Of a DNA stretch of 64,000 nucleotides, positions 1 through 64,000 are shown one piece after another. Location: assembly GCA_017419165.1 (NCBI GenBank), contig JAFOLW010000071.1:1-64000 (forward strand), in the 5' to 3' direction. The notes under the pieces were generated by a model, which was not told the origin of the DNA, ran no database searches, and worked only from the letters and a program-made list of their open reading frames with translations. Position 1 is the first letter of the stretch; each line of letters starts with the position of its first letter. This stretch comes from Erysipelotrichaceae bacterium (GTDB taxonomy: Bacteria; Bacillota_I; Bacilli_A; Erysipelotrichales; Erysipelotrichaceae). Made by a program: the position numbers and the translations under genes.

Positions 1-84
1 GAGAGGAAGATCGTTGAAATCAGCGAAAGGTACTGCCGTTTCCTGACAGACTCCATACCTGAATTTCGGACACTGGTCAGATAG
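1..84 (+). CDS. C-terminal fragment of an unidentified protein
   Basis: The first 84 bases are an open frame of 27 codons ending in TAG, entering from the left edge of the window. The tail is charged (ERKIVEISERYC at the start, FRTLVR at the end) and I do not recognise a family from so little. It is followed by about 60 bases with no gene and then the tRNA-Gln terminator on the other strand. It could be chance open frame. Confidence 0.35.
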   Translation, partial: ERKIVEISERYCRFLTDSIPEFRTLVR

Positions 85-146
85 CCAATCTTACAGAAAT
101 CTTGCAGAATTCTTGCAGAAAAACGGTTTTTCGCCATTGAAAAATC

Positions 147-172
147 AAAAAAAGCCTTTATTTAAAGGCTTT
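147..172 (-). terminator. Rho-independent terminator of tRNA-Gln
   Basis: Arms AAAGCCTTT (151-159) and AAAGGCTTT (164-172) form a 9-bp hairpin. Read on the minus strand it is followed by a run of T, about 10 bases beyond the tRNA 3' end, so it terminates tRNA-Gln. Confidence 0.75.
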
Positions 173-182
173 TAGAGATCAA

Positions 183-258
183 TGGCTGCGGATGAAGGAT
201 TCGAACCTTCGAAATGGTGGATTCAGAGTCCACTGCCTTACCGCTTGGCTAATCCGCA
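183..258 (-). tRNA. tRNA-Gln (anticodon CUG)
   Basis: The minus strand gives a full cloverleaf. Acceptor arms TGCGGAT and ATCCGCA pair over 7 bp. The anticodon loop CTCTGAA is closed by GTGGA/TCCAC and shows anticodon CTG (codon CAG). The T arm contains GGTTCGAATCC and the 3' CCA is encoded. It is divergent from the response regulator gene and has its own terminator. Confidence 0.95.
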
Positions 259-270
259 AGAACAATAACT

Positions 271-280
271 ATTATATAAT
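271..280. promoter_or_regulatory. Shared palindromic -10 box of divergent promoters
   Basis: ATTATATAAT is a perfect palindrome holding TATAAT on both strands (minus 271-276, plus 275-280). It lies 12 bases upstream of tRNA-Gln and about 65 bases upstream of the response regulator. Neither direction has a clear -35 box at 17 bp. Confidence 0.55.
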
Positions 281-343
281 AAAAATATTAAATTGGAAGA
301 CAAAATTCAGTTGGAATTCACATTTCGAGGTTAACATGTAATT

Positions 344-1009
344 ATGGCAAAACTATTGATCGTTGATGATGAAGAGAAGATCAGAGAGATGATCGGAAAA
401 TATGCGGTCCATGAAGGACACGAATGTGTACTGGCGTCTGACGGCAAACAGGCACTCCAGAAGTTTTCGAATGAAGATTTCGATCTGGTGGTGCTGGATA
501 TCATGATGCCGGAGATGGACGGCTATGAGACGCTGAAGAAAATGAAAGAGATCAAGGATGTTCCTTGCATCTTCCTGACGGCTCTGGGACAGGAATATGA
601 CCGTATCTACGGTTTTGATATCGGGGCAGAGGATTATGTGACCAAACCGTTCTCTTTGAAGGAACTTATGATGCGTATCAAGGTCATCCTGAAGAGAGAG
701 ATGAAGACCTCCAATAAGATCACGGTAAAAGGGCTCGTCGTCGATGAGGATGCCCATATGGTGTCGATCGACGGAAAAAGAGTCGATATGGCAAATAAAG
801 AATACGAATTGCTGCTGTACCTGCTCAAGAATATGGGGAATGCATTGACAAGACAGTCGATCATATCCAAAGTCTGGGGCTATGAATACGATTCGGATGA
901 CCGTACTCTTGACACACACATGAAACTGCTGAGGAAAGATCTGAAAGAGTACGGCAATTATATAACGACCATTCGAGGTGTAGGTTACCGCTTTGAAAAA
1001 GAAATATAG
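344..1009 (+). CDS. OmpR/PhoB-family response regulator
   Basis: This 221-residue protein has an N-terminal receiver domain (about residues 1-115) with acidic pocket D8-D9, phosphoacceptor D52 in the stretch VVLDIMMP, and the conserved lysine in TKPF. A C-terminal winged helix follows (about 125-221) with the usual ending TIRGVGYRFE. It should bind DNA as a dimer when phosphorylated by the kinase encoded immediately downstream, whose TTG start lies inside its last codons. The target genes cannot be read from the sequence; the sugar ABC operon downstream is one candidate, but a terminator separates them. The Shine-Dalgarno match before ATG 344 is weak (CGAGG about 14 bases upstream). Confidence 0.93.
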   Translation: MAKLLIVDDEEKIREMIGKYAVHEGHECVLASDGKQALQKFSNEDFDLVVLDIMMPEMDGYETLKKMKEIKDVPCIFLTALGQEYDRIYGFDIGAEDYVTKPFSLKELMMRIKVILKREMKTSNKITVKGLVVDEDAHMVSIDGKRVDMANKEYELLLYLLKNMGNALTRQSIISKVWGYEYDSDDRTLDTHMKLLRKDLKEYGNYITTIRGVGYRFEKEI

Positions 1010-2390
1010 TCTGGCTTTGCAGCTGACGGTGATCCTGCTGGCGTTCGTCGTCAGCGTCATGGGTCTGGTCTATTTCGTACAGACGACGTTCCTGGACGAT
1101 TTTTATAAGGCCAATAAGATCAAGTCACTGAGAAGCACCGGTGAAAATGTAGCTTTGTTGGTAGGGGAAGATGATTTTGACGAACTGATCGAACATCTTT
1201 CGATGTCCAACGAGGTCTGTGTCCGTGTCGTTTCCAACGATCCGGATCTTTCTTATACCGGTGCCTGCACATTGAGAGGCATCGATAATGCGACGGTCAA
1301 CGCGATCGCTTCTGAGGTCGATGAGACGGCAGAGAAGGAAAAGCTTTTTGATAATTTCCGCTATCAGCGTCATTTCATGGACAAACCGGAAGATGTCTAT
1401 ATCTTTGCCAAGCTGCTCACGTACGATGAGAAAACGGTCATGGTCATGGTCTCTTCGGGCATCACGCCGCTGAATACGACCATCTCGACGATCAAGTCAC
1501 AATATCTGCTGATCCTGGCGATCATTTTGCTGATGACGCTGCTTCTTGCGTTCTTCATCTCGCGCTATATCATCTCGCCGATCAAACAGATCAACTCCGA
1601 ATCCAAGAATCTGTCCAAAGGAGAATACGATCCTTCGCTGGTCAAGACGGGGTCCATGGAGTTCGAAGAACTCAACAAGACCTTGGAGGAAGCCAATGAA
1701 GACATATTGAAGGCGGAAAGAGCCAAGAAGGAGCTTCTGGGCAACGTCTCACACGATCTGCGGACGCCTTTGACGATGATCGTCGGTTACGGGGAGATGA
1801 TCCGCGATCTGCCGGAAGAGAATACCGAAGAAAACATCAATGTCATCATCGATGAGGCGAAGCGGCTTTCCACCTTGGTCGATGACCTGATCGATATTTC
1901 CAAGATCGATGCGATCAAACTGGAGCTGCATAAAGAGAAGGTCCTGATCTCCGATCTGCTGACGAGCGTTTACAGACAATATGAAAAGTTCTGTGAGACT
2001 CAGGGGATCGAACTGCTGATGGACTGCAAAGCGGATCGCACGGTCGAAGTCGATGTCAAACGCATCAAGCAGGTCTTGTATAATTTCATCAACAATTCGC
2101 TGAATTATAACGACAAGGAGAAACAGAAGATCATCCTGGGAAGCGAAGAACTGGAAGATGCCGTACGGATCTATGTCTATGACAACGGTGAGGGCATCGA
2201 TCAGCAGGACTTGAATAACGTCTGGGACCGCTATTATAAGGTGGATAAGGAGCACAGACGTCATCATATCGGATCGGGGATCGGCCTGTCTCTGGCCAAA
2301 GAGCTCATACAAGCTCACGGCATGGAGTGCGGCGTGGAGTCCTTGAAAGGGGAGTATTCCAAATTTTATTTTGATATCAAGAAAGCATAG
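993..2390 (+). CDS. Membrane sensor histidine kinase
   Basis: This 465-residue kinase starts at TTG 993, overlapping the response regulator by 17 bases, so the pair is translationally linked. Order of parts: membrane helix at about 9-30, extracytoplasmic sensor region at about 31-168, second helix at about 170-190, HAMP linker, dimerisation domain with phosphorylated H254 in SHDLRTP, then an ATPase domain with N box NFINNSLNYND and G box DNGEGI. It should autophosphorylate and pass phosphate to the upstream regulator. The sensor region has no motif I recognise, so the signal is unknown. The gene ends just before a hairpin terminator. Confidence 0.92.
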   Translation: MKKKYSLALQLTVILLAFVVSVMGLVYFVQTTFLDDFYKANKIKSLRSTGENVALLVGEDDFDELIEHLSMSNEVCVRVVSNDPDLSYTGACTLRGIDNATVNAIASEVDETAEKEKLFDNFRYQRHFMDKPEDVYIFAKLLTYDEKTVMVMVSSGITPLNTTISTIKSQYLLILAIILLMTLLLAFFISRYIISPIKQINSESKNLSKGEYDPSLVKTGSMEFEELNKTLEEANEDILKAERAKKELLGNVSHDLRTPLTMIVGYGEMIRDLPEENTEENINVIIDEAKRLSTLVDDLIDISKIDAIKLELHKEKVLISDLLTSVYRQYEKFCETQGIELLMDCKADRTVEVDVKRIKQVLYNFINNSLNYNDKEKQKIILGSEELEDAVRIYVYDNGEGIDQQDLNNVWDRYYKVDKEHRRHHIGSGIGLSLAKELIQAHGMECGVESLKGEYSKFYFDIKKA

Positions 2391-2420
2391 ACCTGTGGAA
2401 TTCTGCAGGTCTTTGATTTT
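2389..2420 (+). terminator. Terminator after the two-component operon
   Basis: AGACCTG and CAGGTCT form a 7-bp stem with a 10-base loop, followed by TTTGATTTT. The stem overlaps the stop codon of the kinase gene. A TATAAT at 2420-2425 directly after it may serve the ABC operon. Confidence 0.6.
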
Positions 2421-2450
2421 ATAATTAAGTTTAGATGTGAGGGGCAGACA

Positions 2451-3539
2451 ATGAAAATCGTACTTGATCACCTGACTAAAAAATTCATTTCCAGACATAA
2501 TAAAAACGAGATCGTAACGGCGGTCAATGACTTTGATTTCGAGATCCCGGACGGCAAACTCGTCGGTCTTCTGGGTCCTTCGGGATGCGGAAAATCGACG
2601 ACTCTGAATCTCATCTGCGGTCTTGAAACACCGACTTCCGGAAGGATCTTTTTCGGTGACCTCGATGTCACGGAACTTCCTCCCGAGAGCAGAGGAGTGG
2701 GCATGGTCTTTCAGAACTATGCGCTGTATCCGCACTTGAGTGTCCGGCAGAACATCCTGTTCCCTTTGGAAAACCTCAAAGGGGATCAGAAACTGAGCAA
2801 GGAAGTCATGGAACAGAAAGCACTTGAAGCCGCCAGGCTCGTGCAGATCGATTCCCTGATGGAAAGAAAACCGAACGAGCTCTCCGGCGGTCAGCAGCAG
2901 CGTGTGGCGATCGCCCGTGCGTTAGTCAAGACACCGGGCGTATTGCTGCTGGACGAACCTTTATCCAATCTGGACGCCAGACTGCGTCTGCAGACCAGAG
3001 AGCAGATCCGCCGCATCCAGAAGGAGACCAATATCACGACGATCTTCGTCACCCACGACCAGGAAGAGGCGATGTCGATCTCGGATCTGATCGTCGTCAT
3101 GAGTGCCGGCGTCTTGCAGCAGATGGGCAAGCCGCAGGATGTTTACAACGAACCGGTGAATCTTTTCGTCGCGAAGTTTTTGGGGACACCGGCGATCAAT
3201 GTCTTTGAAGGATGCATCAAAGACCGCGGTCTGTATATCGGCGAGGACCTGATCGGGCATCGGGACATCGAAGATCAGGAAGTCTATGTCGGTATCCGCC
3301 CGGAAGCATTCGATCCGGATCAGAACGGTCCGTTCCGCTGCCGCTTCGACCGCGTGGAGACGACCGGCAGGGATACCAGCATCGTCTGTCACAACGATCA
3401 CTGCATCTCCGACGAAGATGTCCGGGCCATCGTTTCGGCCGATGAACCGATCGCTCATAAGGACGGGATCATCCGTTTCTCTTTGAAACAAAACAAGGTC
3501 CATGTCTTCTCCAAGAAGGATGAAAAGGTGATCCGATGA
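2451..3539 (+). CDS. Sugar ABC transporter ATP-binding protein, MalK/MsmX/UgpC type
   Basis: This 362-residue protein is the ATPase of a CUT1 carbohydrate importer. Visible motifs are Walker A GPSGCGKST (residues 42-50), Q-loop FQNYALYPH, signature LSGGQQQR, Walker B and D-loop LLLDEPLSNLDA, and a C-terminal regulatory beta domain (about 240-362) typical of MalK-like proteins. It starts at ATG 2451 behind GAGGGG and its stop overlaps the ATG of the next permease gene (ATGA). As first gene of a four-gene operon it should power that operon's permeases; MsmX-like proteins can also serve other transporters, so a wider role is possible. Confidence 0.92.
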   Translation: MKIVLDHLTKKFISRHNKNEIVTAVNDFDFEIPDGKLVGLLGPSGCGKSTTLNLICGLETPTSGRIFFGDLDVTELPPESRGVGMVFQNYALYPHLSVRQNILFPLENLKGDQKLSKEVMEQKALEAARLVQIDSLMERKPNELSGGQQQRVAIARALVKTPGVLLLDEPLSNLDARLRLQTREQIRRIQKETNITTIFVTHDQEEAMSISDLIVVMSAGVLQQMGKPQDVYNEPVNLFVAKFLGTPAINVFEGCIKDRGLYIGEDLIGHRDIEDQEVYVGIRPEAFDPDQNGPFRCRFDRVETTGRDTSIVCHNDHCISDEDVRAIVSADEPIAHKDGIIRFSLKQNKVHVFSKKDEKVIR

Positions 3540-4432
3540 AAAAGAAGAACGACCTCAAGGGCTGGCTGTATCTTCTGCCGGCACTGCTGTTCATCGGAGT
3601 ATTCATGATCTATCCTTTGATCGATGTTCTGATCTATTCGGTCGAGGAAGGATACAACTTTGCCTCGCAGCAGTACTACGGCATCGGAACCTACAACTAT
3701 TCCTATGTCCTGCATGATCCGTATTTCCTGCAGGCTCTGAAAAACACCTTTATCCTGGTCATCATCACGGTGCCGCTGTCGACCGGGATCGCACTTGTGA
3801 TCTCTCTGGCTTTGAATTCCGTCAGCAAGCTCAAGGATCTGTTTCAGACGATCTACTTTTTGCCTTATGTGACCAATACGCTGGCAGTCGGCCTGGTCTT
3901 CATGATCCTGTTCAAAAAGACCGCTTATTCGGAAGGTCTGATCAATCTGCTGCTCAACGGTTTCGGCATCGCTTCGATCGATTTCATCGAGGGGCCTTAC
4001 TGGGCGAAGATGTTCGTCCTTTGTTTCTACACGATCTGGGTCGTCCTGCCGTTCAAGATCCTGATCCTGACTTCCGCCCTGGCTTCGGTCAATAAGGATT
4101 ACTACAATGTCGCAAGAGTGGATGGCACTTCGAAGTGGCGCACGTTCTATAAGATCACGCTGCCGATGATCTCGCCGTCTCTGTTTTATCTGATCATCAC
4201 CGGTTTTATCGGTGCTTTCAAGGCTTATTCGGATGTCGTTGCGCTGTTCGGAACGGATCTTAATGCAGCCGGTATGAATACGATCGTCGGTTACGTCTAT
4301 GACATGCTGTACGGCAACTCGGGAGGTTATCCTTCCTTTGCTTCGGCGGCAGCACTCATCTTATTCCTGATCGTTTTGACGATCACGATGATCAACCTGA
4401 TGGTTTCCAAGAAAAATGTCCACTACAGATAG
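3536..4432 (+). CDS. Sugar ABC transporter permease, MalF/UgpA type
   Basis: This 298-residue polytopic membrane protein begins with a short basic N terminus and a helix at about 11-31, and has about six membrane segments. The cytoplasmic EAA loop that docks on the ATPase reads YYNVARVDGTSKWRTFYKI, with the conserved DG. It pairs with the next gene to form the pore of a CUT1 importer. Its start overlaps the ATPase stop by 4 bases and its end overlaps the next permease by 17, so all are made from one mRNA. Substrate is not evident. Confidence 0.92.
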   Translation: MKKKNDLKGWLYLLPALLFIGVFMIYPLIDVLIYSVEEGYNFASQQYYGIGTYNYSYVLHDPYFLQALKNTFILVIITVPLSTGIALVISLALNSVSKLKDLFQTIYFLPYVTNTLAVGLVFMILFKKTAYSEGLINLLLNGFGIASIDFIEGPYWAKMFVLCFYTIWVVLPFKILILTSALASVNKDYYNVARVDGTSKWRTFYKITLPMISPSLFYLIITGFIGAFKAYSDVVALFGTDLNAAGMNTIVGYVYDMLYGNSGGYPSFASAAALILFLIVLTITMINLMVSKKNVHYR

Positions 4433-5303
4433 CATGATGAAGCAGATCAAGGATCTGGAACGCAAGAACAAGGCAAAAAACACCATATGGACCGTGGTGA
4501 TCTTTGCGCTGCTGATCTTCTGGGCGATCATCGTCCTGTTCCCGTTCTATTGGATGCTTCTGACATCCGTGAAATCCTATGCGGCTTATAACGCCGAATA
4601 CATCCCGCAGTTTTTCACGCTGTCACCGACGCTTGATAATTACATACAGGCATTCACGGCAGTGCCGTTAGCCAAGTATTTCGTCAATACGATCATTTTT
4701 ACCGCGGTCACGACATTGCTGATGATGATCGTCGTGGTCCTGTCGGCTTTTGCTTTTTCCAGACTGGAATTCAAAGGCAAAGACTTCGTCTTCACACTGT
4801 TTCTGTCACTGATGATGATCCCGAACGAACTGGTCATTATCACCAATTTCGTCACAGTCACCAATGCGGGACTGCGCAATTCCTTCCCCGGTCTGATCTT
4901 GCCGAGCGTTACCAGCATCTTCTACATCTATCTGCTCAAAGAGAATTTCGAGCAGATCCCGGAAGAGCTTTACAAGGCGGCGAAAGTCGACGGAACGTCC
5001 GATTTCAAATATCTGTGGAAGGTCATGATCCCGATCTGCCGTCCGACCATCGTGACGGTACTGATCCTGAAAGTGATCGAGTGCTGGAACGCCTACGTCT
5101 GGCCGAGGCTGATCACGGATGATGAGAACTACTTCCTGGTGTCCAATGGCATCCAGACGATAAGAGAGTCGGGATTCGGCAGAGAGAACATCCCGGCGAT
5201 GATGGCGGCGGTCGTGGTCATCTCCATCCCGCTGATCGTCATCTTCCTCATCTTCCACAAGAAGATCATGGAAGGTGTCTCCCGGGGAGGTACCAAAGGA
5301 TGA
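4416..5303 (+). CDS. Sugar ABC transporter permease, MalG/UgpE type
   Basis: This 295-residue protein is the second pore subunit. It has a long cytoplasmic N terminus before the first helix at about residue 22, about six membrane segments, and an EAA loop (ELYKAAKVDGTSDFKYLWKV) followed by the conserved IPICRP. The C terminus KIMEGVSRGGTKG matches the usual GLTAGAVKG-like ending of MalG homologues. The start lies inside the upstream permease gene, and the stop overlaps the binding-protein start (ATGA). Confidence 0.92.
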   Translation: MSTTDSMMKQIKDLERKNKAKNTIWTVVIFALLIFWAIIVLFPFYWMLLTSVKSYAAYNAEYIPQFFTLSPTLDNYIQAFTAVPLAKYFVNTIIFTAVTTLLMMIVVVLSAFAFSRLEFKGKDFVFTLFLSLMMIPNELVIITNFVTVTNAGLRNSFPGLILPSVTSIFYIYLLKENFEQIPEELYKAAKVDGTSDFKYLWKVMIPICRPTIVTVLILKVIECWNAYVWPRLITDDENYFLVSNGIQTIRESGFGRENIPAMMAAVVVISIPLIVIFLIFHKKIMEGVSRGGTKG

Positions 5304-6880
5304 GAAAGCTTCATTTCTTTTTGCCGGCAGTCCTTCTTCTCCTGCTTCTTTGCGGATGTCACGGTTCGAAGGAGAGTTCCGGTTTCACTGTTCCGGAAAG
5401 TTTTGATGAAAACAAGACTTATGAGATCAGCTTTTGGGCAAAAAACGACACCAACATCAATCAGGTCAATGTATACAAGAAGGCGATCGCCGATTTTGAG
5501 GCCATCTATCCCAACATCAAAGTCAATCTGAAGCTGTATACGGATTACGGCCGGATCTACAACGACGTCATCACCAACATCGCGACCGATACGACGCCCA
5601 ATGTCTGCATCACATATCCCGATCACATCGCTACATATATCACAGGCGACAATGTCGTTGCGCAGCTCGATGATCTTCTGATCGATGAGCGTTACGGGCT
5701 GGGCGGAAGTGAGATCCGCTTCGAAGGTCCTTCCATCGATGAGATGGTACCTGAGTTTCTGAAGGAAGGCGTCATTTCCGGTGTCCAGTATGCGCTGCCT
5801 TACATGCGTTCGACCGAAGCGGTCTATATCAACAAAGATTTCGTAGAGAAGCTCGGCTACGAAGTTCCGGATGTGCTCACCTGGGATTTCATCTTCGAAG
5901 TCTCGGAAGCGGCGACCGCAAAAGACGGCGAAGGAAACTTCCTGATCAATTCTCAGAAAGTCATGATCCCGTTCATCTACAAGTCCACGGACAATATGAT
6001 GATCTCGATGCTGAAGCAGCTCGATGCGCCATACTCTCAGGAAGACGGAACGATACTCATCTTCAGCGATCAGACAAGGGAGATCTTGAAAGAGATCGCC
6101 CGGCACGCGGGAAGCGGTGCGTTCTCGACATTCAAGATCTCTTCTTATCCGGCCAACTTCCTCAATGCGGGGCAGTGCATCTTTGCGATCGATTCGACTG
6201 CCGGTGCGACCTGGATGGGAAGCGATGCGCCGCTGGTCGATATTCCGGAAGACAAGATCGTCCGTTTTGAAACGGTAGTGCGGCCGATCCCGCAGTATGA
6301 TCCTGCGGATATGAAAATGATCTCACAGGGTCCGTCCTTGTGTATCTTCAACAAGGAAGATCCGCAGGAAGTCCTGGCATCCTGGCTCTTTGCCCAATAT
6401 CTGGTCACCGATGACGTGCAGATCGCCTATGCCAAAACGGAAGGCTATGTGCCGGTCAGCCGCAAGGCTCTGGATTCCGCAGAATATCAGGAGTATCTGT
6501 CTTCGGCGGGAAGCGATGACAACGAGCACTACGAGGTGAAGATCGCGGCTTCCCGGCTTCTGATCGATCACACGAAAGACAGTTTCGTGACACCGGTCTT
6601 CAACGGTTCGGCATCCCTCCGCGATGCGGCGGGGGCTCTGATCGAATCCACATGCAAAGCCGTCCGCCGGAAAGAGAAGATCGACGATGCCTTCATCGAC
6701 CGTCTGTATTCCGATACTTCCTCTTTGTATCACCTCGATCAGACCAGCAGCGCTTCATCGAAAAAGGATCTCGGTCCTTTGCCGGCAGCCTCGAAGATCT
6801 TACTGAGCGTCCTCTTGCTGACATGGATCTTCATCGGTCTGTATTACCTTTCCGCTTATCTGAAACAAAGAAAGAGCTGA
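5300..6880 (+). CDS. Sugar ABC solute-binding lipoprotein with C-terminal membrane helix
   Basis: This 526-residue protein begins with a lipoprotein signal (hydrophobic run ending LLCGC, lipidated C20). The body fits a cluster 1 (MalE-like) binding fold: EISFWAKNDT near the N terminus, then a long two-lobed domain with PYMRSTEAVYINKDF. It should capture the sugar for the two permeases encoded just upstream. Unusually, the last 30 or so residues hold a hydrophobic segment (ILLSVLLLTWIFIGLYYL) followed by a basic tail KQRKS, so the protein appears anchored at both ends. It closes the operon and its stop codon is inside the terminator stem. Confidence 0.88.
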   Translation: MRKLHFFLPAVLLLLLLCGCHGSKESSGFTVPESFDENKTYEISFWAKNDTNINQVNVYKKAIADFEAIYPNIKVNLKLYTDYGRIYNDVITNIATDTTPNVCITYPDHIATYITGDNVVAQLDDLLIDERYGLGGSEIRFEGPSIDEMVPEFLKEGVISGVQYALPYMRSTEAVYINKDFVEKLGYEVPDVLTWDFIFEVSEAATAKDGEGNFLINSQKVMIPFIYKSTDNMMISMLKQLDAPYSQEDGTILIFSDQTREILKEIARHAGSGAFSTFKISSYPANFLNAGQCIFAIDSTAGATWMGSDAPLVDIPEDKIVRFETVVRPIPQYDPADMKMISQGPSLCIFNKEDPQEVLASWLFAQYLVTDDVQIAYAKTEGYVPVSRKALDSAEYQEYLSSAGSDDNEHYEVKIAASRLLIDHTKDSFVTPVFNGSASLRDAAGALIESTCKAVRRKEKIDDAFIDRLYSDTSSLYHLDQTSSASSKKDLGPLPAASKILLSVLLLTWIFIGLYYLSAYLKQRKS

Positions 6881-6896
6881 GTCCGTCAGCTCTTTT
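6872..6896 (+). terminator. Terminator of the sugar ABC operon
   Basis: AAGAGCTGA (6872-6880), loop GTCCG, TCAGCTCTT and a short T run form a 9-bp hairpin that includes the stop codon of the binding-protein gene. Confidence 0.75.
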
Positions 6897-6963
6897 GAAT
6901 AGCTGAGACTATCGTGCTATCATAGAGTTGTTCCCGGGGGATATCCCGGCGAAGGGAGAAAAA

Positions 6964-7767
6964 ATGAAGAAATTACTTACTGTTTTACTGAGCCTGCTGG
7001 TCGTATTGACGATCGCCGGCTGTGCGAAGAAGGAAGAACCGGCTCCTGCACCGGAGCCTGAAACTGCTCCGGAAGAGACTCCGGCAGAAGTCACAGTCTC
7101 CAGCTATGCAGAGTATGCAGCTCTTCCGACGGACGGTTCCGCGACCGTGACGATCGAAGCCTATGTCCAGGCTGCACAGAGCTATTACAACGGTGCAACG
7201 CTCTACTTACAGGACAAAGACGGTGCTTACTTCGTCTACGGCGGTCAGATCTCCGAAGAAGACTATGCGAAACTGGTCGCTTCCACCGCTTACGGTGAGG
7301 GATGGAACGGTCTGGCAAACGGCATGAAAGTTCAGGTCACAGGTACGAAGACCGAATGGTCCGGAGAAGTCGAACTGACTGACGCGACCGTCACTGTCAT
7401 CGATGACGGTGACAAGTGGCTGGCTGAACCGGTCGACATCACATCCGCTTTACCGACGGATCCGGCTGCTTACATGAACCAGAAAGTCGTTCTTACCGAC
7501 ATGACAGTCGTTGCTTCCAACGATGACGGCGCTGCCTTCTTATACAACTGGGACGGCTCCGGCGCAGAAGGTGATGACGTTTATTTCACAGTCGAAAAAG
7601 ACGGCATGAAGTATACGTTCCTGGTCGAGTCTTATCTGTGCTTCAACGGCTCCGATGCATATGAGGCTGCCGAGGCTTTGCAGGTCGGTCAGGTGATCGA
7701 TATGGAAGGCTTCCTGTACTGGTACGAAGGACCTCAGCCGCACATCACTTCGATCACTGTCAAGTAA
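6964..7767 (+). CDS. Secreted lipoprotein with two OB-fold-like repeats
   Basis: I place the start at ATG 6964 (267 residues) behind GGGAG rather than at the in-frame TTG 6928, because it gives a clean signal peptide MKKLLTVLLSLL with lipobox IAGC. A short Pro/Glu-rich linker follows, then two similar beta-rich units (about residues 45-150 and 155-267). Each contains a strand pattern like VTIEAYVQ / LYLQDKDGAYFVYG / GMKVQVTGTK and VVLTDMTVV / GQVIDMEGFLYW, which suggests bacterial OB folds. The gene is monocistronic. Function is unknown; a ligand- or nucleic-acid-binding surface protein is possible. Confidence 0.8.
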   Translation: MKKLLTVLLSLLVVLTIAGCAKKEEPAPAPEPETAPEETPAEVTVSSYAEYAALPTDGSATVTIEAYVQAAQSYYNGATLYLQDKDGAYFVYGGQISEEDYAKLVASTAYGEGWNGLANGMKVQVTGTKTEWSGEVELTDATVTVIDDGDKWLAEPVDITSALPTDPAAYMNQKVVLTDMTVVASNDDGAAFLYNWDGSGAEGDDVYFTVEKDGMKYTFLVESYLCFNGSDAYEAAEALQVGQVIDMEGFLYWYEGPQPHITSITVK

Positions 7768-7786
7768 AAAAACAAGTACTTGAAAA

Positions 7787-7808
7787 GGAAGAGAAATCTT
7801 CCTTTTTT
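7787..7808 (+). terminator. Terminator after the OB-like lipoprotein
   Basis: GGAAGA, loop GAAA, TCTTCC and TTTTTT form a compact classic terminator 20 bases after the stop codon. Confidence 0.85.
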
Positions 7809-7821
7809 CATGTAAATCATA

Positions 7822-7849
7822 TTTAAAAACAGTGGAAAAACCTTATAAT
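7822..7849 (+). promoter_or_regulatory. gap promoter
   Basis: TATAAT at 7844-7849 is preceded by a weak -35 TTTAAA at 7822-7827 (16-bp spacer). A leader of about 30 bases containing AGGAGG then leads to the gap start, so this gene has a normal leader. Confidence 0.55.
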
Positions 7850-7886
7850 ATATATGTAGTCATAAAAATAGGAGGAAAAATTTATT

Positions 7887-8957
7887 ATGGCAGTAAAAGT
7901 AGCGATTAATGGCTTCGGACGTATCGGTAGATTAGCTTTCCGTCAGATGTTCGGTGCTGAGGGTTATGAAGTAGTTGCGATCAACGACTTAACAAGCCCT
8001 AAAATGTTAGCAAATTTATTAAAGTATGACTCTGCTCAGGGTGGATACTGTGGTAAGTTTGGTGAGAATCTTCACACAGTTTCTTCCAAAGAACCTGAAT
8101 ATGAAGAAGACGGCAAGACTGTAAAAGTTCCTGGTTCCATCACTGTTGACGGCAAGGAAATCACGATCTATGCTATGCCGAAGGCAGCTGATCTCCCTTG
8201 GGGTGAATTAGATGTTGATGTCGTATTGGAGTGCACAGGCTTCTATACTTCTAAGGCAAAAGCACAGGCTCATATCGATGCAGGTGCCAAGAAAGTCGTT
8301 ATCTCCGCTCCGGCTGGAAATGACCTTCCGACGATCGTTTACAATGTCAACCATAAATCTTTAACTGCAGATGACAAGATCATCTCTGCTGCTTCTTGTA
8401 CTACAAACTGCCTGGCACCGATGACTCAGGCTCTGAACGATTACGCTCCGATCCAGTCCGGTATCATGACGACAGTTCATGCATATACAGGTGACCAGAT
8501 GATCCTCGACGGACCTCACAGAAAAGGTGACCTCCAGAGAGCAAGAGCCGGCGCTGCCAACATCGTTCCGAACTCTACCGGTGCTGCAAAGGCTATCGGT
8601 CTTGTTATCCCTGAACTGAACGGCAAGCTCATCGGTGCTGCACAGAGAGTTCCGACTGTCACAGGTTCTACGACGATCTTACACGCTGTCGTTTCCGGTG
8701 AAGACATCACTGTCGAAGGCATCAACGAAGCTATGAAGGCTCACGCCAACGAATCCTTCGGTTACACGACGGAAAAACTGGTTTCTTCCGATATCATCGG
8801 TATGAAGTTCGGTTCCCTGTTCGATGCTAACCAGACGATGGTCTCCAAAGTCGCTGACGGCTGCTACCTGGTCCAGGTCGTTGCTTGGTACGATAACGAG
8901 AACTCTTACACATCTCAGATGGTAAGAACGATCAAATACTTCGCTGAATTAGGTTAA
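7887..8957 (+). CDS. gap: Glyceraldehyde-3-phosphate dehydrogenase, type I
   Basis: This 356-residue enzyme oxidises glyceraldehyde 3-phosphate to 1,3-bisphosphoglycerate in glycolysis. The NAD-binding start is [14 protein letters not shown], the catalytic cysteine lies in [12 protein letters not shown], and the C-terminal [15 protein letters not shown] is canonical. It is about 20 residues longer than usual type I enzymes because of an insertion between [12 protein letters not shown] and [10 protein letters not shown] (about residues 55-80). The gene stands alone between terminators, with an AGGAGG ribosome site. Its base composition (T-ending codons) looks like that of a highly expressed gene. 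Confidence 0.97.
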
Positions 8958-8994
8958 TCAGCTGACGTTAAAGGATCGAAACTTTATCAAAACA

Positions 8995-9024
8995 GACGGG
9001 TCTGATCGGATCCGTCTTTTTTTT
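8995..9024 (+). terminator. gap terminator
   Basis: GACGGGTC and GATCCGTC pair over 8 bp (one G-T) around a 6-base loop and are followed by eight T. Confidence 0.85.
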
Positions 9025-9083
9025 GTCTTCGGACGTGATGCGATACGAGCTTGCAGAAGATGAAGAGACTGAGGATTCTTTGG

Positions 9084-9089
9084 TATAAT
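9084..9089 (+). promoter_or_regulatory. -10 box for the small ORF and HAD gene
   Basis: TATAAT lies 26 bases before the small ORF start. No convincing -35 box is seen at the usual distance. Confidence 0.45.
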
Positions 9090-9115
9090 TCATTAGGAAA
9101 GAGGAGTATCCATCA

Positions 9116-9178
9116 ATGAATAAGGAATGGTCATCGGACTGTGCAAAGAATAAAGGAAAGGGTTTTGATCATTTATGA
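9116..9178 (+). CDS. 20-residue small ORF coupled to the HAD gene
   Basis: ATG 9116 has a strong Shine-Dalgarno sequence (GAGGAG about 8 bases upstream) and opens 20 codons, MNKEWSSDCAKNKGKGFDHL. Its TGA overlaps the ATG of the downstream HAD gene (ATGA). The HAD gene has a poorer ribosome site of its own, so the small ORF may act mainly by bringing ribosomes to it. It is hydrophilic, without signal peptide or membrane helix. It could be a leader peptide or a chance frame. Confidence 0.5.
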   Translation: MNKEWSSDCAKNKGKGFDHL

Positions 9179-9780
9179 GAAACGGTATCCGAAATATCGT
9201 ATTCGATATGGGGAAGGTCATCATCGGCTTCGATCCGGGGATCTTCATGGACAGGGAAAAGATCTTCGATGAGAACGACCGCAGGCTGATCGAAGAAAAG
9301 ATCTACGGATCTGAAATGTGGCTGCAAATGGACATGGGCGATCTGAATGAAGAAGAGATGATCAAAAAGGTCACGCCTGAGTTCCCCGGACATCTGCGGC
9401 CGCATATCCGGAACCTGATCGCCGGCTGGCCGTATCCTTTGATCGAGATCCCGGGGATGAACGACCTGGTCTTCGATCTGAAAGGCCGCGGTTACGGGAT
9501 CTATCTTCTGTCCAATGCCAGCGTCATGCAGAAGGAATACTGGCCAGGAGTGCCTTGCGCAAAGTGTTTCGACGGTATGGCCGTATCGGCGTTCGAACAT
9601 CTGATGAAGCCGGATAAGCGATTTTATGAAGTCCTTCTGAAGCGTTATGATCTCAAAGCGGAGGAATGTCTGTTCGTCGATGACCGAAGGATCAATATCG
9701 ATGCTGCCGCTTCCTTAGGCTTCGATACTTTCCTTTTTGAAGGAGACGCCTTGAAACTGAAGAACTATATCGATAACTGA
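9175..9780 (+). CDS. HAD-superfamily sugar-phosphate phosphatase, YihX-like
   Basis: This 201-residue protein is a haloacid dehalogenase-type hydrolase. Motif I is VFDMGKVIIGFD, in which Gly replaces the second Asp of DxDxT, as in the YihX branch (DxGNV). Motif II is LLSNAS, followed by the motif III lysine around MKPDKRFYEVLL, and motif IV is LFVDDRRINIDAA. YihX itself hydrolyses alpha-glucose 1-phosphate, so a small sugar phosphate is a likely substrate. Translation probably depends on the overlapping upstream ORF. Confidence 0.85.
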   Translation: MRNGIRNIVFDMGKVIIGFDPGIFMDREKIFDENDRRLIEEKIYGSEMWLQMDMGDLNEEEMIKKVTPEFPGHLRPHIRNLIAGWPYPLIEIPGMNDLVFDLKGRGYGIYLLSNASVMQKEYWPGVPCAKCFDGMAVSAFEHLMKPDKRFYEVLLKRYDLKAEECLFVDDRRINIDAAASLGFDTFLFEGDALKLKNYIDN

Positions 9781-9781
9781 A

Positions 9782-9804
9782 CGGGAGGAAATTCCTCCTG
9801 TTTT
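9782..9804 (+). terminator. Terminator after the HAD gene
   Basis: CGGGAGGA and TCCTCCTG form an 8-bp stem (one G-T) with a 3-base loop, followed by TTTT, starting 2 bases after the stop codon. Confidence 0.7.
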
Positions 9805-9820
9805 GTTTCGGCAAATGGCT

Positions 9821-9826
9821 TATAAT
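9821..9826 (+). promoter_or_regulatory. -10 box, predicted leaderless start of the gtrA-like gene
   Basis: TATAAT ends 7 bases before ATG 9834 and there is no Shine-Dalgarno sequence in between, so the transcript should begin at or next to the start codon. Confidence 0.6.
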
Positions 9827-9833
9827 GGAAAAT

Positions 9834-10370
9834 ATGGATCTGAGTTTTATCAAACGTCTGGATAAAAAATATGAAAAGAACGGATTGTGGCAGTTTCTGA
9901 AGTTCAATCTGATCTCTTTTTCGACTTCACTGATACAGCTGCTTTTGGCAAATCTTTTTCCTTTCGTCTTTGACGGACTGAAAGCCAAACTTCCTTCCTT
10001 GCTGCAGCCGCTTTTCGATCCGAAGACGCTCTTTAACGGAGAGAGCCGTTATGTCGTGGACGGTGTCGTGACCTGGGGCTATGTGCTTCCGTTCTTTCTG
10101 TCGAATTTTTTGGCAAATCTCTACGGTTATTTCATGAATATGAAGTTCACGTTCAAAGGCAGGAATTCTTCCCGCAGCATGGTCATCTACCTGACCGTCA
10201 TGTTTTCGCTGATCTTGTTTTCGACCTGGCTGCAAGGCAGGATCGTCGCCTGGCTGGCCAAAACGAGCCTGGCTCTTCTGGCCAGGACATTGGCGGTCTC
10301 GATCTCCGGTCTGATCCAGTTCCTTGTCCTGTTTCCGCTTGAAAAGTTCGTTTTGTTCAAGGAGGATTGA
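9834..10370 (+). CDS. GtrA-family membrane protein
   Basis: This protein (178 residues from ATG 9834; an ATG three codons earlier overlaps the -10 box) has four predicted membrane segments and the GtrA signature FLSNFLANLYGYFMNMKFTF. GtrA proteins are thought to move or flip lipid-linked sugars used in cell-surface glycan decoration. A glycosyltransferase gene follows after 2 bases and a secreted amidase after that, which fits an envelope-glycan role. The second loop carries an insertion (about residues 35-70) compared with compact GtrA proteins of about 120-140 residues. The substrate is unknown. Confidence 0.78.
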   Translation: MDLSFIKRLDKKYEKNGLWQFLKFNLISFSTSLIQLLLANLFPFVFDGLKAKLPSLLQPLFDPKTLFNGESRYVVDGVVTWGYVLPFFLSNFLANLYGYFMNMKFTFKGRNSSRSMVIYLTVMFSLILFSTWLQGRIVAWLAKTSLALLARTLAVSISGLIQFLVLFPLEKFVLFKED

Positions 10371-10372
10371 TC

Positions 10373-11680
10373 ATGTCCAAAGTATCCATCATCGTTCCCG
10401 TCTATAACGGTGCAGCCGTCTTGCATAGATGTGTCGATTCTCTTCTGGCGCAGGACTATAAAGAGATCGAAGTGATCCTGGCCGATGACGGCAGTCGCGA
10501 CGATTCCTACCGGATCATCTGCGAGTATGCGGAAAAGGACCCCCGGGTCGTTCCGGTCCATAAGGAAAACGGCGGAGTCTCTTCCACCCGGAACCTGGCG
10601 CTTTCGATGGCGTCGGGAGAATACATACAGTTCGTGGATGTCGACGACTTCCTTCCTTTCGATTCGACCAAGATGATGGTCCGGGCGATGGAAGAGGAAG
10701 ACTGCGATATGGTCATCGGCGATTTTTACCGGGTCGTGGATGACAAGATGTCCAAAAAAGGTTCGATCCGCAAGGGCGGTGTCATTTCGATCCAGGAATA
10801 TGCCGACAAGATGCTGCTGTCTCCGGCGGACTTCTATTACGGAGTCTTATGGAACAAGCTCTACAAGAAAGAGATCATTTCCGCTCACGGCTTGCATATG
10901 GACGAGAACATCTCCTTATCGGAAGATGCCATCTTCAATCTGCAATATCTGATCCATGTGCGCAAAGTCTCGGTATTGAAGACGCCGGTCTATTACTATG
11001 TGCTGACGCAGGGCTCTCTGGTCGGGCAGAACCTCAATCTTCCCAGCCTCATCAAGATGAAATCGAGCGTCATCGGCTACTATAACGATTTCTACAGACA
11101 GATCTTCGATCAGGACGAATACGAAACGAGAAAACCGGTCATCTACAGTTTTCTGGTCTCGGTCGGCACCGATGCACTGACGGTCCCGATCCTGGACGAT
11201 GTGAAGAAGCTTTCGCAGGAACAAGGAGATCCTTTGCTTGAGACTCAACGCGTCGCTTATGAACTACAGTTTGAACGTCTGTCGGGTATGGTCTTCGAGA
11301 AGTTCCTCAACAGCGTGGCACAGATGAATTCGCTGGAGCTCAATGATGCGAAACTGCTGTATTATCTCTATAAGAAGAAAGAGAAATGTTCGATGGAGGA
11401 ACTGCAGACGGCATGCGATATCTCCAACGCTTCCGCCGTGCTGTCTCTGGCGAAGCTGGTCGCCGCTTCCCGTGTGCGCATTGCCGATCTGAAGATCTTT
11501 GAAAGTGACAAGGTCTTCTATGAATACATCTCTTCCGATCTTGACGATCAGTTCGACAAAGCGGAAGAGGACTACCGTTCTCTGGTCTATGACGGATTGT
11601 CGAACGAAGATATCGCCGCCTACGCTAGGATCCGCAAACTGATCTATGCGAATATGGAGAAGACGATCATCAAAGAATGA
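10373..11680 (+). CDS. Family 2 glycosyltransferase
   Basis: Translation most likely starts at ATG 10373 behind GGAGGA (435 residues). The N-terminal 230 residues form a GT-A domain: VSIIVPVYNGAAVLHRCVDSLL, ADDGSRDDS for nucleotide binding, and the metal-binding stretch VDVDDFLPF. The C-terminal 200 residues are helical and unrecognised. It should transfer a sugar from a nucleotide donor to a surface acceptor, probably together with the GtrA-like protein encoded just upstream. The acceptor is not known. Confidence 0.9.
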   Translation: MSKVSIIVPVYNGAAVLHRCVDSLLAQDYKEIEVILADDGSRDDSYRIICEYAEKDPRVVPVHKENGGVSSTRNLALSMASGEYIQFVDVDDFLPFDSTKMMVRAMEEEDCDMVIGDFYRVVDDKMSKKGSIRKGGVISIQEYADKMLLSPADFYYGVLWNKLYKKEIISAHGLHMDENISLSEDAIFNLQYLIHVRKVSVLKTPVYYYVLTQGSLVGQNLNLPSLIKMKSSVIGYYNDFYRQIFDQDEYETRKPVIYSFLVSVGTDALTVPILDDVKKLSQEQGDPLLETQRVAYELQFERLSGMVFEKFLNSVAQMNSLELNDAKLLYYLYKKKEKCSMEELQTACDISNASAVLSLAKLVAASRVRIADLKIFESDKVFYEYISSDLDDQFDKAEEDYRSLVYDGLSNEDIAAYARIRKLIYANMEKTIIKE

Positions 11681-11705
11681 ACTGCTTGCCGAAAGGATGG
11701 GACCT

Positions 11706-12950
11706 ATGAAAATGAAAAGCCGCATCTTGATGCTGATGATCCTTGTATCGATGCTGTGCCTGACGCTGTTAGGCGCTTTGAACATGGACAGAAGGCCGAA
11801 GGAAGAAGAGGTCCTGCCGGATGAAGAAGTGATCGAAGAGGAAGACGATAACGTCGTTCCTGCCACGTTCAGAGGCAAAGTCGAAGATGAGTTCGCGGTC
11901 CCGCAGGACATCATGAAACTGATCACGGATTATATGGACGCTTATTACCGTTCTTTGTATACGCTCGAGGTCGCCGATCTTTCGGATCTGTTTTCCGATC
12001 CGCTGATGGAAAAGATCTCCGAGCGGGCGATCACGCTGGTCGTGGAAGCACACAAGGATCATGATTTCGATTTCACGATGAAAAAAGCCCATTACGATCT
12101 CGGGGTCACCGATTACCGCGTCGAGAACGATAAGTATTATGTCGACCTCTTGGAAGATGATACGATGTGCTTCTCGTTTTTGAACGGCATCGAGTCCAAG
12201 ACTTATGAGATCGAAAACTACTTCACGATCGTTAAGACCGATCAGGGATACAAGATCGAAGATCTGGATAAGATACAGGGCTACTACATGACGTTCCATG
12301 ACGAGGCAAAAAGCATCGATGATGTTGAAAACACCTATGCGTATTATTCCGGGCAGCTCAAGGACATGTTCACTTACAATAAAGAGATCCTCTTGCCCAA
12401 ATCAAAGGAAAAGGCGTATATTCCAAACAAGACGTTCGCCAAAGCTTATGACCGCAATAAGGCGGCAGCCTATGCGGACAGGTATCACCACGACAGAAAT
12501 CCTCTCTGGTATAACTTTACCGATGAAGGCGGAAACTGTCAGAACTACGCTTCGCAATGCATGCTGGAAGGCGGCATTCCGTTGGATTACTTCGGTGAGG
12601 AACAGTGGAAGTGCTATGTGGAGGACCCGGATTACGAACCGGAGATCAACGAGGAAGACACGCCGAACGGCCGCACACGGTCCTGGGTCAATGTCAATTA
12701 TTTCTATAATTATGCCAAGTGGAACGAAGGGAAAGGCCTGGTGGCGGATGCCAATGTCAATCTTTACTATGCGGAACCAGGAGACATCATCATCGTCGGA
12801 AACGGCGGTCTGTCTCATACCGTCATCGTATCCAAGATCGTCGACGGTCATATCCTGGTCGATTCCAACAGTATCGACATGAAGGATTATCCTGTCGAGG
12901 CATACACTTATACCACGATCATGCTGATCAAGATCCTGGGCAGCAATTAG
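11706..12950 (+). CDS. Membrane-anchored amidase_6-domain protein
   Basis: From ATG 11706 (414 residues) the protein starts with one N-terminal membrane helix (about residues 5-25), then an acidic linker and a domain of about 220 residues with no clear match. The C-terminal part (about 255-414) is an amidase_6-type cysteine amidase domain: DRNKAAAYADRY, GGNCQNYASQCML with the likely catalytic Cys, a RTRSWVNVNYFYNY stretch and LSHTVIV with the likely catalytic His. Such domains sit in secreted proteins of Bacillota and are believed to cleave peptidoglycan or related amides. It ends the gtrA-glycosyltransferase cluster and is closed by a terminator. Confidence 0.82.
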   Translation: MKMKSRILMLMILVSMLCLTLLGALNMDRRPKEEEVLPDEEVIEEEDDNVVPATFRGKVEDEFAVPQDIMKLITDYMDAYYRSLYTLEVADLSDLFSDPLMEKISERAITLVVEAHKDHDFDFTMKKAHYDLGVTDYRVENDKYYVDLLEDDTMCFSFLNGIESKTYEIENYFTIVKTDQGYKIEDLDKIQGYYMTFHDEAKSIDDVENTYAYYSGQLKDMFTYNKEILLPKSKEKAYIPNKTFAKAYDRNKAAAYADRYHHDRNPLWYNFTDEGGNCQNYASQCMLEGGIPLDYFGEEQWKCYVEDPDYEPEINEEDTPNGRTRSWVNVNYFYNYAKWNEGKGLVADANVNLYYAEPGDIIIVGNGGLSHTVIVSKIVDGHILVDSNSIDMKDYPVEAYTYTTIMLIKILGSN

Positions 12951-12971
12951 GCGGATGACCGCCTTTTTTTT
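12950..12971 (+). terminator. Terminator of the envelope cluster
   Basis: GGCGG, loop ATGA, CCGCC and eight T begin on the last base of the amidase stop codon. Confidence 0.85.
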
Positions 12972-12995
12972 GAGTGATAATGTGATGCTAAAGAT

Positions 12996-13022
12996 TTAGC
13001 ACTCTTATTGACTGAGTGCTAT
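12996..13022 (+). promoter_or_regulatory. CIRCE operator of groESL
   Basis: TTAGCACTC, nine bases, GAGTGCTAT matches the CIRCE inverted repeat bound by HrcA with one arm base changed. It covers the -35 box of the promoter, so HrcA should block RNA polymerase. The hrcA gene is at 48.4 kb. Confidence 0.93.
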
Positions 13023-13035
13023 AAACGGGTATAAT
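13008..13035 (+). promoter_or_regulatory. groESL promoter
   Basis: TTGACT (13008-13013), 16 bp, TATAAT (13030-13035). The -35 lies in the CIRCE spacer. An AGGAGG ribosome site follows before groES. Confidence 0.85.
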
Positions 13036-13060
13036 AGTTAATGGTAGGAGGAAAAAAACT

Positions 13061-14975
<1,915 letters not shown>

Positions 14976-14994
14976 GCCGGATAAAAAAACGATG

Positions 14995-15049
14995 ACTCCC
15001 GAAGCGGAAGACAGGCACAGTCCTGTAAAAGCTCCTTCGGGAGTTTTTT
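14995..15049 (+). terminator. groESL terminator with nested inner hairpin
   Basis: Outer arms ACTCCCGAAG (14995-15004) and CTTCGGGAGT (15035-15044) enclose a second hairpin ACAGG/CCTGT, and a T run follows. This is a larger structure than most terminators in the window. Confidence 0.8.
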
Positions 15050-15083
15050 ATGTTATACTTGTTTAAAAATAGGAGGTATCGTC

Positions 15084-16919
15084 ATGCCACCCGGACTCGG
15101 ACCGCGGGGTTTCCTCACTGAAGAGGAAAAAAAGAATGCCCCGAAATTATCCAAAGAACTGATCATCCGCATATTGAAATATCTGCTGCCTTATACTTTT
15201 CAGCTGCTGATCGTTTTCGCGATCATCATCCTGTCTTCGGTGCTGGGCTTGCTTCCTTCGCTGATCACGGCGAGGATCATCGATGAAGCGATCCTGGGAA
15301 AGGATCTGACTCTGCTGGTACAGCTGATCCTGCTGGCGATCGTCACCCTGGCTGTTTCCAATGCCGTCGGTGTCTTAGAGTCATACATCAACTCCTGGGT
15401 CTCGCAGCGGATCGTCTATGACATGAAAAACGAGATGTTCTCGCATCTGCAGCGGATGCCGCATTCTTTCTTCACTTCCGAGAAACAGGGCGACATCATC
15501 ACCCGCATGAATTCGGATATCTCAGGTGTGGCAACGGTCATCTCTTCGATCCTGACCAATATCATCTCCAATGTCTGTACGGTCATCACGACGATCGTCG
15601 CTTTATTCAGGATCGATGCCAAGCTTTCGCTCATCGGCATCCTGGTCATCCCGCTGCTCGTGCTTCCGACCAAATCGGCCGGCAAGAACCGCTGGCAGCT
15701 TTTGAGCGAGTCAAGAGCGAAGACTGATGAGCTCAACGACGTCATCAATGAGTCGCTTTCCGTCTCGGGGTCCTTGCTGATTAAACTGTTCACGCAGGAA
15801 GATACGATCGACAAGAAGTTCGATGACATCAACAAAGAAGTGATCGCTCTTTCCGTCAAAGAGTCCCGAGCGGGCAGCTGGTTCCGCGTGGTGATGGGCA
15901 TCTTCACGAATCTCGGACCGCTTCTGATCTATCTGGCCGGCGGCTATCTGATCATCGCCATGAACGATACCGCCATCACCGTCGGTACGATCACGGCGAC
16001 CGTCAATATGATCAACCGGCTGTACCGGCCGGTCGAATCCTTATTGAACGTTTCCGTCGATCTGACCAGATCGATGGCATTGTTCACCCGTATCTTCTCT
16101 TATCTGGATATGGAACCGGCCGTGAAAAACGGCAAGGTCACGATCAAGCCGGATCTTTCCCAGAGAAGCGATATCGAATACAAAGATGTGGAATTCTATT
16201 ATTCGCAAGACGTGCCGCTGATCAAGGATCTTTCTTTCAGTGTTCCTTCCGGAAAGATGTACGCGATCGTCGGTCCTTCCGGTTCGGGCAAGTCGACGGT
16301 CGTCAATCTGCTGCCGCGGCTTTATGATGTCATCTCCGGTTCGGTGAAGATCAACGGCTTCGACGTCAGAGACTTCGACTTGAAGTATCTGCGTTCGAAT
16401 ATCGGCATGGTCACCCAGGAAGCCTACATGTTCAACGGAACGATCAAAGAGAATCTGCTGTTTGCCAAAGCCGATGCAACGATGGAAGAGATCGAGAATG
16501 CCTGCAAGATCGCCAACATCCATGATTTCATCGTTTCCCAGCCGGACGGCTATGATACGCAGGTCGGCAACCGCGGACTGAAGCTTTCAGGCGGTGAGAA
16601 GCAGCGTCTATCCATTGCCAGAGTCATACTCAAGGATCCGAAGATCCTGATCCTGGATGAAGCGACGTCCGCTTTGGATTCGATCTCCGAATCTTCGATC
16701 CAGGCTGCTCTGGATGTTTTGATGAAGGGCAGGACTTCGATCGTCATCGCTCACCGTCTGTCAACGATCTTACAGGCCGACAGCATCCTGGTCATTTCCG
16801 GCGGCAAGATCGTGGAACAGGGAGACCATGAGGAACTGATCGCCATGAACGGCGTCTATAAACAGCTTTATGAGACGCAGTTCCGTAAAGTCATCGCCAT
16901 GGAGACCGGAAAGGAATGA
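15084..16919 (+). CDS. ABC exporter half-transporter (permease fused to ATPase)
   Basis: This 611-residue protein has a six-helix type IV exporter membrane domain (about residues 30-340) followed by an ATPase domain. The ATPase has Walker A GPSGSGKST, signature LSGGEKQR, Walker B ILILDEATSALD and the switch histidine in IAHRLSTI. The N terminus is a short Gly/Pro-rich cytoplasmic stretch (PPGLGPRGF). Exporters of this MdlB/MsbA-like type work as dimers moving lipids, peptides or drugs; this one may be a homodimer because no partner gene adjoins it. The ribosome site is GGAGGT. Substrate unknown. Confidence 0.92.
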   Translation: MPPGLGPRGFLTEEEKKNAPKLSKELIIRILKYLLPYTFQLLIVFAIIILSSVLGLLPSLITARIIDEAILGKDLTLLVQLILLAIVTLAVSNAVGVLESYINSWVSQRIVYDMKNEMFSHLQRMPHSFFTSEKQGDIITRMNSDISGVATVISSILTNIISNVCTVITTIVALFRIDAKLSLIGILVIPLLVLPTKSAGKNRWQLLSESRAKTDELNDVINESLSVSGSLLIKLFTQEDTIDKKFDDINKEVIALSVKESRAGSWFRVVMGIFTNLGPLLIYLAGGYLIIAMNDTAITVGTITATVNMINRLYRPVESLLNVSVDLTRSMALFTRIFSYLDMEPAVKNGKVTIKPDLSQRSDIEYKDVEFYYSQDVPLIKDLSFSVPSGKMYAIVGPSGSGKSTVVNLLPRLYDVISGSVKINGFDVRDFDLKYLRSNIGMVTQEAYMFNGTIKENLLFAKADATMEEIENACKIANIHDFIVSQPDGYDTQVGNRGLKLSGGEKQRLSIARVILKDPKILILDEATSALDSISESSIQAALDVLMKGRTSIVIAHRLSTILQADSILVISGGKIVEQGDHEELIAMNGVYKQLYETQFRKVIAMETGKE

Positions 16920-16963
16920 AAATATTTACAAGGATAATAAAAAATTTTCATAATATGTAAATA

Positions 16964-16996
16964 TTTCACAAAACTTTCACAAAACTTTTGTATAGT
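16964..16996 (+). promoter_or_regulatory. Tandem 11-bp repeats upstream of a -10 box
   Basis: TTTCACAAAAC occurs twice head to tail (16964-16974 and 16975-16985), and TATAGT follows at 16991-16996 in place of a promoter with a -35 box. Direct repeats of 11 bp just upstream of a -10 are the layout used by PhoB/OmpR-type activators. What is transcribed is unclear: a hairpin at 17039 and then tRNA-Arg follow. Confidence 0.45.
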
Positions 16997-17038
16997 ATCA
17001 GTGTAGAAAGTTTTTCATTTTTAATCCTTGAAAGATTA

Positions 17039-17065
17039 TAGGACGAAGTCCTATTTTCTTTTGTT
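17039..17065 (+). terminator. Possible terminator or attenuator before tRNA-Arg
   Basis: TAGGAC, loop GAA, GTCCTA is followed by TTTTCTTTTGTTTTG. It could end the ABC exporter transcript 120 bases upstream, or end a short RNA of about 50 bases started at TATAGT 16991. Confidence 0.5.
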
Positions 17066-17085
17066 TTGTGTATAATATTAGTTGT

Positions 17086-17160
17086 GGCCCCATAGTCTAA
17101 TGGATCAAACAATCCCCTCCTAAGGGATAGTTACAGGTTCGATTCCTGTTGGGGCCGCCA
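17086..17160 (+). tRNA. tRNA-Arg (anticodon CCU)
   Basis: Acceptor arms GGCCCCA and TGGGGCC pair over 7 bp. The loop CTCCTAA, closed by ATCCC/GGGAT, gives anticodon CCT (codon AGG). The T arm holds ACAGGTTCGATTCCTGT and CCA is encoded. A TATAAT at 17071-17076 lies 10 bases upstream. Confidence 0.95.
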
Positions 17161-17167
17161 CTTGTCT

Positions 17168-17191
17168 GGACAAAAGAGTTGTCCTTTTTTT
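17168..17191 (+). terminator. tRNA-Arg terminator
   Basis: GGACAA, loop AAGAG, TTGTCC and seven T follow the tRNA by 8 bases. Confidence 0.85.
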
Positions 17192-17199
17192 ATGCTTTT

Positions 17200-17228
17200 T
17201 TGAACGAAAAGGATATTGGAATTATAAT
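17200..17228 (+). promoter_or_regulatory. Promoter giving a leaderless acyltransferase mRNA
   Basis: TTGAAC (17200-17205), exactly 17 bp, TATAAT (17223-17228), then 6 bases to ATG 17235. With transcription starting about 7 bases after the -10, the mRNA begins at the start codon. Confidence 0.8.
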
Positions 17229-17234
17229 TGGTTT

Positions 17235-18734
17235 ATGCAAGGAAACAAAAAAGATCTCCATCTGGAAAAACTCAAAGGCGGGCTCAAGGACGACGACCGT
17301 GAGATGATCGATGTGTTTTTTACAAGACTGTCGGAAAACATCGATCTGCCGATCTTATCGAAAGGGCTGCTCACCCGTCATTTCATTGATGGATTCGAAT
17401 ATTATCTGGAAGAAGGGAAGAGCGTACCGCAGATCTGCGAACTGCTGGATGTCGGAAATCTCGGAAGTTTCTATTCCGGAACGCAGCGCCGGAATTATTC
17501 ACTGGATAACGCAGCGATCGTCTATCCTTTGGGGATGAAGTACGGGCAGATGCCGATGTTCCGCCTTTCCGCGGAGCTGAAGGAGGAAGTCGAACCGGTC
17601 TTGCTGCAGCTGGCTCTGGACTTTACGATCAAGCGCTTCCCGAGTTTTTCTGCCGTCATCAAGAACGGTTTTTTCTGGCACTATCTGGAAGGAGTCAATA
17701 CGGTCTTTCTGGCGGAAGAAGAAAAAGACATTCCGTGCAAGCCGATCTCGATCGTCCTTCGTTCTTACCGTTCTTTCCGTGTCTTGTATTACAGGAAGCG
17801 GATCTCCGTCGAATTCTTTCATGTTCTGACTGACGGAAGCGGCGGCATGACGTTCCTCAAAACGCTGATCGGCGAATATCTGAGACTGAAGGGAAAGAAG
17901 ATCCCTGTTTCGCAAGGCGTTTTGGACATCAACGAAGAAGTGAAAGAAGACGAACTGGTCAACGAATTCAAGAACGCAAAAGGGGATGCCTTACTTTCGA
18001 CATTTGTCGACAAGCGGTCTTTGCAGATCGACGGAAAGCTCGGCAGAGCGCATATCAGCAGGATCGTTCACTACGAGATGGACGCAAAAGCATTGAACGA
18101 TATCGCCAGATCCTACAATGGCACAATGACCGCATATATCACGGCGCTGCTGTTTCTGGCGGCGAAGGAATGTATAAAAAAGAAGGAAGGCATCTTCAAC
18201 ATCCAGATCCCGGTCAATATGCGTAAATTCAATGGTTCCGTGACTTTGCGTAATTATTCGATGTATTTCAATGCGTCGAAAGAGATCTCACAGATCACCG
18301 ATAAAAGAGAACTGGTCAAAGAGATCGATGCCCAGATCAAGGAAAAAGGCAGCGAGAAGATGATGAACCAGATGATGATGACGACCGGCAAACTGATCAA
18401 TTCCCTGTCGTTCGTACCGCTGTTTCTCAAGGTCCCGGTCATGCAGAGCGTCTATGGCTATCTGGGCAATTCCATTATCGGCATGACACTGTCGAATCTC
18501 GGAAAGATCGATCTTCCGGAAGAGATGGCGGAAGAGATCGAAAGGATGTATTTCGTCATGCCGCCGGGCAGACCGAACCGGGCAACTTCGACACTGGCAA
18601 CGGTCAACGGCATCTGCGTCTTCACCTTGATCCGCAACAGCAAAGACGACAGATACGAACGTGTGCTTTTGAGACTGCTGGAAGAAGACGGCTTGAACGT
18701 CGATCTGGAAGGGAGCATCGAATATGAATCCTAA
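17235..18734 (+). CDS. Condensation/acyltransferase-superfamily protein
   Basis: This 499-residue protein carries HVLTDGSGG near residue 196, the HxxxDGxG active-site motif of the chloramphenicol-acetyltransferase, condensation-domain and alcohol-acyltransferase superfamily, with the histidine as general base. A second lobe begins near residue 270 and contains the usual NIQIPVNMR and SNLGKIDLP stretches that mark the C-terminal half of such enzymes. It should transfer an acyl group from CoA or a carrier protein to an alcohol or amine. The next gene overlaps its end and encodes a six-helix membrane protein, so the acceptor may be a membrane lipid or envelope glycan; that is inference. Confidence 0.75.
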   Translation: MQGNKKDLHLEKLKGGLKDDDREMIDVFFTRLSENIDLPILSKGLLTRHFIDGFEYYLEEGKSVPQICELLDVGNLGSFYSGTQRRNYSLDNAAIVYPLGMKYGQMPMFRLSAELKEEVEPVLLQLALDFTIKRFPSFSAVIKNGFFWHYLEGVNTVFLAEEEKDIPCKPISIVLRSYRSFRVLYYRKRISVEFFHVLTDGSGGMTFLKTLIGEYLRLKGKKIPVSQGVLDINEEVKEDELVNEFKNAKGDALLSTFVDKRSLQIDGKLGRAHISRIVHYEMDAKALNDIARSYNGTMTAYITALLFLAAKECIKKKEGIFNIQIPVNMRKFNGSVTLRNYSMYFNASKEISQITDKRELVKEIDAQIKEKGSEKMMNQMMMTTGKLINSLSFVPLFLKVPVMQSVYGYLGNSIIGMTLSNLGKIDLPEEMAEEIERMYFVMPPGRPNRATSTLATVNGICVFTLIRNSKDDRYERVLLRLLEEDGLNVDLEGSIEYES

Positions 18735-19302
18735 GATCATCTATCCGATCCCGGAGAGGCTGGGTTCCTTCTATAAGACGCTGCGCAGCATCGCCAGGAT
18801 CTTGTTCATCGCGGCTGCATTGATCTGCTTCCTGGTCAATTATCTGACCAAAGGGAAGTTCTGGTCGATCATCGTGGCCTGGTCGCTGTTCTCACTGTGG
18901 AGACTGGTCTTTTCGCTTCGCCTGGTGGAATTTTCGATCTATTCCCACGCCAACAAGGTGACGTTTTATATCGTGGTCTTGCTGATCCTGATCGACCGGT
19001 TTTTGTCTTCCGGCTGGGCAGAGACGGTCATTCCGATCGTGCTGTTTGCCGATCTGCTGGTGATGTTCGTCTTGTTTTTCGCATTATATGACCGCAAGGA
19101 CCGGCATCTGATCTCGGTCGTCCTGCTGGGCTTGTTCAATCTGGTCTCGATCCCGTATTCCATCCACTCCTGGCCGATCGAGAATTGGATCGCATTCTCG
19201 TTTCAGATCGCTTCGATGGCTTTGTTCATCGTGATGCTGCTGGCCAACCGCAAGGAGCTGGTCTATGAGATCAAAGCCCGTTTCGCCACGAACACGAAGT
19301 GA
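18724..19302 (+). CDS. Six-helix membrane protein, DUF6320-like
   Basis: This 192-residue protein is almost wholly hydrophobic with about six predicted membrane helices, and begins with a short cytoplasmic stretch PKIIYPIPERLGSFYKT. It overlaps the acyltransferase gene by 11 bases in a different frame, so the two are translated together and probably work together. It resembles proteins labelled DUF6320 that accompany such acyltransferases, from memory and not searched. It has no catalytic motif I recognise. Confidence 0.65.
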   Translation: MNPKIIYPIPERLGSFYKTLRSIARILFIAAALICFLVNYLTKGKFWSIIVAWSLFSLWRLVFSLRLVEFSIYSHANKVTFYIVVLLILIDRFLSSGWAETVIPIVLFADLLVMFVLFFALYDRKDRHLISVVLLGLFNLVSIPYSIHSWPIENWIAFSFQIASMALFIVMLLANRKELVYEIKARFATNTK

Positions 19303-19304
19303 TC

Positions 19305-19335
19305 TTCACACTTTATCCGAAAAACGGATTATACT
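19305..19335 (+). promoter_or_regulatory. Rubrerythrin promoter with inverted repeat
   Basis: TTCACA (19305-19310) and TATACT (19330-19335) are spaced 19 bp. Between them is ATCCG, AAAAA, CGGAT, a small palindrome that could be an operator. A leader with AAGGGAGA precedes ATG 19356. Confidence 0.5.
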
Positions 19336-19355
19336 GATGGTAAAGGGAGAATGAT

Positions 19356-19892
19356 ATGAACAAATACACTGGAACCAAGACAGAAAAGAACCTGGAAGCC
19401 GCTTTTGCGGGCGAATCCCAGGCGAGAAACAAGTATACTTATTTCGCATCCAAGGCAAAGAAGGAAGGCTATGAGCAGATCTCCGCTTTGTTCCTGAAGA
19501 CGGCTGAAAACGAAAAAGAACATGCCAAGATGTGGTTCAAGGAACTCAACGGCATCGGTTCGACTGCCGAAAACCTCAAGGCAGCTGCCGACGGTGAGAA
19601 CTACGAATGGACTGACATGTATGAAGAGTTCGCCAAGACGGCGGAAGAAGAAGGCTTCAAGGAGCTGGCAGCGAAATTCAGACTGGTCGCAGCGATCGAG
19701 AAGCATCATGAAGAACGCTACAGAGCTCTGCTTCACAATGTCGAGACGGCTGCCGTCTTCGAGAAATCCGAAGTCAAAGTCTGGGAATGCCGCAACTGCG
19801 GTCATATCGTCGTCGGTACGAAAGCACCGGAGATCTGTCCGACTTGCAACCATCCGCAGTCTTATTTCGAAGTCAACGCGGAAAACTATTAA
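19356..19892 (+). CDS. rbr: Rubrerythrin
   Basis: This 178-residue protein reduces hydrogen peroxide in anaerobes. The N-terminal four-helix domain (1-140) has the diiron ligand motifs, including [10 protein letters not shown] and EKHHEERY. The C-terminal rubredoxin-like domain (145-178) has two CxxC pairs, CRNCG and CPTCN, for one iron. Length is slightly under the 190 residues of clostridial forms. It is a single-gene unit with its own promoter and terminator, and suggests an anaerobe that faces oxygen stress. Confidence 0.96.
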
Positions 19893-19910
19893 AAAGATCT
19901 TTCTGTCTGA

Positions 19911-19942
19911 GGCGGGAACAGTGATGTGACCCCGCCTTTTTT
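19911..19942 (+). terminator. Rubrerythrin terminator
   Basis: GGCGGG and CCCGCC pair around a 14-base loop and TTTTTT follows. Confidence 0.8.
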
Positions 19943-19960
19943 CTTTTGTGCATAAGAAGG

Positions 19961-19966
19961 TATAAT
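19961..19966 (+). promoter_or_regulatory. -10 box, predicted leaderless PHP-gene start
   Basis: TATAAT ends 7 bases before ATG 19974. No -35 box is clear because the rubrerythrin terminator occupies that position. The only purine-rich stretch is upstream of the -10. Confidence 0.6.
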
Positions 19967-19973
19967 AGATTCG

Positions 19974-20843
19974 ATGGAAAAACACGTCGACTTACATTGC
20001 CATTCCGTCTTCTCCGACGGAACGCTCACTCCGGAGGAACTGATCCGGCTTGCCGAGAGGCAAGGGATCTCCGTCCTGGCGCTGACCGACCACAATACGT
20101 CCGCCGGACTCGGGGAATTCATGGAAGCCGGAAAGAACAGCAATGTCATCACAGTTCCGGGCTGTGAGTTTTCAACGGAATGGAAAGGAAAAGAAGTCCA
20201 TATCGTCGGCCTGTTTTTCAATGAGAAATACTGGGGCGAGATCGAGGATTTTGTCGAACTGATGCATATGGCCAAGCACAACAGCAACCTCATCCTGATC
20301 AAGAACCTCAATGAAGCCGGCTATGAGCTGACCTATGAAGAGGCAGCTGCGCTTACGGATGCGGAGGAATTCAACCGCACCCATGTCGCCAGGATCCTCA
20401 TGAAGAAAGGTTACGTTTCCAGCGTGAACCAGGCCTTCGATGAGCTGCTCACGGAAGGCAAAGGATTCTATTATCCGGCAAAGAAGATCACATCGATCGC
20501 GGCGATCCGTTTCATCAAAGTCTACGGTGCCGCTGCGATCATGGCTCATCCGCTGCTCAACCTGACGTATCAGGAGATGATGGAATTCCTGCCGGAAGCC
20601 AAAAAAGCGGGACTGGACGCCATCGAGACCCGCTATACGGAGTTCGATGAAGAGATGACGCAGACCGCCGTTTCTCTGGCGGAACATTTCGAGCTGAAAC
20701 AAAGCGGCGGCTCCGATTTCCACGGCACGACGAAACCGGGCATACAGCTGGGATCGGGCAGAGGCGGACTGTTTGTCCCTTACCGTTTCTATGAAGACCT
20801 GCTCGGATGTGCGAAACTTTATAACGGAAACAAAGAAAGCTGA
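19974..20843 (+). CDS. PHP-domain phosphoesterase (TrpH-like)
   Basis: This 289-residue protein has the PHP metal-binding motifs: HVDLHCHSVFSDGT near the start, LALTDHNT, GCEFSTEW, a histidine in IMAHPLLN, and GGSDFHG near the end. These residues hold three metals in enzymes such as TrpH/RnmV, which release phosphate from 3',5'-bisphosphonucleotides or degrade short RNA. The likely job is nucleotide or RNA turnover; substrate is not fixed by sequence. It is convergent with murI and shares a hairpin with it. Confidence 0.87.
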   Translation: MEKHVDLHCHSVFSDGTLTPEELIRLAERQGISVLALTDHNTSAGLGEFMEAGKNSNVITVPGCEFSTEWKGKEVHIVGLFFNEKYWGEIEDFVELMHMAKHNSNLILIKNLNEAGYELTYEEAAALTDAEEFNRTHVARILMKKGYVSSVNQAFDELLTEGKGFYYPAKKITSIAAIRFIKVYGAAAIMAHPLLNLTYQEMMEFLPEAKKAGLDAIETRYTEFDEEMTQTAVSLAEHFELKQSGGSDFHGTTKPGIQLGSGRGGLFVPYRFYEDLLGCAKLYNGNKES

Positions 20844-20860
20844 TCTTCACGATCAGCTTT
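20836..20860. terminator. Shared hairpin between convergent PHP and murI genes
   Basis: AAAGCTGATC, loop TTCAC, GATCAGCTTT is a perfect 10-bp palindrome that contains both stop codons. It lacks a long T run, so it may terminate weakly or only protect the RNA ends. Confidence 0.5.
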
Positions 20861-21644
20861 CTGTATCTTTGAACTTGATGCCGGGGATCAGACAGGAAGC
20901 GATCCTGTCATAGTCTTCCGCGTCCTTGCTGGCGAGATAGATCCTTTCCGCTTTCGTTCCTGTTTCTTCTGCACCGTGTTCTTTCAGCCAGGCCTCCAGA
21001 TCGAAGACGACACAGCGGGATGAGGAGACGAGCTTTAGCTGCGGATAGATCCCGAGGATCAGATCCGAAAGGATGTCGTAGTGGGTGCAGCCCAGGATCA
21101 GCGTATCGATCCCTTCTTTCACCAGCGGGTCGATATACTCCCGCAGTTTCTCTTCCATTGCTTCTTTTTCCGTCAGGAAGCTGCCGTTTTCGATCATCGG
21201 TACCAGATCGGGACAGGCGGCAGGGTATAAAGAGATCTCGGGGTCGATCGCCAGGAGTTCTTCCTCATAGCGCCTTGAGGCGATCGTCGATGCGGTCGCG
21301 ATCAGACCGATCTTTTTATTTGCCGATGTTTCATAAGCTTTGATCGAAGCGGGTCTCAATACACCGAAGATGGGCAGATCGAATTCTTTCCTCACGGCAT
21401 CCGATGCATTGGCGTCGGATGTATTGCAGGCGATCACGACCGCTTTCAATCCGTAGCTTTGAAGCAGCCGGATGTTGTCCCGGGTATAGGAAATGATCTG
21501 TTCCCTGCTTTTGGAACCGTAGGGGATGTGCTTGGTATCCGCGAGAAATACGATGTTTTCTTCCGGCAGTTTTTCGATGATCTGCGACACGGTGGTCAGG
21601 CCGCCGAGTCCCGAATCGAAAACGCCTATGTATTGCTTCTTCAT
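20853..21644 (-). CDS. murI: Glutamate racemase
   Basis: This 263-residue enzyme makes D-glutamate for peptidoglycan. It begins IGVFDSGLGGLTTV, and the two catalytic cysteines lie in VIACNTSDA and LGCTHYD, the arrangement of MurI. It overlaps the end of murD by 4 bases (ATGA), so D-Glu synthesis and the ligase that adds D-Glu are produced from one mRNA. Confidence 0.96.
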   Translation of the reverse strand: MKKQYIGVFDSGLGGLTTVSQIIEKLPEENIVFLADTKHIPYGSKSREQIISYTRDNIRLLQSYGLKAVVIACNTSDANASDAVRKEFDLPIFGVLRPASIKAYETSANKKIGLIATASTIASRRYEEELLAIDPEISLYPAACPDLVPMIENGSFLTEKEAMEEKLREYIDPLVKEGIDTLILGCTHYDILSDLILGIYPQLKLVSSSRCVVFDLEAWLKEHGAEETGTKAERIYLASKDAEDYDRIASCLIPGIKFKDTES

Positions 21645-22978
21645 AGAGAATTTACGATCTGTTTGAAATGTCTTCCTCTTTCTTCGTAACCGGAATACTG
21701 GTCGAAACTGGATGTGGAAGGCGACAGCAAGATAACATCTCCCTGCTGAGCATATTTTCTTGCTTCATCGACCGCCTGAACGAGATCGTTGACGACGATC
21801 GCATCCGGATCGAGATCTTTGGCGATCCTTTCGCCGGCGATGCCGAAGCCGATGATCTTCTTGACGCAGGAAAGATGTTTCCTGGTATCGGTCATATCCA
21901 AGCCTTTTTCATAGCCGCCGACCAAGAGGATGACGCCTTTTTCAAAAGCATCGAGGGCCGTGTTAGTGGCATCGGTATTGGTCGCTTTGGAATCATTGTA
22001 ATAGGAGACGCCGTCGAGAGTCCTGACGTATTCGATGCGATGTTCCACACCTTTGAAGGCATCGATGGTCTTGCGGATATCTTCATCGTCGATGTGCAGC
22101 AGTTTGCAGGCGGTGACGGCGATGATGATGTTCTGCAGGTTGTGACGGCCGACGATGTGGACGTTTTCCAAAGGCAGGACTTTCCTGCCGTTGACGTACA
22201 TGCAGCCGTCTTTGATGTAAGAATAGGTATCGGTCCTGTTTAAGGAGATGCCGTAAGTCTTGCACCTGGGCGGATATTTTGTGAGATAGTCCGCCAGGAC
22301 TTCGTCATCTTCATTGACGATGAAGGCATCATCGTCTTTCATATTGCGGTAGACTTCGGTCTTGGACTTATAGTAGGCATCCAGAGAACCCATCGTCTCG
22401 ATGTGATCGGGCGTCAGGTTGATGATCGTTGCGATCTGCGGACGGAAGGTATCGATGTCGACCAGCTGGTGGTTAGAGATCTCCAGAGAGATGTAGTATC
22501 CTTCCTTTTCCATCAGGTCATGTTCTAAGACGAGCTCACAGAGCGGTGTTCCGATGTTGCCGCCGACCAGTGCTTTCTCTTTGAACGCCGTTTTCAGCAG
22601 TTCATACATGAGCGTCGTGGTCGTGGTCTTTCCGTTGGTCCCGGTGATCGCGATATAATGCTGCGGTCTGGAAACGTCGAAAGCGAGTTCGATCTCGGTG
22701 ATGATCTTGATGTTTCTTTCATTGAGCCGTCTGACGATCGGGGAGACCGGCGGGACGCCGGGATTCTTGATGACCAGATCATAATCTTTCTCAAAAACAG
22801 ACATGTCCTGATCGTAAACGGTGACCCCGAGTTCCTTCAGGGTCTGCAGGTCTTCGGGCGAAGGTTCTTTTCTTTCGGAAAGATAGATCTCTGCCCCTAA
22901 TTTATGCAGGACTTTGATCGCAGCCATGCCCGATCGGGCGAGGCCGATGACCAGTATTTTTTTATTGCGATATTCCAT
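21641..22978 (-). CDS. murD: UDP-N-acetylmuramoyl-L-alanine--D-glutamate ligase
   Basis: This 445-residue cytoplasmic enzyme adds D-glutamate to UDP-MurNAc-Ala. The N-terminal nucleotide-binding start is KILVIGLARSGMAAIKVL, the ATP loop is TGTNGKTTTTTL, and YYNDSKATNTDA is the characteristic MurD motif. It heads the murD-murI operon. There is no Shine-Dalgarno sequence before its ATG, and a -10-like TAAAAT sits 7 bases upstream, so a leaderless mRNA is predicted. Confidence 0.96.
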   Translation of the reverse strand: MEYRNKKILVIGLARSGMAAIKVLHKLGAEIYLSERKEPSPEDLQTLKELGVTVYDQDMSVFEKDYDLVIKNPGVPPVSPIVRRLNERNIKIITEIELAFDVSRPQHYIAITGTNGKTTTTTLMYELLKTAFKEKALVGGNIGTPLCELVLEHDLMEKEGYYISLEISNHQLVDIDTFRPQIATIINLTPDHIETMGSLDAYYKSKTEVYRNMKDDDAFIVNEDDEVLADYLTKYPPRCKTYGISLNRTDTYSYIKDGCMYVNGRKVLPLENVHIVGRHNLQNIIIAVTACKLLHIDDEDIRKTIDAFKGVEHRIEYVRTLDGVSYYNDSKATNTDATNTALDAFEKGVILLVGGYEKGLDMTDTRKHLSCVKKIIGFGIAGERIAKDLDPDAIVVNDLVQAVDEARKYAQQGDVILLSPSTSSFDQYSGYEERGRHFKQIVNSL

Positions 22979-22985
22979 ATTTTTA

Positions 22986-22991
22986 ATTTTA
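22986..22991 (-). promoter_or_regulatory. murD -10 box, predicted leaderless
   Basis: On the minus strand TAAAAT ends 7 bases before the murD ATG. The -35 region is weak. It lies back to back with the promoter of the next gene. Confidence 0.5.
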
Positions 22992-23000
22992 GCATTATTG

Positions 23001-23029
23001 TTGACTTATTAAAATGATTGCGTTTAAAT
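23001..23029 (+). promoter_or_regulatory. Promoter of the DUF1934-rpoE unit
   Basis: TTGACT (23001-23006), 17 bp, TTAAAT (23024-23029), then 8 bases to ATG 23038 with no Shine-Dalgarno sequence. Confidence 0.6.
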
Positions 23030-23037
23030 GAATACTG

Positions 23038-23376
23038 ATGAATGCGATCGTATCACTCAGCCATCCGGCAAGCGGTTATTACGATGAAGTAGCAGTCAAG
23101 GATATCGCGGATAAAAATTGTTTTTCTTACTGCGATAATGACGGTTCTTTATGCGAAATGTGCGTCTATCAAGACGGTCTTTGTTTTTTCAGGCAGGGGG
23201 AAGATCATCTGCTGGAGCTTCATCTGAAGACGAATCATTATGCTAAGATCACGACACCGGAGGGCATTTGTAAATTAGATGTAAAAGTAGTTGCATTTCA
23301 GATGAATAATGATATATTAGTAATGCATTACCTCATTTCCGATGAGGAACGGATTATAAAAATCAAATATTGCTAG
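23038..23376 (+). CDS. Small beta-rich protein, probably DUF1934 (YwiB-like)
   Basis: This 112-residue protein is predicted mostly beta, with repeated short strands such as CEMCVYQDGLCFFRQ and KLDVKVVAFQMNNDILVMHYLI. It fits the YwiB/DUF1934 beta-barrel family in strand pattern, and in Bacillus ywiB lies close to argS and rpoE, as here where rpoE follows after 16 bases. The match is tentative because the protein is shorter than ywiB (about 140 residues). Function is unknown. Confidence 0.6.
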   Translation: MNAIVSLSHPASGYYDEVAVKDIADKNCFSYCDNDGSLCEMCVYQDGLCFFRQGEDHLLELHLKTNHYAKITTPEGICKLDVKVVAFQMNNDILVMHYLISDEERIIKIKYC

Positions 23377-23392
23377 GGAGTAAAGTAGTAAC

Positions 23393-23710
23393 ATGGCAAG
23401 TGCAAAGTCTATGACCGACATTGCTTACGACATCATTTCGAAGAAGAAACGAGCCGTCCAGTTTATGAAGCTTTGGGAGGAGGTTTCCAAACTCTACGGT
23501 GCTTCGAACGACAAAGTCGCGCAATTCTATTCCGATCTGACTTTCGATTCCAGATTCGCATCGTTCAAGGACAACAAATGGGACCTTGTGGAGCGCAGAA
23601 AATTTGCGGAATCACACATCGATCTGTCGCAGATCGAACTGGACGATGATGAATCGGAAGAAAGAGAAGATGATCAGGATATGCCGGTCGATAATTCAGA
23701 CGAATATTGA
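23393..23710 (+). CDS. rpoE: RNA polymerase delta subunit
   Basis: This 105-residue protein has an N-terminal HARE-HTH winged-helix domain (about 1-75, with MTDIAYDII, AVQFMKLWEEV, WDLVERRK) and a disordered acidic tail rich in Asp and Glu. That layout is specific to the delta subunit of Bacillota RNA polymerase, which speeds enzyme recycling and affects promoter selectivity. The tail is shorter than the Bacillus one. The ribosome site is AGGGAG, and a strong terminator follows. Confidence 0.93.
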   Translation: MASAKSMTDIAYDIISKKKRAVQFMKLWEEVSKLYGASNDKVAQFYSDLTFDSRFASFKDNKWDLVERRKFAESHIDLSQIELDDDESEEREDDQDMPVDNSDEY

Positions 23711-23711
23711 T

Positions 23712-23742
23712 GGCCCGATAGGCTCCTATCGGGCCTTTTTTT
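23712..23742 (+). terminator. rpoE terminator
   Basis: GGCCCGATAG, loop GCTC, CTATCGGGCC and seven T. Confidence 0.92.
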
Positions 23743-23745
23743 GTA

Positions 23746-23751
23746 TATAAT
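23746..23751 (+). promoter_or_regulatory. -10 box, predicted leaderless HAD-ispF operon
   Basis: TATAAT starts 4 bases after the rpoE terminator T run and ends 7 bases before ATG 23759. Confidence 0.55.
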
Positions 23752-23758
23752 GTCTTTG

Positions 23759-24385
23759 ATGAAATATATGATCTTCGATTTCAACGGAACGGTCTTGGAT
23801 GATGTGGATGTCTGCGTCAAAGCGGAGAACCGGACGATCGAGCACTTCAAACTGCCCAGAGGTCCTTTGTCCAAGGAAGAATATCTCTCCATCTTCACTT
23901 TTCCGGTGAAAAAGTATTATGAGAACGTCGGCTTTGACTGGACGAAAAATCCGTATTCGGAAGTCGGTGCTTACTGGTTTGACTGGTATCGGGCATTAAG
24001 AGAAGAATATAAAGTCTTTGACGGCGTGCGGGATGTACTGGAAAACAGCCGTAAGAAGGGATATCGGAACATCCTGCTGAGCGCTTCGAGCCTCGTTGAA
24101 TTGAAGAAGCAGCTGGAGGAACTGCAGATCTCGGATCTGTTCGATGAGGTCTTGGGCATCGACAACATCTATGCCGGATCGAAAGTCGATATCGCTCTGG
24201 ACTGGATAAAAGACAAGGATCCCGGGGACTGCGTGATGATCGGCGATACCTTGCACGACCTGGAAACGGCAAAGGCGATGGGCGTGAAGTGTATCCTGGT
24301 CGCCAAGGGACACCAGGCAAAAGAGATTCTTATAAAAAACCACGACCGGGTCGTGGATGATATCAGGGAGGTGGAACTGCCGTGA
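23759..24385 (+). CDS. HAD-superfamily phosphatase, Gph-like
   Basis: From ATG 23759 (208 residues) motif I is [12 protein letters not shown], with the nucleophile Asp in DFNGT. Motif II is [11 protein letters not shown] and motif IV is [18 protein letters not shown], with a four-helix cap between residues 15 and 85. This is the phosphoglycolate-phosphatase type of HAD enzyme acting on small phosphate esters. An in-frame TTG 18 bases upstream would overlap the -10 box, so I reject it. Its stop overlaps the ispF start. Confidence 0.85.
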
Positions 24386-24858
24386 GGATAGGACAGTCAA
24401 AAGACATACATAAGCTGGTGGAAGGAAGAGATCTGATCATCGGCGGAGTGAAGATCCCTTATGAAAAAGGGCTGCTGGGGCATACCGATGCGGATGTCCT
24501 GCTGCATGCGATCATCGAATCGCTGATCGGTGCCATGGGTCTGAAAGACATCGGCACGCATTTTCCGGATACCGATCCGAAATATAAGGGGATCTCTTCG
24601 CTGCTTCTGCTCGATGAGACTTATAAGATGCTCAAGGAACACGGTTATGAGGTCGTCAATATCGATTCCCTGATCAATATCGAAAAGCCGAAGATGGCTC
24701 CGCATATCGATCAGATGCGCAAGAACATCGCCGATCATCTTCATTGCGATGTCTCCAGGATCAATGTCAAGGCGACACGCGGTGAAGGACTGGGTTTCGT
24801 CGGAAGAGGGGAAGGCGTCATCGCGGAAGCAGTCTGCCTGATCGACGAGCTGCGATGA
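24382..24858 (+). CDS. ispF: 2-C-methyl-D-erythritol 2,4-cyclodiphosphate synthase
   Basis: This 158-residue enzyme of the MEP isoprenoid pathway starts at GTG 24382, inside the preceding stop region (GTGA). The zinc and substrate residues are in [16 protein letters not shown] and IGTHFPDTD, and the family end [18 protein letters not shown] is present. It works as a trimer in the cytoplasm. Its presence shows that this organism makes isoprenoids by the MEP pathway; no other pathway gene is in the window. Confidence 0.96.
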
Positions 24859-25298
24859 TCCGTCTTGAAGAAAGCCGCATCGACGATGCCTTATGTGAGA
24901 CGCTGATCGCTTTTTCGAAGGATTGGGAGAAGGAAGACATCTCTTACGGTTATATCGCCAACGGACCGGAAGAGTTCGCCGGGAAACGGATCTTCATCGC
25001 GAAAGACGAGGAAAAAACGGTCGCTTATCTGTTCGGTCATGAGGGAAAGGCGGAATCGATGGCTTCGGCGATCGGCAAAGGAAGCCGCTGCTTTGAGGTG
25101 GATGAGTTCTATGTCGTTCCCGCCTATCGGAACAAAGGGATCGGAAAACAGCTCTTCCGTTTTGTCGAATCGAGACTTGAGGGTTTCGATCACATCACTC
25201 TGGCAACTTCAACGAAGGATCACAAGAAGATCCTTCACTTCTATATCGAGGAAGCGGGCATGAAGTTTCACTCTGCCGCGCTGTTCAAAAAGATCTGA
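24855..25298 (+). CDS. GNAT-family N-acetyltransferase
   Basis: This 147-residue protein overlaps the ispF stop (ATGA). The acetyl-CoA binding segment is [24 protein letters not shown], with the R-x-x-G-x-G pattern, and the C-terminal beta strands follow. Substrate could be an amine, amino acid or protein N terminus. It ends the HAD-ispF-GNAT operon. Confidence 0.85.
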
Positions 25299-25304
25299 TG
25301 CAAA

Positions 25305-25331
25305 AGAAAAGCGGTGCCGATGCACCGCTTT
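25305..25331. terminator. Bidirectional terminator between GNAT gene and fba
   Basis: AAAGCGGTG and CACCGCTTT pair over 9 bp around CCGATG. On the minus strand TTTTCTTTT follows, making a strong fba terminator. It also lies 7 bases after the GNAT stop. Confidence 0.75.
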
Positions 25332-25340
25332 GTCATGTCA

Positions 25341-26306
25341 TTAGATCTTGTTGTCGCAGCCTAAGACGTCGACGATCTTGTGCTTGACTAACTGTTTGAT
25401 GTTCTCTCTTGCAGGTTTCAGGTATTCTCTCGGGTCGAACTTTTCAGGATGTTCGTTGAAGAATTTTCTGATCGTGCCGGTCATGGCAAGACGCAGGTCG
25501 GAGTCGATATTGATCTTGCAGACGGCGAGCTTGGAAGCTTCTCTGAGCTGATCTTCAGGAACACCGACGGCATCCGGCATATTTCCGCCGTTGTCGTTGA
25601 TCATCTTGACATATTCCTGAGGAACGGAAGAAGAACCGTGCAGTACGATCGGGAAGCCCGGGAGTCTCTTGGAAACTTCTTCGAGGATGTCGAATCTGAG
25701 AGGAGGAGGTACCAGGATGCCTTCTTCATTTCTCGTGCACTGTTCAGGTTTGAACTTGTATGCACCGTGAGAAGTACCGATGGCGATCGCCAGGGAGTCA
25801 CAGCCTGTCCTTCTGACGAATTCCTCAACATCTTCCGGTCTGGTATAAGAAGAATCTTCTGCGGAAACTTTGACTTCATCTTCGACACCTGCCAGTGTAC
25901 CGAGCTCAGCTTCGACGACGACACCGTGAGCGTGTGCGTATTCAACGACCTGTTTCGTGATGGCGATGTTCTCTTCGAACGGTTTGGAAGAAGCATCGAT
26001 CATGACGGAAGTGAAACCGTCATCGATACAGGATTTGCAAGTCTCGAAAGAATCACCGTGGTCCAGATGAAGGACGATCGGAAGGCCGGTCTCGATGACT
26101 GCAGCTTCGACCAGTTTGACCAGGTAAGTCCTGTTGGCGTAAGCTCTTGCGCCTTTAGAGACCTGGAGGATGACCGGAGCATTGCATTCTTTTGCAGCTT
26201 CCGTGATACCCTGAATAATCTCCATGTTGTTAACGTTGAAAGCACCGATCGCATAACCGCCGTTATATGCTTTCTCAAACATTTCTTTTGATGTTACTAA
26301 TGGCAT
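25341..26306 (-). CDS. fba: Class II fructose-bisphosphate aldolase
   Basis: This 321-residue zinc enzyme cleaves fructose 1,6-bisphosphate in glycolysis. Metal ligands are visible in LHLDHGDSFETC and later in GTSHGAYK and VLHGSSSVP; the stretch KINIDSDLRLA that binds substrate phosphate is also present. Length and order fit the Bacillota FbaA type. It has a normal leader with AAAGGAGA before the ATG, in contrast to the divergent gene. Codon use is biased like gap. Confidence 0.97.
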   Translation of the reverse strand: MPLVTSKEMFEKAYNGGYAIGAFNVNNMEIIQGITEAAKECNAPVILQVSKGARAYANRTYLVKLVEAAVIETGLPIVLHLDHGDSFETCKSCIDDGFTSVMIDASSKPFEENIAITKQVVEYAHAHGVVVEAELGTLAGVEDEVKVSAEDSSYTRPEDVEEFVRRTGCDSLAIAIGTSHGAYKFKPEQCTRNEEGILVPPPLRFDILEEVSKRLPGFPIVLHGSSSVPQEYVKMINDNGGNMPDAVGVPEDQLREASKLAVCKINIDSDLRLAMTGTIRKFFNEHPEKFDPREYLKPARENIKQLVKHKIVDVLGCDNKI

Positions 26307-26332
26307 AAAACTATTCTCCTTTTTCTATCACC

Positions 26333-26338
26333 ATTATA
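26333..26338 (-). promoter_or_regulatory. fba -10 box
   Basis: TATAAT on the minus strand lies 26 bases upstream of the fba ATG. No good -35 box is seen; the expected site overlaps the divergent -10 at 26355. Confidence 0.5.
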
Positions 26339-26354
26339 ACGCAAAAAAGTAGTA

Positions 26355-26360
26355 TATAAT
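26355..26360 (+). promoter_or_regulatory. -10 box, predicted leaderless DUF1893 gene
   Basis: TATAAT ends 6 bases before ATG 26367 and no ribosome site is present. Confidence 0.6.
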
Positions 26361-26366
26361 TGACTT

Positions 26367-26759
26367 ATGAGTTTAAAACAGACACTGAACGACAACAATT
26401 ATTCGATACTGACTTCAGGGGGATACAGCTCTTTTGAGAGCGGCATCCGACCGGTCATCGTACCGATGTGCGAAGATCTGCACTTCTTTCAGGGACAGTC
26501 GGTCGCCGATAAGATCATCGGCAAAGCTTCGGCGATGCTTTTGGCTCTGTCCGGGGCAAAAGAGGTCTATACACCGGTCCTGTCCAAGGCGGGCAAGGAG
26601 GTCTTTGACAGATACGGCATCGTCTGTGAATATGACACGCTTGCCGATTACATCGTCAACCGCAAAGGGGACGGCATGTGCCCGATGGAGATGACGGTCA
26701 GGGACATCGACGATCCGAAAGAGGCTTTCGAGGCGCTGAAAAAGAAGCTGGCACTGTAA
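26367..26759 (+). CDS. DUF1893 family protein
   Basis: This 130-residue protein resembles DUF1893 proteins (TM1506 type), which adopt a cytidine-deaminase-like fold. The family-like stretches are GQSVADKIIGKASAMLLALSG, the segment ADYIVNRKGDGMCPME, and a final DDPKEAFEALKKKL. Biochemical function is unknown; a single cysteine in MCPME is conserved in the family as I recall it. It is a single gene between the fba promoter and the ECF operon, ended by a terminator overlapping its stop. Confidence 0.7.
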   Translation: MSLKQTLNDNNYSILTSGGYSSFESGIRPVIVPMCEDLHFFQGQSVADKIIGKASAMLLALSGAKEVYTPVLSKAGKEVFDRYGIVCEYDTLADYIVNRKGDGMCPMEMTVRDIDDPKEAFEALKKKLAL

Positions 26760-26773
26760 ATCGGTGCTTTTTT
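26751..26773 (+). terminator. DUF1893 gene terminator
   Basis: GCACTG, loop TAAAT, CGGTGC (one G-T) and six T. The stop codon is in the loop. Confidence 0.7.
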
Positions 26774-26785
26774 CTTATTCTGTTG

Positions 26786-26791
26786 TATAAT
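26786..26791 (+). promoter_or_regulatory. -10 box, predicted leaderless ECF operon
   Basis: TATAAT ends 8 bases before ATG 26800. The AAAAGG in between is only 1 base from the ATG, too close to act as a ribosome site. Confidence 0.55.
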
Positions 26792-26799
26792 CAAAAGGT

Positions 26800-27624
26800 A
26801 TGAGTCTGATCGAAATCAAAAATGTCTCGTTTTCATACAATGAGACCAAAAAAGCTGTAAATGACGTCAGTTTTGACGTGGAACAGGGAAGCTATGTCAC
26901 CGTCATCGGACATAACGGTTCGGGCAAGTCGACATTGGCCAAACTGATCGCCGGACTTCTTCCCGTCAAGGAAGGAAAGATCCTCATCGACGGCAAGGAA
27001 GTCAATGAAGAGAATATTTCTTCGATGAGGACGAGGCTCGGCATCGTGTTCCAGAATCCGGACAACCAGTTCATCGGTTCGACGGTCAGAGACGACATCG
27101 CTTTCGGTCTGGAAAACAAGCTGGTGAAGTCCGAAGACATGGACGCCATCATCGATGAATACGCAAAGAAAGTAGGTCTGGAGGCTTTTTTGAATTATGA
27201 GCCGCAGAACCTTTCGGGTGGTCAGAAACAGAGAGTTGCGATCGCCGGCATCCTGGCGATGAAGCCGGATATCATCATCTTCGATGAGGCGACTTCGATG
27301 CTGGACCCCAAAGGCAAGAAAGAGATCAAGAAACTGATGTACGATCTGGCCTCCGGGGATGACATCACGATCATTTCGATCACTCATGATATCGAAGAAG
27401 TGCTGCAGTCCGATGACTGCGTCGTATTAAATAAAGGAAAGCTGTTCATGCATGACAAGCCTGAAGAAGTCTTCCGGAATCCGGAAAAACTCAGGCAGAT
27501 CGAGCTCGATGTACCGTTCATCGAGAAAGTACGTGAGGCTTTCGCGAAACATAAGATCAAGCTTAATGCAGATGACCTGAAAGGAATGGTGGACGAATTA
27601 TGCCGATCAAGTTCAAAGCATTAA
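26800..27624 (+). CDS. ecfA1: ECF transporter ATPase EcfA1
   Basis: This 274-residue ATPase has Walker A GHNGSGKST, Q-loop FQNPDNQFIG, signature LSGGQKQR and Walker B IIIFDEATSMLDP. The Q-loop form QNPDNQ is typical of EcfA1. With EcfA2 and EcfT it forms the shared energy module that powers vitamin-binding S proteins. It overlaps ecfA2 by 25 bases. No S component is encoded in the window, as expected for a group II module. Confidence 0.95.
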   Translation: MSLIEIKNVSFSYNETKKAVNDVSFDVEQGSYVTVIGHNGSGKSTLAKLIAGLLPVKEGKILIDGKEVNEENISSMRTRLGIVFQNPDNQFIGSTVRDDIAFGLENKLVKSEDMDAIIDEYAKKVGLEAFLNYEPQNLSGGQKQRVAIAGILAMKPDIIIFDEATSMLDPKGKKEIKKLMYDLASGDDITIISITHDIEEVLQSDDCVVLNKGKLFMHDKPEEVFRNPEKLRQIELDVPFIEKVREAFAKHKIKLNADDLKGMVDELCRSSSKH

Positions 27625-28454
27625 GTTACATCTACAATAAGGACATGCCTTATGCCCACAAGGCACTCGATCATATCGATCTGGATATCCGGGAAGGCGC
27701 CATCACCGCCGTGATCGGCGAGACGGGCTCGGGCAAGTCGACCCTGGTCGAACATCTCAACGCCTTGCTGCTGCCGAGCGAAGGTTCTTTGGAAGTCCTG
27801 GACTATGAGATCAAGGCGGGAGAGAAGCAGAAGTTCCTCAAGCCGCTCAGAAAGGATGTCGGTCTGGTCTTCCAGTTTTCGGAATACCAGCTGTTTGAAG
27901 AAACGGTCATCAAGGATGTGGCTTTCGGTCCTTTGAATTTCGGCTATGCACCGCAGGAAGCTTTGCAGAGAGCTGCCGATGCTTTGAAGATGGTCGGCAT
28001 CAAAGAAGATCATTTCGAAGTCTCGCCGCTGGAGCTTTCCGGCGGACAGAAGCGCCGTGTGGCGATCGCCGGCATCATCGCCTGTGATCCCAAGATCATC
28101 GTTCTCGATGAGCCTACGGCCGGCCTTGATCCGAAAGGATCCAAAGAGATCATCGATCTGTTCATCTCTTTGAATAAGACACAGGGAAAAACGCTGATCA
28201 TCGTCTCTCATGACAACGAGATGGTCTATAACTATTGCGACGACACGGTCGTCTTATCGAAAGGCAAACTGGTCTATCACGGTCCGACCGATGAACTGTT
28301 TGCCGATAAAGAAAAACTGAAAGAATTCAATATGCTGGAGCCGCAGATCGTGAGCTTCCGCAACGAACTGATCGAACGGGGCTTCACGCTTTCCAGACAG
28401 GCACGCACTCTGGAACAGATCGCTCAGGAGATCGCAAAGCAGGTGAAACGATGA
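27600..28454 (+). CDS. ecfA2: ECF transporter ATPase EcfA2
   Basis: This 284-residue ATPase starts inside the end of ecfA1. It has Walker A GETGSGKST, the EcfA2-type Q-loop FQFSEYQLFE, signature LSGGQKRR and Walker B IIVLDEPTAGLDP. It pairs with EcfA1 as an asymmetric heterodimer. The stop overlaps the ecfT start (ATGA). Confidence 0.95.
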   Translation: MPIKFKALSYIYNKDMPYAHKALDHIDLDIREGAITAVIGETGSGKSTLVEHLNALLLPSEGSLEVLDYEIKAGEKQKFLKPLRKDVGLVFQFSEYQLFEETVIKDVAFGPLNFGYAPQEALQRAADALKMVGIKEDHFEVSPLELSGGQKRRVAIAGIIACDPKIIVLDEPTAGLDPKGSKEIIDLFISLNKTQGKTLIIVSHDNEMVYNYCDDTVVLSKGKLVYHGPTDELFADKEKLKEFNMLEPQIVSFRNELIERGFTLSRQARTLEQIAQEIAKQVKR

Positions 28455-29251
28455 ACAATCTCGTCTTCGGAAAATACATCCCGATCGATTCTCTGATGCA
28501 TAAGCTCGATCCGCGTGCCAAACTGATCGGCTTGTTCCTGATGATCGCCGCCGTCTTCGTCCCGAAGAGCTGGTGGGTCTTCCTGGTCATCGCCCTGGTC
28601 CTGACGGTCGCGCTATTGTTTGCCAAGATCGGCATCAAGATGATCGTTCAGTCATTCAAACCGATGATCATGATGATGATCTTCTTACTGGTGATCAACT
28701 CCCTGACCGTCAAAACGGGAGATGTCATGTTCATGATCGGCGGTTTTGCCGTATATAAGGATGCCGTGTTCAATACGCTGTTTGTCGTCGTCAGGCTCCT
28801 GCTGATGATCTCGATCACGACACTGCTGACGGCAACGACCAATCCTCTGGATCTGACGCTGGGCATCGAGTGGCTGCTGAAGCCTCTGGAAGCCGTCCAT
28901 TTCCCGGCACACGAAGTCGCGATGATGGTGTCGATCGCCTTGCGTTTCATCCCGACGATCATCGAAGAGACGATGCGCATCATGAATGCTCAGAAGTCCC
29001 GCGGTGTCGACTTCGAAAACGGCAGGCTTTCCGAAAAGATCTCGGCGATCCTGTCTCTGATCGTTCCGCTTTTCTCCGTTGCTTTCGAACGGGCATATGA
29101 ACTTGCCGATGCGATGGAAGCCAGAGGCTATGTCCCGGGCGTCAAGCGGACACGTTATCACGTCTTGAAATTCAGTTTCCGTGACTTCCTGTTCATCTTC
29201 ATCTGTGTCCTGATCCTCGCATTTTCGATCGCTTCCCGATTCTATCTATGA
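28451..29251 (+). CDS. ecfT: ECF transporter transmembrane protein EcfT
   Basis: This 266-residue membrane protein has about five helices and the two coupling motifs near its C-terminal half: AQKSRGVDFE and MEARGYVPG, the Ala-Arg-Gly type signatures that dock into the ATPases. It scaffolds the ATPases and interchangeable S proteins. It begins YIPIDSLMHKLDPRAK, the usual EcfT opening, and its stop overlaps the truA start (ATGA). Confidence 0.95.
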   Translation: MNNLVFGKYIPIDSLMHKLDPRAKLIGLFLMIAAVFVPKSWWVFLVIALVLTVALLFAKIGIKMIVQSFKPMIMMMIFLLVINSLTVKTGDVMFMIGGFAVYKDAVFNTLFVVVRLLLMISITTLLTATTNPLDLTLGIEWLLKPLEAVHFPAHEVAMMVSIALRFIPTIIEETMRIMNAQKSRGVDFENGRLSEKISAILSLIVPLFSVAFERAYELADAMEARGYVPGVKRTRYHVLKFSFRDFLFIFICVLILAFSIASRFYL

Positions 29252-29979
29252 GATATAAAGTCACATTAGCCTATGACGGCAGGAATTATGCGGGTTTTCA
29301 GTCGCAGACCAATGCACTGGCGATCCAGGATATCGTTGAAGATGCGATCAAAAGAGTATTCGGAGAAAAGATCCGCATCATCATGTCATCCCGGACGGAT
29401 GCCGGTGTCCATGCCCTGGGCCAGGTCTTTCATTTTGATTCCGATAAGGAAAAAGATGAAGGGAAACTGAAGTTTTCTTTGAATTCGCTTCTTCCCGACG
29501 ACATCCATGTCACGGATGTGAAAAAAGTCAGCCGGGACTTTCATGCCCGCTACAGCGTCAAGAAGAAGACTTATGAATATCTGATCAATATCGGCGAATA
29601 CGATGTCTTTCTCAAAGGACGGGCTTACCAGTGTTTTTACAAACTGGACGTCGATCTGATGAAAGAGGGAGCGAAACTGTTTTTGGGCGAACATGATTTT
29701 ACATCCTTCAATACTTCTTCCCTGAAGGAATATCCCAACCAGGTGCGCAAGATCACCGAGTTTTCGATCACGAGAAAAAAGGATCTGCTGAAGATCAGAG
29801 TGACCAGCAGCGGTTTTTTAAGGAACATGGTCCGCATCATGGTCGGCACACTGATCGACCTGGGCAGGGGAAAGAAGAGCCTGGAAGATGTAAAAGAGAT
29901 GCTCGATCACCCGAACAAATCGACCAGGCGATACAATGCCGATCCCAACGGCCTTTATCTGGTAAAGATTTTTTATTAA
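29248..29979 (+). CDS. truA: tRNA pseudouridine(38-40) synthase TruA
   Basis: This 243-residue enzyme makes pseudouridine at positions 38-40 of the tRNA anticodon arm. The catalytic Asp is in SSRTDAGVHALGQ, and the N-terminal LAYDGRNYAGFQSQ and the later SSGFLRNMVRIMVGTL are diagnostic. The order ecfA1-ecfA2-ecfT-truA is conserved in many Bacillota. Confidence 0.96.
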   Translation: MRYKVTLAYDGRNYAGFQSQTNALAIQDIVEDAIKRVFGEKIRIIMSSRTDAGVHALGQVFHFDSDKEKDEGKLKFSLNSLLPDDIHVTDVKKVSRDFHARYSVKKKTYEYLINIGEYDVFLKGRAYQCFYKLDVDLMKEGAKLFLGEHDFTSFNTSSLKEYPNQVRKITEFSITRKKDLLKIRVTSSGFLRNMVRIMVGTLIDLGRGKKSLEDVKEMLDHPNKSTRRYNADPNGLYLVKIFY

Positions 29980-29980
29980 A

Positions 29981-30391
29981 ATGAAACATATGAACAAGCA
30001 CATCGCAAAGACCGTATCGATACTTGAACTGATCGTTTCGCTGATCATGTATTTTGCGGTGGCTTACCAGTTCGACAATGACCCGGTGATCATGAAGATC
30101 CTGCCGCATACGGATTTTGAAGCCACACTGCTGCGTCTTTCGATCTACATCATCCCGGGCATCAACATCATCGCCGGCATCTTCGGCATCACGTTCAATA
30201 CGAAAGGCATCCTTTGTTTTGCCGGCGTGCTGGAAGTACTGGCCGGTCATCTGACGCTGTACTTCAAAGGAAAGAGCGATCTGATGAATGTCATGGGGAT
30301 CCTCATGATCGTCTTCGGCATCCTGTTCATCCTCTGTGTGCTGACTCTGAAAGGCAAAGGAAAAGAAACAAAAAAGAAAAGATCCCGCTGA
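29981..30391 (+). CDS. Small four-helix membrane protein, function unknown
   Basis: This 136-residue protein starts 1 base after the truA stop and has four hydrophobic segments (about 10-28, 50-70, 74-92, 100-122), ending in a strongly basic tail KGKGKETKKKRSR. I do not recognise the family. It is probably co-transcribed with the ECF-truA operon and its stop lies inside the terminator stem. Confidence 0.7.
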   Translation: MKHMNKHIAKTVSILELIVSLIMYFAVAYQFDNDPVIMKILPHTDFEATLLRLSIYIIPGINIIAGIFGITFNTKGILCFAGVLEVLAGHLTLYFKGKSDLMNVMGILMIVFGILFILCVLTLKGKGKETKKKRSR

Positions 30392-30407
30392 GGGATCTTG
30401 TTTTTTT
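30379..30407. terminator. Terminator of the ECF operon, possibly bidirectional
   Basis: AAGATCCC, loop GCTGA, GGGATCTT, then G and seven T on the plus strand. On the minus strand TTTTCTTTTTT follows, so it can also end the FemABX-tRNA-Thr transcript. Confidence 0.8.
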
Positions 30408-30409
30408 CA

Positions 30410-30485
30410 TGGTGCCGACTATAGGACTTGAACCTACCACCTACGCGTTACGAGTGCGTTGCTCTACCGGATGAGCTAAGTCGGC
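30410..30485 (-). tRNA. tRNA-Thr (anticodon CGU)
   Basis: Acceptor arms GCCGACT and AGTCGGC pair over 7 bp, the D arm has AGCTC/GAGC, the loop CTCGTAA gives anticodon CGT (codon ACG), and CCA is encoded. The anticodon stem (ACGCA against CGCGT) has an A-C mismatch at 31-39. The gene begins 1 base after the stop codon of the upstream FemABX-like gene, without room for its own promoter. Confidence 0.93.
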
Positions 30486-30486
30486 A

Positions 30487-31470
30487 TCAGATCTTCAATA
30501 CGAAGCGGCCAAGGTACGGAACCTTCCCGGCATAAGGAAATTCCATCGATGAACCGATACTTATAATACCACGATTTTTGCAATCTGCACAAATTTGATC
30601 GATGATCTGCCGTTCCGCATCAAAAATATCGCCTTGCGGACCGCTCATTTTGAATAAGATCGTACAGAAATCGGAAAAACGGGAGAGACACAATGCGTAA
30701 ACATACGGGTCGTCATCATAGCGGCGCATCGCATTGCCGAGGCCTTTGAGACGGTCGATCTCGTTTTCTTTTTCTTTGATCTGAGAGAAGAATTTGTAAT
30801 CGTCTTTGTTGGCATCGATGAACTTCTCGAGTTCTTCGATGCTTTCTTTGATCGCCCGCCTGCTTTTTTCAAGATCCAGTTTTGCAGCGTAACAGATCCC
30901 GTGGTCCTGAAGACATTCGAACAGTCTGAGCTTTTCCGCATCTTCTTTCTTTCCGGAAGAAAGCGACGCAAAAGCCGAAGTATCTTCGATACGTTCGATC
31001 TTCAGTATGATATTGGTATCGTGCAGTCCTTCGACGTGTGAAGCGACCGATTCTTCATATTGACACAGATCTTCCGTTTTCTGATATCCGAGATCCTGCA
31101 GAAGGGAAAGAAGAGTCTTTTCTTCTTCCTTCAGAGGCGGTTCGATGAAAAGCCGGGAAACATTCTCTTTGCGCAGATAGTCGATGAGAAGTTCGTGAAA
31201 TCCTTTCAGGACGTCATTGTCGTAGTAATTGATCAGATAGCCGTGCGGGACATAGGCCGAATACTTCTTGGAAAAGAAGGATTCTTTCTTTTTCAGCAGA
31301 AGACAAAGCCCCTGGCAGATCCCCGCATCATCGATGCATTGAAGAAAAGATGCCCGATAACCTTTGGTTACCATGTAGTCTGCATAAAAAGAGGTCTGAA
31401 AGATACCGGTATCAGGTTCCGCGAAAGAGAGTTCATTGAATGTTTTTGCATCGATCTCGTGCAGTTTCAT
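30487..31470 (-). CDS. FemABX/MurM-like aminoacyl-tRNA-dependent peptidyltransferase
   Basis: This 327-residue protein opens with GIFQTSFYADYMVTKGY, which matches the N-terminal half of Fem ligases (acceptor-site GNAT fold). Residues about 200-250 form the antiparallel coiled-coil arm typical of the family (KSRRAIKESIEELEKFI to KEKENEIDRLKGLG). The second GNAT half is short and lacks a clear GxY glycine motif, so it is smaller than typical Fem proteins (about 400 residues). Fem enzymes transfer an amino acid from tRNA to lipid-linked peptidoglycan precursors. Its ATG has a -10 box 6 bases upstream, and tRNA-Thr follows directly. Confidence 0.65.
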   Translation of the reverse strand: MKLHEIDAKTFNELSFAEPDTGIFQTSFYADYMVTKGYRASFLQCIDDAGICQGLCLLLKKKESFFSKKYSAYVPHGYLINYYDNDVLKGFHELLIDYLRKENVSRLFIEPPLKEEEKTLLSLLQDLGYQKTEDLCQYEESVASHVEGLHDTNIILKIERIEDTSAFASLSSGKKEDAEKLRLFECLQDHGICYAAKLDLEKSRRAIKESIEELEKFIDANKDDYKFFSQIKEKENEIDRLKGLGNAMRRYDDDPYVYALCLSRFSDFCTILFKMSGPQGDIFDAERQIIDQICADCKNRGIISIGSSMEFPYAGKVPYLGRFVLKI

Positions 31471-31476
31471 AAGTTC

Positions 31477-31482
31477 ATTATA
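31477..31482 (-). promoter_or_regulatory. -10 box, predicted leaderless FemABX-like gene
   Basis: TATAAT on the minus strand ends 6 bases before the ATG at 31470, and no ribosome site intervenes. Confidence 0.6.
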
Positions 31483-31613
31483 ATATATTTTTTCAAGCTG
31501 AGAGGGCGGGGTGGAAAAGAAAAACGCATGTTTTTTTCATCTTCGGGGATGCTTTTGAAGATTTTTGCTCAAAATGCTTTCAAATTGATAAAAATCCTTG
31601 TTTTTTAGGTTTT

Positions 31614-31641
31614 TTGGTACATTCTATGATAGAATTATAAC
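31614..31641 (+). promoter_or_regulatory. pnp promoter
   Basis: TTGGTA (31614-31619), 16 bp, TATAAC (31636-31641). The leader is short (about 27 bases) and contains AAGAAGAG. The stretch 31483-31613 upstream is AT-rich and I see no gene in it. Confidence 0.45.
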
Positions 31642-31675
31642 GTTTGAAAATTAAGAAAGAAGAGAAACGAAAAGA

Positions 31676-33910
31676 ATGAAAGAAGTATTCGATTATGATT
31701 TCTACGGTCGTAAGTTAAGCATCGAGACCGGTGAGATCGCAAAACAGGCCGGAGGGTCTGTACTGGTGAGGTACGGCGATACCGTCACACTGTCGACGGC
31801 TTGTGCCTCAAATGTCGCAAAAGACACAGATTTTTTCCCATTGACGGTATCTTTTGAAGAAAAGCTCTACTCTGTCGGCAAGATCCCGGGCGGATTCCTG
31901 AGAAGAGAGGGCAGACCTTCGGAACATGCCACTTTGACGGCAAGACTGATCGACAGACCGATCCGTCCGTTATTCGCGGAAGGATTCCGTAATGAGGTCC
32001 AGGTCGTCAATACCGTTTTATCCACAGATAACGATTGTTCTCCTGAGATGTCCGCGATGCTTGGTGCATCTCTTGCCTTATGTATCTCCAACATTCCGTT
32101 CAACGGTCCGATCGCCGGCGTTAGAGTCGGTTATGTGGACGGCGAATTCATCGTCAACCCGACCGTCGAGCAGACTTCGAGATCTCTGATCGAACTGACC
32201 GTTGCCGGCACCAAAGAAGCTCTCAACATGGTCGAAGCCGGAGCACACGAAGTCGATGAAGATCTGATGCTGGATGCTCTGATGTTCGGTCACGAAAAGG
32301 TCAAGGAACTCTGCGAACTGGAAGAACAGATCATCGCCAAGGTCGGCAAGGAAAAGATGGAAGTCGTCCTTTATGAGATCGACGAACGTGTCAAGGAATA
32401 TGTCAATGCCAACGGCAAGGACAGACTTGAAAAAGCCGTTTCGATCCATGACAAGCTGGAATCCTACAATGCGCAGGAATCCATCACCAACGAGATGAAA
32501 GAACATTTCGCCAATGACAGCGAACTGAGTGAAAAAGAATCCGATAAGCTGGTCAAGCAGACGGGTGAATACTGCACGCAGATCATTGCCGATGAAGTCA
32601 GAAGACTGATCTCGGATGAAAAGATCAGACCGGACGGCAGAGCGCTTGACGAGATCCGTCCTCTGGATTCCCAGGTCGACCTCTTGCCGAGAGTCCACGG
32701 TTCCGCAATGTTCACCAGAGGCCAGACGCAGGTCATCTCCGTGACGACCCTCGGTCCTTTAGGCGACAACCAGATCATCGACGACCTGACGGATGTCGAA
32801 GAAAAGAGATTCATGCACCACTACAACTTCCCGCCGTATTCCGTCGGTGAAGTCGGCAGGATGGGTTCTCCGGGCAGAAGAGAGATCGGCCACGGCGCCT
32901 TAGGTGAAAGAGCGCTGCTGCAGGTCCTTCCTTCCGAAGACGAATTCCCGTATGCGATCCGTACGGTCGCGGAAGTCGTCGAATCCAACGGTTCGAGCTC
33001 CCAGGCTTCGATCTGTGCCGGCACGATGTCTCTGATGGCAGCCGGTGTTCCGATCAAGGCTCCTGTTGCCGGTGTCGCGATGGGTCTCATTCAGAACGGT
33101 GAGAATTATTCCATCTTAACGGATATCCAGGGTATGGAAGACCATTACGGCGATATGGATTTCAAGGTCGCCGGAACCAGAAAGGGCATCACTGCTCTGC
33201 AGATGGATATCAAGTGCAAAGGCATCACCAGAGAGATCTTCAAGGAAGCATTGGCTCAGGCACATAAGGGCAGAATGGAGATCCTGGACAATATGGCAAC
33301 GGCGATCGCTGAACCGAGAAAAGAAGTCAGCAAGTATGCGCCGAAGATGGTCACCTTCATGATCCCGACCGACAAGATCAGAGAAGTCATCGGTACGGGC
33401 GGCAAGGTCATCAACGACATCATCGACAAGTGCGATCAGGTCAAGATCGACATCGATGACGACGGCAAGGTCGTGATCTACCATACTTCCAAGGAAGCGA
33501 TCGAAAAGGCAAAGGCCATGATCGATGAGATCACCAAGGAAGCTAAGGTCGGTGAGATCTATGATGCGACAGTCGTCAGACTGGAGAAGTTCGGTGCTTT
33601 CGTTGAACTGTTCAAGGGTACGGATGCGCTCTTGCATGTATCCAAGATCAGCCACGAGCGTGTCGACAAGCCGGAGAGCGTTCTGAAGATCGGTGACAAG
33701 ATCAGGGTCAAGGTCATGGAGATCGATGAGAAGGGCAGAGTCAACGTTTCTGCCAAGGAACTCTTACCGAAACCTGAGAAAGCCGCCAAGAGCGATAAGG
33801 GCGAACGCAGGGAAAAGAAAGAGACCGTAAAAGAAGAGACTAAGGAAGAACCGAAGGAAGAAAAGAAGAAAACATTCGGTGAGATCCGTTTCTTCGGAAA
33901 GAAAAACTAA
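31676..33910 (+). CDS. pnp: Polyribonucleotide nucleotidyltransferase (PNPase)
   Basis: This 744-residue enzyme degrades RNA 3' to 5' with phosphate. It has two RNase PH-like domains (about 1-215 and 305-545) with [10 protein letters not shown]-like and [12 protein letters not shown] segments, a KH domain ([17 protein letters not shown]), and a C-terminal S1 domain ([29 protein letters not shown] in part). A charged Lys/Glu-rich tail of about 50 residues follows and ends EIRFFGKKN, a possible short contact motif. It stands as a single gene with a bidirectional terminator. Confidence 0.97.
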
Positions 33911-33920
33911 AGAATAAAAA

Positions 33921-33959
33921 AATCGATAACCGCTTCATTTCCGGTTATCGATTTTTTAT
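33921..33959. terminator. Bidirectional terminator between pnp and the M24 gene
   Basis: AATCGATAACCG and CGGTTATCGATT pair over 12 bp around a 9-base loop, flanked by A-runs on the left and T-runs on the right, so it works in both directions. Confidence 0.9.
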
Positions 33960-33967
33960 TTTATCTT

Positions 33968-35038
33968 TCAGCCGATAATCTCGATGTCATGCGGATAACG
34001 GTTCAAGATCTCGCAGCCGTCTTTCGTCACGACGACGAGATCTTCGATCCGGCAGCCCAGCGTTTCCGGATCATAGATGCCCGGTTCGATCGAGAAGATG
34101 TTGTTTTCTTCCGTGAGATCTTTGAAGGAAGCGGAAACATCTCCGTACTCATGATCTTCGATGCCGATGAAATGACCGAGACGGTGTGTGAAATACTTTC
34201 CGTATCCGCCTTGTTCGATGACATCTCTCGCGGTCTTGTCGATGTCGCAGAGCCGGACGCCTTCTTTGACCGTTGCGGCGGCATCCTCATTGGCTTTGCG
34301 GACGAGTTCATAGACTTTTCTTTGTATCTCGTTTGGCCCTTTCTTGAAGAAGAAGGTCCTGGTCATATCGGAACAGTATCCTTCATAGACACAGCCGACA
34401 TCGAACAAGACGGCATCTCCGGCTTTGAGTTTCGTGTCATCCGGCATGTGATGCGGGTCTGCGGCATTCTTTCCGAAAGCGACGATCGGCGGGAAAGAAT
34501 AAGCCTGAGCTCCGAGCTCTTTATAGATATCGAGCATCTGCGCGGCGATCTCCTGTTCCTCTACGCCTTCATAGACGAGCCCTTTGAAACGTTCCATGGC
34601 GGCATCGTTGATCCTGGAAGAGGTGCGCATCAGTTCGAGTTCTTTTTCGTCTTTGACCGCTCTTGTCTTATCGACCGGCAGGGATCCGTCGGTAAATTCC
34701 TTTGCGATCCGCGCCTTGATCATCGGCAGCAGGAAACGCGCCCGCAGATCTTTGTCGACGCCGAGGACATCGTCTCTTGAAACATGTTCCGAGACCAGTT
34801 TCGTGATGTCGTCACCGTCGGAATAGCTTACCGTTTCAAGACCTTCGATCGGTTTTAACGGGAAAAGGGTATTGAGGAAGAGTTTCGGTGCCTCATTCTT
34901 TTTCAGCAAAAGGGCCAGGAAGCGTTCGCCGGGATATAGACGGGCACCGGTAAGATAACAGATCGCGATCGGATCGGAGATCAGAAGGGCATCGCAATCC
35001 GTTCTTTTCATGACGTTTTCGATTCTGTTTCTGTTCAT
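33968..35038 (-). CDS. M24-family Xaa-Pro aminopeptidase
   Basis: This 356-residue protein has an N-terminal creatinase-type domain (1-125) and a C-terminal pita-bread metallopeptidase domain. The metal ligands are visible in VLFDVGCVYEGYCSDMTRTF (two Asp), HRLGHFIG (His), FSIEPGIY and CRIEDLVVVT (two Glu). It removes N-terminal residues before proline or splits X-Pro dipeptides in the cytoplasm. Start ATG 35038 follows GGGAGGTC. The gene is convergent with pnp and divergent from trmB. Confidence 0.9.
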   Translation of the reverse strand: MNRNRIENVMKRTDCDALLISDPIAICYLTGARLYPGERFLALLLKKNEAPKLFLNTLFPLKPIEGLETVSYSDGDDITKLVSEHVSRDDVLGVDKDLRARFLLPMIKARIAKEFTDGSLPVDKTRAVKDEKELELMRTSSRINDAAMERFKGLVYEGVEEQEIAAQMLDIYKELGAQAYSFPPIVAFGKNAADPHHMPDDTKLKAGDAVLFDVGCVYEGYCSDMTRTFFFKKGPNEIQRKVYELVRKANEDAAATVKEGVRLCDIDKTARDVIEQGGYGKYFTHRLGHFIGIEDHEYGDVSASFKDLTEENNIFSIEPGIYDPETLGCRIEDLVVVTKDGCEILNRYPHDIEIIG

Positions 35039-35100
35039 AAGAGACCTCCCACATCCATTTTAGCCTTTTCTATTCAAGGGACAAGAAATACTCTTCGTAT

Positions 35101-35106
35101 TATAAT
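35101..35106 (+). promoter_or_regulatory. -10 box, predicted leaderless trmB
   Basis: TATAAT ends 6 bases before ATG 35113 and no ribosome site is present. Confidence 0.6.
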
Positions 35107-35112
35107 AGAACT

Positions 35113-35724
35113 ATGCGAATGAGAAAAAAGAAATGGGTCCCTTCTTTTCTGGAACAGGAGAAAGAGTATCTGGTCTCCGATATGAAGGGTTACGATAAAG
35201 AAAAGCCTCTGTATATCGAGATCGGCATGGGCATGGGCGATTTCATCACCCAAAGCGCAAAGCAGCATCCCGAGATCTTTTATGTCGGTCTGGAAAGGGA
35301 AGCGACTTGTGTCGCCCGGGCCATCAAAAAAGCCAGAGAACTTGAGATCTCCAATTTCCGGGTCATCCTCGCCGATGCGATGAACATCACGGAATTGTTC
35401 GATGAAGAAAGCGTCTCTTTGATCTATCTTCATTTCTCCGATCCCTGGCCGAAGAAGCGGACGCACAAGCGTCGTCTGACATATCCGAGTTTTCTTTCAA
35501 GCTACGAAAAACTGCTGGACCCCGACGGAATCCTGATCTTCAAGACCGATAACACGGACTTCTTTGCGGATTCCCTGACGTATTTTCAGACATCGAACTT
35601 CGAGCTGCTGGAAAAGGACGAAGACTATTATCGGGAAGGTGAACCGATGACGGCTTATCAGGCAAAATTCCATGAGGAAGGCAAGCCGATCTGCTATGCG
35701 AAATATAAGATCAATAAGGTATAA
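35113..35724 (+). CDS. trmB: tRNA (guanine-N7)-methyltransferase
   Basis: This 203-residue enzyme methylates G46 of tRNA using S-adenosylmethionine. The SAM loop is YIEIGMGMGDFI (variant of EIGxGxG), followed by FYVGLERE; the catalytic and substrate region is LIYLHFSDPWPKKRTHKRRL and the end holds FKTDN. Length is slightly shorter than average. The gene after it overlaps its stop region with a new promoter. Confidence 0.95.
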   Translation: MRMRKKKWVPSFLEQEKEYLVSDMKGYDKEKPLYIEIGMGMGDFITQSAKQHPEIFYVGLEREATCVARAIKKARELEISNFRVILADAMNITELFDEESVSLIYLHFSDPWPKKRTHKRRLTYPSFLSSYEKLLDPDGILIFKTDNTDFFADSLTYFQTSNFELLEKDEDYYREGEPMTAYQAKFHEEGKPICYAKYKINKV

Positions 35725-35725
35725 T
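35720..35725 (+). promoter_or_regulatory. -10 box for the ZnuA-like gene and polA
   Basis: TATAAT overlaps the trmB stop codon and ends 9 bases before ATG 35735. No ribosome site is visible. Confidence 0.4.
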
Positions 35726-35734
35726 GATATGCGT

Positions 35735-36760
35735 ATGAAATTCATGAAAAAGATCATTTGCGTCCTGCTGATCGCCGCTTTATGCGGCTGCACGAGCGCG
35801 AAACACTATACAGCTTATACGATCTATCCGATCGGTTACCTGCTCGGCAGGATCGGCGGCAACCGGATCGAGACGATCTCGATACAGAACCGCAGTCTGA
35901 TCCAGTGTGCCAATCTGGTCGAAGATTATCAGGAGATCCTGTCCGATTCCATGGTCCTTTTCCATATCGGAAATCTCGAACCGTACATGGACCTTTATGA
36001 TGATGAGATCAAGGCTTTGGGCGTCGATCTCAATGCAGGGGATCTGTCGATCTTGAACTGTCTTTACGAGTATAAGCGTTATACGCCGGTCGTCGTCGAC
36101 GGCAAGGTGTCCTTCGTCGAAGGAAATTACTATGAAGGCGATATCTTCAACGAGATCGACACTTATGATCTCGACCCGTTCATCTGGCTGTCGCCCAGCG
36201 GCATGTATTGCATGGCGAAAGATGTCTATGAGTATCTGTCCAACAACTATGTCGAACAGTCTTCCTTCTTTTCCGAGAACTACAAACAGGTCGCCGATGA
36301 TCTGATCGCACTGGATGCTTCCTATCAGTCGCTGGCTTCAAGGCTCGTCAAAGAGAATAAAACGATCAAGTTCGTTTCCATGACCGGATCCTTCGGCTGC
36401 TGGCAGAAAGACTTCGGTTTCCAGGTCTATCCGGTCTGCCTGTCCAAATACGGTGCACTTCCTTCCGGCGCTCAGCTGGAGGCGATCAAGACCAGGATCA
36501 GGAATGACGATGTCCGTTTCATCGCTTACGAGCCCAACATGTCCGATGAGATGCTGGCACTGATGGTCTCACTGGAAGACGAACTGGGGCTGAAGCGCAT
36601 CACGCTTCATAACATCTCCTCTCTGACTGCTTCGCAAGTCGAATCCGGCAAGGATTATCTGTCTCTGATGTACGAGAACCTTTCCGTTCTTGAAAGCATC
36701 GCGACATCCTCGAACCAGAACCTCTCAGGGATCCAATATACGGAAAGTGAAGGAGAATGA
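35735..36760 (+). CDS. ZnuA/TroA-superfamily lipoprotein lacking metal-binding histidines
   Basis: The start is ambiguous among ATG 35729, 35735 and 35744; all give a lipoprotein signal ending AALCGC. The body follows the metal-binding TroA fold: TIYPIGYLLGRIGGNRIE, LFHIGNLEPYMD, a DPFIWLSPSGM segment and KFVSMTGSFGCW. In zinc and manganese binders the corresponding places read DPHxWL and a histidine near the TGSFG segment, so the key histidines look replaced by Phe and Thr. The protein probably binds something else or acts structurally. No ABC permease or ATPase adjoins; polA follows 1 base after the stop. Confidence 0.7.
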   Translation: MKFMKKIICVLLIAALCGCTSAKHYTAYTIYPIGYLLGRIGGNRIETISIQNRSLIQCANLVEDYQEILSDSMVLFHIGNLEPYMDLYDDEIKALGVDLNAGDLSILNCLYEYKRYTPVVVDGKVSFVEGNYYEGDIFNEIDTYDLDPFIWLSPSGMYCMAKDVYEYLSNNYVEQSSFFSENYKQVADDLIALDASYQSLASRLVKENKTIKFVSMTGSFGCWQKDFGFQVYPVCLSKYGALPSGAQLEAIKTRIRNDDVRFIAYEPNMSDEMLALMVSLEDELGLKRITLHNISSLTASQVESGKDYLSLMYENLSVLESIATSSNQNLSGIQYTESEGE

Positions 36761-36761
36761 C

Positions 36762-39338
36762 ATGAAACTTCTATTGATCGATGGAAACTCTGTCTTGTTC
36801 AGAGCTTTCTATGCGACGAGTTACGGAAATATCATGAAAACGAGCAAAGGCGTATACACGAATGCGGTATACGCTTTTGCCAATATGCTCAACAAGGCCA
36901 TCAAAACGATCGCACCGGACTATTGTGCCGTGGCGTTCGACATGGGCAAGCATACCTTCCGCCATGATTTCGCTCCGGATTACAAAGCCGGAAGAAGAGA
37001 AACACCGGAGGAGCTGGTCGGACAGTTCTCGCTGGTCAGAGAGATGCTGGAGGCGTATAAGATCCCGTATTTCGAATTCGACACGATCGAGGTCGATGAC
37101 ATCATCGGTTCGCTCGCCAAGAAATATCAGATCGAGACCTGCGTTCTTTCTTCCGACCGGGACATGCTGCAGCTGATCGACGATACGACCAGCGTCTATG
37201 TGATGAAGAAAGGCATGTCGGAGATCGCCAGGATGGATGAGGCGGCGCTCAAGGAAGAATACGGTCTGAAACCGTATCAGATCATCGACTACAAAGGCCT
37301 GGCCGGTGATAAATCAGACAACATCAAAGGCGTGGAAGGCGTCGGAGACAAGACGGCCGTCAAACTTTTGAATGATTATGATACCTGCGAAGGAATCTAC
37401 GAACATATTGACGAGATCAAGGGAAAACTGAAAGACAAGCTGATCAAAGACAAGGATTCCTGTTTCCTTTCTAAGCGCCTGGCGACCATCAAGACCGATG
37501 TCGACATCGAAGGCGATCTTGAAGATCTCAAGCTTTCCATCGATGAACAGGGAAGAAACGACTTCTTTGAAAAATACGAGATGTACTCGCTCATCCGCAA
37601 GGTGGATAAGAAAGAGGCTTTTGAAGAACAGAAGGAAGTCCGGATCGTTCACTCAGTCGATGAAGGCTTACTGGAAGATGCACTGGTCTACTTTGTTTCG
37701 GATGAATTCTCCTACTATCAAAGAAAGATCCGCGGCGCGTGTTTCGCCAACGATAAAGGCGAAGCATACATCAGCCTCGAGGATCTGAAGAAAGATGAAA
37801 AGACATTGGCGTATCTGGCTTCGGACAGGAAGAAGACCTTCTTCGATCTCAAGGCCGTGAAACATGCCCTGGAATACAACGGGATCGCTTTGGGGGAGGG
37901 GAATGACGATGTCTATCTGATGTGCTTCCTTTCCAACAATTACAATGCCGATCTCAAGGCCATCCTGGTCAACTACGGATACGGGCATCTCAAAGAAATC
38001 AAGGATCTCTTCGGCACGGAAAAGAAACCGCTGGAGCCGACGGTACGGGAACTGGCGGAATACGGGATCGCAGTCGCTGCGGATCTTTATCAGATCGCAA
38101 AAAAAGTCAGAAACGAGCTTTCACAAAAGCAGATGGATGATCTTTATGGCAAGATCGAACTGCCTTTGGTCGATGTGCTCTTCGACATGGAAAAACAAGG
38201 CGTTTACTGCGACGGGAAAGAACTGGATGAGATCGCCTCGGCGACCAAGAAGAAGATCGATCTGCTGGAAGAGAAGATCTATCTTTCCGTCGGCCATGAG
38301 TTCAATATCGCTTCCACCAAACAGCTGGCGGAAGTCTTATACAAGGAACTGGATCTGCCGGATCTGAAGAAGGGATCGACAAGCGCCGATGTGCTGGGCA
38401 AGCTCGTCGATTATCATCCGGCGGTTTCCGATATCCTGGAATACCGCAAGTATTCCAAACTGTACTCGACGTATGCGGAAGGCCTGAAAAAATACATCCG
38501 TGAAGACGGCAAGATCCACACGATCTTTACGCAGATGATCACGGCGACCGGAAGACTGTCGAGCTATGATCCCAACCTGCAGAACATCTCGGTGAGAGAT
38601 GATGAAGGAAGAGAGATCCGCAAAGCGTTCAAGCCTTCGAAGGGGAACGTGCTCATCTCTTCCGACTACTCGCAAGTCGAACTGCGGGTCCTGTCCTCTC
38701 TGGCGGACGAAAAAAAGATGATCGATGCTTTCAACAGCGGCATCGATATCCATACCAAGACGGCAATGGATGTCTTCGGTTTACAAAAAGAAGAAGTGAC
38801 CGATATCGTCAGACGGCATGCCAAAGCCGTCAATTTCGGTGTCGTTTACGGCATTTCGGACTTCGGTCTGGCCAATCAGACGCAGCTTTCTTTCAAAGAT
38901 GCCAAAAAGTTCATCGATGATTATTTTCTGACTTATCCCAATATCCGCGATTATCTCGATGCGCAGGTCGCATTCTGCAAGGAGAACGGCTATGTCAAGA
39001 CGATGCTGAACCGCCGCCGTTACATCAACGAGATCAATGACCGCAACTATATGATGCGGGAATTCGGCAAGCGGGCAGCCATGAATGCGTCCATTCAGGG
39101 CTCGGCCGCCGATCTGATCAAGATCGCCATGGTCAATGCCCATAAGAAACTCAGGGAAGAAGGACTTTCTTCCAAGCTGATCCTGCAGGTCCACGATGAG
39201 CTCATCTTCGATGTTCCTGCCGGGGAAGTGGAAACGATGAAGAAGATCATTCCCGAGATCATGGCCAATGCCTATCCGATGAAGACGAGGCTGGATTCTT
39301 CCCTTGCCGTCGGCAAAGACTGGTACGAGGCAAAATAA
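36762..39338 (+). CDS. polA: DNA polymerase I
   Basis: From ATG 36762 behind AAGGAGA (858 residues) there is a 5' nuclease domain (1-295; LLLIDGNSVLFRAFYA, SSDRDMLQLI, DYKGLAGDKSDNIKGVEGVG), a 3'-5' exonuclease-like domain (300-465) and the polymerase domain. Polymerase motifs A (DYSQVELRVLSSLA), B (RRHAKAVNFGVVYGISDFGL) and C (QVHDELIFDV) are intact. The exonuclease domain lacks the DxE motif, as in Bacillus polymerases, so proofreading is probably absent. It heads a replication and repair operon that continues to pfkA. Confidence 0.97.
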   Translation: MKLLLIDGNSVLFRAFYATSYGNIMKTSKGVYTNAVYAFANMLNKAIKTIAPDYCAVAFDMGKHTFRHDFAPDYKAGRRETPEELVGQFSLVREMLEAYKIPYFEFDTIEVDDIIGSLAKKYQIETCVLSSDRDMLQLIDDTTSVYVMKKGMSEIARMDEAALKEEYGLKPYQIIDYKGLAGDKSDNIKGVEGVGDKTAVKLLNDYDTCEGIYEHIDEIKGKLKDKLIKDKDSCFLSKRLATIKTDVDIEGDLEDLKLSIDEQGRNDFFEKYEMYSLIRKVDKKEAFEEQKEVRIVHSVDEGLLEDALVYFVSDEFSYYQRKIRGACFANDKGEAYISLEDLKKDEKTLAYLASDRKKTFFDLKAVKHALEYNGIALGEGNDDVYLMCFLSNNYNADLKAILVNYGYGHLKEIKDLFGTEKKPLEPTVRELAEYGIAVAADLYQIAKKVRNELSQKQMDDLYGKIELPLVDVLFDMEKQGVYCDGKELDEIASATKKKIDLLEEKIYLSVGHEFNIASTKQLAEVLYKELDLPDLKKGSTSADVLGKLVDYHPAVSDILEYRKYSKLYSTYAEGLKKYIREDGKIHTIFTQMITATGRLSSYDPNLQNISVRDDEGREIRKAFKPSKGNVLISSDYSQVELRVLSSLADEKKMIDAFNSGIDIHTKTAMDVFGLQKEEVTDIVRRHAKAVNFGVVYGISDFGLANQTQLSFKDAKKFIDDYFLTYPNIRDYLDAQVAFCKENGYVKTMLNRRRYINEINDRNYMMREFGKRAAMNASIQGSAADLIKIAMVNAHKKLREEGLSSKLILQVHDELIFDVPAGEVETMKKIIPEIMANAYPMKTRLDSSLAVGKDWYEAK

Positions 39339-40153
39339 TGCCGGAACTGCCCGAAGTACAGACGGTCGCCGATACTTTGGCCCATCAGATCAAAGATGCT
39401 TCGATCATCGATGTGAAGATCTTGTATCCCAAGATCATCGAAGGCGATCCTGATGAGTTCAGGAAAAGACTTATCGGTCAGCACTTCCGCTGTTTCCGCA
39501 GAAGAGGAAAGTATCTTCTTTTCGAGATGGATGATGTCACTCTGGTCTCACATCTCAGGATGGAGGGCAAGTATTTCATCTTCGGTCAGTCGGATCCGTA
39601 TCTGAAACACGACCATGTGATCTTCGATCTGCAGGACGGAAGATCACTTCACTATAACGATGTCCGCAAATTCGGCAGGATGTATCTGACCGAAAAGAAG
39701 AGGACCTACAGAAGATTCAGAGACTTGGGACCGGAGCCGTTCTGGAAAAGCTTCGATCTTTCTTATTGCAAGGCTTTTCTTTCCAAAAGAAAGGCCCCGA
39801 TCAAGGAAGTCCTGCTGGATCAAAGCTTTGTCGCCGGCATCGGCAACATCTATGCCGACGAGATCCTGTTTGCCAGCAGGATCCATCCTCTGCGTGCGGC
39901 GGATACATTGAGTGACGGACAGATCCGTATGGTCATTTCGAATACCAGGAAGATCCTGTCCAAAGCCATCCGGGCAGGAGGAACGACGATCCGTTCCTAT
40001 ACCTCTTCCCTGGGTGTGACGGGTCTTTTTCAGATGTCCCTGCGTGCCCACGATCAGAAGAACTGCAGGACCTGCGGTTCGAAGATCGTCAAGATCAGAG
40101 TCGGCGGCAGAGGGACCTATTACTGTCCGAAGTGTCAGAAGGAGGATCAATGA
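39338..40153 (+). CDS. mutM: Formamidopyrimidine-DNA glycosylase
   Basis: This 271-residue repair enzyme removes oxidised purines such as 8-oxoguanine. It starts MPELPEVQTVADTL with catalytic Pro and Glu after the initiator Met is removed. It has the H2TH helix region with DQSFVAGIGNIYADEILF and a C-terminal zinc finger with pairs CRTCG and CPKCQ. It overlaps polA by one base and coaE by four. Confidence 0.97.
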   Translation: MPELPEVQTVADTLAHQIKDASIIDVKILYPKIIEGDPDEFRKRLIGQHFRCFRRRGKYLLFEMDDVTLVSHLRMEGKYFIFGQSDPYLKHDHVIFDLQDGRSLHYNDVRKFGRMYLTEKKRTYRRFRDLGPEPFWKSFDLSYCKAFLSKRKAPIKEVLLDQSFVAGIGNIYADEILFASRIHPLRAADTLSDGQIRMVISNTRKILSKAIRAGGTTIRSYTSSLGVTGLFQMSLRAHDQKNCRTCGSKIVKIRVGGRGTYYCPKCQKEDQ

Positions 40154-40710
40154 GGATCGCAATCTCGGGAAGCATCGGTTCGGGGAAGTCGATGGTCGCA
40201 GCCTACCTGAGGGAGAAAGGCTACGATGTTTTCGACTGCGATGAAGTCAACCGCAGGCTTTTGGAAAAAGGCGAGGAAGGCTATCTCGAAGTGATGAAGG
40301 CTTTTCCGATGTGCTTTGACGGCGGAGAACTCGACAAGAAGAAGCTCTCATCGCTCGTCTTCAATGATCCGAAAGAAAAAGAGAAACTGGAATCGATCAT
40401 GCATCCTCTGATCCTGAAGAAGCTGTTTGAAAGGGAAGATGATCCTTTGTTTGCGGAAGTTCCGCTCCTTTTTGAGGCGGGCTGGGAAAAGTATTTCGAT
40501 ACCGATCTGCTGGTCGTGACCGACGAGCAGATCCTGGTCGAACGGCTCGTTCTCCGCGGACTCAGCCGTGAAGAGGCTCATGAAAGGCTCAGGAATCAGA
40601 TGAGCGTTGCGGAAAAGATAAAAAGAGCAGATAAAATCATTTATAATAATGGTAGTTTGAACGATCTGTATCGGTCGGTCGATGACTGGCTTGAAGAAGT
40701 GCTATGTTAG
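40150..40710 (+). CDS. coaE: Dephospho-CoA kinase
   Basis: The start ATG 40150 (186 residues) follows GGAGGA and overlaps the mutM stop (ATGA). The P-loop is ISGSIGSGKSMVAAYL, and the later DCDEVNR, FEAGWEKYFD and the LRNQMSVAEKI stretch fit CoaE. It phosphorylates dephospho-CoA in the final step of CoA synthesis. CoaD, the preceding step, is encoded at 47.8 kb. The order polA-mutM-coaE-dnaB-dnaI is conserved in Bacillota. Confidence 0.94.
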   Translation: MRIAISGSIGSGKSMVAAYLREKGYDVFDCDEVNRRLLEKGEEGYLEVMKAFPMCFDGGELDKKKLSSLVFNDPKEKEKLESIMHPLILKKLFEREDDPLFAEVPLLFEAGWEKYFDTDLLVVTDEQILVERLVLRGLSREEAHERLRNQMSVAEKIKRADKIIYNNGSLNDLYRSVDDWLEEVLC

Positions 40711-41834
40711 GAAAAGATCTCTGTAAAATCGAAGTCAATACCGAACTTTCCAGTGAGAGACTGCGTTCTCTGGTCTTTTTTTATGGTCCGCTGATCGGAA
40801 ACGAAGCACTGGTGATGTATGAGTATCTGGTCTTGAGAGGAAGCCGCATCGCCTTTGAAGAGATCAATGAGCTTCTGATGAAACTGAATCTTTCGATCGA
40901 TGATTTCGAATTCTACTGCATCAAGCTCAACGAATACCGTCTGCTCAAGACTTTGAAACAGGAGAACCGCTACATCTTTGTCCTGAACGATCCGATGGAG
41001 ATCAAACAGTTCATCAAGGATGACATCCTGGTCAGAGATTTCATTTTGAAGACGTCGGGAGAATACTACCGCGAACTGACCTCGCAGATCTATACGGAAT
41101 CCGACCATACGGGATTCGAAGACGTTTCGCAGACCCTTTCCTTAGATACTCTGCAGGAATGGCGGGCGGAAGACGAGTCGTATCTCAAGAAGAAAGAGAC
41201 GCGCCGTTATGATTTTCCGACGATGTTCAATGTCGATGTCTTCCTTAAAGACATCTCCGCCAATCTGCTGCCGATGCGTTTCCGGACGGTGGAGAACATG
41301 AGGGAACTGGCAACACTGGCCGATCTCTACAATATCTCTTATGACAAGATGCGCACGTATCTGCCGCGGGTCGCCCGGACCGATTCCAATCAGTTCGACC
41401 TCAAAGAACTGCGCTATCTGTGCATGAATGCCAGAAGCGAGTACAAGAAGACGGAAGGTGATCCGTATGCACAGCCTTGCCTGAGTTTCCTGATGTCGCT
41501 TCAGTCCGGCAAGGAAGCGACGGATTACGACAAGAAGATCATCTACAAGCTCTCGCAGCGCTATCATCTCGATGTGCCGGTCATCAACGTGCTGCTTGAA
41601 TACGGTCTGAAAAACTGCAACAATTCCCTGATCGAAAACTATCTTTATGCGATCGCTTCCGATCTGCACAGAAACGATATCAAAACGGCGAAAGAGGCTC
41701 TCGAGAGACTGAACGGGCCTTATGAGAAGAAAAACAAAAAAGAAGACAAGCTTCCTGTCTATGATGCGAGCATCAACCGGAACATGAGTGCTTCCCAGGA
41801 AGAGGAACTTCTGAAACTGATGGGCAAGAAATGA
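40704..41834 (+). CDS. dnaB: Replication initiation protein DnaB (DnaD/DnaB family)
   Basis: This 376-residue protein belongs to the Bacillota DnaB/DnaD helicase-loading family (not the helicase). The N-terminal domain (1-110, RLRSLVFFYGPLIGNEALVMYEYL) is a winged helix, and a DDBH2 domain near the C terminus (about 275-330) has the YxxxYxxN-like segment followed by a charged tail. With DnaD and DnaI it loads the replicative helicase at origins. It overlaps coaE and dnaI on either side. Sequence conservation is low in this family, so context adds to the call. Confidence 0.87.
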   Translation: MLGKDLCKIEVNTELSSERLRSLVFFYGPLIGNEALVMYEYLVLRGSRIAFEEINELLMKLNLSIDDFEFYCIKLNEYRLLKTLKQENRYIFVLNDPMEIKQFIKDDILVRDFILKTSGEYYRELTSQIYTESDHTGFEDVSQTLSLDTLQEWRAEDESYLKKKETRRYDFPTMFNVDVFLKDISANLLPMRFRTVENMRELATLADLYNISYDKMRTYLPRVARTDSNQFDLKELRYLCMNARSEYKKTEGDPYAQPCLSFLMSLQSGKEATDYDKKIIYKLSQRYHLDVPVINVLLEYGLKNCNNSLIENYLYAIASDLHRNDIKTAKEALERLNGPYEKKNKKEDKLPVYDASINRNMSASQEEELLKLMGKK

Positions 41835-42682
41835 ACGAATTTGAACTGATCAAAAATGATCCGCATCTGTCCGGGATCTGCGATGACGATGCCTGTATCA
41901 GGCAGCATCTGCCGCAGTTTTTGCGTGTTTACGATTCCCGGAAGCTTTGTAAGGACTGTCCCGGTCTTTTCGCCTGCCGGCAGAAAAATAAGGGACAGCG
42001 GCTCGATCTGCGCTATGAAGGCGTCCTGATCGAAGAGGTCGAATATTGCCGCTATGCCTCCCTTGTGCGCAGCGGCAAGGCGGTATTGGAGAAGTATTCG
42101 TATTGCGATGTGCCGGAAAACCTTGCGGACATCGACCTGGAAAGCATCACCTATACGCCTCAGCAGAAGCAGCTGTATCTGCAGCTGGCGGCGCTGCTGT
42201 ATGAAAAAAGCGACAAAGGGCTTTATATCTGCGGCGATCTGGGAACGGGCAAGACCTACCTTTGTACGGCACTGGCCAATTCGCTGGTCAAAAGAGGCAA
42301 GAGGGTGGCATTCGTCAAAGTTTCCAATTTCTTCAACGAGATGAAGTCCTTCTTCGGCAGCGATACCGATATGATCGACCGCAATATCAACAAGCTGAAA
42401 AAGGCGGACTATCTGTTCTTGGATGACATCGGCTCGGAAGCGGTCTCGGAATTCGTTCGGGACGACATCTTGTTCCGAGTGCTGGACTACCGCCTGGAGA
42501 ACAAGAAGATCACGCTCTTCACATCCAATCTGTCCAAGGAAGAGCTTCTGAAGCACTATCAGTATGACCGAAAAGAAAAATCCAATCTCATGAATGCCAG
42601 AAGGCTCATGGAACGGATCGATATATTGACCAATGATTATGTCCTGACAGGAAACAATATGAGGAGGGAAACAAAATGTTGA
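41831..42682 (+). CDS. dnaI: Primosomal helicase loader DnaI
   Basis: This 283-residue AAA+ protein loads replicative helicase onto DNA. The N-terminal domain has cysteine pairs (CDDDAC, CKDCPGLFAC) that may form the zinc site of DnaI. The ATPase domain has Walker A GDLGTGKT, Walker B YLFLDDIGSE, and a C-terminal arginine-rich segment (ARRLMERI) with the arginine finger. It overlaps dnaB (ATGA) and the pfkA start. Confidence 0.93.
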   Translation: MNEFELIKNDPHLSGICDDDACIRQHLPQFLRVYDSRKLCKDCPGLFACRQKNKGQRLDLRYEGVLIEEVEYCRYASLVRSGKAVLEKYSYCDVPENLADIDLESITYTPQQKQLYLQLAALLYEKSDKGLYICGDLGTGKTYLCTALANSLVKRGKRVAFVKVSNFFNEMKSFFGSDTDMIDRNINKLKKADYLFLDDIGSEAVSEFVRDDILFRVLDYRLENKKITLFTSNLSKEELLKHYQYDRKEKSNLMNARRLMERIDILTNDYVLTGNNMRRETKC

Positions 42683-43635
42683 GAAAAATCGGTATCCTTA
42701 CTTCGGGCGGCGATTCGCCGGGCATGAATGCAGCCATCCGCGCGGTCACCAGGACCGCACTGGCCAACGGGATCGAGGTCGTCGGGATCCACGACGGTTA
42801 TAAGGGCCTCGTGGAAGGTCTGTACGAACCTTTCAACAGACATTCCGTTTCCGAGACCATCGCGAAAGGCGGCACGATCTTAGGCTCAGCCAGACTTCCG
42901 GAATTCAAGGAGGAAGCCGTGCAGCTCAAAGGCGTGGAAAAGCTCAAAGAGAATCAGATCGATGCGGTCGTCGTCATCGGCGGTGACGGTACTTACCGCG
43001 GTGCGGATGCGCTGACGAAGCTCGGTGTCAACTGCATCGCTTTGCCCGGGACCATCGACAACGATATCGAAGGGACCGATTATACCATCGGTTTCGATAC
43101 GGCACTGAATACGATCGTCGACTGCGTCGACAAGCTGCGCGATACTTCCAATTCGCATCACCGCTGTTCCGTCGTCGAAGTCATGGGCAACCGCTGCGGT
43201 GACCTGGCGATCTATTCCGGGATCTCCTGCGGCGCAGAGATCCTGATCACGCCGGAGACCGGCTACGATGAAGAAGCGGTTTTGGAGAAACTGCGCTATC
43301 TGGAGAATCAGGGCAAGAACCATGCGATCGTCATCGTTTCGGAAAAGGTCTGCGATGTCAAATCGCTGGCCGACAAGATCTCGCGGGTGACCGGTTTTGC
43401 CGGAAGGGCTACGATCCTCGGCCACATCCAGCGAGGCGGTTCACCGACGCCGTCCGACCGTGTCCTGGCTTCCCGCATGGGTGCCAAGGCAGTGGAACTG
43501 CTGGTGGAAGGCATCGGCGGACATTGTGTCGGCATCCGCAACAACGAGATCGTCTCGATGCCGATCGAAGAATGCGTCGGCATGCCGCGAAGCAGCCGCA
43601 GACGCTTCTACAGATTATTTGACCGACTCGTCTAA
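42676..43635 (+). CDS. pfkA: ATP-dependent 6-phosphofructokinase
   Basis: This 319-residue glycolytic enzyme has all PfkA signatures: ILTSGGDSPGMNAAIRAV, IGGDGTYRGA for ATP, the catalytic PGTIDNDIEGTDYTIGFDTA, and GHIQRGGSPTPSDRVLASRMG for allosteric and substrate binding. The GGDG form indicates ATP rather than pyrophosphate as donor. It lies at the end of the replication operon, an unusual neighbour that may add its own promoter upstream; ribosome site GAGGAGGGA. Confidence 0.97.
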   Translation: MLRKIGILTSGGDSPGMNAAIRAVTRTALANGIEVVGIHDGYKGLVEGLYEPFNRHSVSETIAKGGTILGSARLPEFKEEAVQLKGVEKLKENQIDAVVVIGGDGTYRGADALTKLGVNCIALPGTIDNDIEGTDYTIGFDTALNTIVDCVDKLRDTSNSHHRCSVVEVMGNRCGDLAIYSGISCGAEILITPETGYDEEAVLEKLRYLENQGKNHAIVIVSEKVCDVKSLADKISRVTGFAGRATILGHIQRGGSPTPSDRVLASRMGAKAVELLVEGIGGHCVGIRNNEIVSMPIEECVGMPRSSRRRFYRLFDRLV

Positions 43636-43660
43636 AGGATACGTTTGCGTATCCTTTTTT
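43634..43660 (+). terminator. Terminator of the polA-pfkA operon
   Basis: AAAGGATACG, loop TTTG, CGTATCCTTT followed by TTT. It starts at the pfkA stop codon. Confidence 0.85.
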
Positions 43661-43670
43661 CATCCATATA

Positions 43671-43694
43671 AAAAGCTCTGATCATTCAGAGCTT
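43671..43694 (-). terminator. rnjA terminator
   Basis: AAGCTCTGA and TCAGAGCTT form a 9-bp stem with a 4-base loop; on the minus strand TTTTT follows. The stem overlaps the rnjA stop codon. Confidence 0.8.
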
Positions 43695-45447
43695 ATTCTT
43701 TTCTGCCGGCATCGATGTGATTGAGTATGACGGGGATCACGATCGGGTTGCGGTTGGTCTTTTCGTATAAGAACGGTTCCAGAGTATTCTTGATGCAATT
43801 CTTCAGATCGCCGAAGGTGACCTTCTGTTTCATCGCATTGCGAAGTGCATCATAGACTAAGGCTTCCGCTTCCTTGATCAGCGTCTGGGACTCTTTCAGA
43901 TAGACGAAGCCTCTGGAGACGATGCCCGGTTTGCACAGGATCTTGTTGGACCGGGAATCGATGCAGACGACTACGGCGACCAAGCCGTTATCGGCGAGGA
44001 TCTTCCTGTCTTTGAGCACGGAAGTGGAAAGGCCGGAGATATCGTTGCCGTCCACATAGATGGCATCGGTCTGTATCCTGGTATTGGAACGGTAGACTTC
44101 ACCTTCGTGAAGCACCAGGGCATCGCCGTTGGCACAGATGAAGCAATTCTCTTTCGGCACGCCGGTCTCGACTGCGGAATCGGCATGCAGCTTCAGCATC
44201 TTGTATTCGCCGTGCATCGGCATGAAATACTTCGGCTTGATCAGCTGCAGCATCAGTTTCTGTTCTTCTTTGGAAGCGTGTCCTGTCGTATGCAGGGACG
44301 ATAAGGCCTTGTTCTCCAGGACTCTTGCGCCTCCGCGCATCAGCTGATTGACGATGCCGCCGATATTCAAGGCATTGCCCGGAATGGCGGAAGAAGAGAA
44401 GACGACGGTATCGCCCGGTATGATCTTGACGTATTTGTGAGATCCGTTGGCGATCCTGCTGAGGGCAGCCAGGGCTTCGCCCTGCGAGCCGGTACAGACG
44501 ATGCATAGTTTCTCCGGCGGATATTGATTGACGAGTTCCGGAGCGATGAACGTATCTTCCGGGACATCGATGGTCTTCATCTGCAGACCGATCTCGACGA
44601 CATTCTCCATCGACCGGCCGAAGACGACGACTTTGCGGTCGCACTTCTTGGCGGCTTTGATGATCTGGGCGAGACGGTTGACATTGGACGCGAACGTCGA
44701 TACCAGGATCCTGCCGGTGGTCTTTCTCATGATGTCATTGATCGCGGATGCGACTTGTTTTTCCGAAATGGAGAAACCGTCGACTTCGGCATTGGTGGAA
44801 TCGGACATCAGAAGGGTGACACCGGCTGCGCCGATATAAGCCATCTTCTGATAGTCGGAATTCTGACCGACCGGTGTCAGGTCGAATTTGAAGTCGCCGG
44901 TCTCGACGATCCTGCCGTTGGGCGTGTTGATCAGAACGCCTAAGGAATCCGGGATGGAATGTACGGTATTGAAGAAACCGACGCGGAAGTGATCGGTCTG
45001 GATCGCGGAATCGCAGTCGATCTCGATGACTTGCGTATTGGCAAGCCGGCGACGTTCGGAAAGTTTCTTTTCGATCAGCGCCTTGGCAAAACGCGGGGCA
45101 TAGATCTTCTTGATCGGACATGCCAAAAGCAGGAAGGGGATGCCTCCGATGTGGTCTTCATGACCGTGTGTTATGATCAAAGCTTTGACTTTTTCTTTGT
45201 TTTTTATGAGGTGGGTATAATCCGGGATGACGTAATCGACACCGAGCAGTTCGTCATCGGGAAACTTGACGCCTGCATCGATGACAATGATCTCATCATC
45301 GTGTTCGAAACAATACATGTTCTTGCCGACCTCGCCGAGACCTCCCAGCGCATAGACCAGCGTATCGTTCTTCGGGTCATAATTCGCACCATTATAACCA
45401 CGGGCACTATGATCGCCCGTGGAAGATAGTTTTATCCTATTGTTCAT
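43693..45447 (-). CDS. rnjA: Ribonuclease J
   Basis: This 584-residue enzyme cuts and degrades RNA 5' to 3' and is characteristic of Bacillota. The metallo-beta-lactamase core has ITHGHEDHIGG (H94, H96, D98, H99) and an inserted beta-CASP domain with the VSTFASNVNRL segment. The C-terminal region after about residue 450 fits the RNase J dimerisation part. Extra residues at the N terminus (first 25, basic) precede the core. Ribosome site GGAGGT. Single gene. Confidence 0.95.
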   Translation of the reverse strand: MNNRIKLSSTGDHSARGYNGANYDPKNDTLVYALGGLGEVGKNMYCFEHDDEIIVIDAGVKFPDDELLGVDYVIPDYTHLIKNKEKVKALIITHGHEDHIGGIPFLLLACPIKKIYAPRFAKALIEKKLSERRRLANTQVIEIDCDSAIQTDHFRVGFFNTVHSIPDSLGVLINTPNGRIVETGDFKFDLTPVGQNSDYQKMAYIGAAGVTLLMSDSTNAEVDGFSISEKQVASAINDIMRKTTGRILVSTFASNVNRLAQIIKAAKKCDRKVVVFGRSMENVVEIGLQMKTIDVPEDTFIAPELVNQYPPEKLCIVCTGSQGEALAALSRIANGSHKYVKIIPGDTVVFSSSAIPGNALNIGGIVNQLMRGGARVLENKALSSLHTTGHASKEEQKLMLQLIKPKYFMPMHGEYKMLKLHADSAVETGVPKENCFICANGDALVLHEGEVYRSNTRIQTDAIYVDGNDISGLSTSVLKDRKILADNGLVAVVVCIDSRSNKILCKPGIVSRGFVYLKESQTLIKEAEALVYDALRNAMKQKVTFGDLKNCIKNTLEPFLYEKTNRNPIVIPVILNHIDAGRKE

Positions 45448-45520
45448 CTGACCTCCATATACAAAAATGAATTATATTTCAGTTTCTGAATATGTAAATA
45501 TTCTAAACTAAAGCTCTTGA

Positions 45521-46081
45521 TTATTCAATAACGATCGATCCGGGATCCTGATGGAAAGGATCCTTGGCATTGATATGATCGTAGAAAAGGATGCCTTTGA
45601 AATGGTCGAGCTCATGTTGAAGGACGATGGCAAGATAGCCTTCGGCCTTGATGATGATATCTTCGTTCTTCAGAGCGTCATAAGCTTTGACCTTGACTCT
45701 GGCAGACCGGTAGACGTATCCTTCGTGTTCTTCAGTGACGGAAAGGCAGCCTTCTCCGGAACTCAGACAGGCTTTTTCGACGGAATTGGAAATGATCTTG
45801 GGATTGACCAGGGCATATTCGCATTCCTTGTTTCCTTCTTCATCTTTGATGATGATTGCCGTCATTTTTTTCGGGACACCGACCTGGATCGCGGAAATGC
45901 CTACGGCTGGCCGCAGGTTATTTTCTTCGGCGATCTCCGGGATCGTGGAGTCGTCGACATATTTCAGCATCTCCATAAGGAGCGTTCTGTCTTCTTTGCT
46001 CAGGGGTAAAACGACATCCGCTGATTTTCTTCGGATAAGCGGGTCGTTATCCTTGATTATAGTATCGTTATTAATAAGCAT
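45521..46081 (-). CDS. def: Peptide deformylase
   Basis: The start is ATG 46081 (186 residues). A much longer open frame continues upstream but would run through the divergent ftsW promoter. Deformylase motifs are GISAIQVGVP, EGCLSV (metal Cys) and QHELDHFKG (two metal His). It removes the formyl group from new proteins. The length and motif II form are those of the type 2 enzymes of Gram-positive bacteria. TATAAT lies 6 bases before the start. Confidence 0.95.
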   Translation of the reverse strand: MLINNDTIIKDNDPLIRRKSADVVLPLSKEDRTLLMEMLKYVDDSTIPEIAEENNLRPAVGISAIQVGVPKKMTAIIIKDEEGNKECEYALVNPKIISNSVEKACLSSGEGCLSVTEEHEGYVYRSARVKVKAYDALKNEDIIIKAEGYLAIVLQHELDHFKGILFYDHINAKDPFHQDPGSIVIE

Positions 46082-46087
46082 AGCTAT

Positions 46088-46117
46088 ATTATAATACCAT
46101 ATTCCTTGTGTTAAAAT
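46088..46117. promoter_or_regulatory. Divergent def and ftsW promoters, both predicted leaderless
   Basis: On the minus strand TATAAT (46088-46093) is 6 bases from the def ATG. On the plus strand TAAAAT (46112-46117) is 6 bases from the ftsW ATG at 46124. No ribosome site precedes either start. Confidence 0.6.
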
Positions 46118-46123
46118 GATTTT

Positions 46124-47296
46124 ATGCTGAAGAATAAAATCGCGCTGGGAGATAAGCGCGTTGCCTTTGCGGCATTTGCCTTGCTGATATTCGGATCGCT
46201 GATGATCGTTTCTGCCGAGATGGGCAACTCTGCCGGAGATACATCTTATCTGACGACGGTCATCATAAAACAGGCGGTCTTTGCCATTGCCGGGATCGTC
46301 GTCTATCTGATCATGACCAATTTCCGCATGCAGCGGATCGGTATCGTGCCTTGCATCTTCATCTATATGATGCTCTTGGCCGTGCTGATCTCCTGCCGTT
46401 TTTTCGGTCAGATCAACGGCGCCTATGCCTGGATCCCGATCGGCAGCATCGCCACGATACAGCCGTCGGAATTCGCCAAAGTCTTCATGATCTTGTTTGC
46501 CTGCAGCATGCTGTGCCGTGACCGCAAAGAAAATAACCGGAAGTTTTTCTGGTGGTATGCCGGCGGGACGGCATTGTTTACGGTCGTGATCCTTGGCTGG
46601 CAGCATGACCTCGGTTCGGCGGTCGTGCTGTTCGTCATGTCGTATTGCATGGCAATGATCCCGCGCTATAAGGAATTACAGCAGTATCAGCTGTATATGA
46701 CGTTTGCCGTCATCGGCGTGATCGTTCTTGCCGGCATCGCTCTGTCGCCGCCGGTGACCGAGATCTTAAAGAAACACTCGGACAACTACATGATCGGCCG
46801 ATTCCTGGCGGCTGCCGATCCGTTCTTATACCAGTATGACAACGGTTATCATATCATCATGTCTCTGGTCAGTTTTGCCAACGGCGGTCTTTTCGGACTG
46901 GGCTACGGCAACTCCATCCATAAATACATGAACTTCCCCAATCCGGACAATGACTTCATTTTGCCGGTCATCGTGGAAGAGCTCGGCATCGTCGGTTTTC
47001 TGATCATCCTGATCCTTTACGGACTGCTTCTGATCCCGCTGATCAGGGCTTCTCTGCGTTCCAATTCGACGGTCGGCAAAGTCACGCTTCTAGGCGTATT
47101 CATGTACTTCATCCTGCATTTCATACTCAATGTCGGCGGTGTCAGCGGTCTGATCCCTTTGACGGGCGTTCCGCTTCTGATGATCTCTTCCGGCGGTTCT
47201 TCTCTGGTCGCCTGCATGGGGGCACTGGGCCTGGCACAGAACGAGATGGTCCGGCTCAGAAAGGAAAACGATGAGGATCATAGCGGGAAAGTATAA
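46124..47296 (+). CDS. ftsW: FtsW/RodA/SpoVE-family peptidoglycan polymerase
   Basis: This 390-residue membrane protein has about ten helices and SEDS-family signatures: INGAYAWIPIGSIATIQPSEFAKV, RYKELQ, and SGGVSGLIPLTGVPLLMISSGGSS in part near the C terminus. SEDS proteins polymerise lipid II glycan chains with a partner PBP. FtsW (division) and RodA (elongation) cannot be separated for certain by sequence alone; the QPSEFAKV and GVPLLMISSGGSS forms favour the FtsW/SpoVE side. It overlaps rsmD by 26 bases. Confidence 0.85.
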   Translation: MLKNKIALGDKRVAFAAFALLIFGSLMIVSAEMGNSAGDTSYLTTVIIKQAVFAIAGIVVYLIMTNFRMQRIGIVPCIFIYMMLLAVLISCRFFGQINGAYAWIPIGSIATIQPSEFAKVFMILFACSMLCRDRKENNRKFFWWYAGGTALFTVVILGWQHDLGSAVVLFVMSYCMAMIPRYKELQQYQLYMTFAVIGVIVLAGIALSPPVTEILKKHSDNYMIGRFLAAADPFLYQYDNGYHIIMSLVSFANGGLFGLGYGNSIHKYMNFPNPDNDFILPVIVEELGIVGFLIILILYGLLLIPLIRASLRSNSTVGKVTLLGVFMYFILHFILNVGGVSGLIPLTGVPLLMISSGGSSLVACMGALGLAQNEMVRLRKENDEDHSGKV

Positions 47297-47819
47297 ACGG
47301 ACACCGATCCTCACTCTTGAAGGGGACAAGATCACAAGACCGACCCGCGACATGGTCAGGGAGGCTTTGTTTTCTACGATCCCGATCTATTCGGACACCG
47401 TATTCCTGGATCTTTTTTCCGGCTCCGGTGCGATCGGACTGGAAGCTTTGTCCAGAGGCGCGGAAGATGCCGTGTTCAACGATATAAATAAGGATGCGGT
47501 AAAGATCATCCGGCAGAATCTGACAAAGGTGTCTGAAAAACGGCGGGTCTTCAATCTCGACTATGCCGCCTGCCTGCTGGCCCTGAAAGGGGAGAGCTTC
47601 GATTATATCTATTGCGATCCGCCTTATGCCTTCGGGGAATATGAGAGGATCTTTGAACTCGTTGAAGAGTACGGTCTGATGAAAGAAGATGCTTCTTTGA
47701 TCGTTGAAGTGGAAAAAGCGACGCTTCTGCCGGAAACGATCGGAGGACTGTCTTTATATAAAGAGAGACGCTATGGGATCAACAAACTGCTTTATTATGA
47801 AAAAGGAGAAAAGTTATGA
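47271..47819 (+). CDS. rsmD: 16S rRNA (guanine(966)-N(2))-methyltransferase
   Basis: This 182-residue SAM-dependent enzyme has the opening MRIIAGKYKRTPI, the SAM loop FLDLFSGSGAIGLEALSRGA and the catalytic IYCDPPYAF. It modifies 16S rRNA in the small subunit. Its start lies within ftsW and its stop overlaps the coaD start (ATGA), the usual rsmD-coaD pair. Confidence 0.95.
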   Translation: MRIIAGKYKRTPILTLEGDKITRPTRDMVREALFSTIPIYSDTVFLDLFSGSGAIGLEALSRGAEDAVFNDINKDAVKIIRQNLTKVSEKRRVFNLDYAACLLALKGESFDYIYCDPPYAFGEYERIFELVEEYGLMKEDASLIVEVEKATLLPETIGGLSLYKERRYGINKLLYYEKGEKL

Positions 47820-48295
47820 TCAAAGCCATCTATCCCGGTACTTTCGATCCGATCACCATCGGACATCTTGATGTCATCCTGCGCGGAGCGAAGATCTATG
47901 ACAAGCTGATCGTCGCCGTCATGGAGAATCGGGCAAAGTCCTGTACGTTCACGAAGGAAGAGCGCAAGGAAATGATCGAGAAATGCATCGAAGGACTTGA
48001 AAATGTGGAAGTCGTGATCGGCGAAGGCCTGACGGTGAACCTGGCGGAAGCACACGGCTGCCGCATCATCGTCCGGGGCATCCGCGCGGTATCCGACTAT
48101 GAATCCGAACTGGCTTTGGCGACAGCCAATATGAATCTTGACAGCAATATCGAGACGGTCTTCATGGTCGCCAAACCGGAACTGTCCTTTCTTTCGTCTT
48201 CCGTCGCCAAGGAGATCGCTTCGTTCAACGGCGACATCTCGGATTATATTCCGGCCAAGATCATCAAGGAAGTTTCGGCAAAACTATATAAATAG
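47816..48295 (+). CDS. coaD: Phosphopantetheine adenylyltransferase
   Basis: This 159-residue enzyme makes dephospho-CoA from ATP and phosphopantetheine. The nucleotidyltransferase motif YPGTFDPITIGHLDVILRGAK (with TxGH) and the C-terminal FLSSSVAKEIASF are diagnostic. It acts just before CoaE. It is the last gene of the ftsW-rsmD-coaD unit, and a hairpin follows. Confidence 0.97.
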   Translation: MIKAIYPGTFDPITIGHLDVILRGAKIYDKLIVAVMENRAKSCTFTKEERKEMIEKCIEGLENVEVVIGEGLTVNLAEAHGCRIIVRGIRAVSDYESELALATANMNLDSNIETVFMVAKPELSFLSSSVAKEIASFNGDISDYIPAKIIKEVSAKLYK

Positions 48296-48298
48296 GAT

Positions 48299-48331
48299 AA
48301 GGATATGCCTTCGGAAGGAAGGCTTTTCCTT
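48299..48331 (+). terminator. Terminator after coaD
   Basis: AAGGA, GCCTT, AAGGC and TCCTT form a two-part stem with a T-rich internal bulge and tail. Confidence 0.55.
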
Positions 48332-48341
48332 TGCGTAGTTT

Positions 48342-48384
48342 TTAGCACTTATTAGTTGACAGTGCTAAACGGATGGTGTATAGT
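48342..48384 (+). promoter_or_regulatory. hrcA promoter with first CIRCE
   Basis: CIRCE 1 is TTAGCACTT, nine bases, CAGTGCTAA (48342-48368). A perfect -35 TTGACA (48356-48361) lies within it and TATAGT (48379-48384) follows at 17 bp. HrcA binding should block this promoter. Confidence 0.9.
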
Positions 48385-48388
48385 ATTT

Positions 48389-48415
48389 TTAGCAATGGAG
48401 GATCCAGAGTGCTAA
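48389..48415 (+). promoter_or_regulatory. Second CIRCE in the hrcA leader
   Basis: TTAGCAATG, nine bases, GAGTGCTAA starts near the predicted transcription start, and the GGAGG ribosome site begins directly after its right arm. It may allow tighter autoregulation by a roadblock. Confidence 0.85.
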
Positions 48416-48428
48416 AGGAGGTGGCTGT

Positions 48429-49451
48429 ATGGCATTGACAAAAAGAATGGTCGACATTCTGAAAGCGATCGTTGATGAATTCGTATCGACTGCAGAACCG
48501 GTCGGTTCCAAAACTTTAGTCGATAAATACGGTCTGCCTTATTCCAGTGCGACGATCAGAAACGATATGGCGACGCTGGAATCTCTGGGATATCTGGAGA
48601 AGCCGCATACATCGGCAGGGCGTATCCCGTCCAACAAAGGATATCAGTACTATTGCGAACATCTGTTGAAGAAAGATATGGATGAGGAAGTCAAATATGC
48701 CTTATCCAACATCTTTGACCGGCGTTCGGCAAACATCGAGGATGCGATCAAGGAATCCTGCAAGATCGTATCGGAGATGACCAACCTTGCCTCGGGCATG
48801 TTGGGGCCGGATGCATCTAGTCAGACACTTGAACATATCAAGGTCTTCCAGATCGATCCGAAAACGGCGGTGTGTGTCTTCATCACCAACACCGGTTATA
48901 CGGAAAACAAGACCTTCAATTTCCAGGATGCCGTCACGATCGAAGATATCCAGACATGTACGGATATCCTCAACGACCGTCTGAGAGGGACGCCGATCCA
49001 AACGCTTCCGGAGAAGCTGGAATCCCTCAAGCCGGTCCTGACCAAGTCGGTGCAGCGTTTCGAGATGCTGTACAACGCGTTTGCCGGAGCCTTCGTGAAG
49101 TTTGCTTCGGAGACCTTGTATTTTGACGGCACATCGAACATGATGTACCAGCCGGAATATGCCGATATCGAGAAACTGAAGCAGCTGACGAAATTCTTCG
49201 ATGATTCCAAGCTCTTCCGTTCTCTGGTCGATAAGCAGACCGGCGGAAATGAAGTCGTTGCCGTGACACCGAAAGGTACGGAACTGGTCTGGAAAGATGA
49301 TATCGCGATCGTTTCCAGTGAGATCAGGATCTCGGACAATCCGAATGAAAATGCCCGCCTGATGGTCGTCGGACCGCGGCGTATGGAATACAACCGGGTC
49401 GTCTCCCTCCTTGATTTCATCTCGAAAGAGATCGAAGATATGTTTCATTAG
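48429..49451 (+). CDS. hrcA: Heat-inducible transcription repressor HrcA
   Basis: This 340-residue repressor binds CIRCE when unfolded proteins are few and GroEL is free. The N-terminal winged helix (1-75) includes LKAIVDEFVSTAEPVGSKTL and YSSATIRNDMATLESLGYL; the GAF-like core follows and the last strands end SLLDFISKEI. It heads the hrcA-grpE-dnaK-dnaJ operon and is autoregulated by two CIRCE elements. Its other targets in this window are groESL and clpB. Confidence 0.96.
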   Translation: MALTKRMVDILKAIVDEFVSTAEPVGSKTLVDKYGLPYSSATIRNDMATLESLGYLEKPHTSAGRIPSNKGYQYYCEHLLKKDMDEEVKYALSNIFDRRSANIEDAIKESCKIVSEMTNLASGMLGPDASSQTLEHIKVFQIDPKTAVCVFITNTGYTENKTFNFQDAVTIEDIQTCTDILNDRLRGTPIQTLPEKLESLKPVLTKSVQRFEMLYNAFAGAFVKFASETLYFDGTSNMMYQPEYADIEKLKQLTKFFDDSKLFRSLVDKQTGGNEVVAVTPKGTELVWKDDIAIVSSEIRISDNPNENARLMVVGPRRMEYNRVVSLLDFISKEIEDMFH

Positions 49452-49462
49452 AAAGGAGCTTT

Positions 49463-51906
<2,444 letters not shown>

Positions 51907-51946
51907 TTCAAAGAAAGCATATTAATCAGATAGAAAGGGAGGTATT

Positions 51947-53083
51947 ATGGCTGATAAGCGCGATTATTACGAGGTCCTGGGAATCTCCAAGGGTGCGAGC
52001 GAAGATGAGATCAAAAAAGCTTATCGTAAGTTGGCTAAACAATATCACCCGGATGTGAACAAAGCCCCAGATGCCGAGGCAAAATTCAAAGAGATCAATG
52101 AAGCTTATGAAGTCCTGTCCGATCCGCAGAAGAAAGCGACGTATGACCAGTTCGGTCATGCGGGCATGGACGGATTCGCTCAAGGCGGCTATTCTTCGGG
52201 CTTTGGCGGAATGAATATGGATGATCTCGGAGACATCTTCTCAGACTTCTTCGGAGGAATGGGAGGATTCTCCGGATTCAATTTCGGCGGAAGTTCATCT
52301 TCCCGCCGGAGCGGACCGATCAAAGGGGACAACCGTTACATGTCCCTGGATATCGAGTTCCTCGATGCGGTCCACGGTGTCGACAAGATGATCAATCTTT
52401 CCGTCGACAAGACTTGTACGTATTGTGACGGAACGGGAGCGGCGACCCGCTCGGACATCGAGACCTGTCCGACCTGCCGCGGTTCGGGAAGAGTCATGCG
52501 GCAGTCCAGGACACCGTTCGGTGTCGTACAGCAGCAGTCAGTCTGTCCGGATTGTAAAGGCAGCGGAAAACGGATCAAGAAGATCTGTCCGCATTGCGGC
52601 GGACGCGGATATAACAGCGTCAAGGAACAGGTCGAAGTCACCATTCCCGCGGGAATCAGTTCCGGCCAGCAGGTACGCCTTGCCGGATATGGCGAACGCG
52701 GAGAGAACGGCGGACCCAACGGTGATCTGTATATCGAAGTCAGAGTCCGTCCGCACAAGTACTTCCGCAGAGACGGCAACAATATCCATATCGCCGTGCC
52801 GATCTCGGCCGTCGATGCAACGCTGGGTACCATCGTAGATGTTCCGACCGCATATGGTGATGTGGAACTCACCATCCCGGCAGGAACGCAGCCCGGCCAG
52901 CAGCTTCGTATCAAGGGTTACGGGGTCAAGGATCTTAGGACCAAGAACGTCGGTGATCAGTACGTCGAAGTACAGATCGAGATCCCGAAGAAGCTGAGCA
53001 GGGAAGAAAAAGAACTCTATGAAAAACTTGCCAACCGGAAGAAGGAAGGCGTGTTTGAAAGATTCAAGAAAACTTTTAAGTAG
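51947..53083 (+). CDS. dnaJ: Chaperone DnaJ (Hsp40)
   Basis: This 378-residue co-chaperone has a J domain (1-70) with YHPDVNK, a Gly/Phe-rich linker (about 75-115), four CxxCxGxG zinc repeats ([32 protein letters not shown], about 155-225) and C-terminal client-binding domains. It activates DnaK ATP hydrolysis and delivers clients. It is the last gene of the operon and its stop overlaps an 11-bp hairpin. Confidence 0.97.
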
Positions 53084-53099
53084 GGTGACCTACTTAAAA
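53074..53099 (+). terminator. Long perfect hairpin at the dnaJ end
   Basis: TTTTAAGTAGG, loop GTGA, CCTACTTAAAA is an 11-bp perfect stem around the dnaJ stop codon. It is followed by A-rich and not T-rich sequence, so it may terminate only partly, or stabilise the mRNA end. Confidence 0.5.
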
Positions 53100-53111
53100 A
53101 TTTAGTTAGCA

Positions 53112-53138
53112 TTAGCACTCGAAGATAATAAGTGCTAA
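53112..53138 (+). promoter_or_regulatory. CIRCE operator of clpB
   Basis: TTAGCACTC, nine bases (GAAGATAAT), AAGTGCTAA. The GATAAT in the spacer (53124-53129) may itself be the -10 box, so HrcA would cover the promoter core. AAAGGAGGG follows before ATG 53153. Confidence 0.9.
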
Positions 53139-53152
53139 AAGGAGGGCAAGAT

Positions 53153-55705
<2,553 letters not shown>

Positions 55706-55710
55706 ACATA

Positions 55711-55736
55711 AAAAGGCTGCTGCGGCAGCCTTTTTT
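55711..55736 (+). terminator. clpB terminator
   Basis: GGCTGC, loop TGCG, GCAGCC with flanking A and T runs. Confidence 0.9.
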
Positions 55737-55740
55737 GCTG

Positions 55741-55764
55741 AAAAAAAGAACTCAAGCGAGTTCT
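55741..55764 (-). terminator. Cold-shock gene terminator
   Basis: AGAACTC and GAGTTCT pair around a 4-base loop; seven T follow on the minus strand. Confidence 0.85.
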
Positions 55765-55783
55765 AGTTTCTTCCGGATCAAGT

Positions 55784-55981
55784 TCAGATCTTTTTAACGT
55801 TTGCTGCCTGAGGGCCTTTCGGACCATCGTTGACGTCGTATTCAACTCTCTGATCTTCATCTAAAGTTTTGAAGCCATCTACCTGAATTGCTGAGAAATG
55901 TACGAATACTTCTTTGCCGTCATCTCCAGTAATAAAGCCATAACCCTTAGCGGCGTTGAACCACTTAACCTTACCTGTCAT
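55784..55981 (-). CDS. Cold-shock protein (CspA/CspB family)
   Basis: This 65-residue protein (start ATG 55981 behind AAAGGGGAT) is a single cold-shock OB fold with RNP1-like [11 protein letters not shown] and RNP2-like EVFVHFSAI motifs, which bind single-stranded nucleic acids. It acts as an RNA chaperone. An upstream in-frame ATG would add 23 unrelated residues and lies near the promoter, so I reject it. Confidence 0.97.
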
Positions 55982-56021
55982 ACAATCCCCTTTACTAGCA
56001 AAAAAATCTATATGCAATTTA

Positions 56022-56050
56022 ATCTTAGAATAATTTACAATTGAATTCAA
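56022..56050 (-). promoter_or_regulatory. Cold-shock gene promoter
   Basis: On the minus strand TTGAAT (56045-56050), 17 bp, TAAGAT (56022-56027). The predicted leader is about 33 bases and A/T-rich. Confidence 0.6.
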
Positions 56051-56067
56051 TTATTTTCATGGAAAAA

Positions 56068-56090
56068 GTACCATCTAGTATAAATGGTAC
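56068..56090. repeat. Inverted repeat between the csp and GH13 genes
   Basis: GTACCAT, nine bases, ATGGTAC is a 7-bp inverted repeat. A further ATGGTAC is at 56163-56169. The remaining spacer to the GH13 promoter (56091-56223) shows no gene. The repeat could be a binding site for a regulator of either gene. Confidence 0.4.
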
Positions 56091-56223
56091 CGGTCGTATC
56101 AGCGATGATGAAAAGCCATTTTGATACTTGACGGTTTTTTTGCAGTCCGTTTTCGGTTCCGGATGGTACTGAAAAGAAGATTCCATATGGTCTTAAGCGT
56201 TCCGTCCTGCCGCATTTCTTGAA

Positions 56224-56229
56224 TATAAT
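56224..56229 (+). promoter_or_regulatory. GH13 gene -10 box
   Basis: TATAAT lies 52 bases before ATG 56282; no good -35 box is seen. In-frame codons upstream of ATG 56282 begin before or inside this box, which argues against an earlier start. Confidence 0.45.
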
Positions 56230-56281
56230 GAAAATAGAAGAAAGACTGAAATCAAAAAAACAGATCAGTGAAAGGAGCTTT

Positions 56282-57769
56282 ATGAGCCGAAAAGATTTTC
56301 AAGACATGATCGCTTATGAGATCTATCCGACTTCTTTTTTTGACAGCAACGATGACGGGACCGGTGACCTCAATGGCATCAGGGACAAGCTGTATCATAT
56401 CAGGGATATGGGATTCAATACGGTCTGGATCAACCCGTTTTATGTTTCCCCGTTCAAAGACGGCGGTTATGATGTCGAGGATTTCTTCGATGTCGACCCG
56501 CGTTTCGGTACCTTGAAGGATTTTGATGAGCTGATCAAAGAAGCTCACGGTATGGGCCTCAGGATCCTGCTGGATCTGGTCGCCGGGCACAGTGCTCTCA
56601 GCAATCCGGATTTTCTGAAAAGCGCAAAAGCGCAAAGAAACGAATACAGCGACCTGTTCATCTGGAACGACAATCCCTGGCAAAAAGGGGAGAACCTGAT
56701 CTCGGGGATGTTCGACCGTCATGGCTGCTATATGGTCAATTTCTTCGCTCATCAGCCGGCGTTCAATTACGGTTTCAAGAAGATCGATCAGCCTTCCTGG
56801 CAGATGTCGTATAAGGATCAAAGGACTTTCAAGGCTAGAGAATATCTTTTGAAAGTGATGCGCTTCTGGCTGCAGCGCGGCGCAGACGGTTTCCGGGTCG
56901 ATATGGCGGACTCGTTAGTGAAAAACGACGATGACAAGGCGGCGACCATTGAGGTGTGGAACGATCTGTTCGCCCGGATCCGCAAAGATTATCCCGAAGT
57001 TTTCTTCGTTTCCGAATGGTCGGATCCGAAACGTTCGTTCAAAGCCGGTTTCGATGCCGACTTTGTACTGGATCACTGGGACAATTTCTATCACCGCTTT
57101 TTCCGAAGCAATGAACACAGCAGAGGAACATCGGTCATTCATGGTGACGGGGATGTGTCTTTTGCCTTGAACGATATGAGGGAACGCTTTTCGGCAGCCG
57201 AAGAGAGCGGTGCCTATCTGTCTTTGATCAGCGGCAATCACGATACACCGCGTATCGCCGATCATCTTGATGAACGGGAATTGAGGATCTTCTATCTGTT
57301 CCTGTTCGCTCTGCCGGGGATACCTTTCCTTCTGTACGGTGACGAGCTCGGTATGAAGACATCCGATCTTCCTTCCAAAGACGGCGGTTATCAAAGGACC
57401 GGCACCCGCATTCCGATGATCTGGGATGACAGCGAGCCGTATCACGGTTTTTCAAAAACGGAGCCGTATCTGCCGTTCAGCGAAGAAAACAAAGTATCGC
57501 TCGAGCAGGCGGTGAACGATGAAAACTCTTTGTATCACTTCCTTAAGAAACTGATCGCTTTGCGTAAGCAGATCCCGGATCTTAGAGATCCCCATCTGCC
57601 GATCGAAGAGAAGGACAGGATCTTCCGTTTCGAAAGGGGAGGTCTCGATCTGATCATCAACCTTTCAAAGAAAACTTATCCGTATCAGGGCGAAAAGATC
57701 ATTGCAACGGAAGATTTTGATGCGGATCTTCCTTCCGGCGCAGCTGTACTGCTAAAAAGGAGGGCTTGA
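56282..57769 (+). CDS. Glycoside hydrolase family 13 enzyme
   Basis: The start is ATG 56282 (495 residues) behind GAAAGGAGC. It is a cytoplasmic alpha-amylase-family protein: IAYEIYPTSFFDSNDDGTGDLNGI, the nucleophile Asp in GFRVDMADS, the acid/base Glu in FFVSEWSDP, and the transition-state Asp in SGNHDTPR. No signal peptide is seen. The form fits an oligo-glucosidase or related alpha-glucan enzyme, but the exact bond and substrate cannot be read; the VEDFFDVDPRFGTLKDFDELI segment resembles oligo-1,6-glucosidases. Gene stands alone. Confidence 0.85.
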   Translation: MSRKDFQDMIAYEIYPTSFFDSNDDGTGDLNGIRDKLYHIRDMGFNTVWINPFYVSPFKDGGYDVEDFFDVDPRFGTLKDFDELIKEAHGMGLRILLDLVAGHSALSNPDFLKSAKAQRNEYSDLFIWNDNPWQKGENLISGMFDRHGCYMVNFFAHQPAFNYGFKKIDQPSWQMSYKDQRTFKAREYLLKVMRFWLQRGADGFRVDMADSLVKNDDDKAATIEVWNDLFARIRKDYPEVFFVSEWSDPKRSFKAGFDADFVLDHWDNFYHRFFRSNEHSRGTSVIHGDGDVSFALNDMRERFSAAEESGAYLSLISGNHDTPRIADHLDERELRIFYLFLFALPGIPFLLYGDELGMKTSDLPSKDGGYQRTGTRIPMIWDDSEPYHGFSKTEPYLPFSEENKVSLEQAVNDENSLYHFLKKLIALRKQIPDLRDPHLPIEEKDRIFRFERGGLDLIINLSKKTYPYQGEKIIATEDFDADLPSGAAVLLKRRA

Positions 57770-57781
57770 GATCTGCGTTTT

Positions 57782-57810
57782 TTGACGGGTTTAAAAAGGT
57801 CTCATATAAT
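57782..57810 (+). promoter_or_regulatory. Promoter giving a leaderless S66 peptidase mRNA
   Basis: TTGACG (57782-57787), exactly 17 bp, TATAAT (57805-57810), then 6 bases to ATG 57817. No ribosome site is present. Confidence 0.85.
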
Positions 57811-57816
57811 TGAATC

Positions 57817-58797
57817 ATGTACTATCCGAAATTTATAAAAAAAGGCGACACGATCGGTATCTGCGCTCCGAGTGCCGGTGTCGGAAAGAAACTCGAAGAA
57901 TTTGAACTGTCCAATGAAGTGCTTGCCGCACACGGTTACGGTGTCAAAGAGACGGCTTCCGTCCGCGTGAACAACGAACGCTCGGCAAGTGCCCGCAAGC
58001 GGGCGAAGGAACTCGATGAGCTGATCTGTGATCCGGATGTCGATGCCATCCTTTGCGCAGCCGGCGGAGACTTCATGCTGGAAATGATGCCGTATGTCGA
58101 TCTCGCCCATATCAAAGAGAATCCCAAATGGATCTCCGGCATGTCCGATCCGACCAATCTGCTGTTCACGGTGACGACGATGCTCGATATCGCGACATTT
58201 TACGGGACCAACGGCGCCGGTTTCACTTTCGCGAAGAGGCGTCCGCAGTCGACGTTCTTCTCTTATCTGGAGGGCTCTCTGATCAGGCAGCATTCCTATA
58301 AGCGCTACCAGACGTTCTTGGACATCATCACGGAAAACAAGGTCTATCATCCGGTGGAATGGATATGTAAAAAGGAAGAGATCGAACTGAAGGGAAGGCT
58401 GATCGGCGGCTGTGTGGAATGCATCGAAAAGCTGATCGGTACGAAATTCGATCACACATCGCAGTTCCTGGAACGATATAAAGATGATGGTATCATCTGG
58501 TACTTCGATATCTTCAACATGTCATCCTACAATTTCTATCTGACACTTTTACAGTTTGAGAATGCCGGATGGTTCCGCTATTGCAAAGGCGTACTGATCG
58601 GCCGGGTCGCTTTCCCGAATGTCGAAGACAAAAAACTGGATTATATCAAAGCGGCGGACAAGGTACTGAAGAAGATCCCGCATATCTGTGAGATGGACAT
58701 CGGCCATACCGATCCGTCGATGACACTGATCAACGGTGCTTTGATCGATGTCCGCTATAAGAAGGGGAAAGGATCCGTATCATTCAAATTAAAATAG
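57817..58797 (+). CDS. S66-family LD-carboxypeptidase / MccF-like serine peptidase
   Basis: This 326-residue cytoplasmic protein begins FIKKGDTIGICAPSAGV, the S66 opening. The nucleophile serine lies in ISGMSDPTNLLF, after the AGGDFMLEMMPYVD strand, and the Glu and His of the triad are in the C-terminal half (IGGCVECIEKLIGT and DIGHTDP). LD-carboxypeptidases recycle peptidoglycan tetrapeptides; MccF relatives inactivate nucleotide-peptide antibiotics. The length and the YGTNGAGFT region point to the MccF side, but the role cannot be settled. Confidence 0.87.
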   Translation: MYYPKFIKKGDTIGICAPSAGVGKKLEEFELSNEVLAAHGYGVKETASVRVNNERSASARKRAKELDELICDPDVDAILCAAGGDFMLEMMPYVDLAHIKENPKWISGMSDPTNLLFTVTTMLDIATFYGTNGAGFTFAKRRPQSTFFSYLEGSLIRQHSYKRYQTFLDIITENKVYHPVEWICKKEEIELKGRLIGGCVECIEKLIGTKFDHTSQFLERYKDDGIIWYFDIFNMSSYNFYLTLLQFENAGWFRYCKGVLIGRVAFPNVEDKKLDYIKAADKVLKKIPHICEMDIGHTDPSMTLINGALIDVRYKKGKGSVSFKLK

Positions 58798-58817
58798 GAC
58801 TTTACAGTCCTATTTTT
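58791..58817. terminator. Bidirectional terminator between S66 and threonine aldolase genes
   Basis: AAAATAGGAC, loop TTTACA, GTCCTATTTT with A and T runs; stop codons of both genes are within or next to the stem. Confidence 0.85.
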
Positions 58818-59853
58818 AATCTTCATTGACATACATGACCAGGTCATTGTAGAAGTCCTGGATCGCCGCTTTTTGCGTCGCCCAGGAACAGACGAAGCGC
58901 ACGATGGTGTGGTCTTTGTCATACGGTCCCCATTCGGTGACGGTATAGTTGGACTTGATCTTCTCCAAGACCCGGTTTTCCAGGATCGGGAAGATCTGGT
59001 TGGTCGAAGAGTCGATGTACATCGGGATGGAAAACTGCCGGAAGATGTATTTGAGTGCCTGCGCCATGATGTCGGCATTCCTTGCGTTGTCCAGATACGC
59101 TCTGGCTTTGTCCCGGAACAAGGCGATGAACTGAACGCCGATCAGCCGTCCTTTCGCCAGCATCGAACAGTGCTGCTTGATCAGATAGCGGAAATCCGGT
59201 TTGAGTTCGTCGTTTTTGATGACCAGCGCCTCACCCAGCCAGGCACCGTTTTTCGTACCGCCGATATAGAAGATGTCCGTCAGATCGCAGATGTCCTTGA
59301 AGCTGAGGTCGTTGCCGGTCGCGACTAAGGCATTGCCCAGTCTTGCGCCGTCGAGATAGAGATAAAGGCCGTATTCTTTGCAGACTTCCGAGATCGCAGT
59401 CAGTTCTTTCTTGGTATATATGGTGCCCAGTTCCGTCGCATCGGAGATGAAGACCATCTTCGGTCTGACTTTGTGTTCATCGGTATGATCGGCCATGACG
59501 TCCCTGATCTCCTGCGGGAGGATCTTTCCGTTTTTCCCTTTGACGGCGATGATCTTGTGTCCGGTCGCTTCCACGGCACCGGTCTCATGGGCGTTGATAT
59601 GCCCGGATTCACAGGAGATGACGGCTTCATGTGCCCGCAGTGTCGAGATCGCCAGGACATTGCAAGGTGTTCCGCCTGTGATGAAATGGACATCGACATC
59701 ATCGTGTTCGATGACCTGTTTGATCAGATCGGCAGCCGCCAGACTGTACTCGTCGACCCCATAGCCGGCGGATTGGACATCGTTGGTCTCGATCAAAGCT
59801 TTCAGTACTTTGGGGCAGGCGCCTTCGGAGTAATCGTTCGCAAATGAATACAT
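58816..59853 (-). CDS. Low-specificity threonine aldolase-type PLP enzyme
   Basis: This 345-residue protein is of PLP fold type I, beta-eliminating lyase group. It has the opening FANDYSEGACPKVLKAL, VHFITGGTPCNVLA, SDATELGTIYTKKEL, YLDGARLGNAL with the PLP Asp, and the PLP lysine in YIGGTKNGAWLGEA. It should split L-threonine or allo-threonine into glycine and acetaldehyde. It lies 16 bases downstream of the CRP-like gene on the same strand, so the two may share a transcript; ribosome site AAGGAAC. Confidence 0.9.
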   Translation of the reverse strand: MYSFANDYSEGACPKVLKALIETNDVQSAGYGVDEYSLAAADLIKQVIEHDDVDVHFITGGTPCNVLAISTLRAHEAVISCESGHINAHETGAVEATGHKIIAVKGKNGKILPQEIRDVMADHTDEHKVRPKMVFISDATELGTIYTKKELTAISEVCKEYGLYLYLDGARLGNALVATGNDLSFKDICDLTDIFYIGGTKNGAWLGEALVIKNDELKPDFRYLIKQHCSMLAKGRLIGVQFIALFRDKARAYLDNARNADIMAQALKYIFRQFSIPMYIDSSTNQIFPILENRVLEKIKSNYTVTEWGPYDKDHTIVRFVCSWATQKAAIQDFYNDLVMYVNED

Positions 59854-59869
59854 AGCTCGTTCCTTCTTT

Positions 59870-60451
59870 CTATATCAGTCGGATAACATCATCTTCTTTG
59901 ATTATACGCTTTTCTTTTGTTAACTTGCTTAACAAGCGGGACAAAGTCTCCCGGGAGAGAAAAAGCTGCTTTGACAAAGCGGAGACGGAAGTGAAGCGGA
60001 TGCGGCCGGAATGTTCATGCAGATAGTAGAACAGTCTCTCCTGTGCGGAATCGATCGACAAAAGACGGATCTGAAAATGAAGATCTTTTCCGGCATCGGA
60101 CTGTATCTTGAGATACTCTTTTAGAAACAGCGGGTCGTCACTCATCAGTCCGAGCAGTTCTTCTTCCCTGATCAGCAGCACTTCGCTGTTTTCTGCAGCC
60201 AGGACATCGCCTTTGTAGAACGGATCCGAGGAAAACAGCAGGTTATTTCCGAACATATCGTTTTGTTCCAGCGTGTTGTAGATGATCTGTGTCCCGTTCT
60301 CAAGAAATGAGGTGATGATCAAAGAACCGTGAAGGACGATGCCGATCTCACGGCACCGTTGACCTTCGCGAAACAGGACTTCATTTTTCTGAAGTTTCTT
60401 TGCGGTCAGTTCTTTTTTCTCTTTTTCACTCAGATATGTCAGCAGTTTCAT
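59870..60451 (-). CDS. CRP/FNR-family transcription regulator
   Basis: This 193-residue protein has an N-terminal cyclic-nucleotide-type beta barrel (about 18-105, VLFREGQRCREIGIVLHGSL) and a C-terminal helix-turn-helix. The recognition helix reads SRETLSRLLSKL with R167, E168 and R172 in the places of Arg180, Glu181 and Arg185 of E. coli CRP, which read TGTGA. There is a single cysteine, so it is not an iron-sulfur FNR. A TGTGA-N6-TCACA site lies 5 bases upstream of its ATG. Ligand is unknown: the barrel lacks a clear cAMP-binding RER motif. Confidence 0.9.
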   Translation of the reverse strand: MKLLTYLSEKEKKELTAKKLQKNEVLFREGQRCREIGIVLHGSLIITSFLENGTQIIYNTLEQNDMFGNNLLFSSDPFYKGDVLAAENSEVLLIREEELLGLMSDDPLFLKEYLKIQSDAGKDLHFQIRLLSIDSAQERLFYYLHEHSGRIRFTSVSALSKQLFLSRETLSRLLSKLTKEKRIIKEDDVIRLI

Positions 60452-60455
60452 AATG

Positions 60456-60471
60456 TGTGATCCAAATCACA
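60456..60471. promoter_or_regulatory. CRP-type operator between regulator and ABC genes
   Basis: TGTGA, TCCAAA, TCACA is a perfect CRP-type half-site pair. Its centre (60463.5) is 41.5 bases before the expected start (about 60505) of the ABC transcript, the class II activator position. For the regulator gene it is in the leader, so it can also repress it. Confidence 0.8.
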
Positions 60472-60486
60472 TATTTTCCTGTTTTT

Positions 60487-60498
60487 ATTATATATAAT
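60487..60498. promoter_or_regulatory. Shared palindromic -10 of divergent regulator and ABC promoters
   Basis: ATTATATATAAT is a perfect palindrome holding TATAAT on both strands (minus 60487-60492, plus 60493-60498). No -35 box is seen on the plus side, which fits activator dependence. Confidence 0.65.
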
Positions 60499-60520
60499 AT
60501 TCATCTGTGAGGTAAATGAA

Positions 60521-61513
60521 ATGAAAAAGTTATTATTCGTATTATCCATCCTGCTTCTGCTTTGCGGCTGTGCCGCCGGCAAACAGGACGTTGCAGAAGT
60601 AAAAGAAGAACAGCCCGCGCAGGAAGAGACTGCAGTCGATCTTTCCGCTTTGACCATCGTCACCCCGAAAGGTGCTCCGGTCCTGGCTTTCTATGATCAG
60701 ATCGAAAATCCGAATTACAGCAGAGTCACGGCAGATGCCATCTCCGCACTTTGGACGGGCGATGCTTCTCCGGATGTCCTGGTCGTCGATCTGACCAGCG
60801 GCATCAAAGCGATCAAAAACGGTGCCGGCTACAAACTCGGTGCCATCATAACATTCGGCAATTTCTATCTCGCTTCCACCGGCAACGATGAAAACGATAC
60901 GATGGATGCCGACGACAAGATCGTGCTGTTCGGCAATGAGAACATGCTTCCGAACAAGCTCTGGCATTATCTTTACGGGGAAGACTATGATGCATCTTTA
61001 CTGTATGCGGCAGATGCGCAGCAGGCAGCAGCGGCTCTGGCCAGCGGCAATTTCTCCGACGGAACGGCCGTCGATTACGTTTTCCTGGCTCAGCCGGCAC
61101 TCTTCGCTTCTTTGAGCAAGAATGAGAAGGCGAAAGTCTTTGCCGACATCCAGGAAGAATACAAGAACAAGTCCTCGCTCGACATGATCCAGGCAGCCGT
61201 CTTCATCAAAGATAGTGTCGACGCCAAGACCGGTGCGGCATTCCTGGATCAGTTAAGTGCCTCGATCGCTTCGGCGATCGCCGATCCGGAACTTGTCCAG
61301 TCCGGCTTAGGCCTCTATTCGGGCGATGAAGCGGTAGCTCAGTATGGCTTCAACCCGAACGTCGTCGTCAATGTCTTCAAACAGAAGAACGCTTTGGGCA
61401 ACAATGCGATGGGTCTGGGCTTTGCCAGAGCGATCGACATCAAGACGGATATCGACGCTTTCCTTTCGATCTTCGGAATCGATGCAACAGGTGAAGAGAT
61501 CTATTTCCAATAA
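60521..61513 (+). CDS. ABC transporter substrate-binding lipoprotein (NitT/TauT-like)
   Basis: This 330-residue protein has a lipoprotein signal ending LLLCGC and a two-lobe binding-protein body, LTIVTPKGAPVLAFYDQI, then VLVVDLTSGIKAIKNG and AIITFGNFYLAST. The fold style is that of nitrate/sulfonate/thiamine-precursor binding proteins (SsuA/NMT1-like), whose permease type follows directly. The ligand is unknown. It is transcribed from the CRP-type promoter and its stop is overlapped by the permease gene by 32 bases. Confidence 0.8.
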   Translation: MKKLLFVLSILLLLCGCAAGKQDVAEVKEEQPAQEETAVDLSALTIVTPKGAPVLAFYDQIENPNYSRVTADAISALWTGDASPDVLVVDLTSGIKAIKNGAGYKLGAIITFGNFYLASTGNDENDTMDADDKIVLFGNENMLPNKLWHYLYGEDYDASLLYAADAQQAAAALASGNFSDGTAVDYVFLAQPALFASLSKNEKAKVFADIQEEYKNKSSLDMIQAAVFIKDSVDAKTGAAFLDQLSASIASAIADPELVQSGLGLYSGDEAVAQYGFNPNVVVNVFKQKNALGNNAMGLGFARAIDIKTDIDAFLSIFGIDATGEEIYFQ

Positions 61514-62258
61514 GAAGATCTGTTATATCGCAGGGATCCTGATACTTGTCACGCTGTGGCAAGTTTTCTCATTGTGGATCGGCCAGGATACGATGGTCTT
61601 TCCCGGTCCTGTCTCCACTTTGAGGCATGCCTTCTATCTTTTGAGCAGGGCTTATACCTATAAGTGCATCCTGGCAACGATGTTGAGGATGCTGACGGGT
61701 TTCCTGATCTCCTTGATCCTGGGCCTTCTTTTGGGCATTCCGGCGGGGAATGACGAGAGGATAAGCTTACTGCTGCAGCCGTTCATCGTCGCGTTGAGAG
61801 CGGTCCCGACGGCGTCCTTGGTCTATCTGTTCATCGTGCTGGCGGGTTTTCGCAAGGCACCGGTATATCTGGTCATCCTGATCGGTTTCCCGATCATTTA
61901 CGAAGGAGTGAAGACCGGCATCGCCAATATCGACAAAGCATTGATCCATGCGGCATGGCTCGACGGGGCATCCTTTCTCAAGGAGAACACCCGTGTCCGT
62001 CTGCCGCTGGCACTTCCTTACATCTTCTCTGCGGCTGCTTCCGCATTTTCCCTGTCGTTCAAGATCGAGATCATGGCGGAGGTCATCACCGGTGCATCTG
62101 ACGCGGGGCTGGGTTCGGCGATCCTGGGTGTCCGTTCGTCCGATCCGACCAACATGGTCCCGGTCTTCGCATATTCGGTCATCGCCGTGGCTTTGATGAT
62201 CTTCATCGATCACATCAGTTCAAGGATACGGGAGAAAACGTCTTCACTTGGTTTATAA
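61482..62258 (+). CDS. ABC transporter permease (SsuC/TauC-like)
   Basis: I place the start at ATG 61482 (258 residues), within the end of the binding-protein gene; GTG 61491 is an alternative. The protein has about six membrane helices and the EAA docking loop HAAWLDGASFLKENTRVRLPLALP with conserved Gly. The final helices match the SsuC/TauC group. No ATPase gene adjoins, so it must use an ATPase encoded elsewhere. Its TAA overlaps the ATG of the next gene. Confidence 0.85.
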   Translation: MQQVKRSISNKKICYIAGILILVTLWQVFSLWIGQDTMVFPGPVSTLRHAFYLLSRAYTYKCILATMLRMLTGFLISLILGLLLGIPAGNDERISLLLQPFIVALRAVPTASLVYLFIVLAGFRKAPVYLVILIGFPIIYEGVKTGIANIDKALIHAAWLDGASFLKENTRVRLPLALPYIFSAAASAFSLSFKIEIMAEVITGASDAGLGSAILGVRSSDPTNMVPVFAYSVIAVALMIFIDHISSRIREKTSSLGL

Positions 62259-63556
62259 TGGAGATTGTGAATAAGAAAAAGAAGAACCTGCATTCCCTGA
62301 TCATCATTGCTCTGCTGAGCGCGGCCGTGCTCATCGGTTTTTTTCTGCTGACGACGAATTTTGCTTTTGTCGGCAAAAAGTCGATCCACGAAGATGCCGG
62401 GACTTACAAGACGAGACACTGCCTGGCTTTTTATCCGGATTCCAAACAAGGTCTTTCTTACGCGAAAGAACTCTGCAAAGGACAGAAAGAGGATGTGATC
62501 TATGATTATACTCTGGTCCCGTACGGCGATTATTATCTGGTCAGTTACGGCGGAGAGAAGAAATACTTTGCCGACCGGGAATTCGGACCGCTGAAGATCG
62601 AAGAAGTGAGCGATGAGGGGAAACGGATCATCCTGGATTATCTGCGTTATACCTTCAAGAAGGATCATCCGGAAAAATACTATGACGCTGCTTTTCTTTC
62701 GTCATTGCAGCTGGAGAACATCGATTTTTCCGCTGTGACTTATTCGATCGACAAGGAGTCCTTGCTGGCTTATCTGCCGCAGTACGAGATGAGCGTGGCG
62801 ATCCCTCTGAAATACATGCAGAAGCAGATCGGCATGAACTTCGGTTTCCCCGACGAGCTTTACCGCAAACCGATCTATCTCGATCCCGATCCGGCCCATC
62901 CGATCGTCTGTCTGACCTTCGATGACGGACCGCAGTTCAACTACGATCCGGGATACAGTTCCACTGAGAAGATCGTCGACATCCTGTATAAATACGATGC
63001 CTGCGGAACTTTCTACATCATCGGCAATATGCTGCAGAACCGGGAGATCTGGGCGGATTATCAGGTCTATACGCTACTGAAGCGTTCGATCAATCAGGGC
63101 AACGAATACGGTTCCCATACACAGAGCCATCTTTATGCTCTGACGGAGATCTCCGGCAAAGAAAACATCCGAAAGGAGATCGAAGATCCCATGGTCTATC
63201 TTGACGATTTCATGGGTTATAGAATGAATACTTTCCGTCCGGTCGAAGGAAGCTTCAACAACGAAGTCCTGGAATCGACTTCGCTGCCGGCGGTCCTGTG
63301 GGATGTCGATTCGGAAGACTGGCTCAGCAGAGATGTCGATGCGATACAGGCACAGGTCCTGAAGTATGACTATGAATCCGGTGATATCATCCTGTTCCAT
63401 GACATCTACGATGAGACGGCGGAAGCACTGGAAAAGATCCTGATCGAACTCATCGACCGGGGCTGTCAGCTGGTCAGTGTCTCGGAGATGTTCCGTTTCT
63501 ATAACCTCGATCCTAGTCAGATCGATTACTTCTATTCTCCGGGCTATTACGAGTGA
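62258..63556 (+). CDS. Membrane-anchored polysaccharide deacetylase
   Basis: This 432-residue protein starts at ATG 62258, overlapping the permease stop (TAATG); GTG 62267 is an alternative just after a -10-like TATAAT. It has one N-terminal membrane anchor (about 14-34), a spacer domain of about 170 residues, and a NodB domain (about 205-432) with TFDDGP, the metal-binding GSHTQSH, and ILFHDI with the catalytic His. The usual RxPYG motif is altered to FRPVEGSFN. It should remove N-acetyl groups from cell-wall glycans on the outer face. Confidence 0.9.
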   Translation: MEIVNKKKKNLHSLIIIALLSAAVLIGFFLLTTNFAFVGKKSIHEDAGTYKTRHCLAFYPDSKQGLSYAKELCKGQKEDVIYDYTLVPYGDYYLVSYGGEKKYFADREFGPLKIEEVSDEGKRIILDYLRYTFKKDHPEKYYDAAFLSSLQLENIDFSAVTYSIDKESLLAYLPQYEMSVAIPLKYMQKQIGMNFGFPDELYRKPIYLDPDPAHPIVCLTFDDGPQFNYDPGYSSTEKIVDILYKYDACGTFYIIGNMLQNREIWADYQVYTLLKRSINQGNEYGSHTQSHLYALTEISGKENIRKEIEDPMVYLDDFMGYRMNTFRPVEGSFNNEVLESTSLPAVLWDVDSEDWLSRDVDAIQAQVLKYDYESGDIILFHDIYDETAEALEKILIELIDRGCQLVSVSEMFRFYNLDPSQIDYFYSPGYYE

Positions 63557-64000
63557 TGATCTTGTTCAAGAATGCAATATATCGTTCAGCGATCTGCGGG
63601 TCGCTGATTTTTATTTGGTCACCATAGGAAGTCAGCCTGGCAAAGAACGCATCGGAAACGGAGACCTTGGCGCTGAAACCGTCCCTGGTAAAAACGATAT
63701 TGGGAAAATCATCCTGCAGCCGTGAGCGCAGATATTCGGAATCCTGCATGATCTGAAATCTCATTAGGACGTTTTCGGAAGTATGGAAGGAAGAGGAGCT
63801 TTCTTCGATGTGAGAAAGCACTTTTTCCAAAGGCAGGAAGAGGCTGTCGCTCTCTTCCGTCAGCTTCATGGACAGCAGGTTGTCGAAACGGACATGATAG
63901 ATCTTCTCGTTCTGCACGTAATGATAATAAAGATAGTAATGATCGTTTTCCCGATACAGGAATAAAGGAACGATCGATTCGCTTTTCGATCGCTTGGCCC
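63513..64000 (-). CDS. WYL-domain protein, 5' part outside the window
   Basis: The open frame runs through the right edge of the window and ends at TAG 63513. The visible 162 residues read IVPLFLYRENDHYYLYYHYV, then FDNLLSMKL and later FTRDGFSAKVSVSDAF, the pattern of the WYL domain and its C-terminal extension in YafY-type regulators. A DNA-binding N-terminal domain is expected beyond the window. Its 3' end overlaps the convergent deacetylase gene by 44 bases. A GTG near 63917 is an internal codon and not a start. Confidence 0.72.
   Translation of the reverse strand, partial: AKRSKSESIVPLFLYRENDHYYLYYHYVQNEKIYHVRFDNLLSMKLTEESDSLFLPLEKVLSHIEESSSSFHTSENVLMRFQIMQDSEYLRSRLQDDFPNIVFTRDGFSAKVSVSDAFFARLTSYGDQIKISDPQIAERYIAFLNKIITRNSPENRSNRSD

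Follow-up and report, generated by a model that had tools for sequence, protein, structure and literature searches.

The gap between two divergent genes in the window (the whole 64,000-nucleotide stretch of Erysipelotrichaceae DNA that was analyzed) contains a CRP-type operator. Comparison of related loci demonstrates this site, its exact spacing from the downstream −10 element, its pairing with the adjacent regulator gene and the specificity code that joins the two. The reading that we consider likely for the locus as a whole is a local class II activator, which would switch on a lipoprotein and permease gene pair and limit its own synthesis. Activation, autorepression and control by a ligand other than cAMP are the parts of this reading that we infer. 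The interval 60449–60523 is the gap between the regulator gene (minus strand) and the lipoprotein gene (plus strand), and the locus is arranged as follows.

58816–59853, minus strand: PLP enzyme, threonine-aldolase-like, with a beta-eliminating lyase fold; the next gene downstream of the regulator gene
59870–60451, minus strand: regulator of the Crp/Fnr superfamily, 193 aa; start codon 60451–60449
60456–60471, no strand: operator TGTGATCCAAATCACA, a CRP-type inverted repeat with N6, seen in the sequence and conserved in the gap of about 60 loci
60486–60499, both strands: 14-bp palindrome TATTATATATAATA, formed by the two TATAAT elements below
60487–60492, minus strand: TATAAT, candidate −10 of a putative regulator promoter; predicted +1 at about 60480
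60493–60498, plus strand: TATAAT, −10 for the lipoprotein and permease genes, giving a predicted +1 at 60505
60507–60512, plus strand: Shine-Dalgarno-like GTGAGG of the lipoprotein gene, seen in the sequence
60521–61513, plus strand: substrate-binding lipoprotein, NitT/TauT-like, 330 aa, ATG at 60521; likely target of activation
61482–62258, plus strand: ABC permease (BPD_transp_1), with a putative start codon; its gene overlaps that of the lipoprotein

Operator and promoter geometry

The first-pass annotation of this DNA, made from the letters alone, had pointed to a TGTGA-N6-TCACA repeat in the gap. It is present as TGTGATCCAAATCACA, without a mismatch, and is the sole perfect copy in the window. 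Matches with at most one mismatch are at chance level (two in the window, 2.1 by chance), so the motif statistics by themselves prove little and were kept out of the evidence. The same annotation had proposed a search of the genome, and this gave four perfect copies in the 1.79-Mb draft, TGTGATCCAAATCACA included; the others lie within coding regions or at their ends, or are Rex-like. A Rex-like operator, TTGTGAATTTTATCACAA, is found at L003:1500–1517 (C38:5442–5459 of the organism's own genome), immediately upstream of a gene for an iron-type alcohol dehydrogenase. The degenerate site YGTGAYNNNAATCACA occurs once, without mismatch, in this 73% complete genome, which argues for a local switch rather than a global CRP. 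Across the genus an exact YGTGAYNNNAATCACA is usually found once per genome, and that copy is usually the one in the divergent gap. A global CRP regulon was rejected on the single exact YGTGAYNNNAATCACA and on the genic, gene-end or Rex-like nature of the other perfect repeats. With a draft genome that is 73% complete, the conclusions on the regulon, and those on the ATPase given below, are provisional.

The center of the operator falls between 60463 and 60464, which is −41.5 relative to the predicted start at 60505, a position set seven bases past the −10 from that element alone. A TTGACA-like −35 for the lipoprotein promoter is absent at every usual spacing checked, and its absence is conserved, like the operator–regulator pairing and the −41.5 geometry, in dozens of divergent genomes. 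Fifty-nine loci were aligned on the operator, and in 56 of them a −10 with at least five of the six consensus bases stands at the identical offset; the most that any one offset gathered in 1000 shuffles was 11 loci. The aligned loci are related and not independent, and the bases around the elements have diverged while the spacing is unchanged. Both the −41.5 placement and the missing −35 had been claimed before, and both held. CRP sites at class II promoters usually overlap the −35 and have their center at −41.5 (PMC2859248). The present site, near −41.5 and in the place of a −35 (as predicted from the −10, and in 56 of 59 loci), has the layout of this class.

The regulator and its pairing with the operator

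The analysis covered 61 distinct regulator loci of the class Bacilli, in the genus and in more distant families, and every one has a CRP-type inverted repeat in its divergent gap, although several of these regulators are only about 30% identical in sequence. Arginine is invariant at CRP positions 180 and 185 among the 61 regulators. The residue at position 181 follows the operator: every one of the 37 (T/C)GTGA loci has glutamate, and each of the 24 (T/C)GTAA loci has proline (23) or glutamine (1). Set against the fourth base of the operator, the residue thus gives E/G 37 times, P/A 23 times and Q/A once, with zero exceptions; at L155, the locus with glutamine, one half-site of the pair reads TGTCA. 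When the recognition-helix columns were left out of the regulator tree, at least two changes of residue 181 were seen on it, each accompanied by a switch of the operator; two independent co-switches are too few for a sign test. The specificity code itself is not new, since the same rule was published for HcpR2 by Rodionov and colleagues in 2005, where the change of E181 to proline goes with GTAACnnnnGTTAC (PMC1274295).

Loss of the two parts is likewise joint. One genome of the same genus (G060) has lost both the regulator and the operator, and its lipoprotein gene stands directly after rsmI. In other genera this gene directly follows thrS and often overlaps its end by four bases, an arrangement that leaves no room for an operator. 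These patterns make it very probable that the neighboring regulator binds the operator at 60456–60471.

The regulator protein has the architecture expected of its superfamily. Its barrel matches the cNMP-binding family PF00027 (60.7 bits, cut-off 27.5), in agreement with the fold model. The Pfam match to HTH_Crp_2 is below threshold (20.4, cut-off 27), and a winged helix-turn-helix whose CRP-like recognition helix spans residues 167–179 was recognized by alignment and by the fold model. The sequence S-R-E-T-L-S-R at 166–172 aligns with CRP 179–185 and keeps R180, E181 and R185, bearing out the R-E-x-x-x-R helix that had been noticed from the translation. The remark that the barrel lacks the usual cAMP contacts was also correct, as all five differ: E72, R82, S83, T127 and S128 of CRP are replaced by N, Y, K, L and H, the first three being N69, Y79 and K80 of the regulator. 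The family keeps instead the motifs F-G-N-N-L-x-F-S and Y-K/R-G. A cAMP-dependent CRP was rejected on the replaced contacts and on a score of 24.4 bits against the cut-off of 266 for the CRP model of NCBIfam. It is unlikely that cAMP is the ligand, and the regulator would be under the control of another one.

The nearest solved relatives by sequence include HcpR of P. gingivalis (9day) and the Crp-family protein 1o5l of T. maritima. In Foldseek many Crp/Fnr structures rank together, HcpR 9day having the top TM-score among the matches listed. A function as HcpR was rejected, for the Prismane (PF03063) hcp gene was found in none of the 36 genus genomes (36/36 without it). The combination that defines HcpR2, proline at CRP position 181 with GTAACnnnnGTTAC, is seen in the 23 proline members of a distant branch; the window regulator has glutamate with TGTGA. 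An FNR-type [4Fe-4S] sensor was rejected as well, for the N-terminal cysteine cluster is absent and C33 (codon 60353–60355) is the only cysteine. This residue is kept in 97% of the glutamate branch and 88% of the proline branch, and is a candidate sensor or ligand residue.

Proposed circuit and alternatives

We propose that the regulator encoded at 59870–60451 is a dedicated, single-locus activator of the Crp/Fnr type. Its dimer would contact 60456–60471 through Arg167, Glu168 and Arg172 (CRP R180, E181 and R185), stand in for the absent −35 and recruit RNA polymerase to TATAAT at 60493–60498. Recruitment would be class II-like, as for CRP, and would switch on the lipoprotein and permease genes. 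The same bound dimer would cover the start region of the regulator transcript, whose probable −10 is the other half of the symmetric element, and would so limit synthesis of the regulator. The PLP enzyme gene at 58816–59853 is probably part of that transcript. On comparative grounds, activation is well supported by the conserved pairing, the −41.5 geometry and the missing −35, by the co-variation of helix and operator and by their joint loss; with good confidence, we read the lipoprotein and permease genes as class II targets of the regulator.

The evidence on the regulator side has a different character. As had been stated, the site belongs to the leader of the regulator gene itself, where it occupies the bases 5–20 upstream of the ATG, and a minus-strand start at about 60480 would put it at +10 to +25 of the transcript. 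Across loci the operator is usually at or just after the predicted start of the regulator, which is consistent with autorepression. Its exact position is variable, and both the candidate −10 and the distance to the start codon differ among loci. The geometry on this side is thus not conserved and does not pin autorepression down by position; we regard autorepression as plausible and modestly favored. The asymmetric precision of the two sides is what one expects if the site activates one gene, which calls for precision, and represses the other, which tolerates variation. When a promoter is symmetric, activation in one direction can by itself repress the other through polymerase competition (PMC12825309), and this can be an alternative route to apparent autorepression. 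The single circuit that the first-pass annotation had suggested therefore is well supported in its activating half, and its autorepressing half is consistent with the data and weaker.

We weighed the possibility that the regulator represses both divergent genes, the −41.5 spacing then reflecting interference with RNA polymerase. Many local Crp/Fnr-type proteins can act as repressors, and the operator closely precedes the −10 of one gene and closely follows that of the other. Yet a pure repressor site needs no one-base precision, whereas 56 of 59 loci preserve the exact distance to the lipoprotein −10, along with the lack of a −35, and a promoter that lacks a −35 would be weak unless activated. 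Repression on both sides is in our judgment unlikely, and activation of the lipoprotein and permease genes is the preferred reading.

The site might also serve a different regulator, for instance Rex or a global CRP, in which case the neighboring gene would be incidental. TGTGA-N6-TCACA does resemble CRP sites, its core is common to Rex operators (TTGTGAA-N4-TTCACAA), and the genome has the Rex-like site before the alcohol dehydrogenase gene. The flanks of the operator, however, are conserved as ATGTGA/TCACAT and do not have the outer TT/AA of Rex sites, and the remaining perfect sites of the genome are genic, at gene ends or Rex-like. The operator base moreover follows the helix residue of the neighbor through two switches, and the two are lost jointly, all of which makes service to another regulator very improbable. 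That the palindrome is a functionless product of chance would accord with the chance-level count of one-mismatch matches in the window, but its place, spacing and sequence are conserved in about 60 loci; the comparative data already contradict this idea, whose probability we put at next to nothing.

The controlled gene pair and known systems

The lipoprotein is called NitT/TauT-like from weak matches of its relatives only. Its predicted model is of low confidence (pLDDT 58), and a sequence search of the PDB was without match. The best NCBIfam model for the permease is SaoP, at 89.8 bits and far below the cut-off of 295; the SaoP/SAO system (PMC13188914) was rejected on this score, and no selenoprotein partners were seen. 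An ABC importer is recognized by a binding protein, a permease and an ATPase together, and the first two only are found here; in some genus members there is no permease gene after the lipoprotein gene either. None of the module loci inspected has an ABC ATPase gene adjacent to the pair. A search of the genome with TIGR01184 gave many ABC ATPases, the top ones mostly long sugar-type frames, and no clear partner; an unlinked ATPase may be encoded elsewhere in the genome. The earlier designation of an ABC transporter and transcript is right as to the lipoprotein and permease and needs qualifying, since no ATPase gene is beside them.

In sister genera (L098, L099, L100, L101, L103 and L115) the orthologue of the binding-protein gene is thrS-linked under a T-box leader. 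Control of orthologous genes by T-box and thrS in one place and by a Crp-type regulator in another is a regulatory swap. A dinitrogenase FeMo-cofactor-type protein (PF02579) is encoded after the thrS-linked binding-protein gene at L101:6857–7276, and a small protein similar to it follows the binding-protein gene in L103. Genes of the [FeFe]-hydrogenase or NuoE/NuoF type adjoin the module of regulator, lipoprotein and permease in L169, L172, L177, L180 and L181, in several families of Bacilli. Judged from gene context, the thrS/T-box linkage, the threonine-aldolase-like neighbor and the hydrogenase neighbors may point to the function of the transporter and do not settle it. Tentatively, and with more doubt than conviction, we picture a new Bacilli subfamily of Crp/Fnr regulators with a non-cAMP ligand, dedicated to an ATPase-less pair (thrS/T-box-coupled in the sister genera) that serves a threonine- or hydrogenase-linked need and shares an ATPase encoded elsewhere.

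The locus supplies a computationally well supported regulator–operator pair for a lineage with almost no experimental data on regulation. The natural switch from Glu to Pro and from G to A can be tested by single substitutions, and the swap between T-box/thrS and Crp-type control offers a handle on both the cargo of the transporter and the signal of the regulator. The regulator subfamily, its target and its distribution appear to be new, no description having been found in a limited literature search.

Several known systems share parts of this arrangement. The binding lipoprotein and BPD_transp_1 permease are like those of NitT/TauT-type ABC importers, but the window locus has no ATPase gene. 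The palindromic −10 that faces both ways resembles the symmetric bidirectional promoters of Warman and colleagues (PMC12825309), which were shown in E. coli at other promoters, whereas in the present case bidirectionality is only predicted, and perfect −10 symmetry is confined to part of the genus. HcpR2 and HcpR1 belong to the same superfamily, and the HcpR2 code of Pro with GTAACnnnnGTTAC recurs between the branches compared here; unlike them, the genus has no hcp, the target is a lipoprotein and permease pair, and the window branch keeps Glu with TGTGA. The closest parallel in layout is class II activation by E. coli CRP, with TGTGA-N6-TCACA centered at −41.5, no −35 and an R-E-x-x-x-R helix, although the window regulator, at 193 aa, lacks the cAMP contacts and has one target locus. 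The circuit type, the geometry and the specificity code are thus already known, and the arrangement is of a textbook kind, found here in a lineage that had not been studied.
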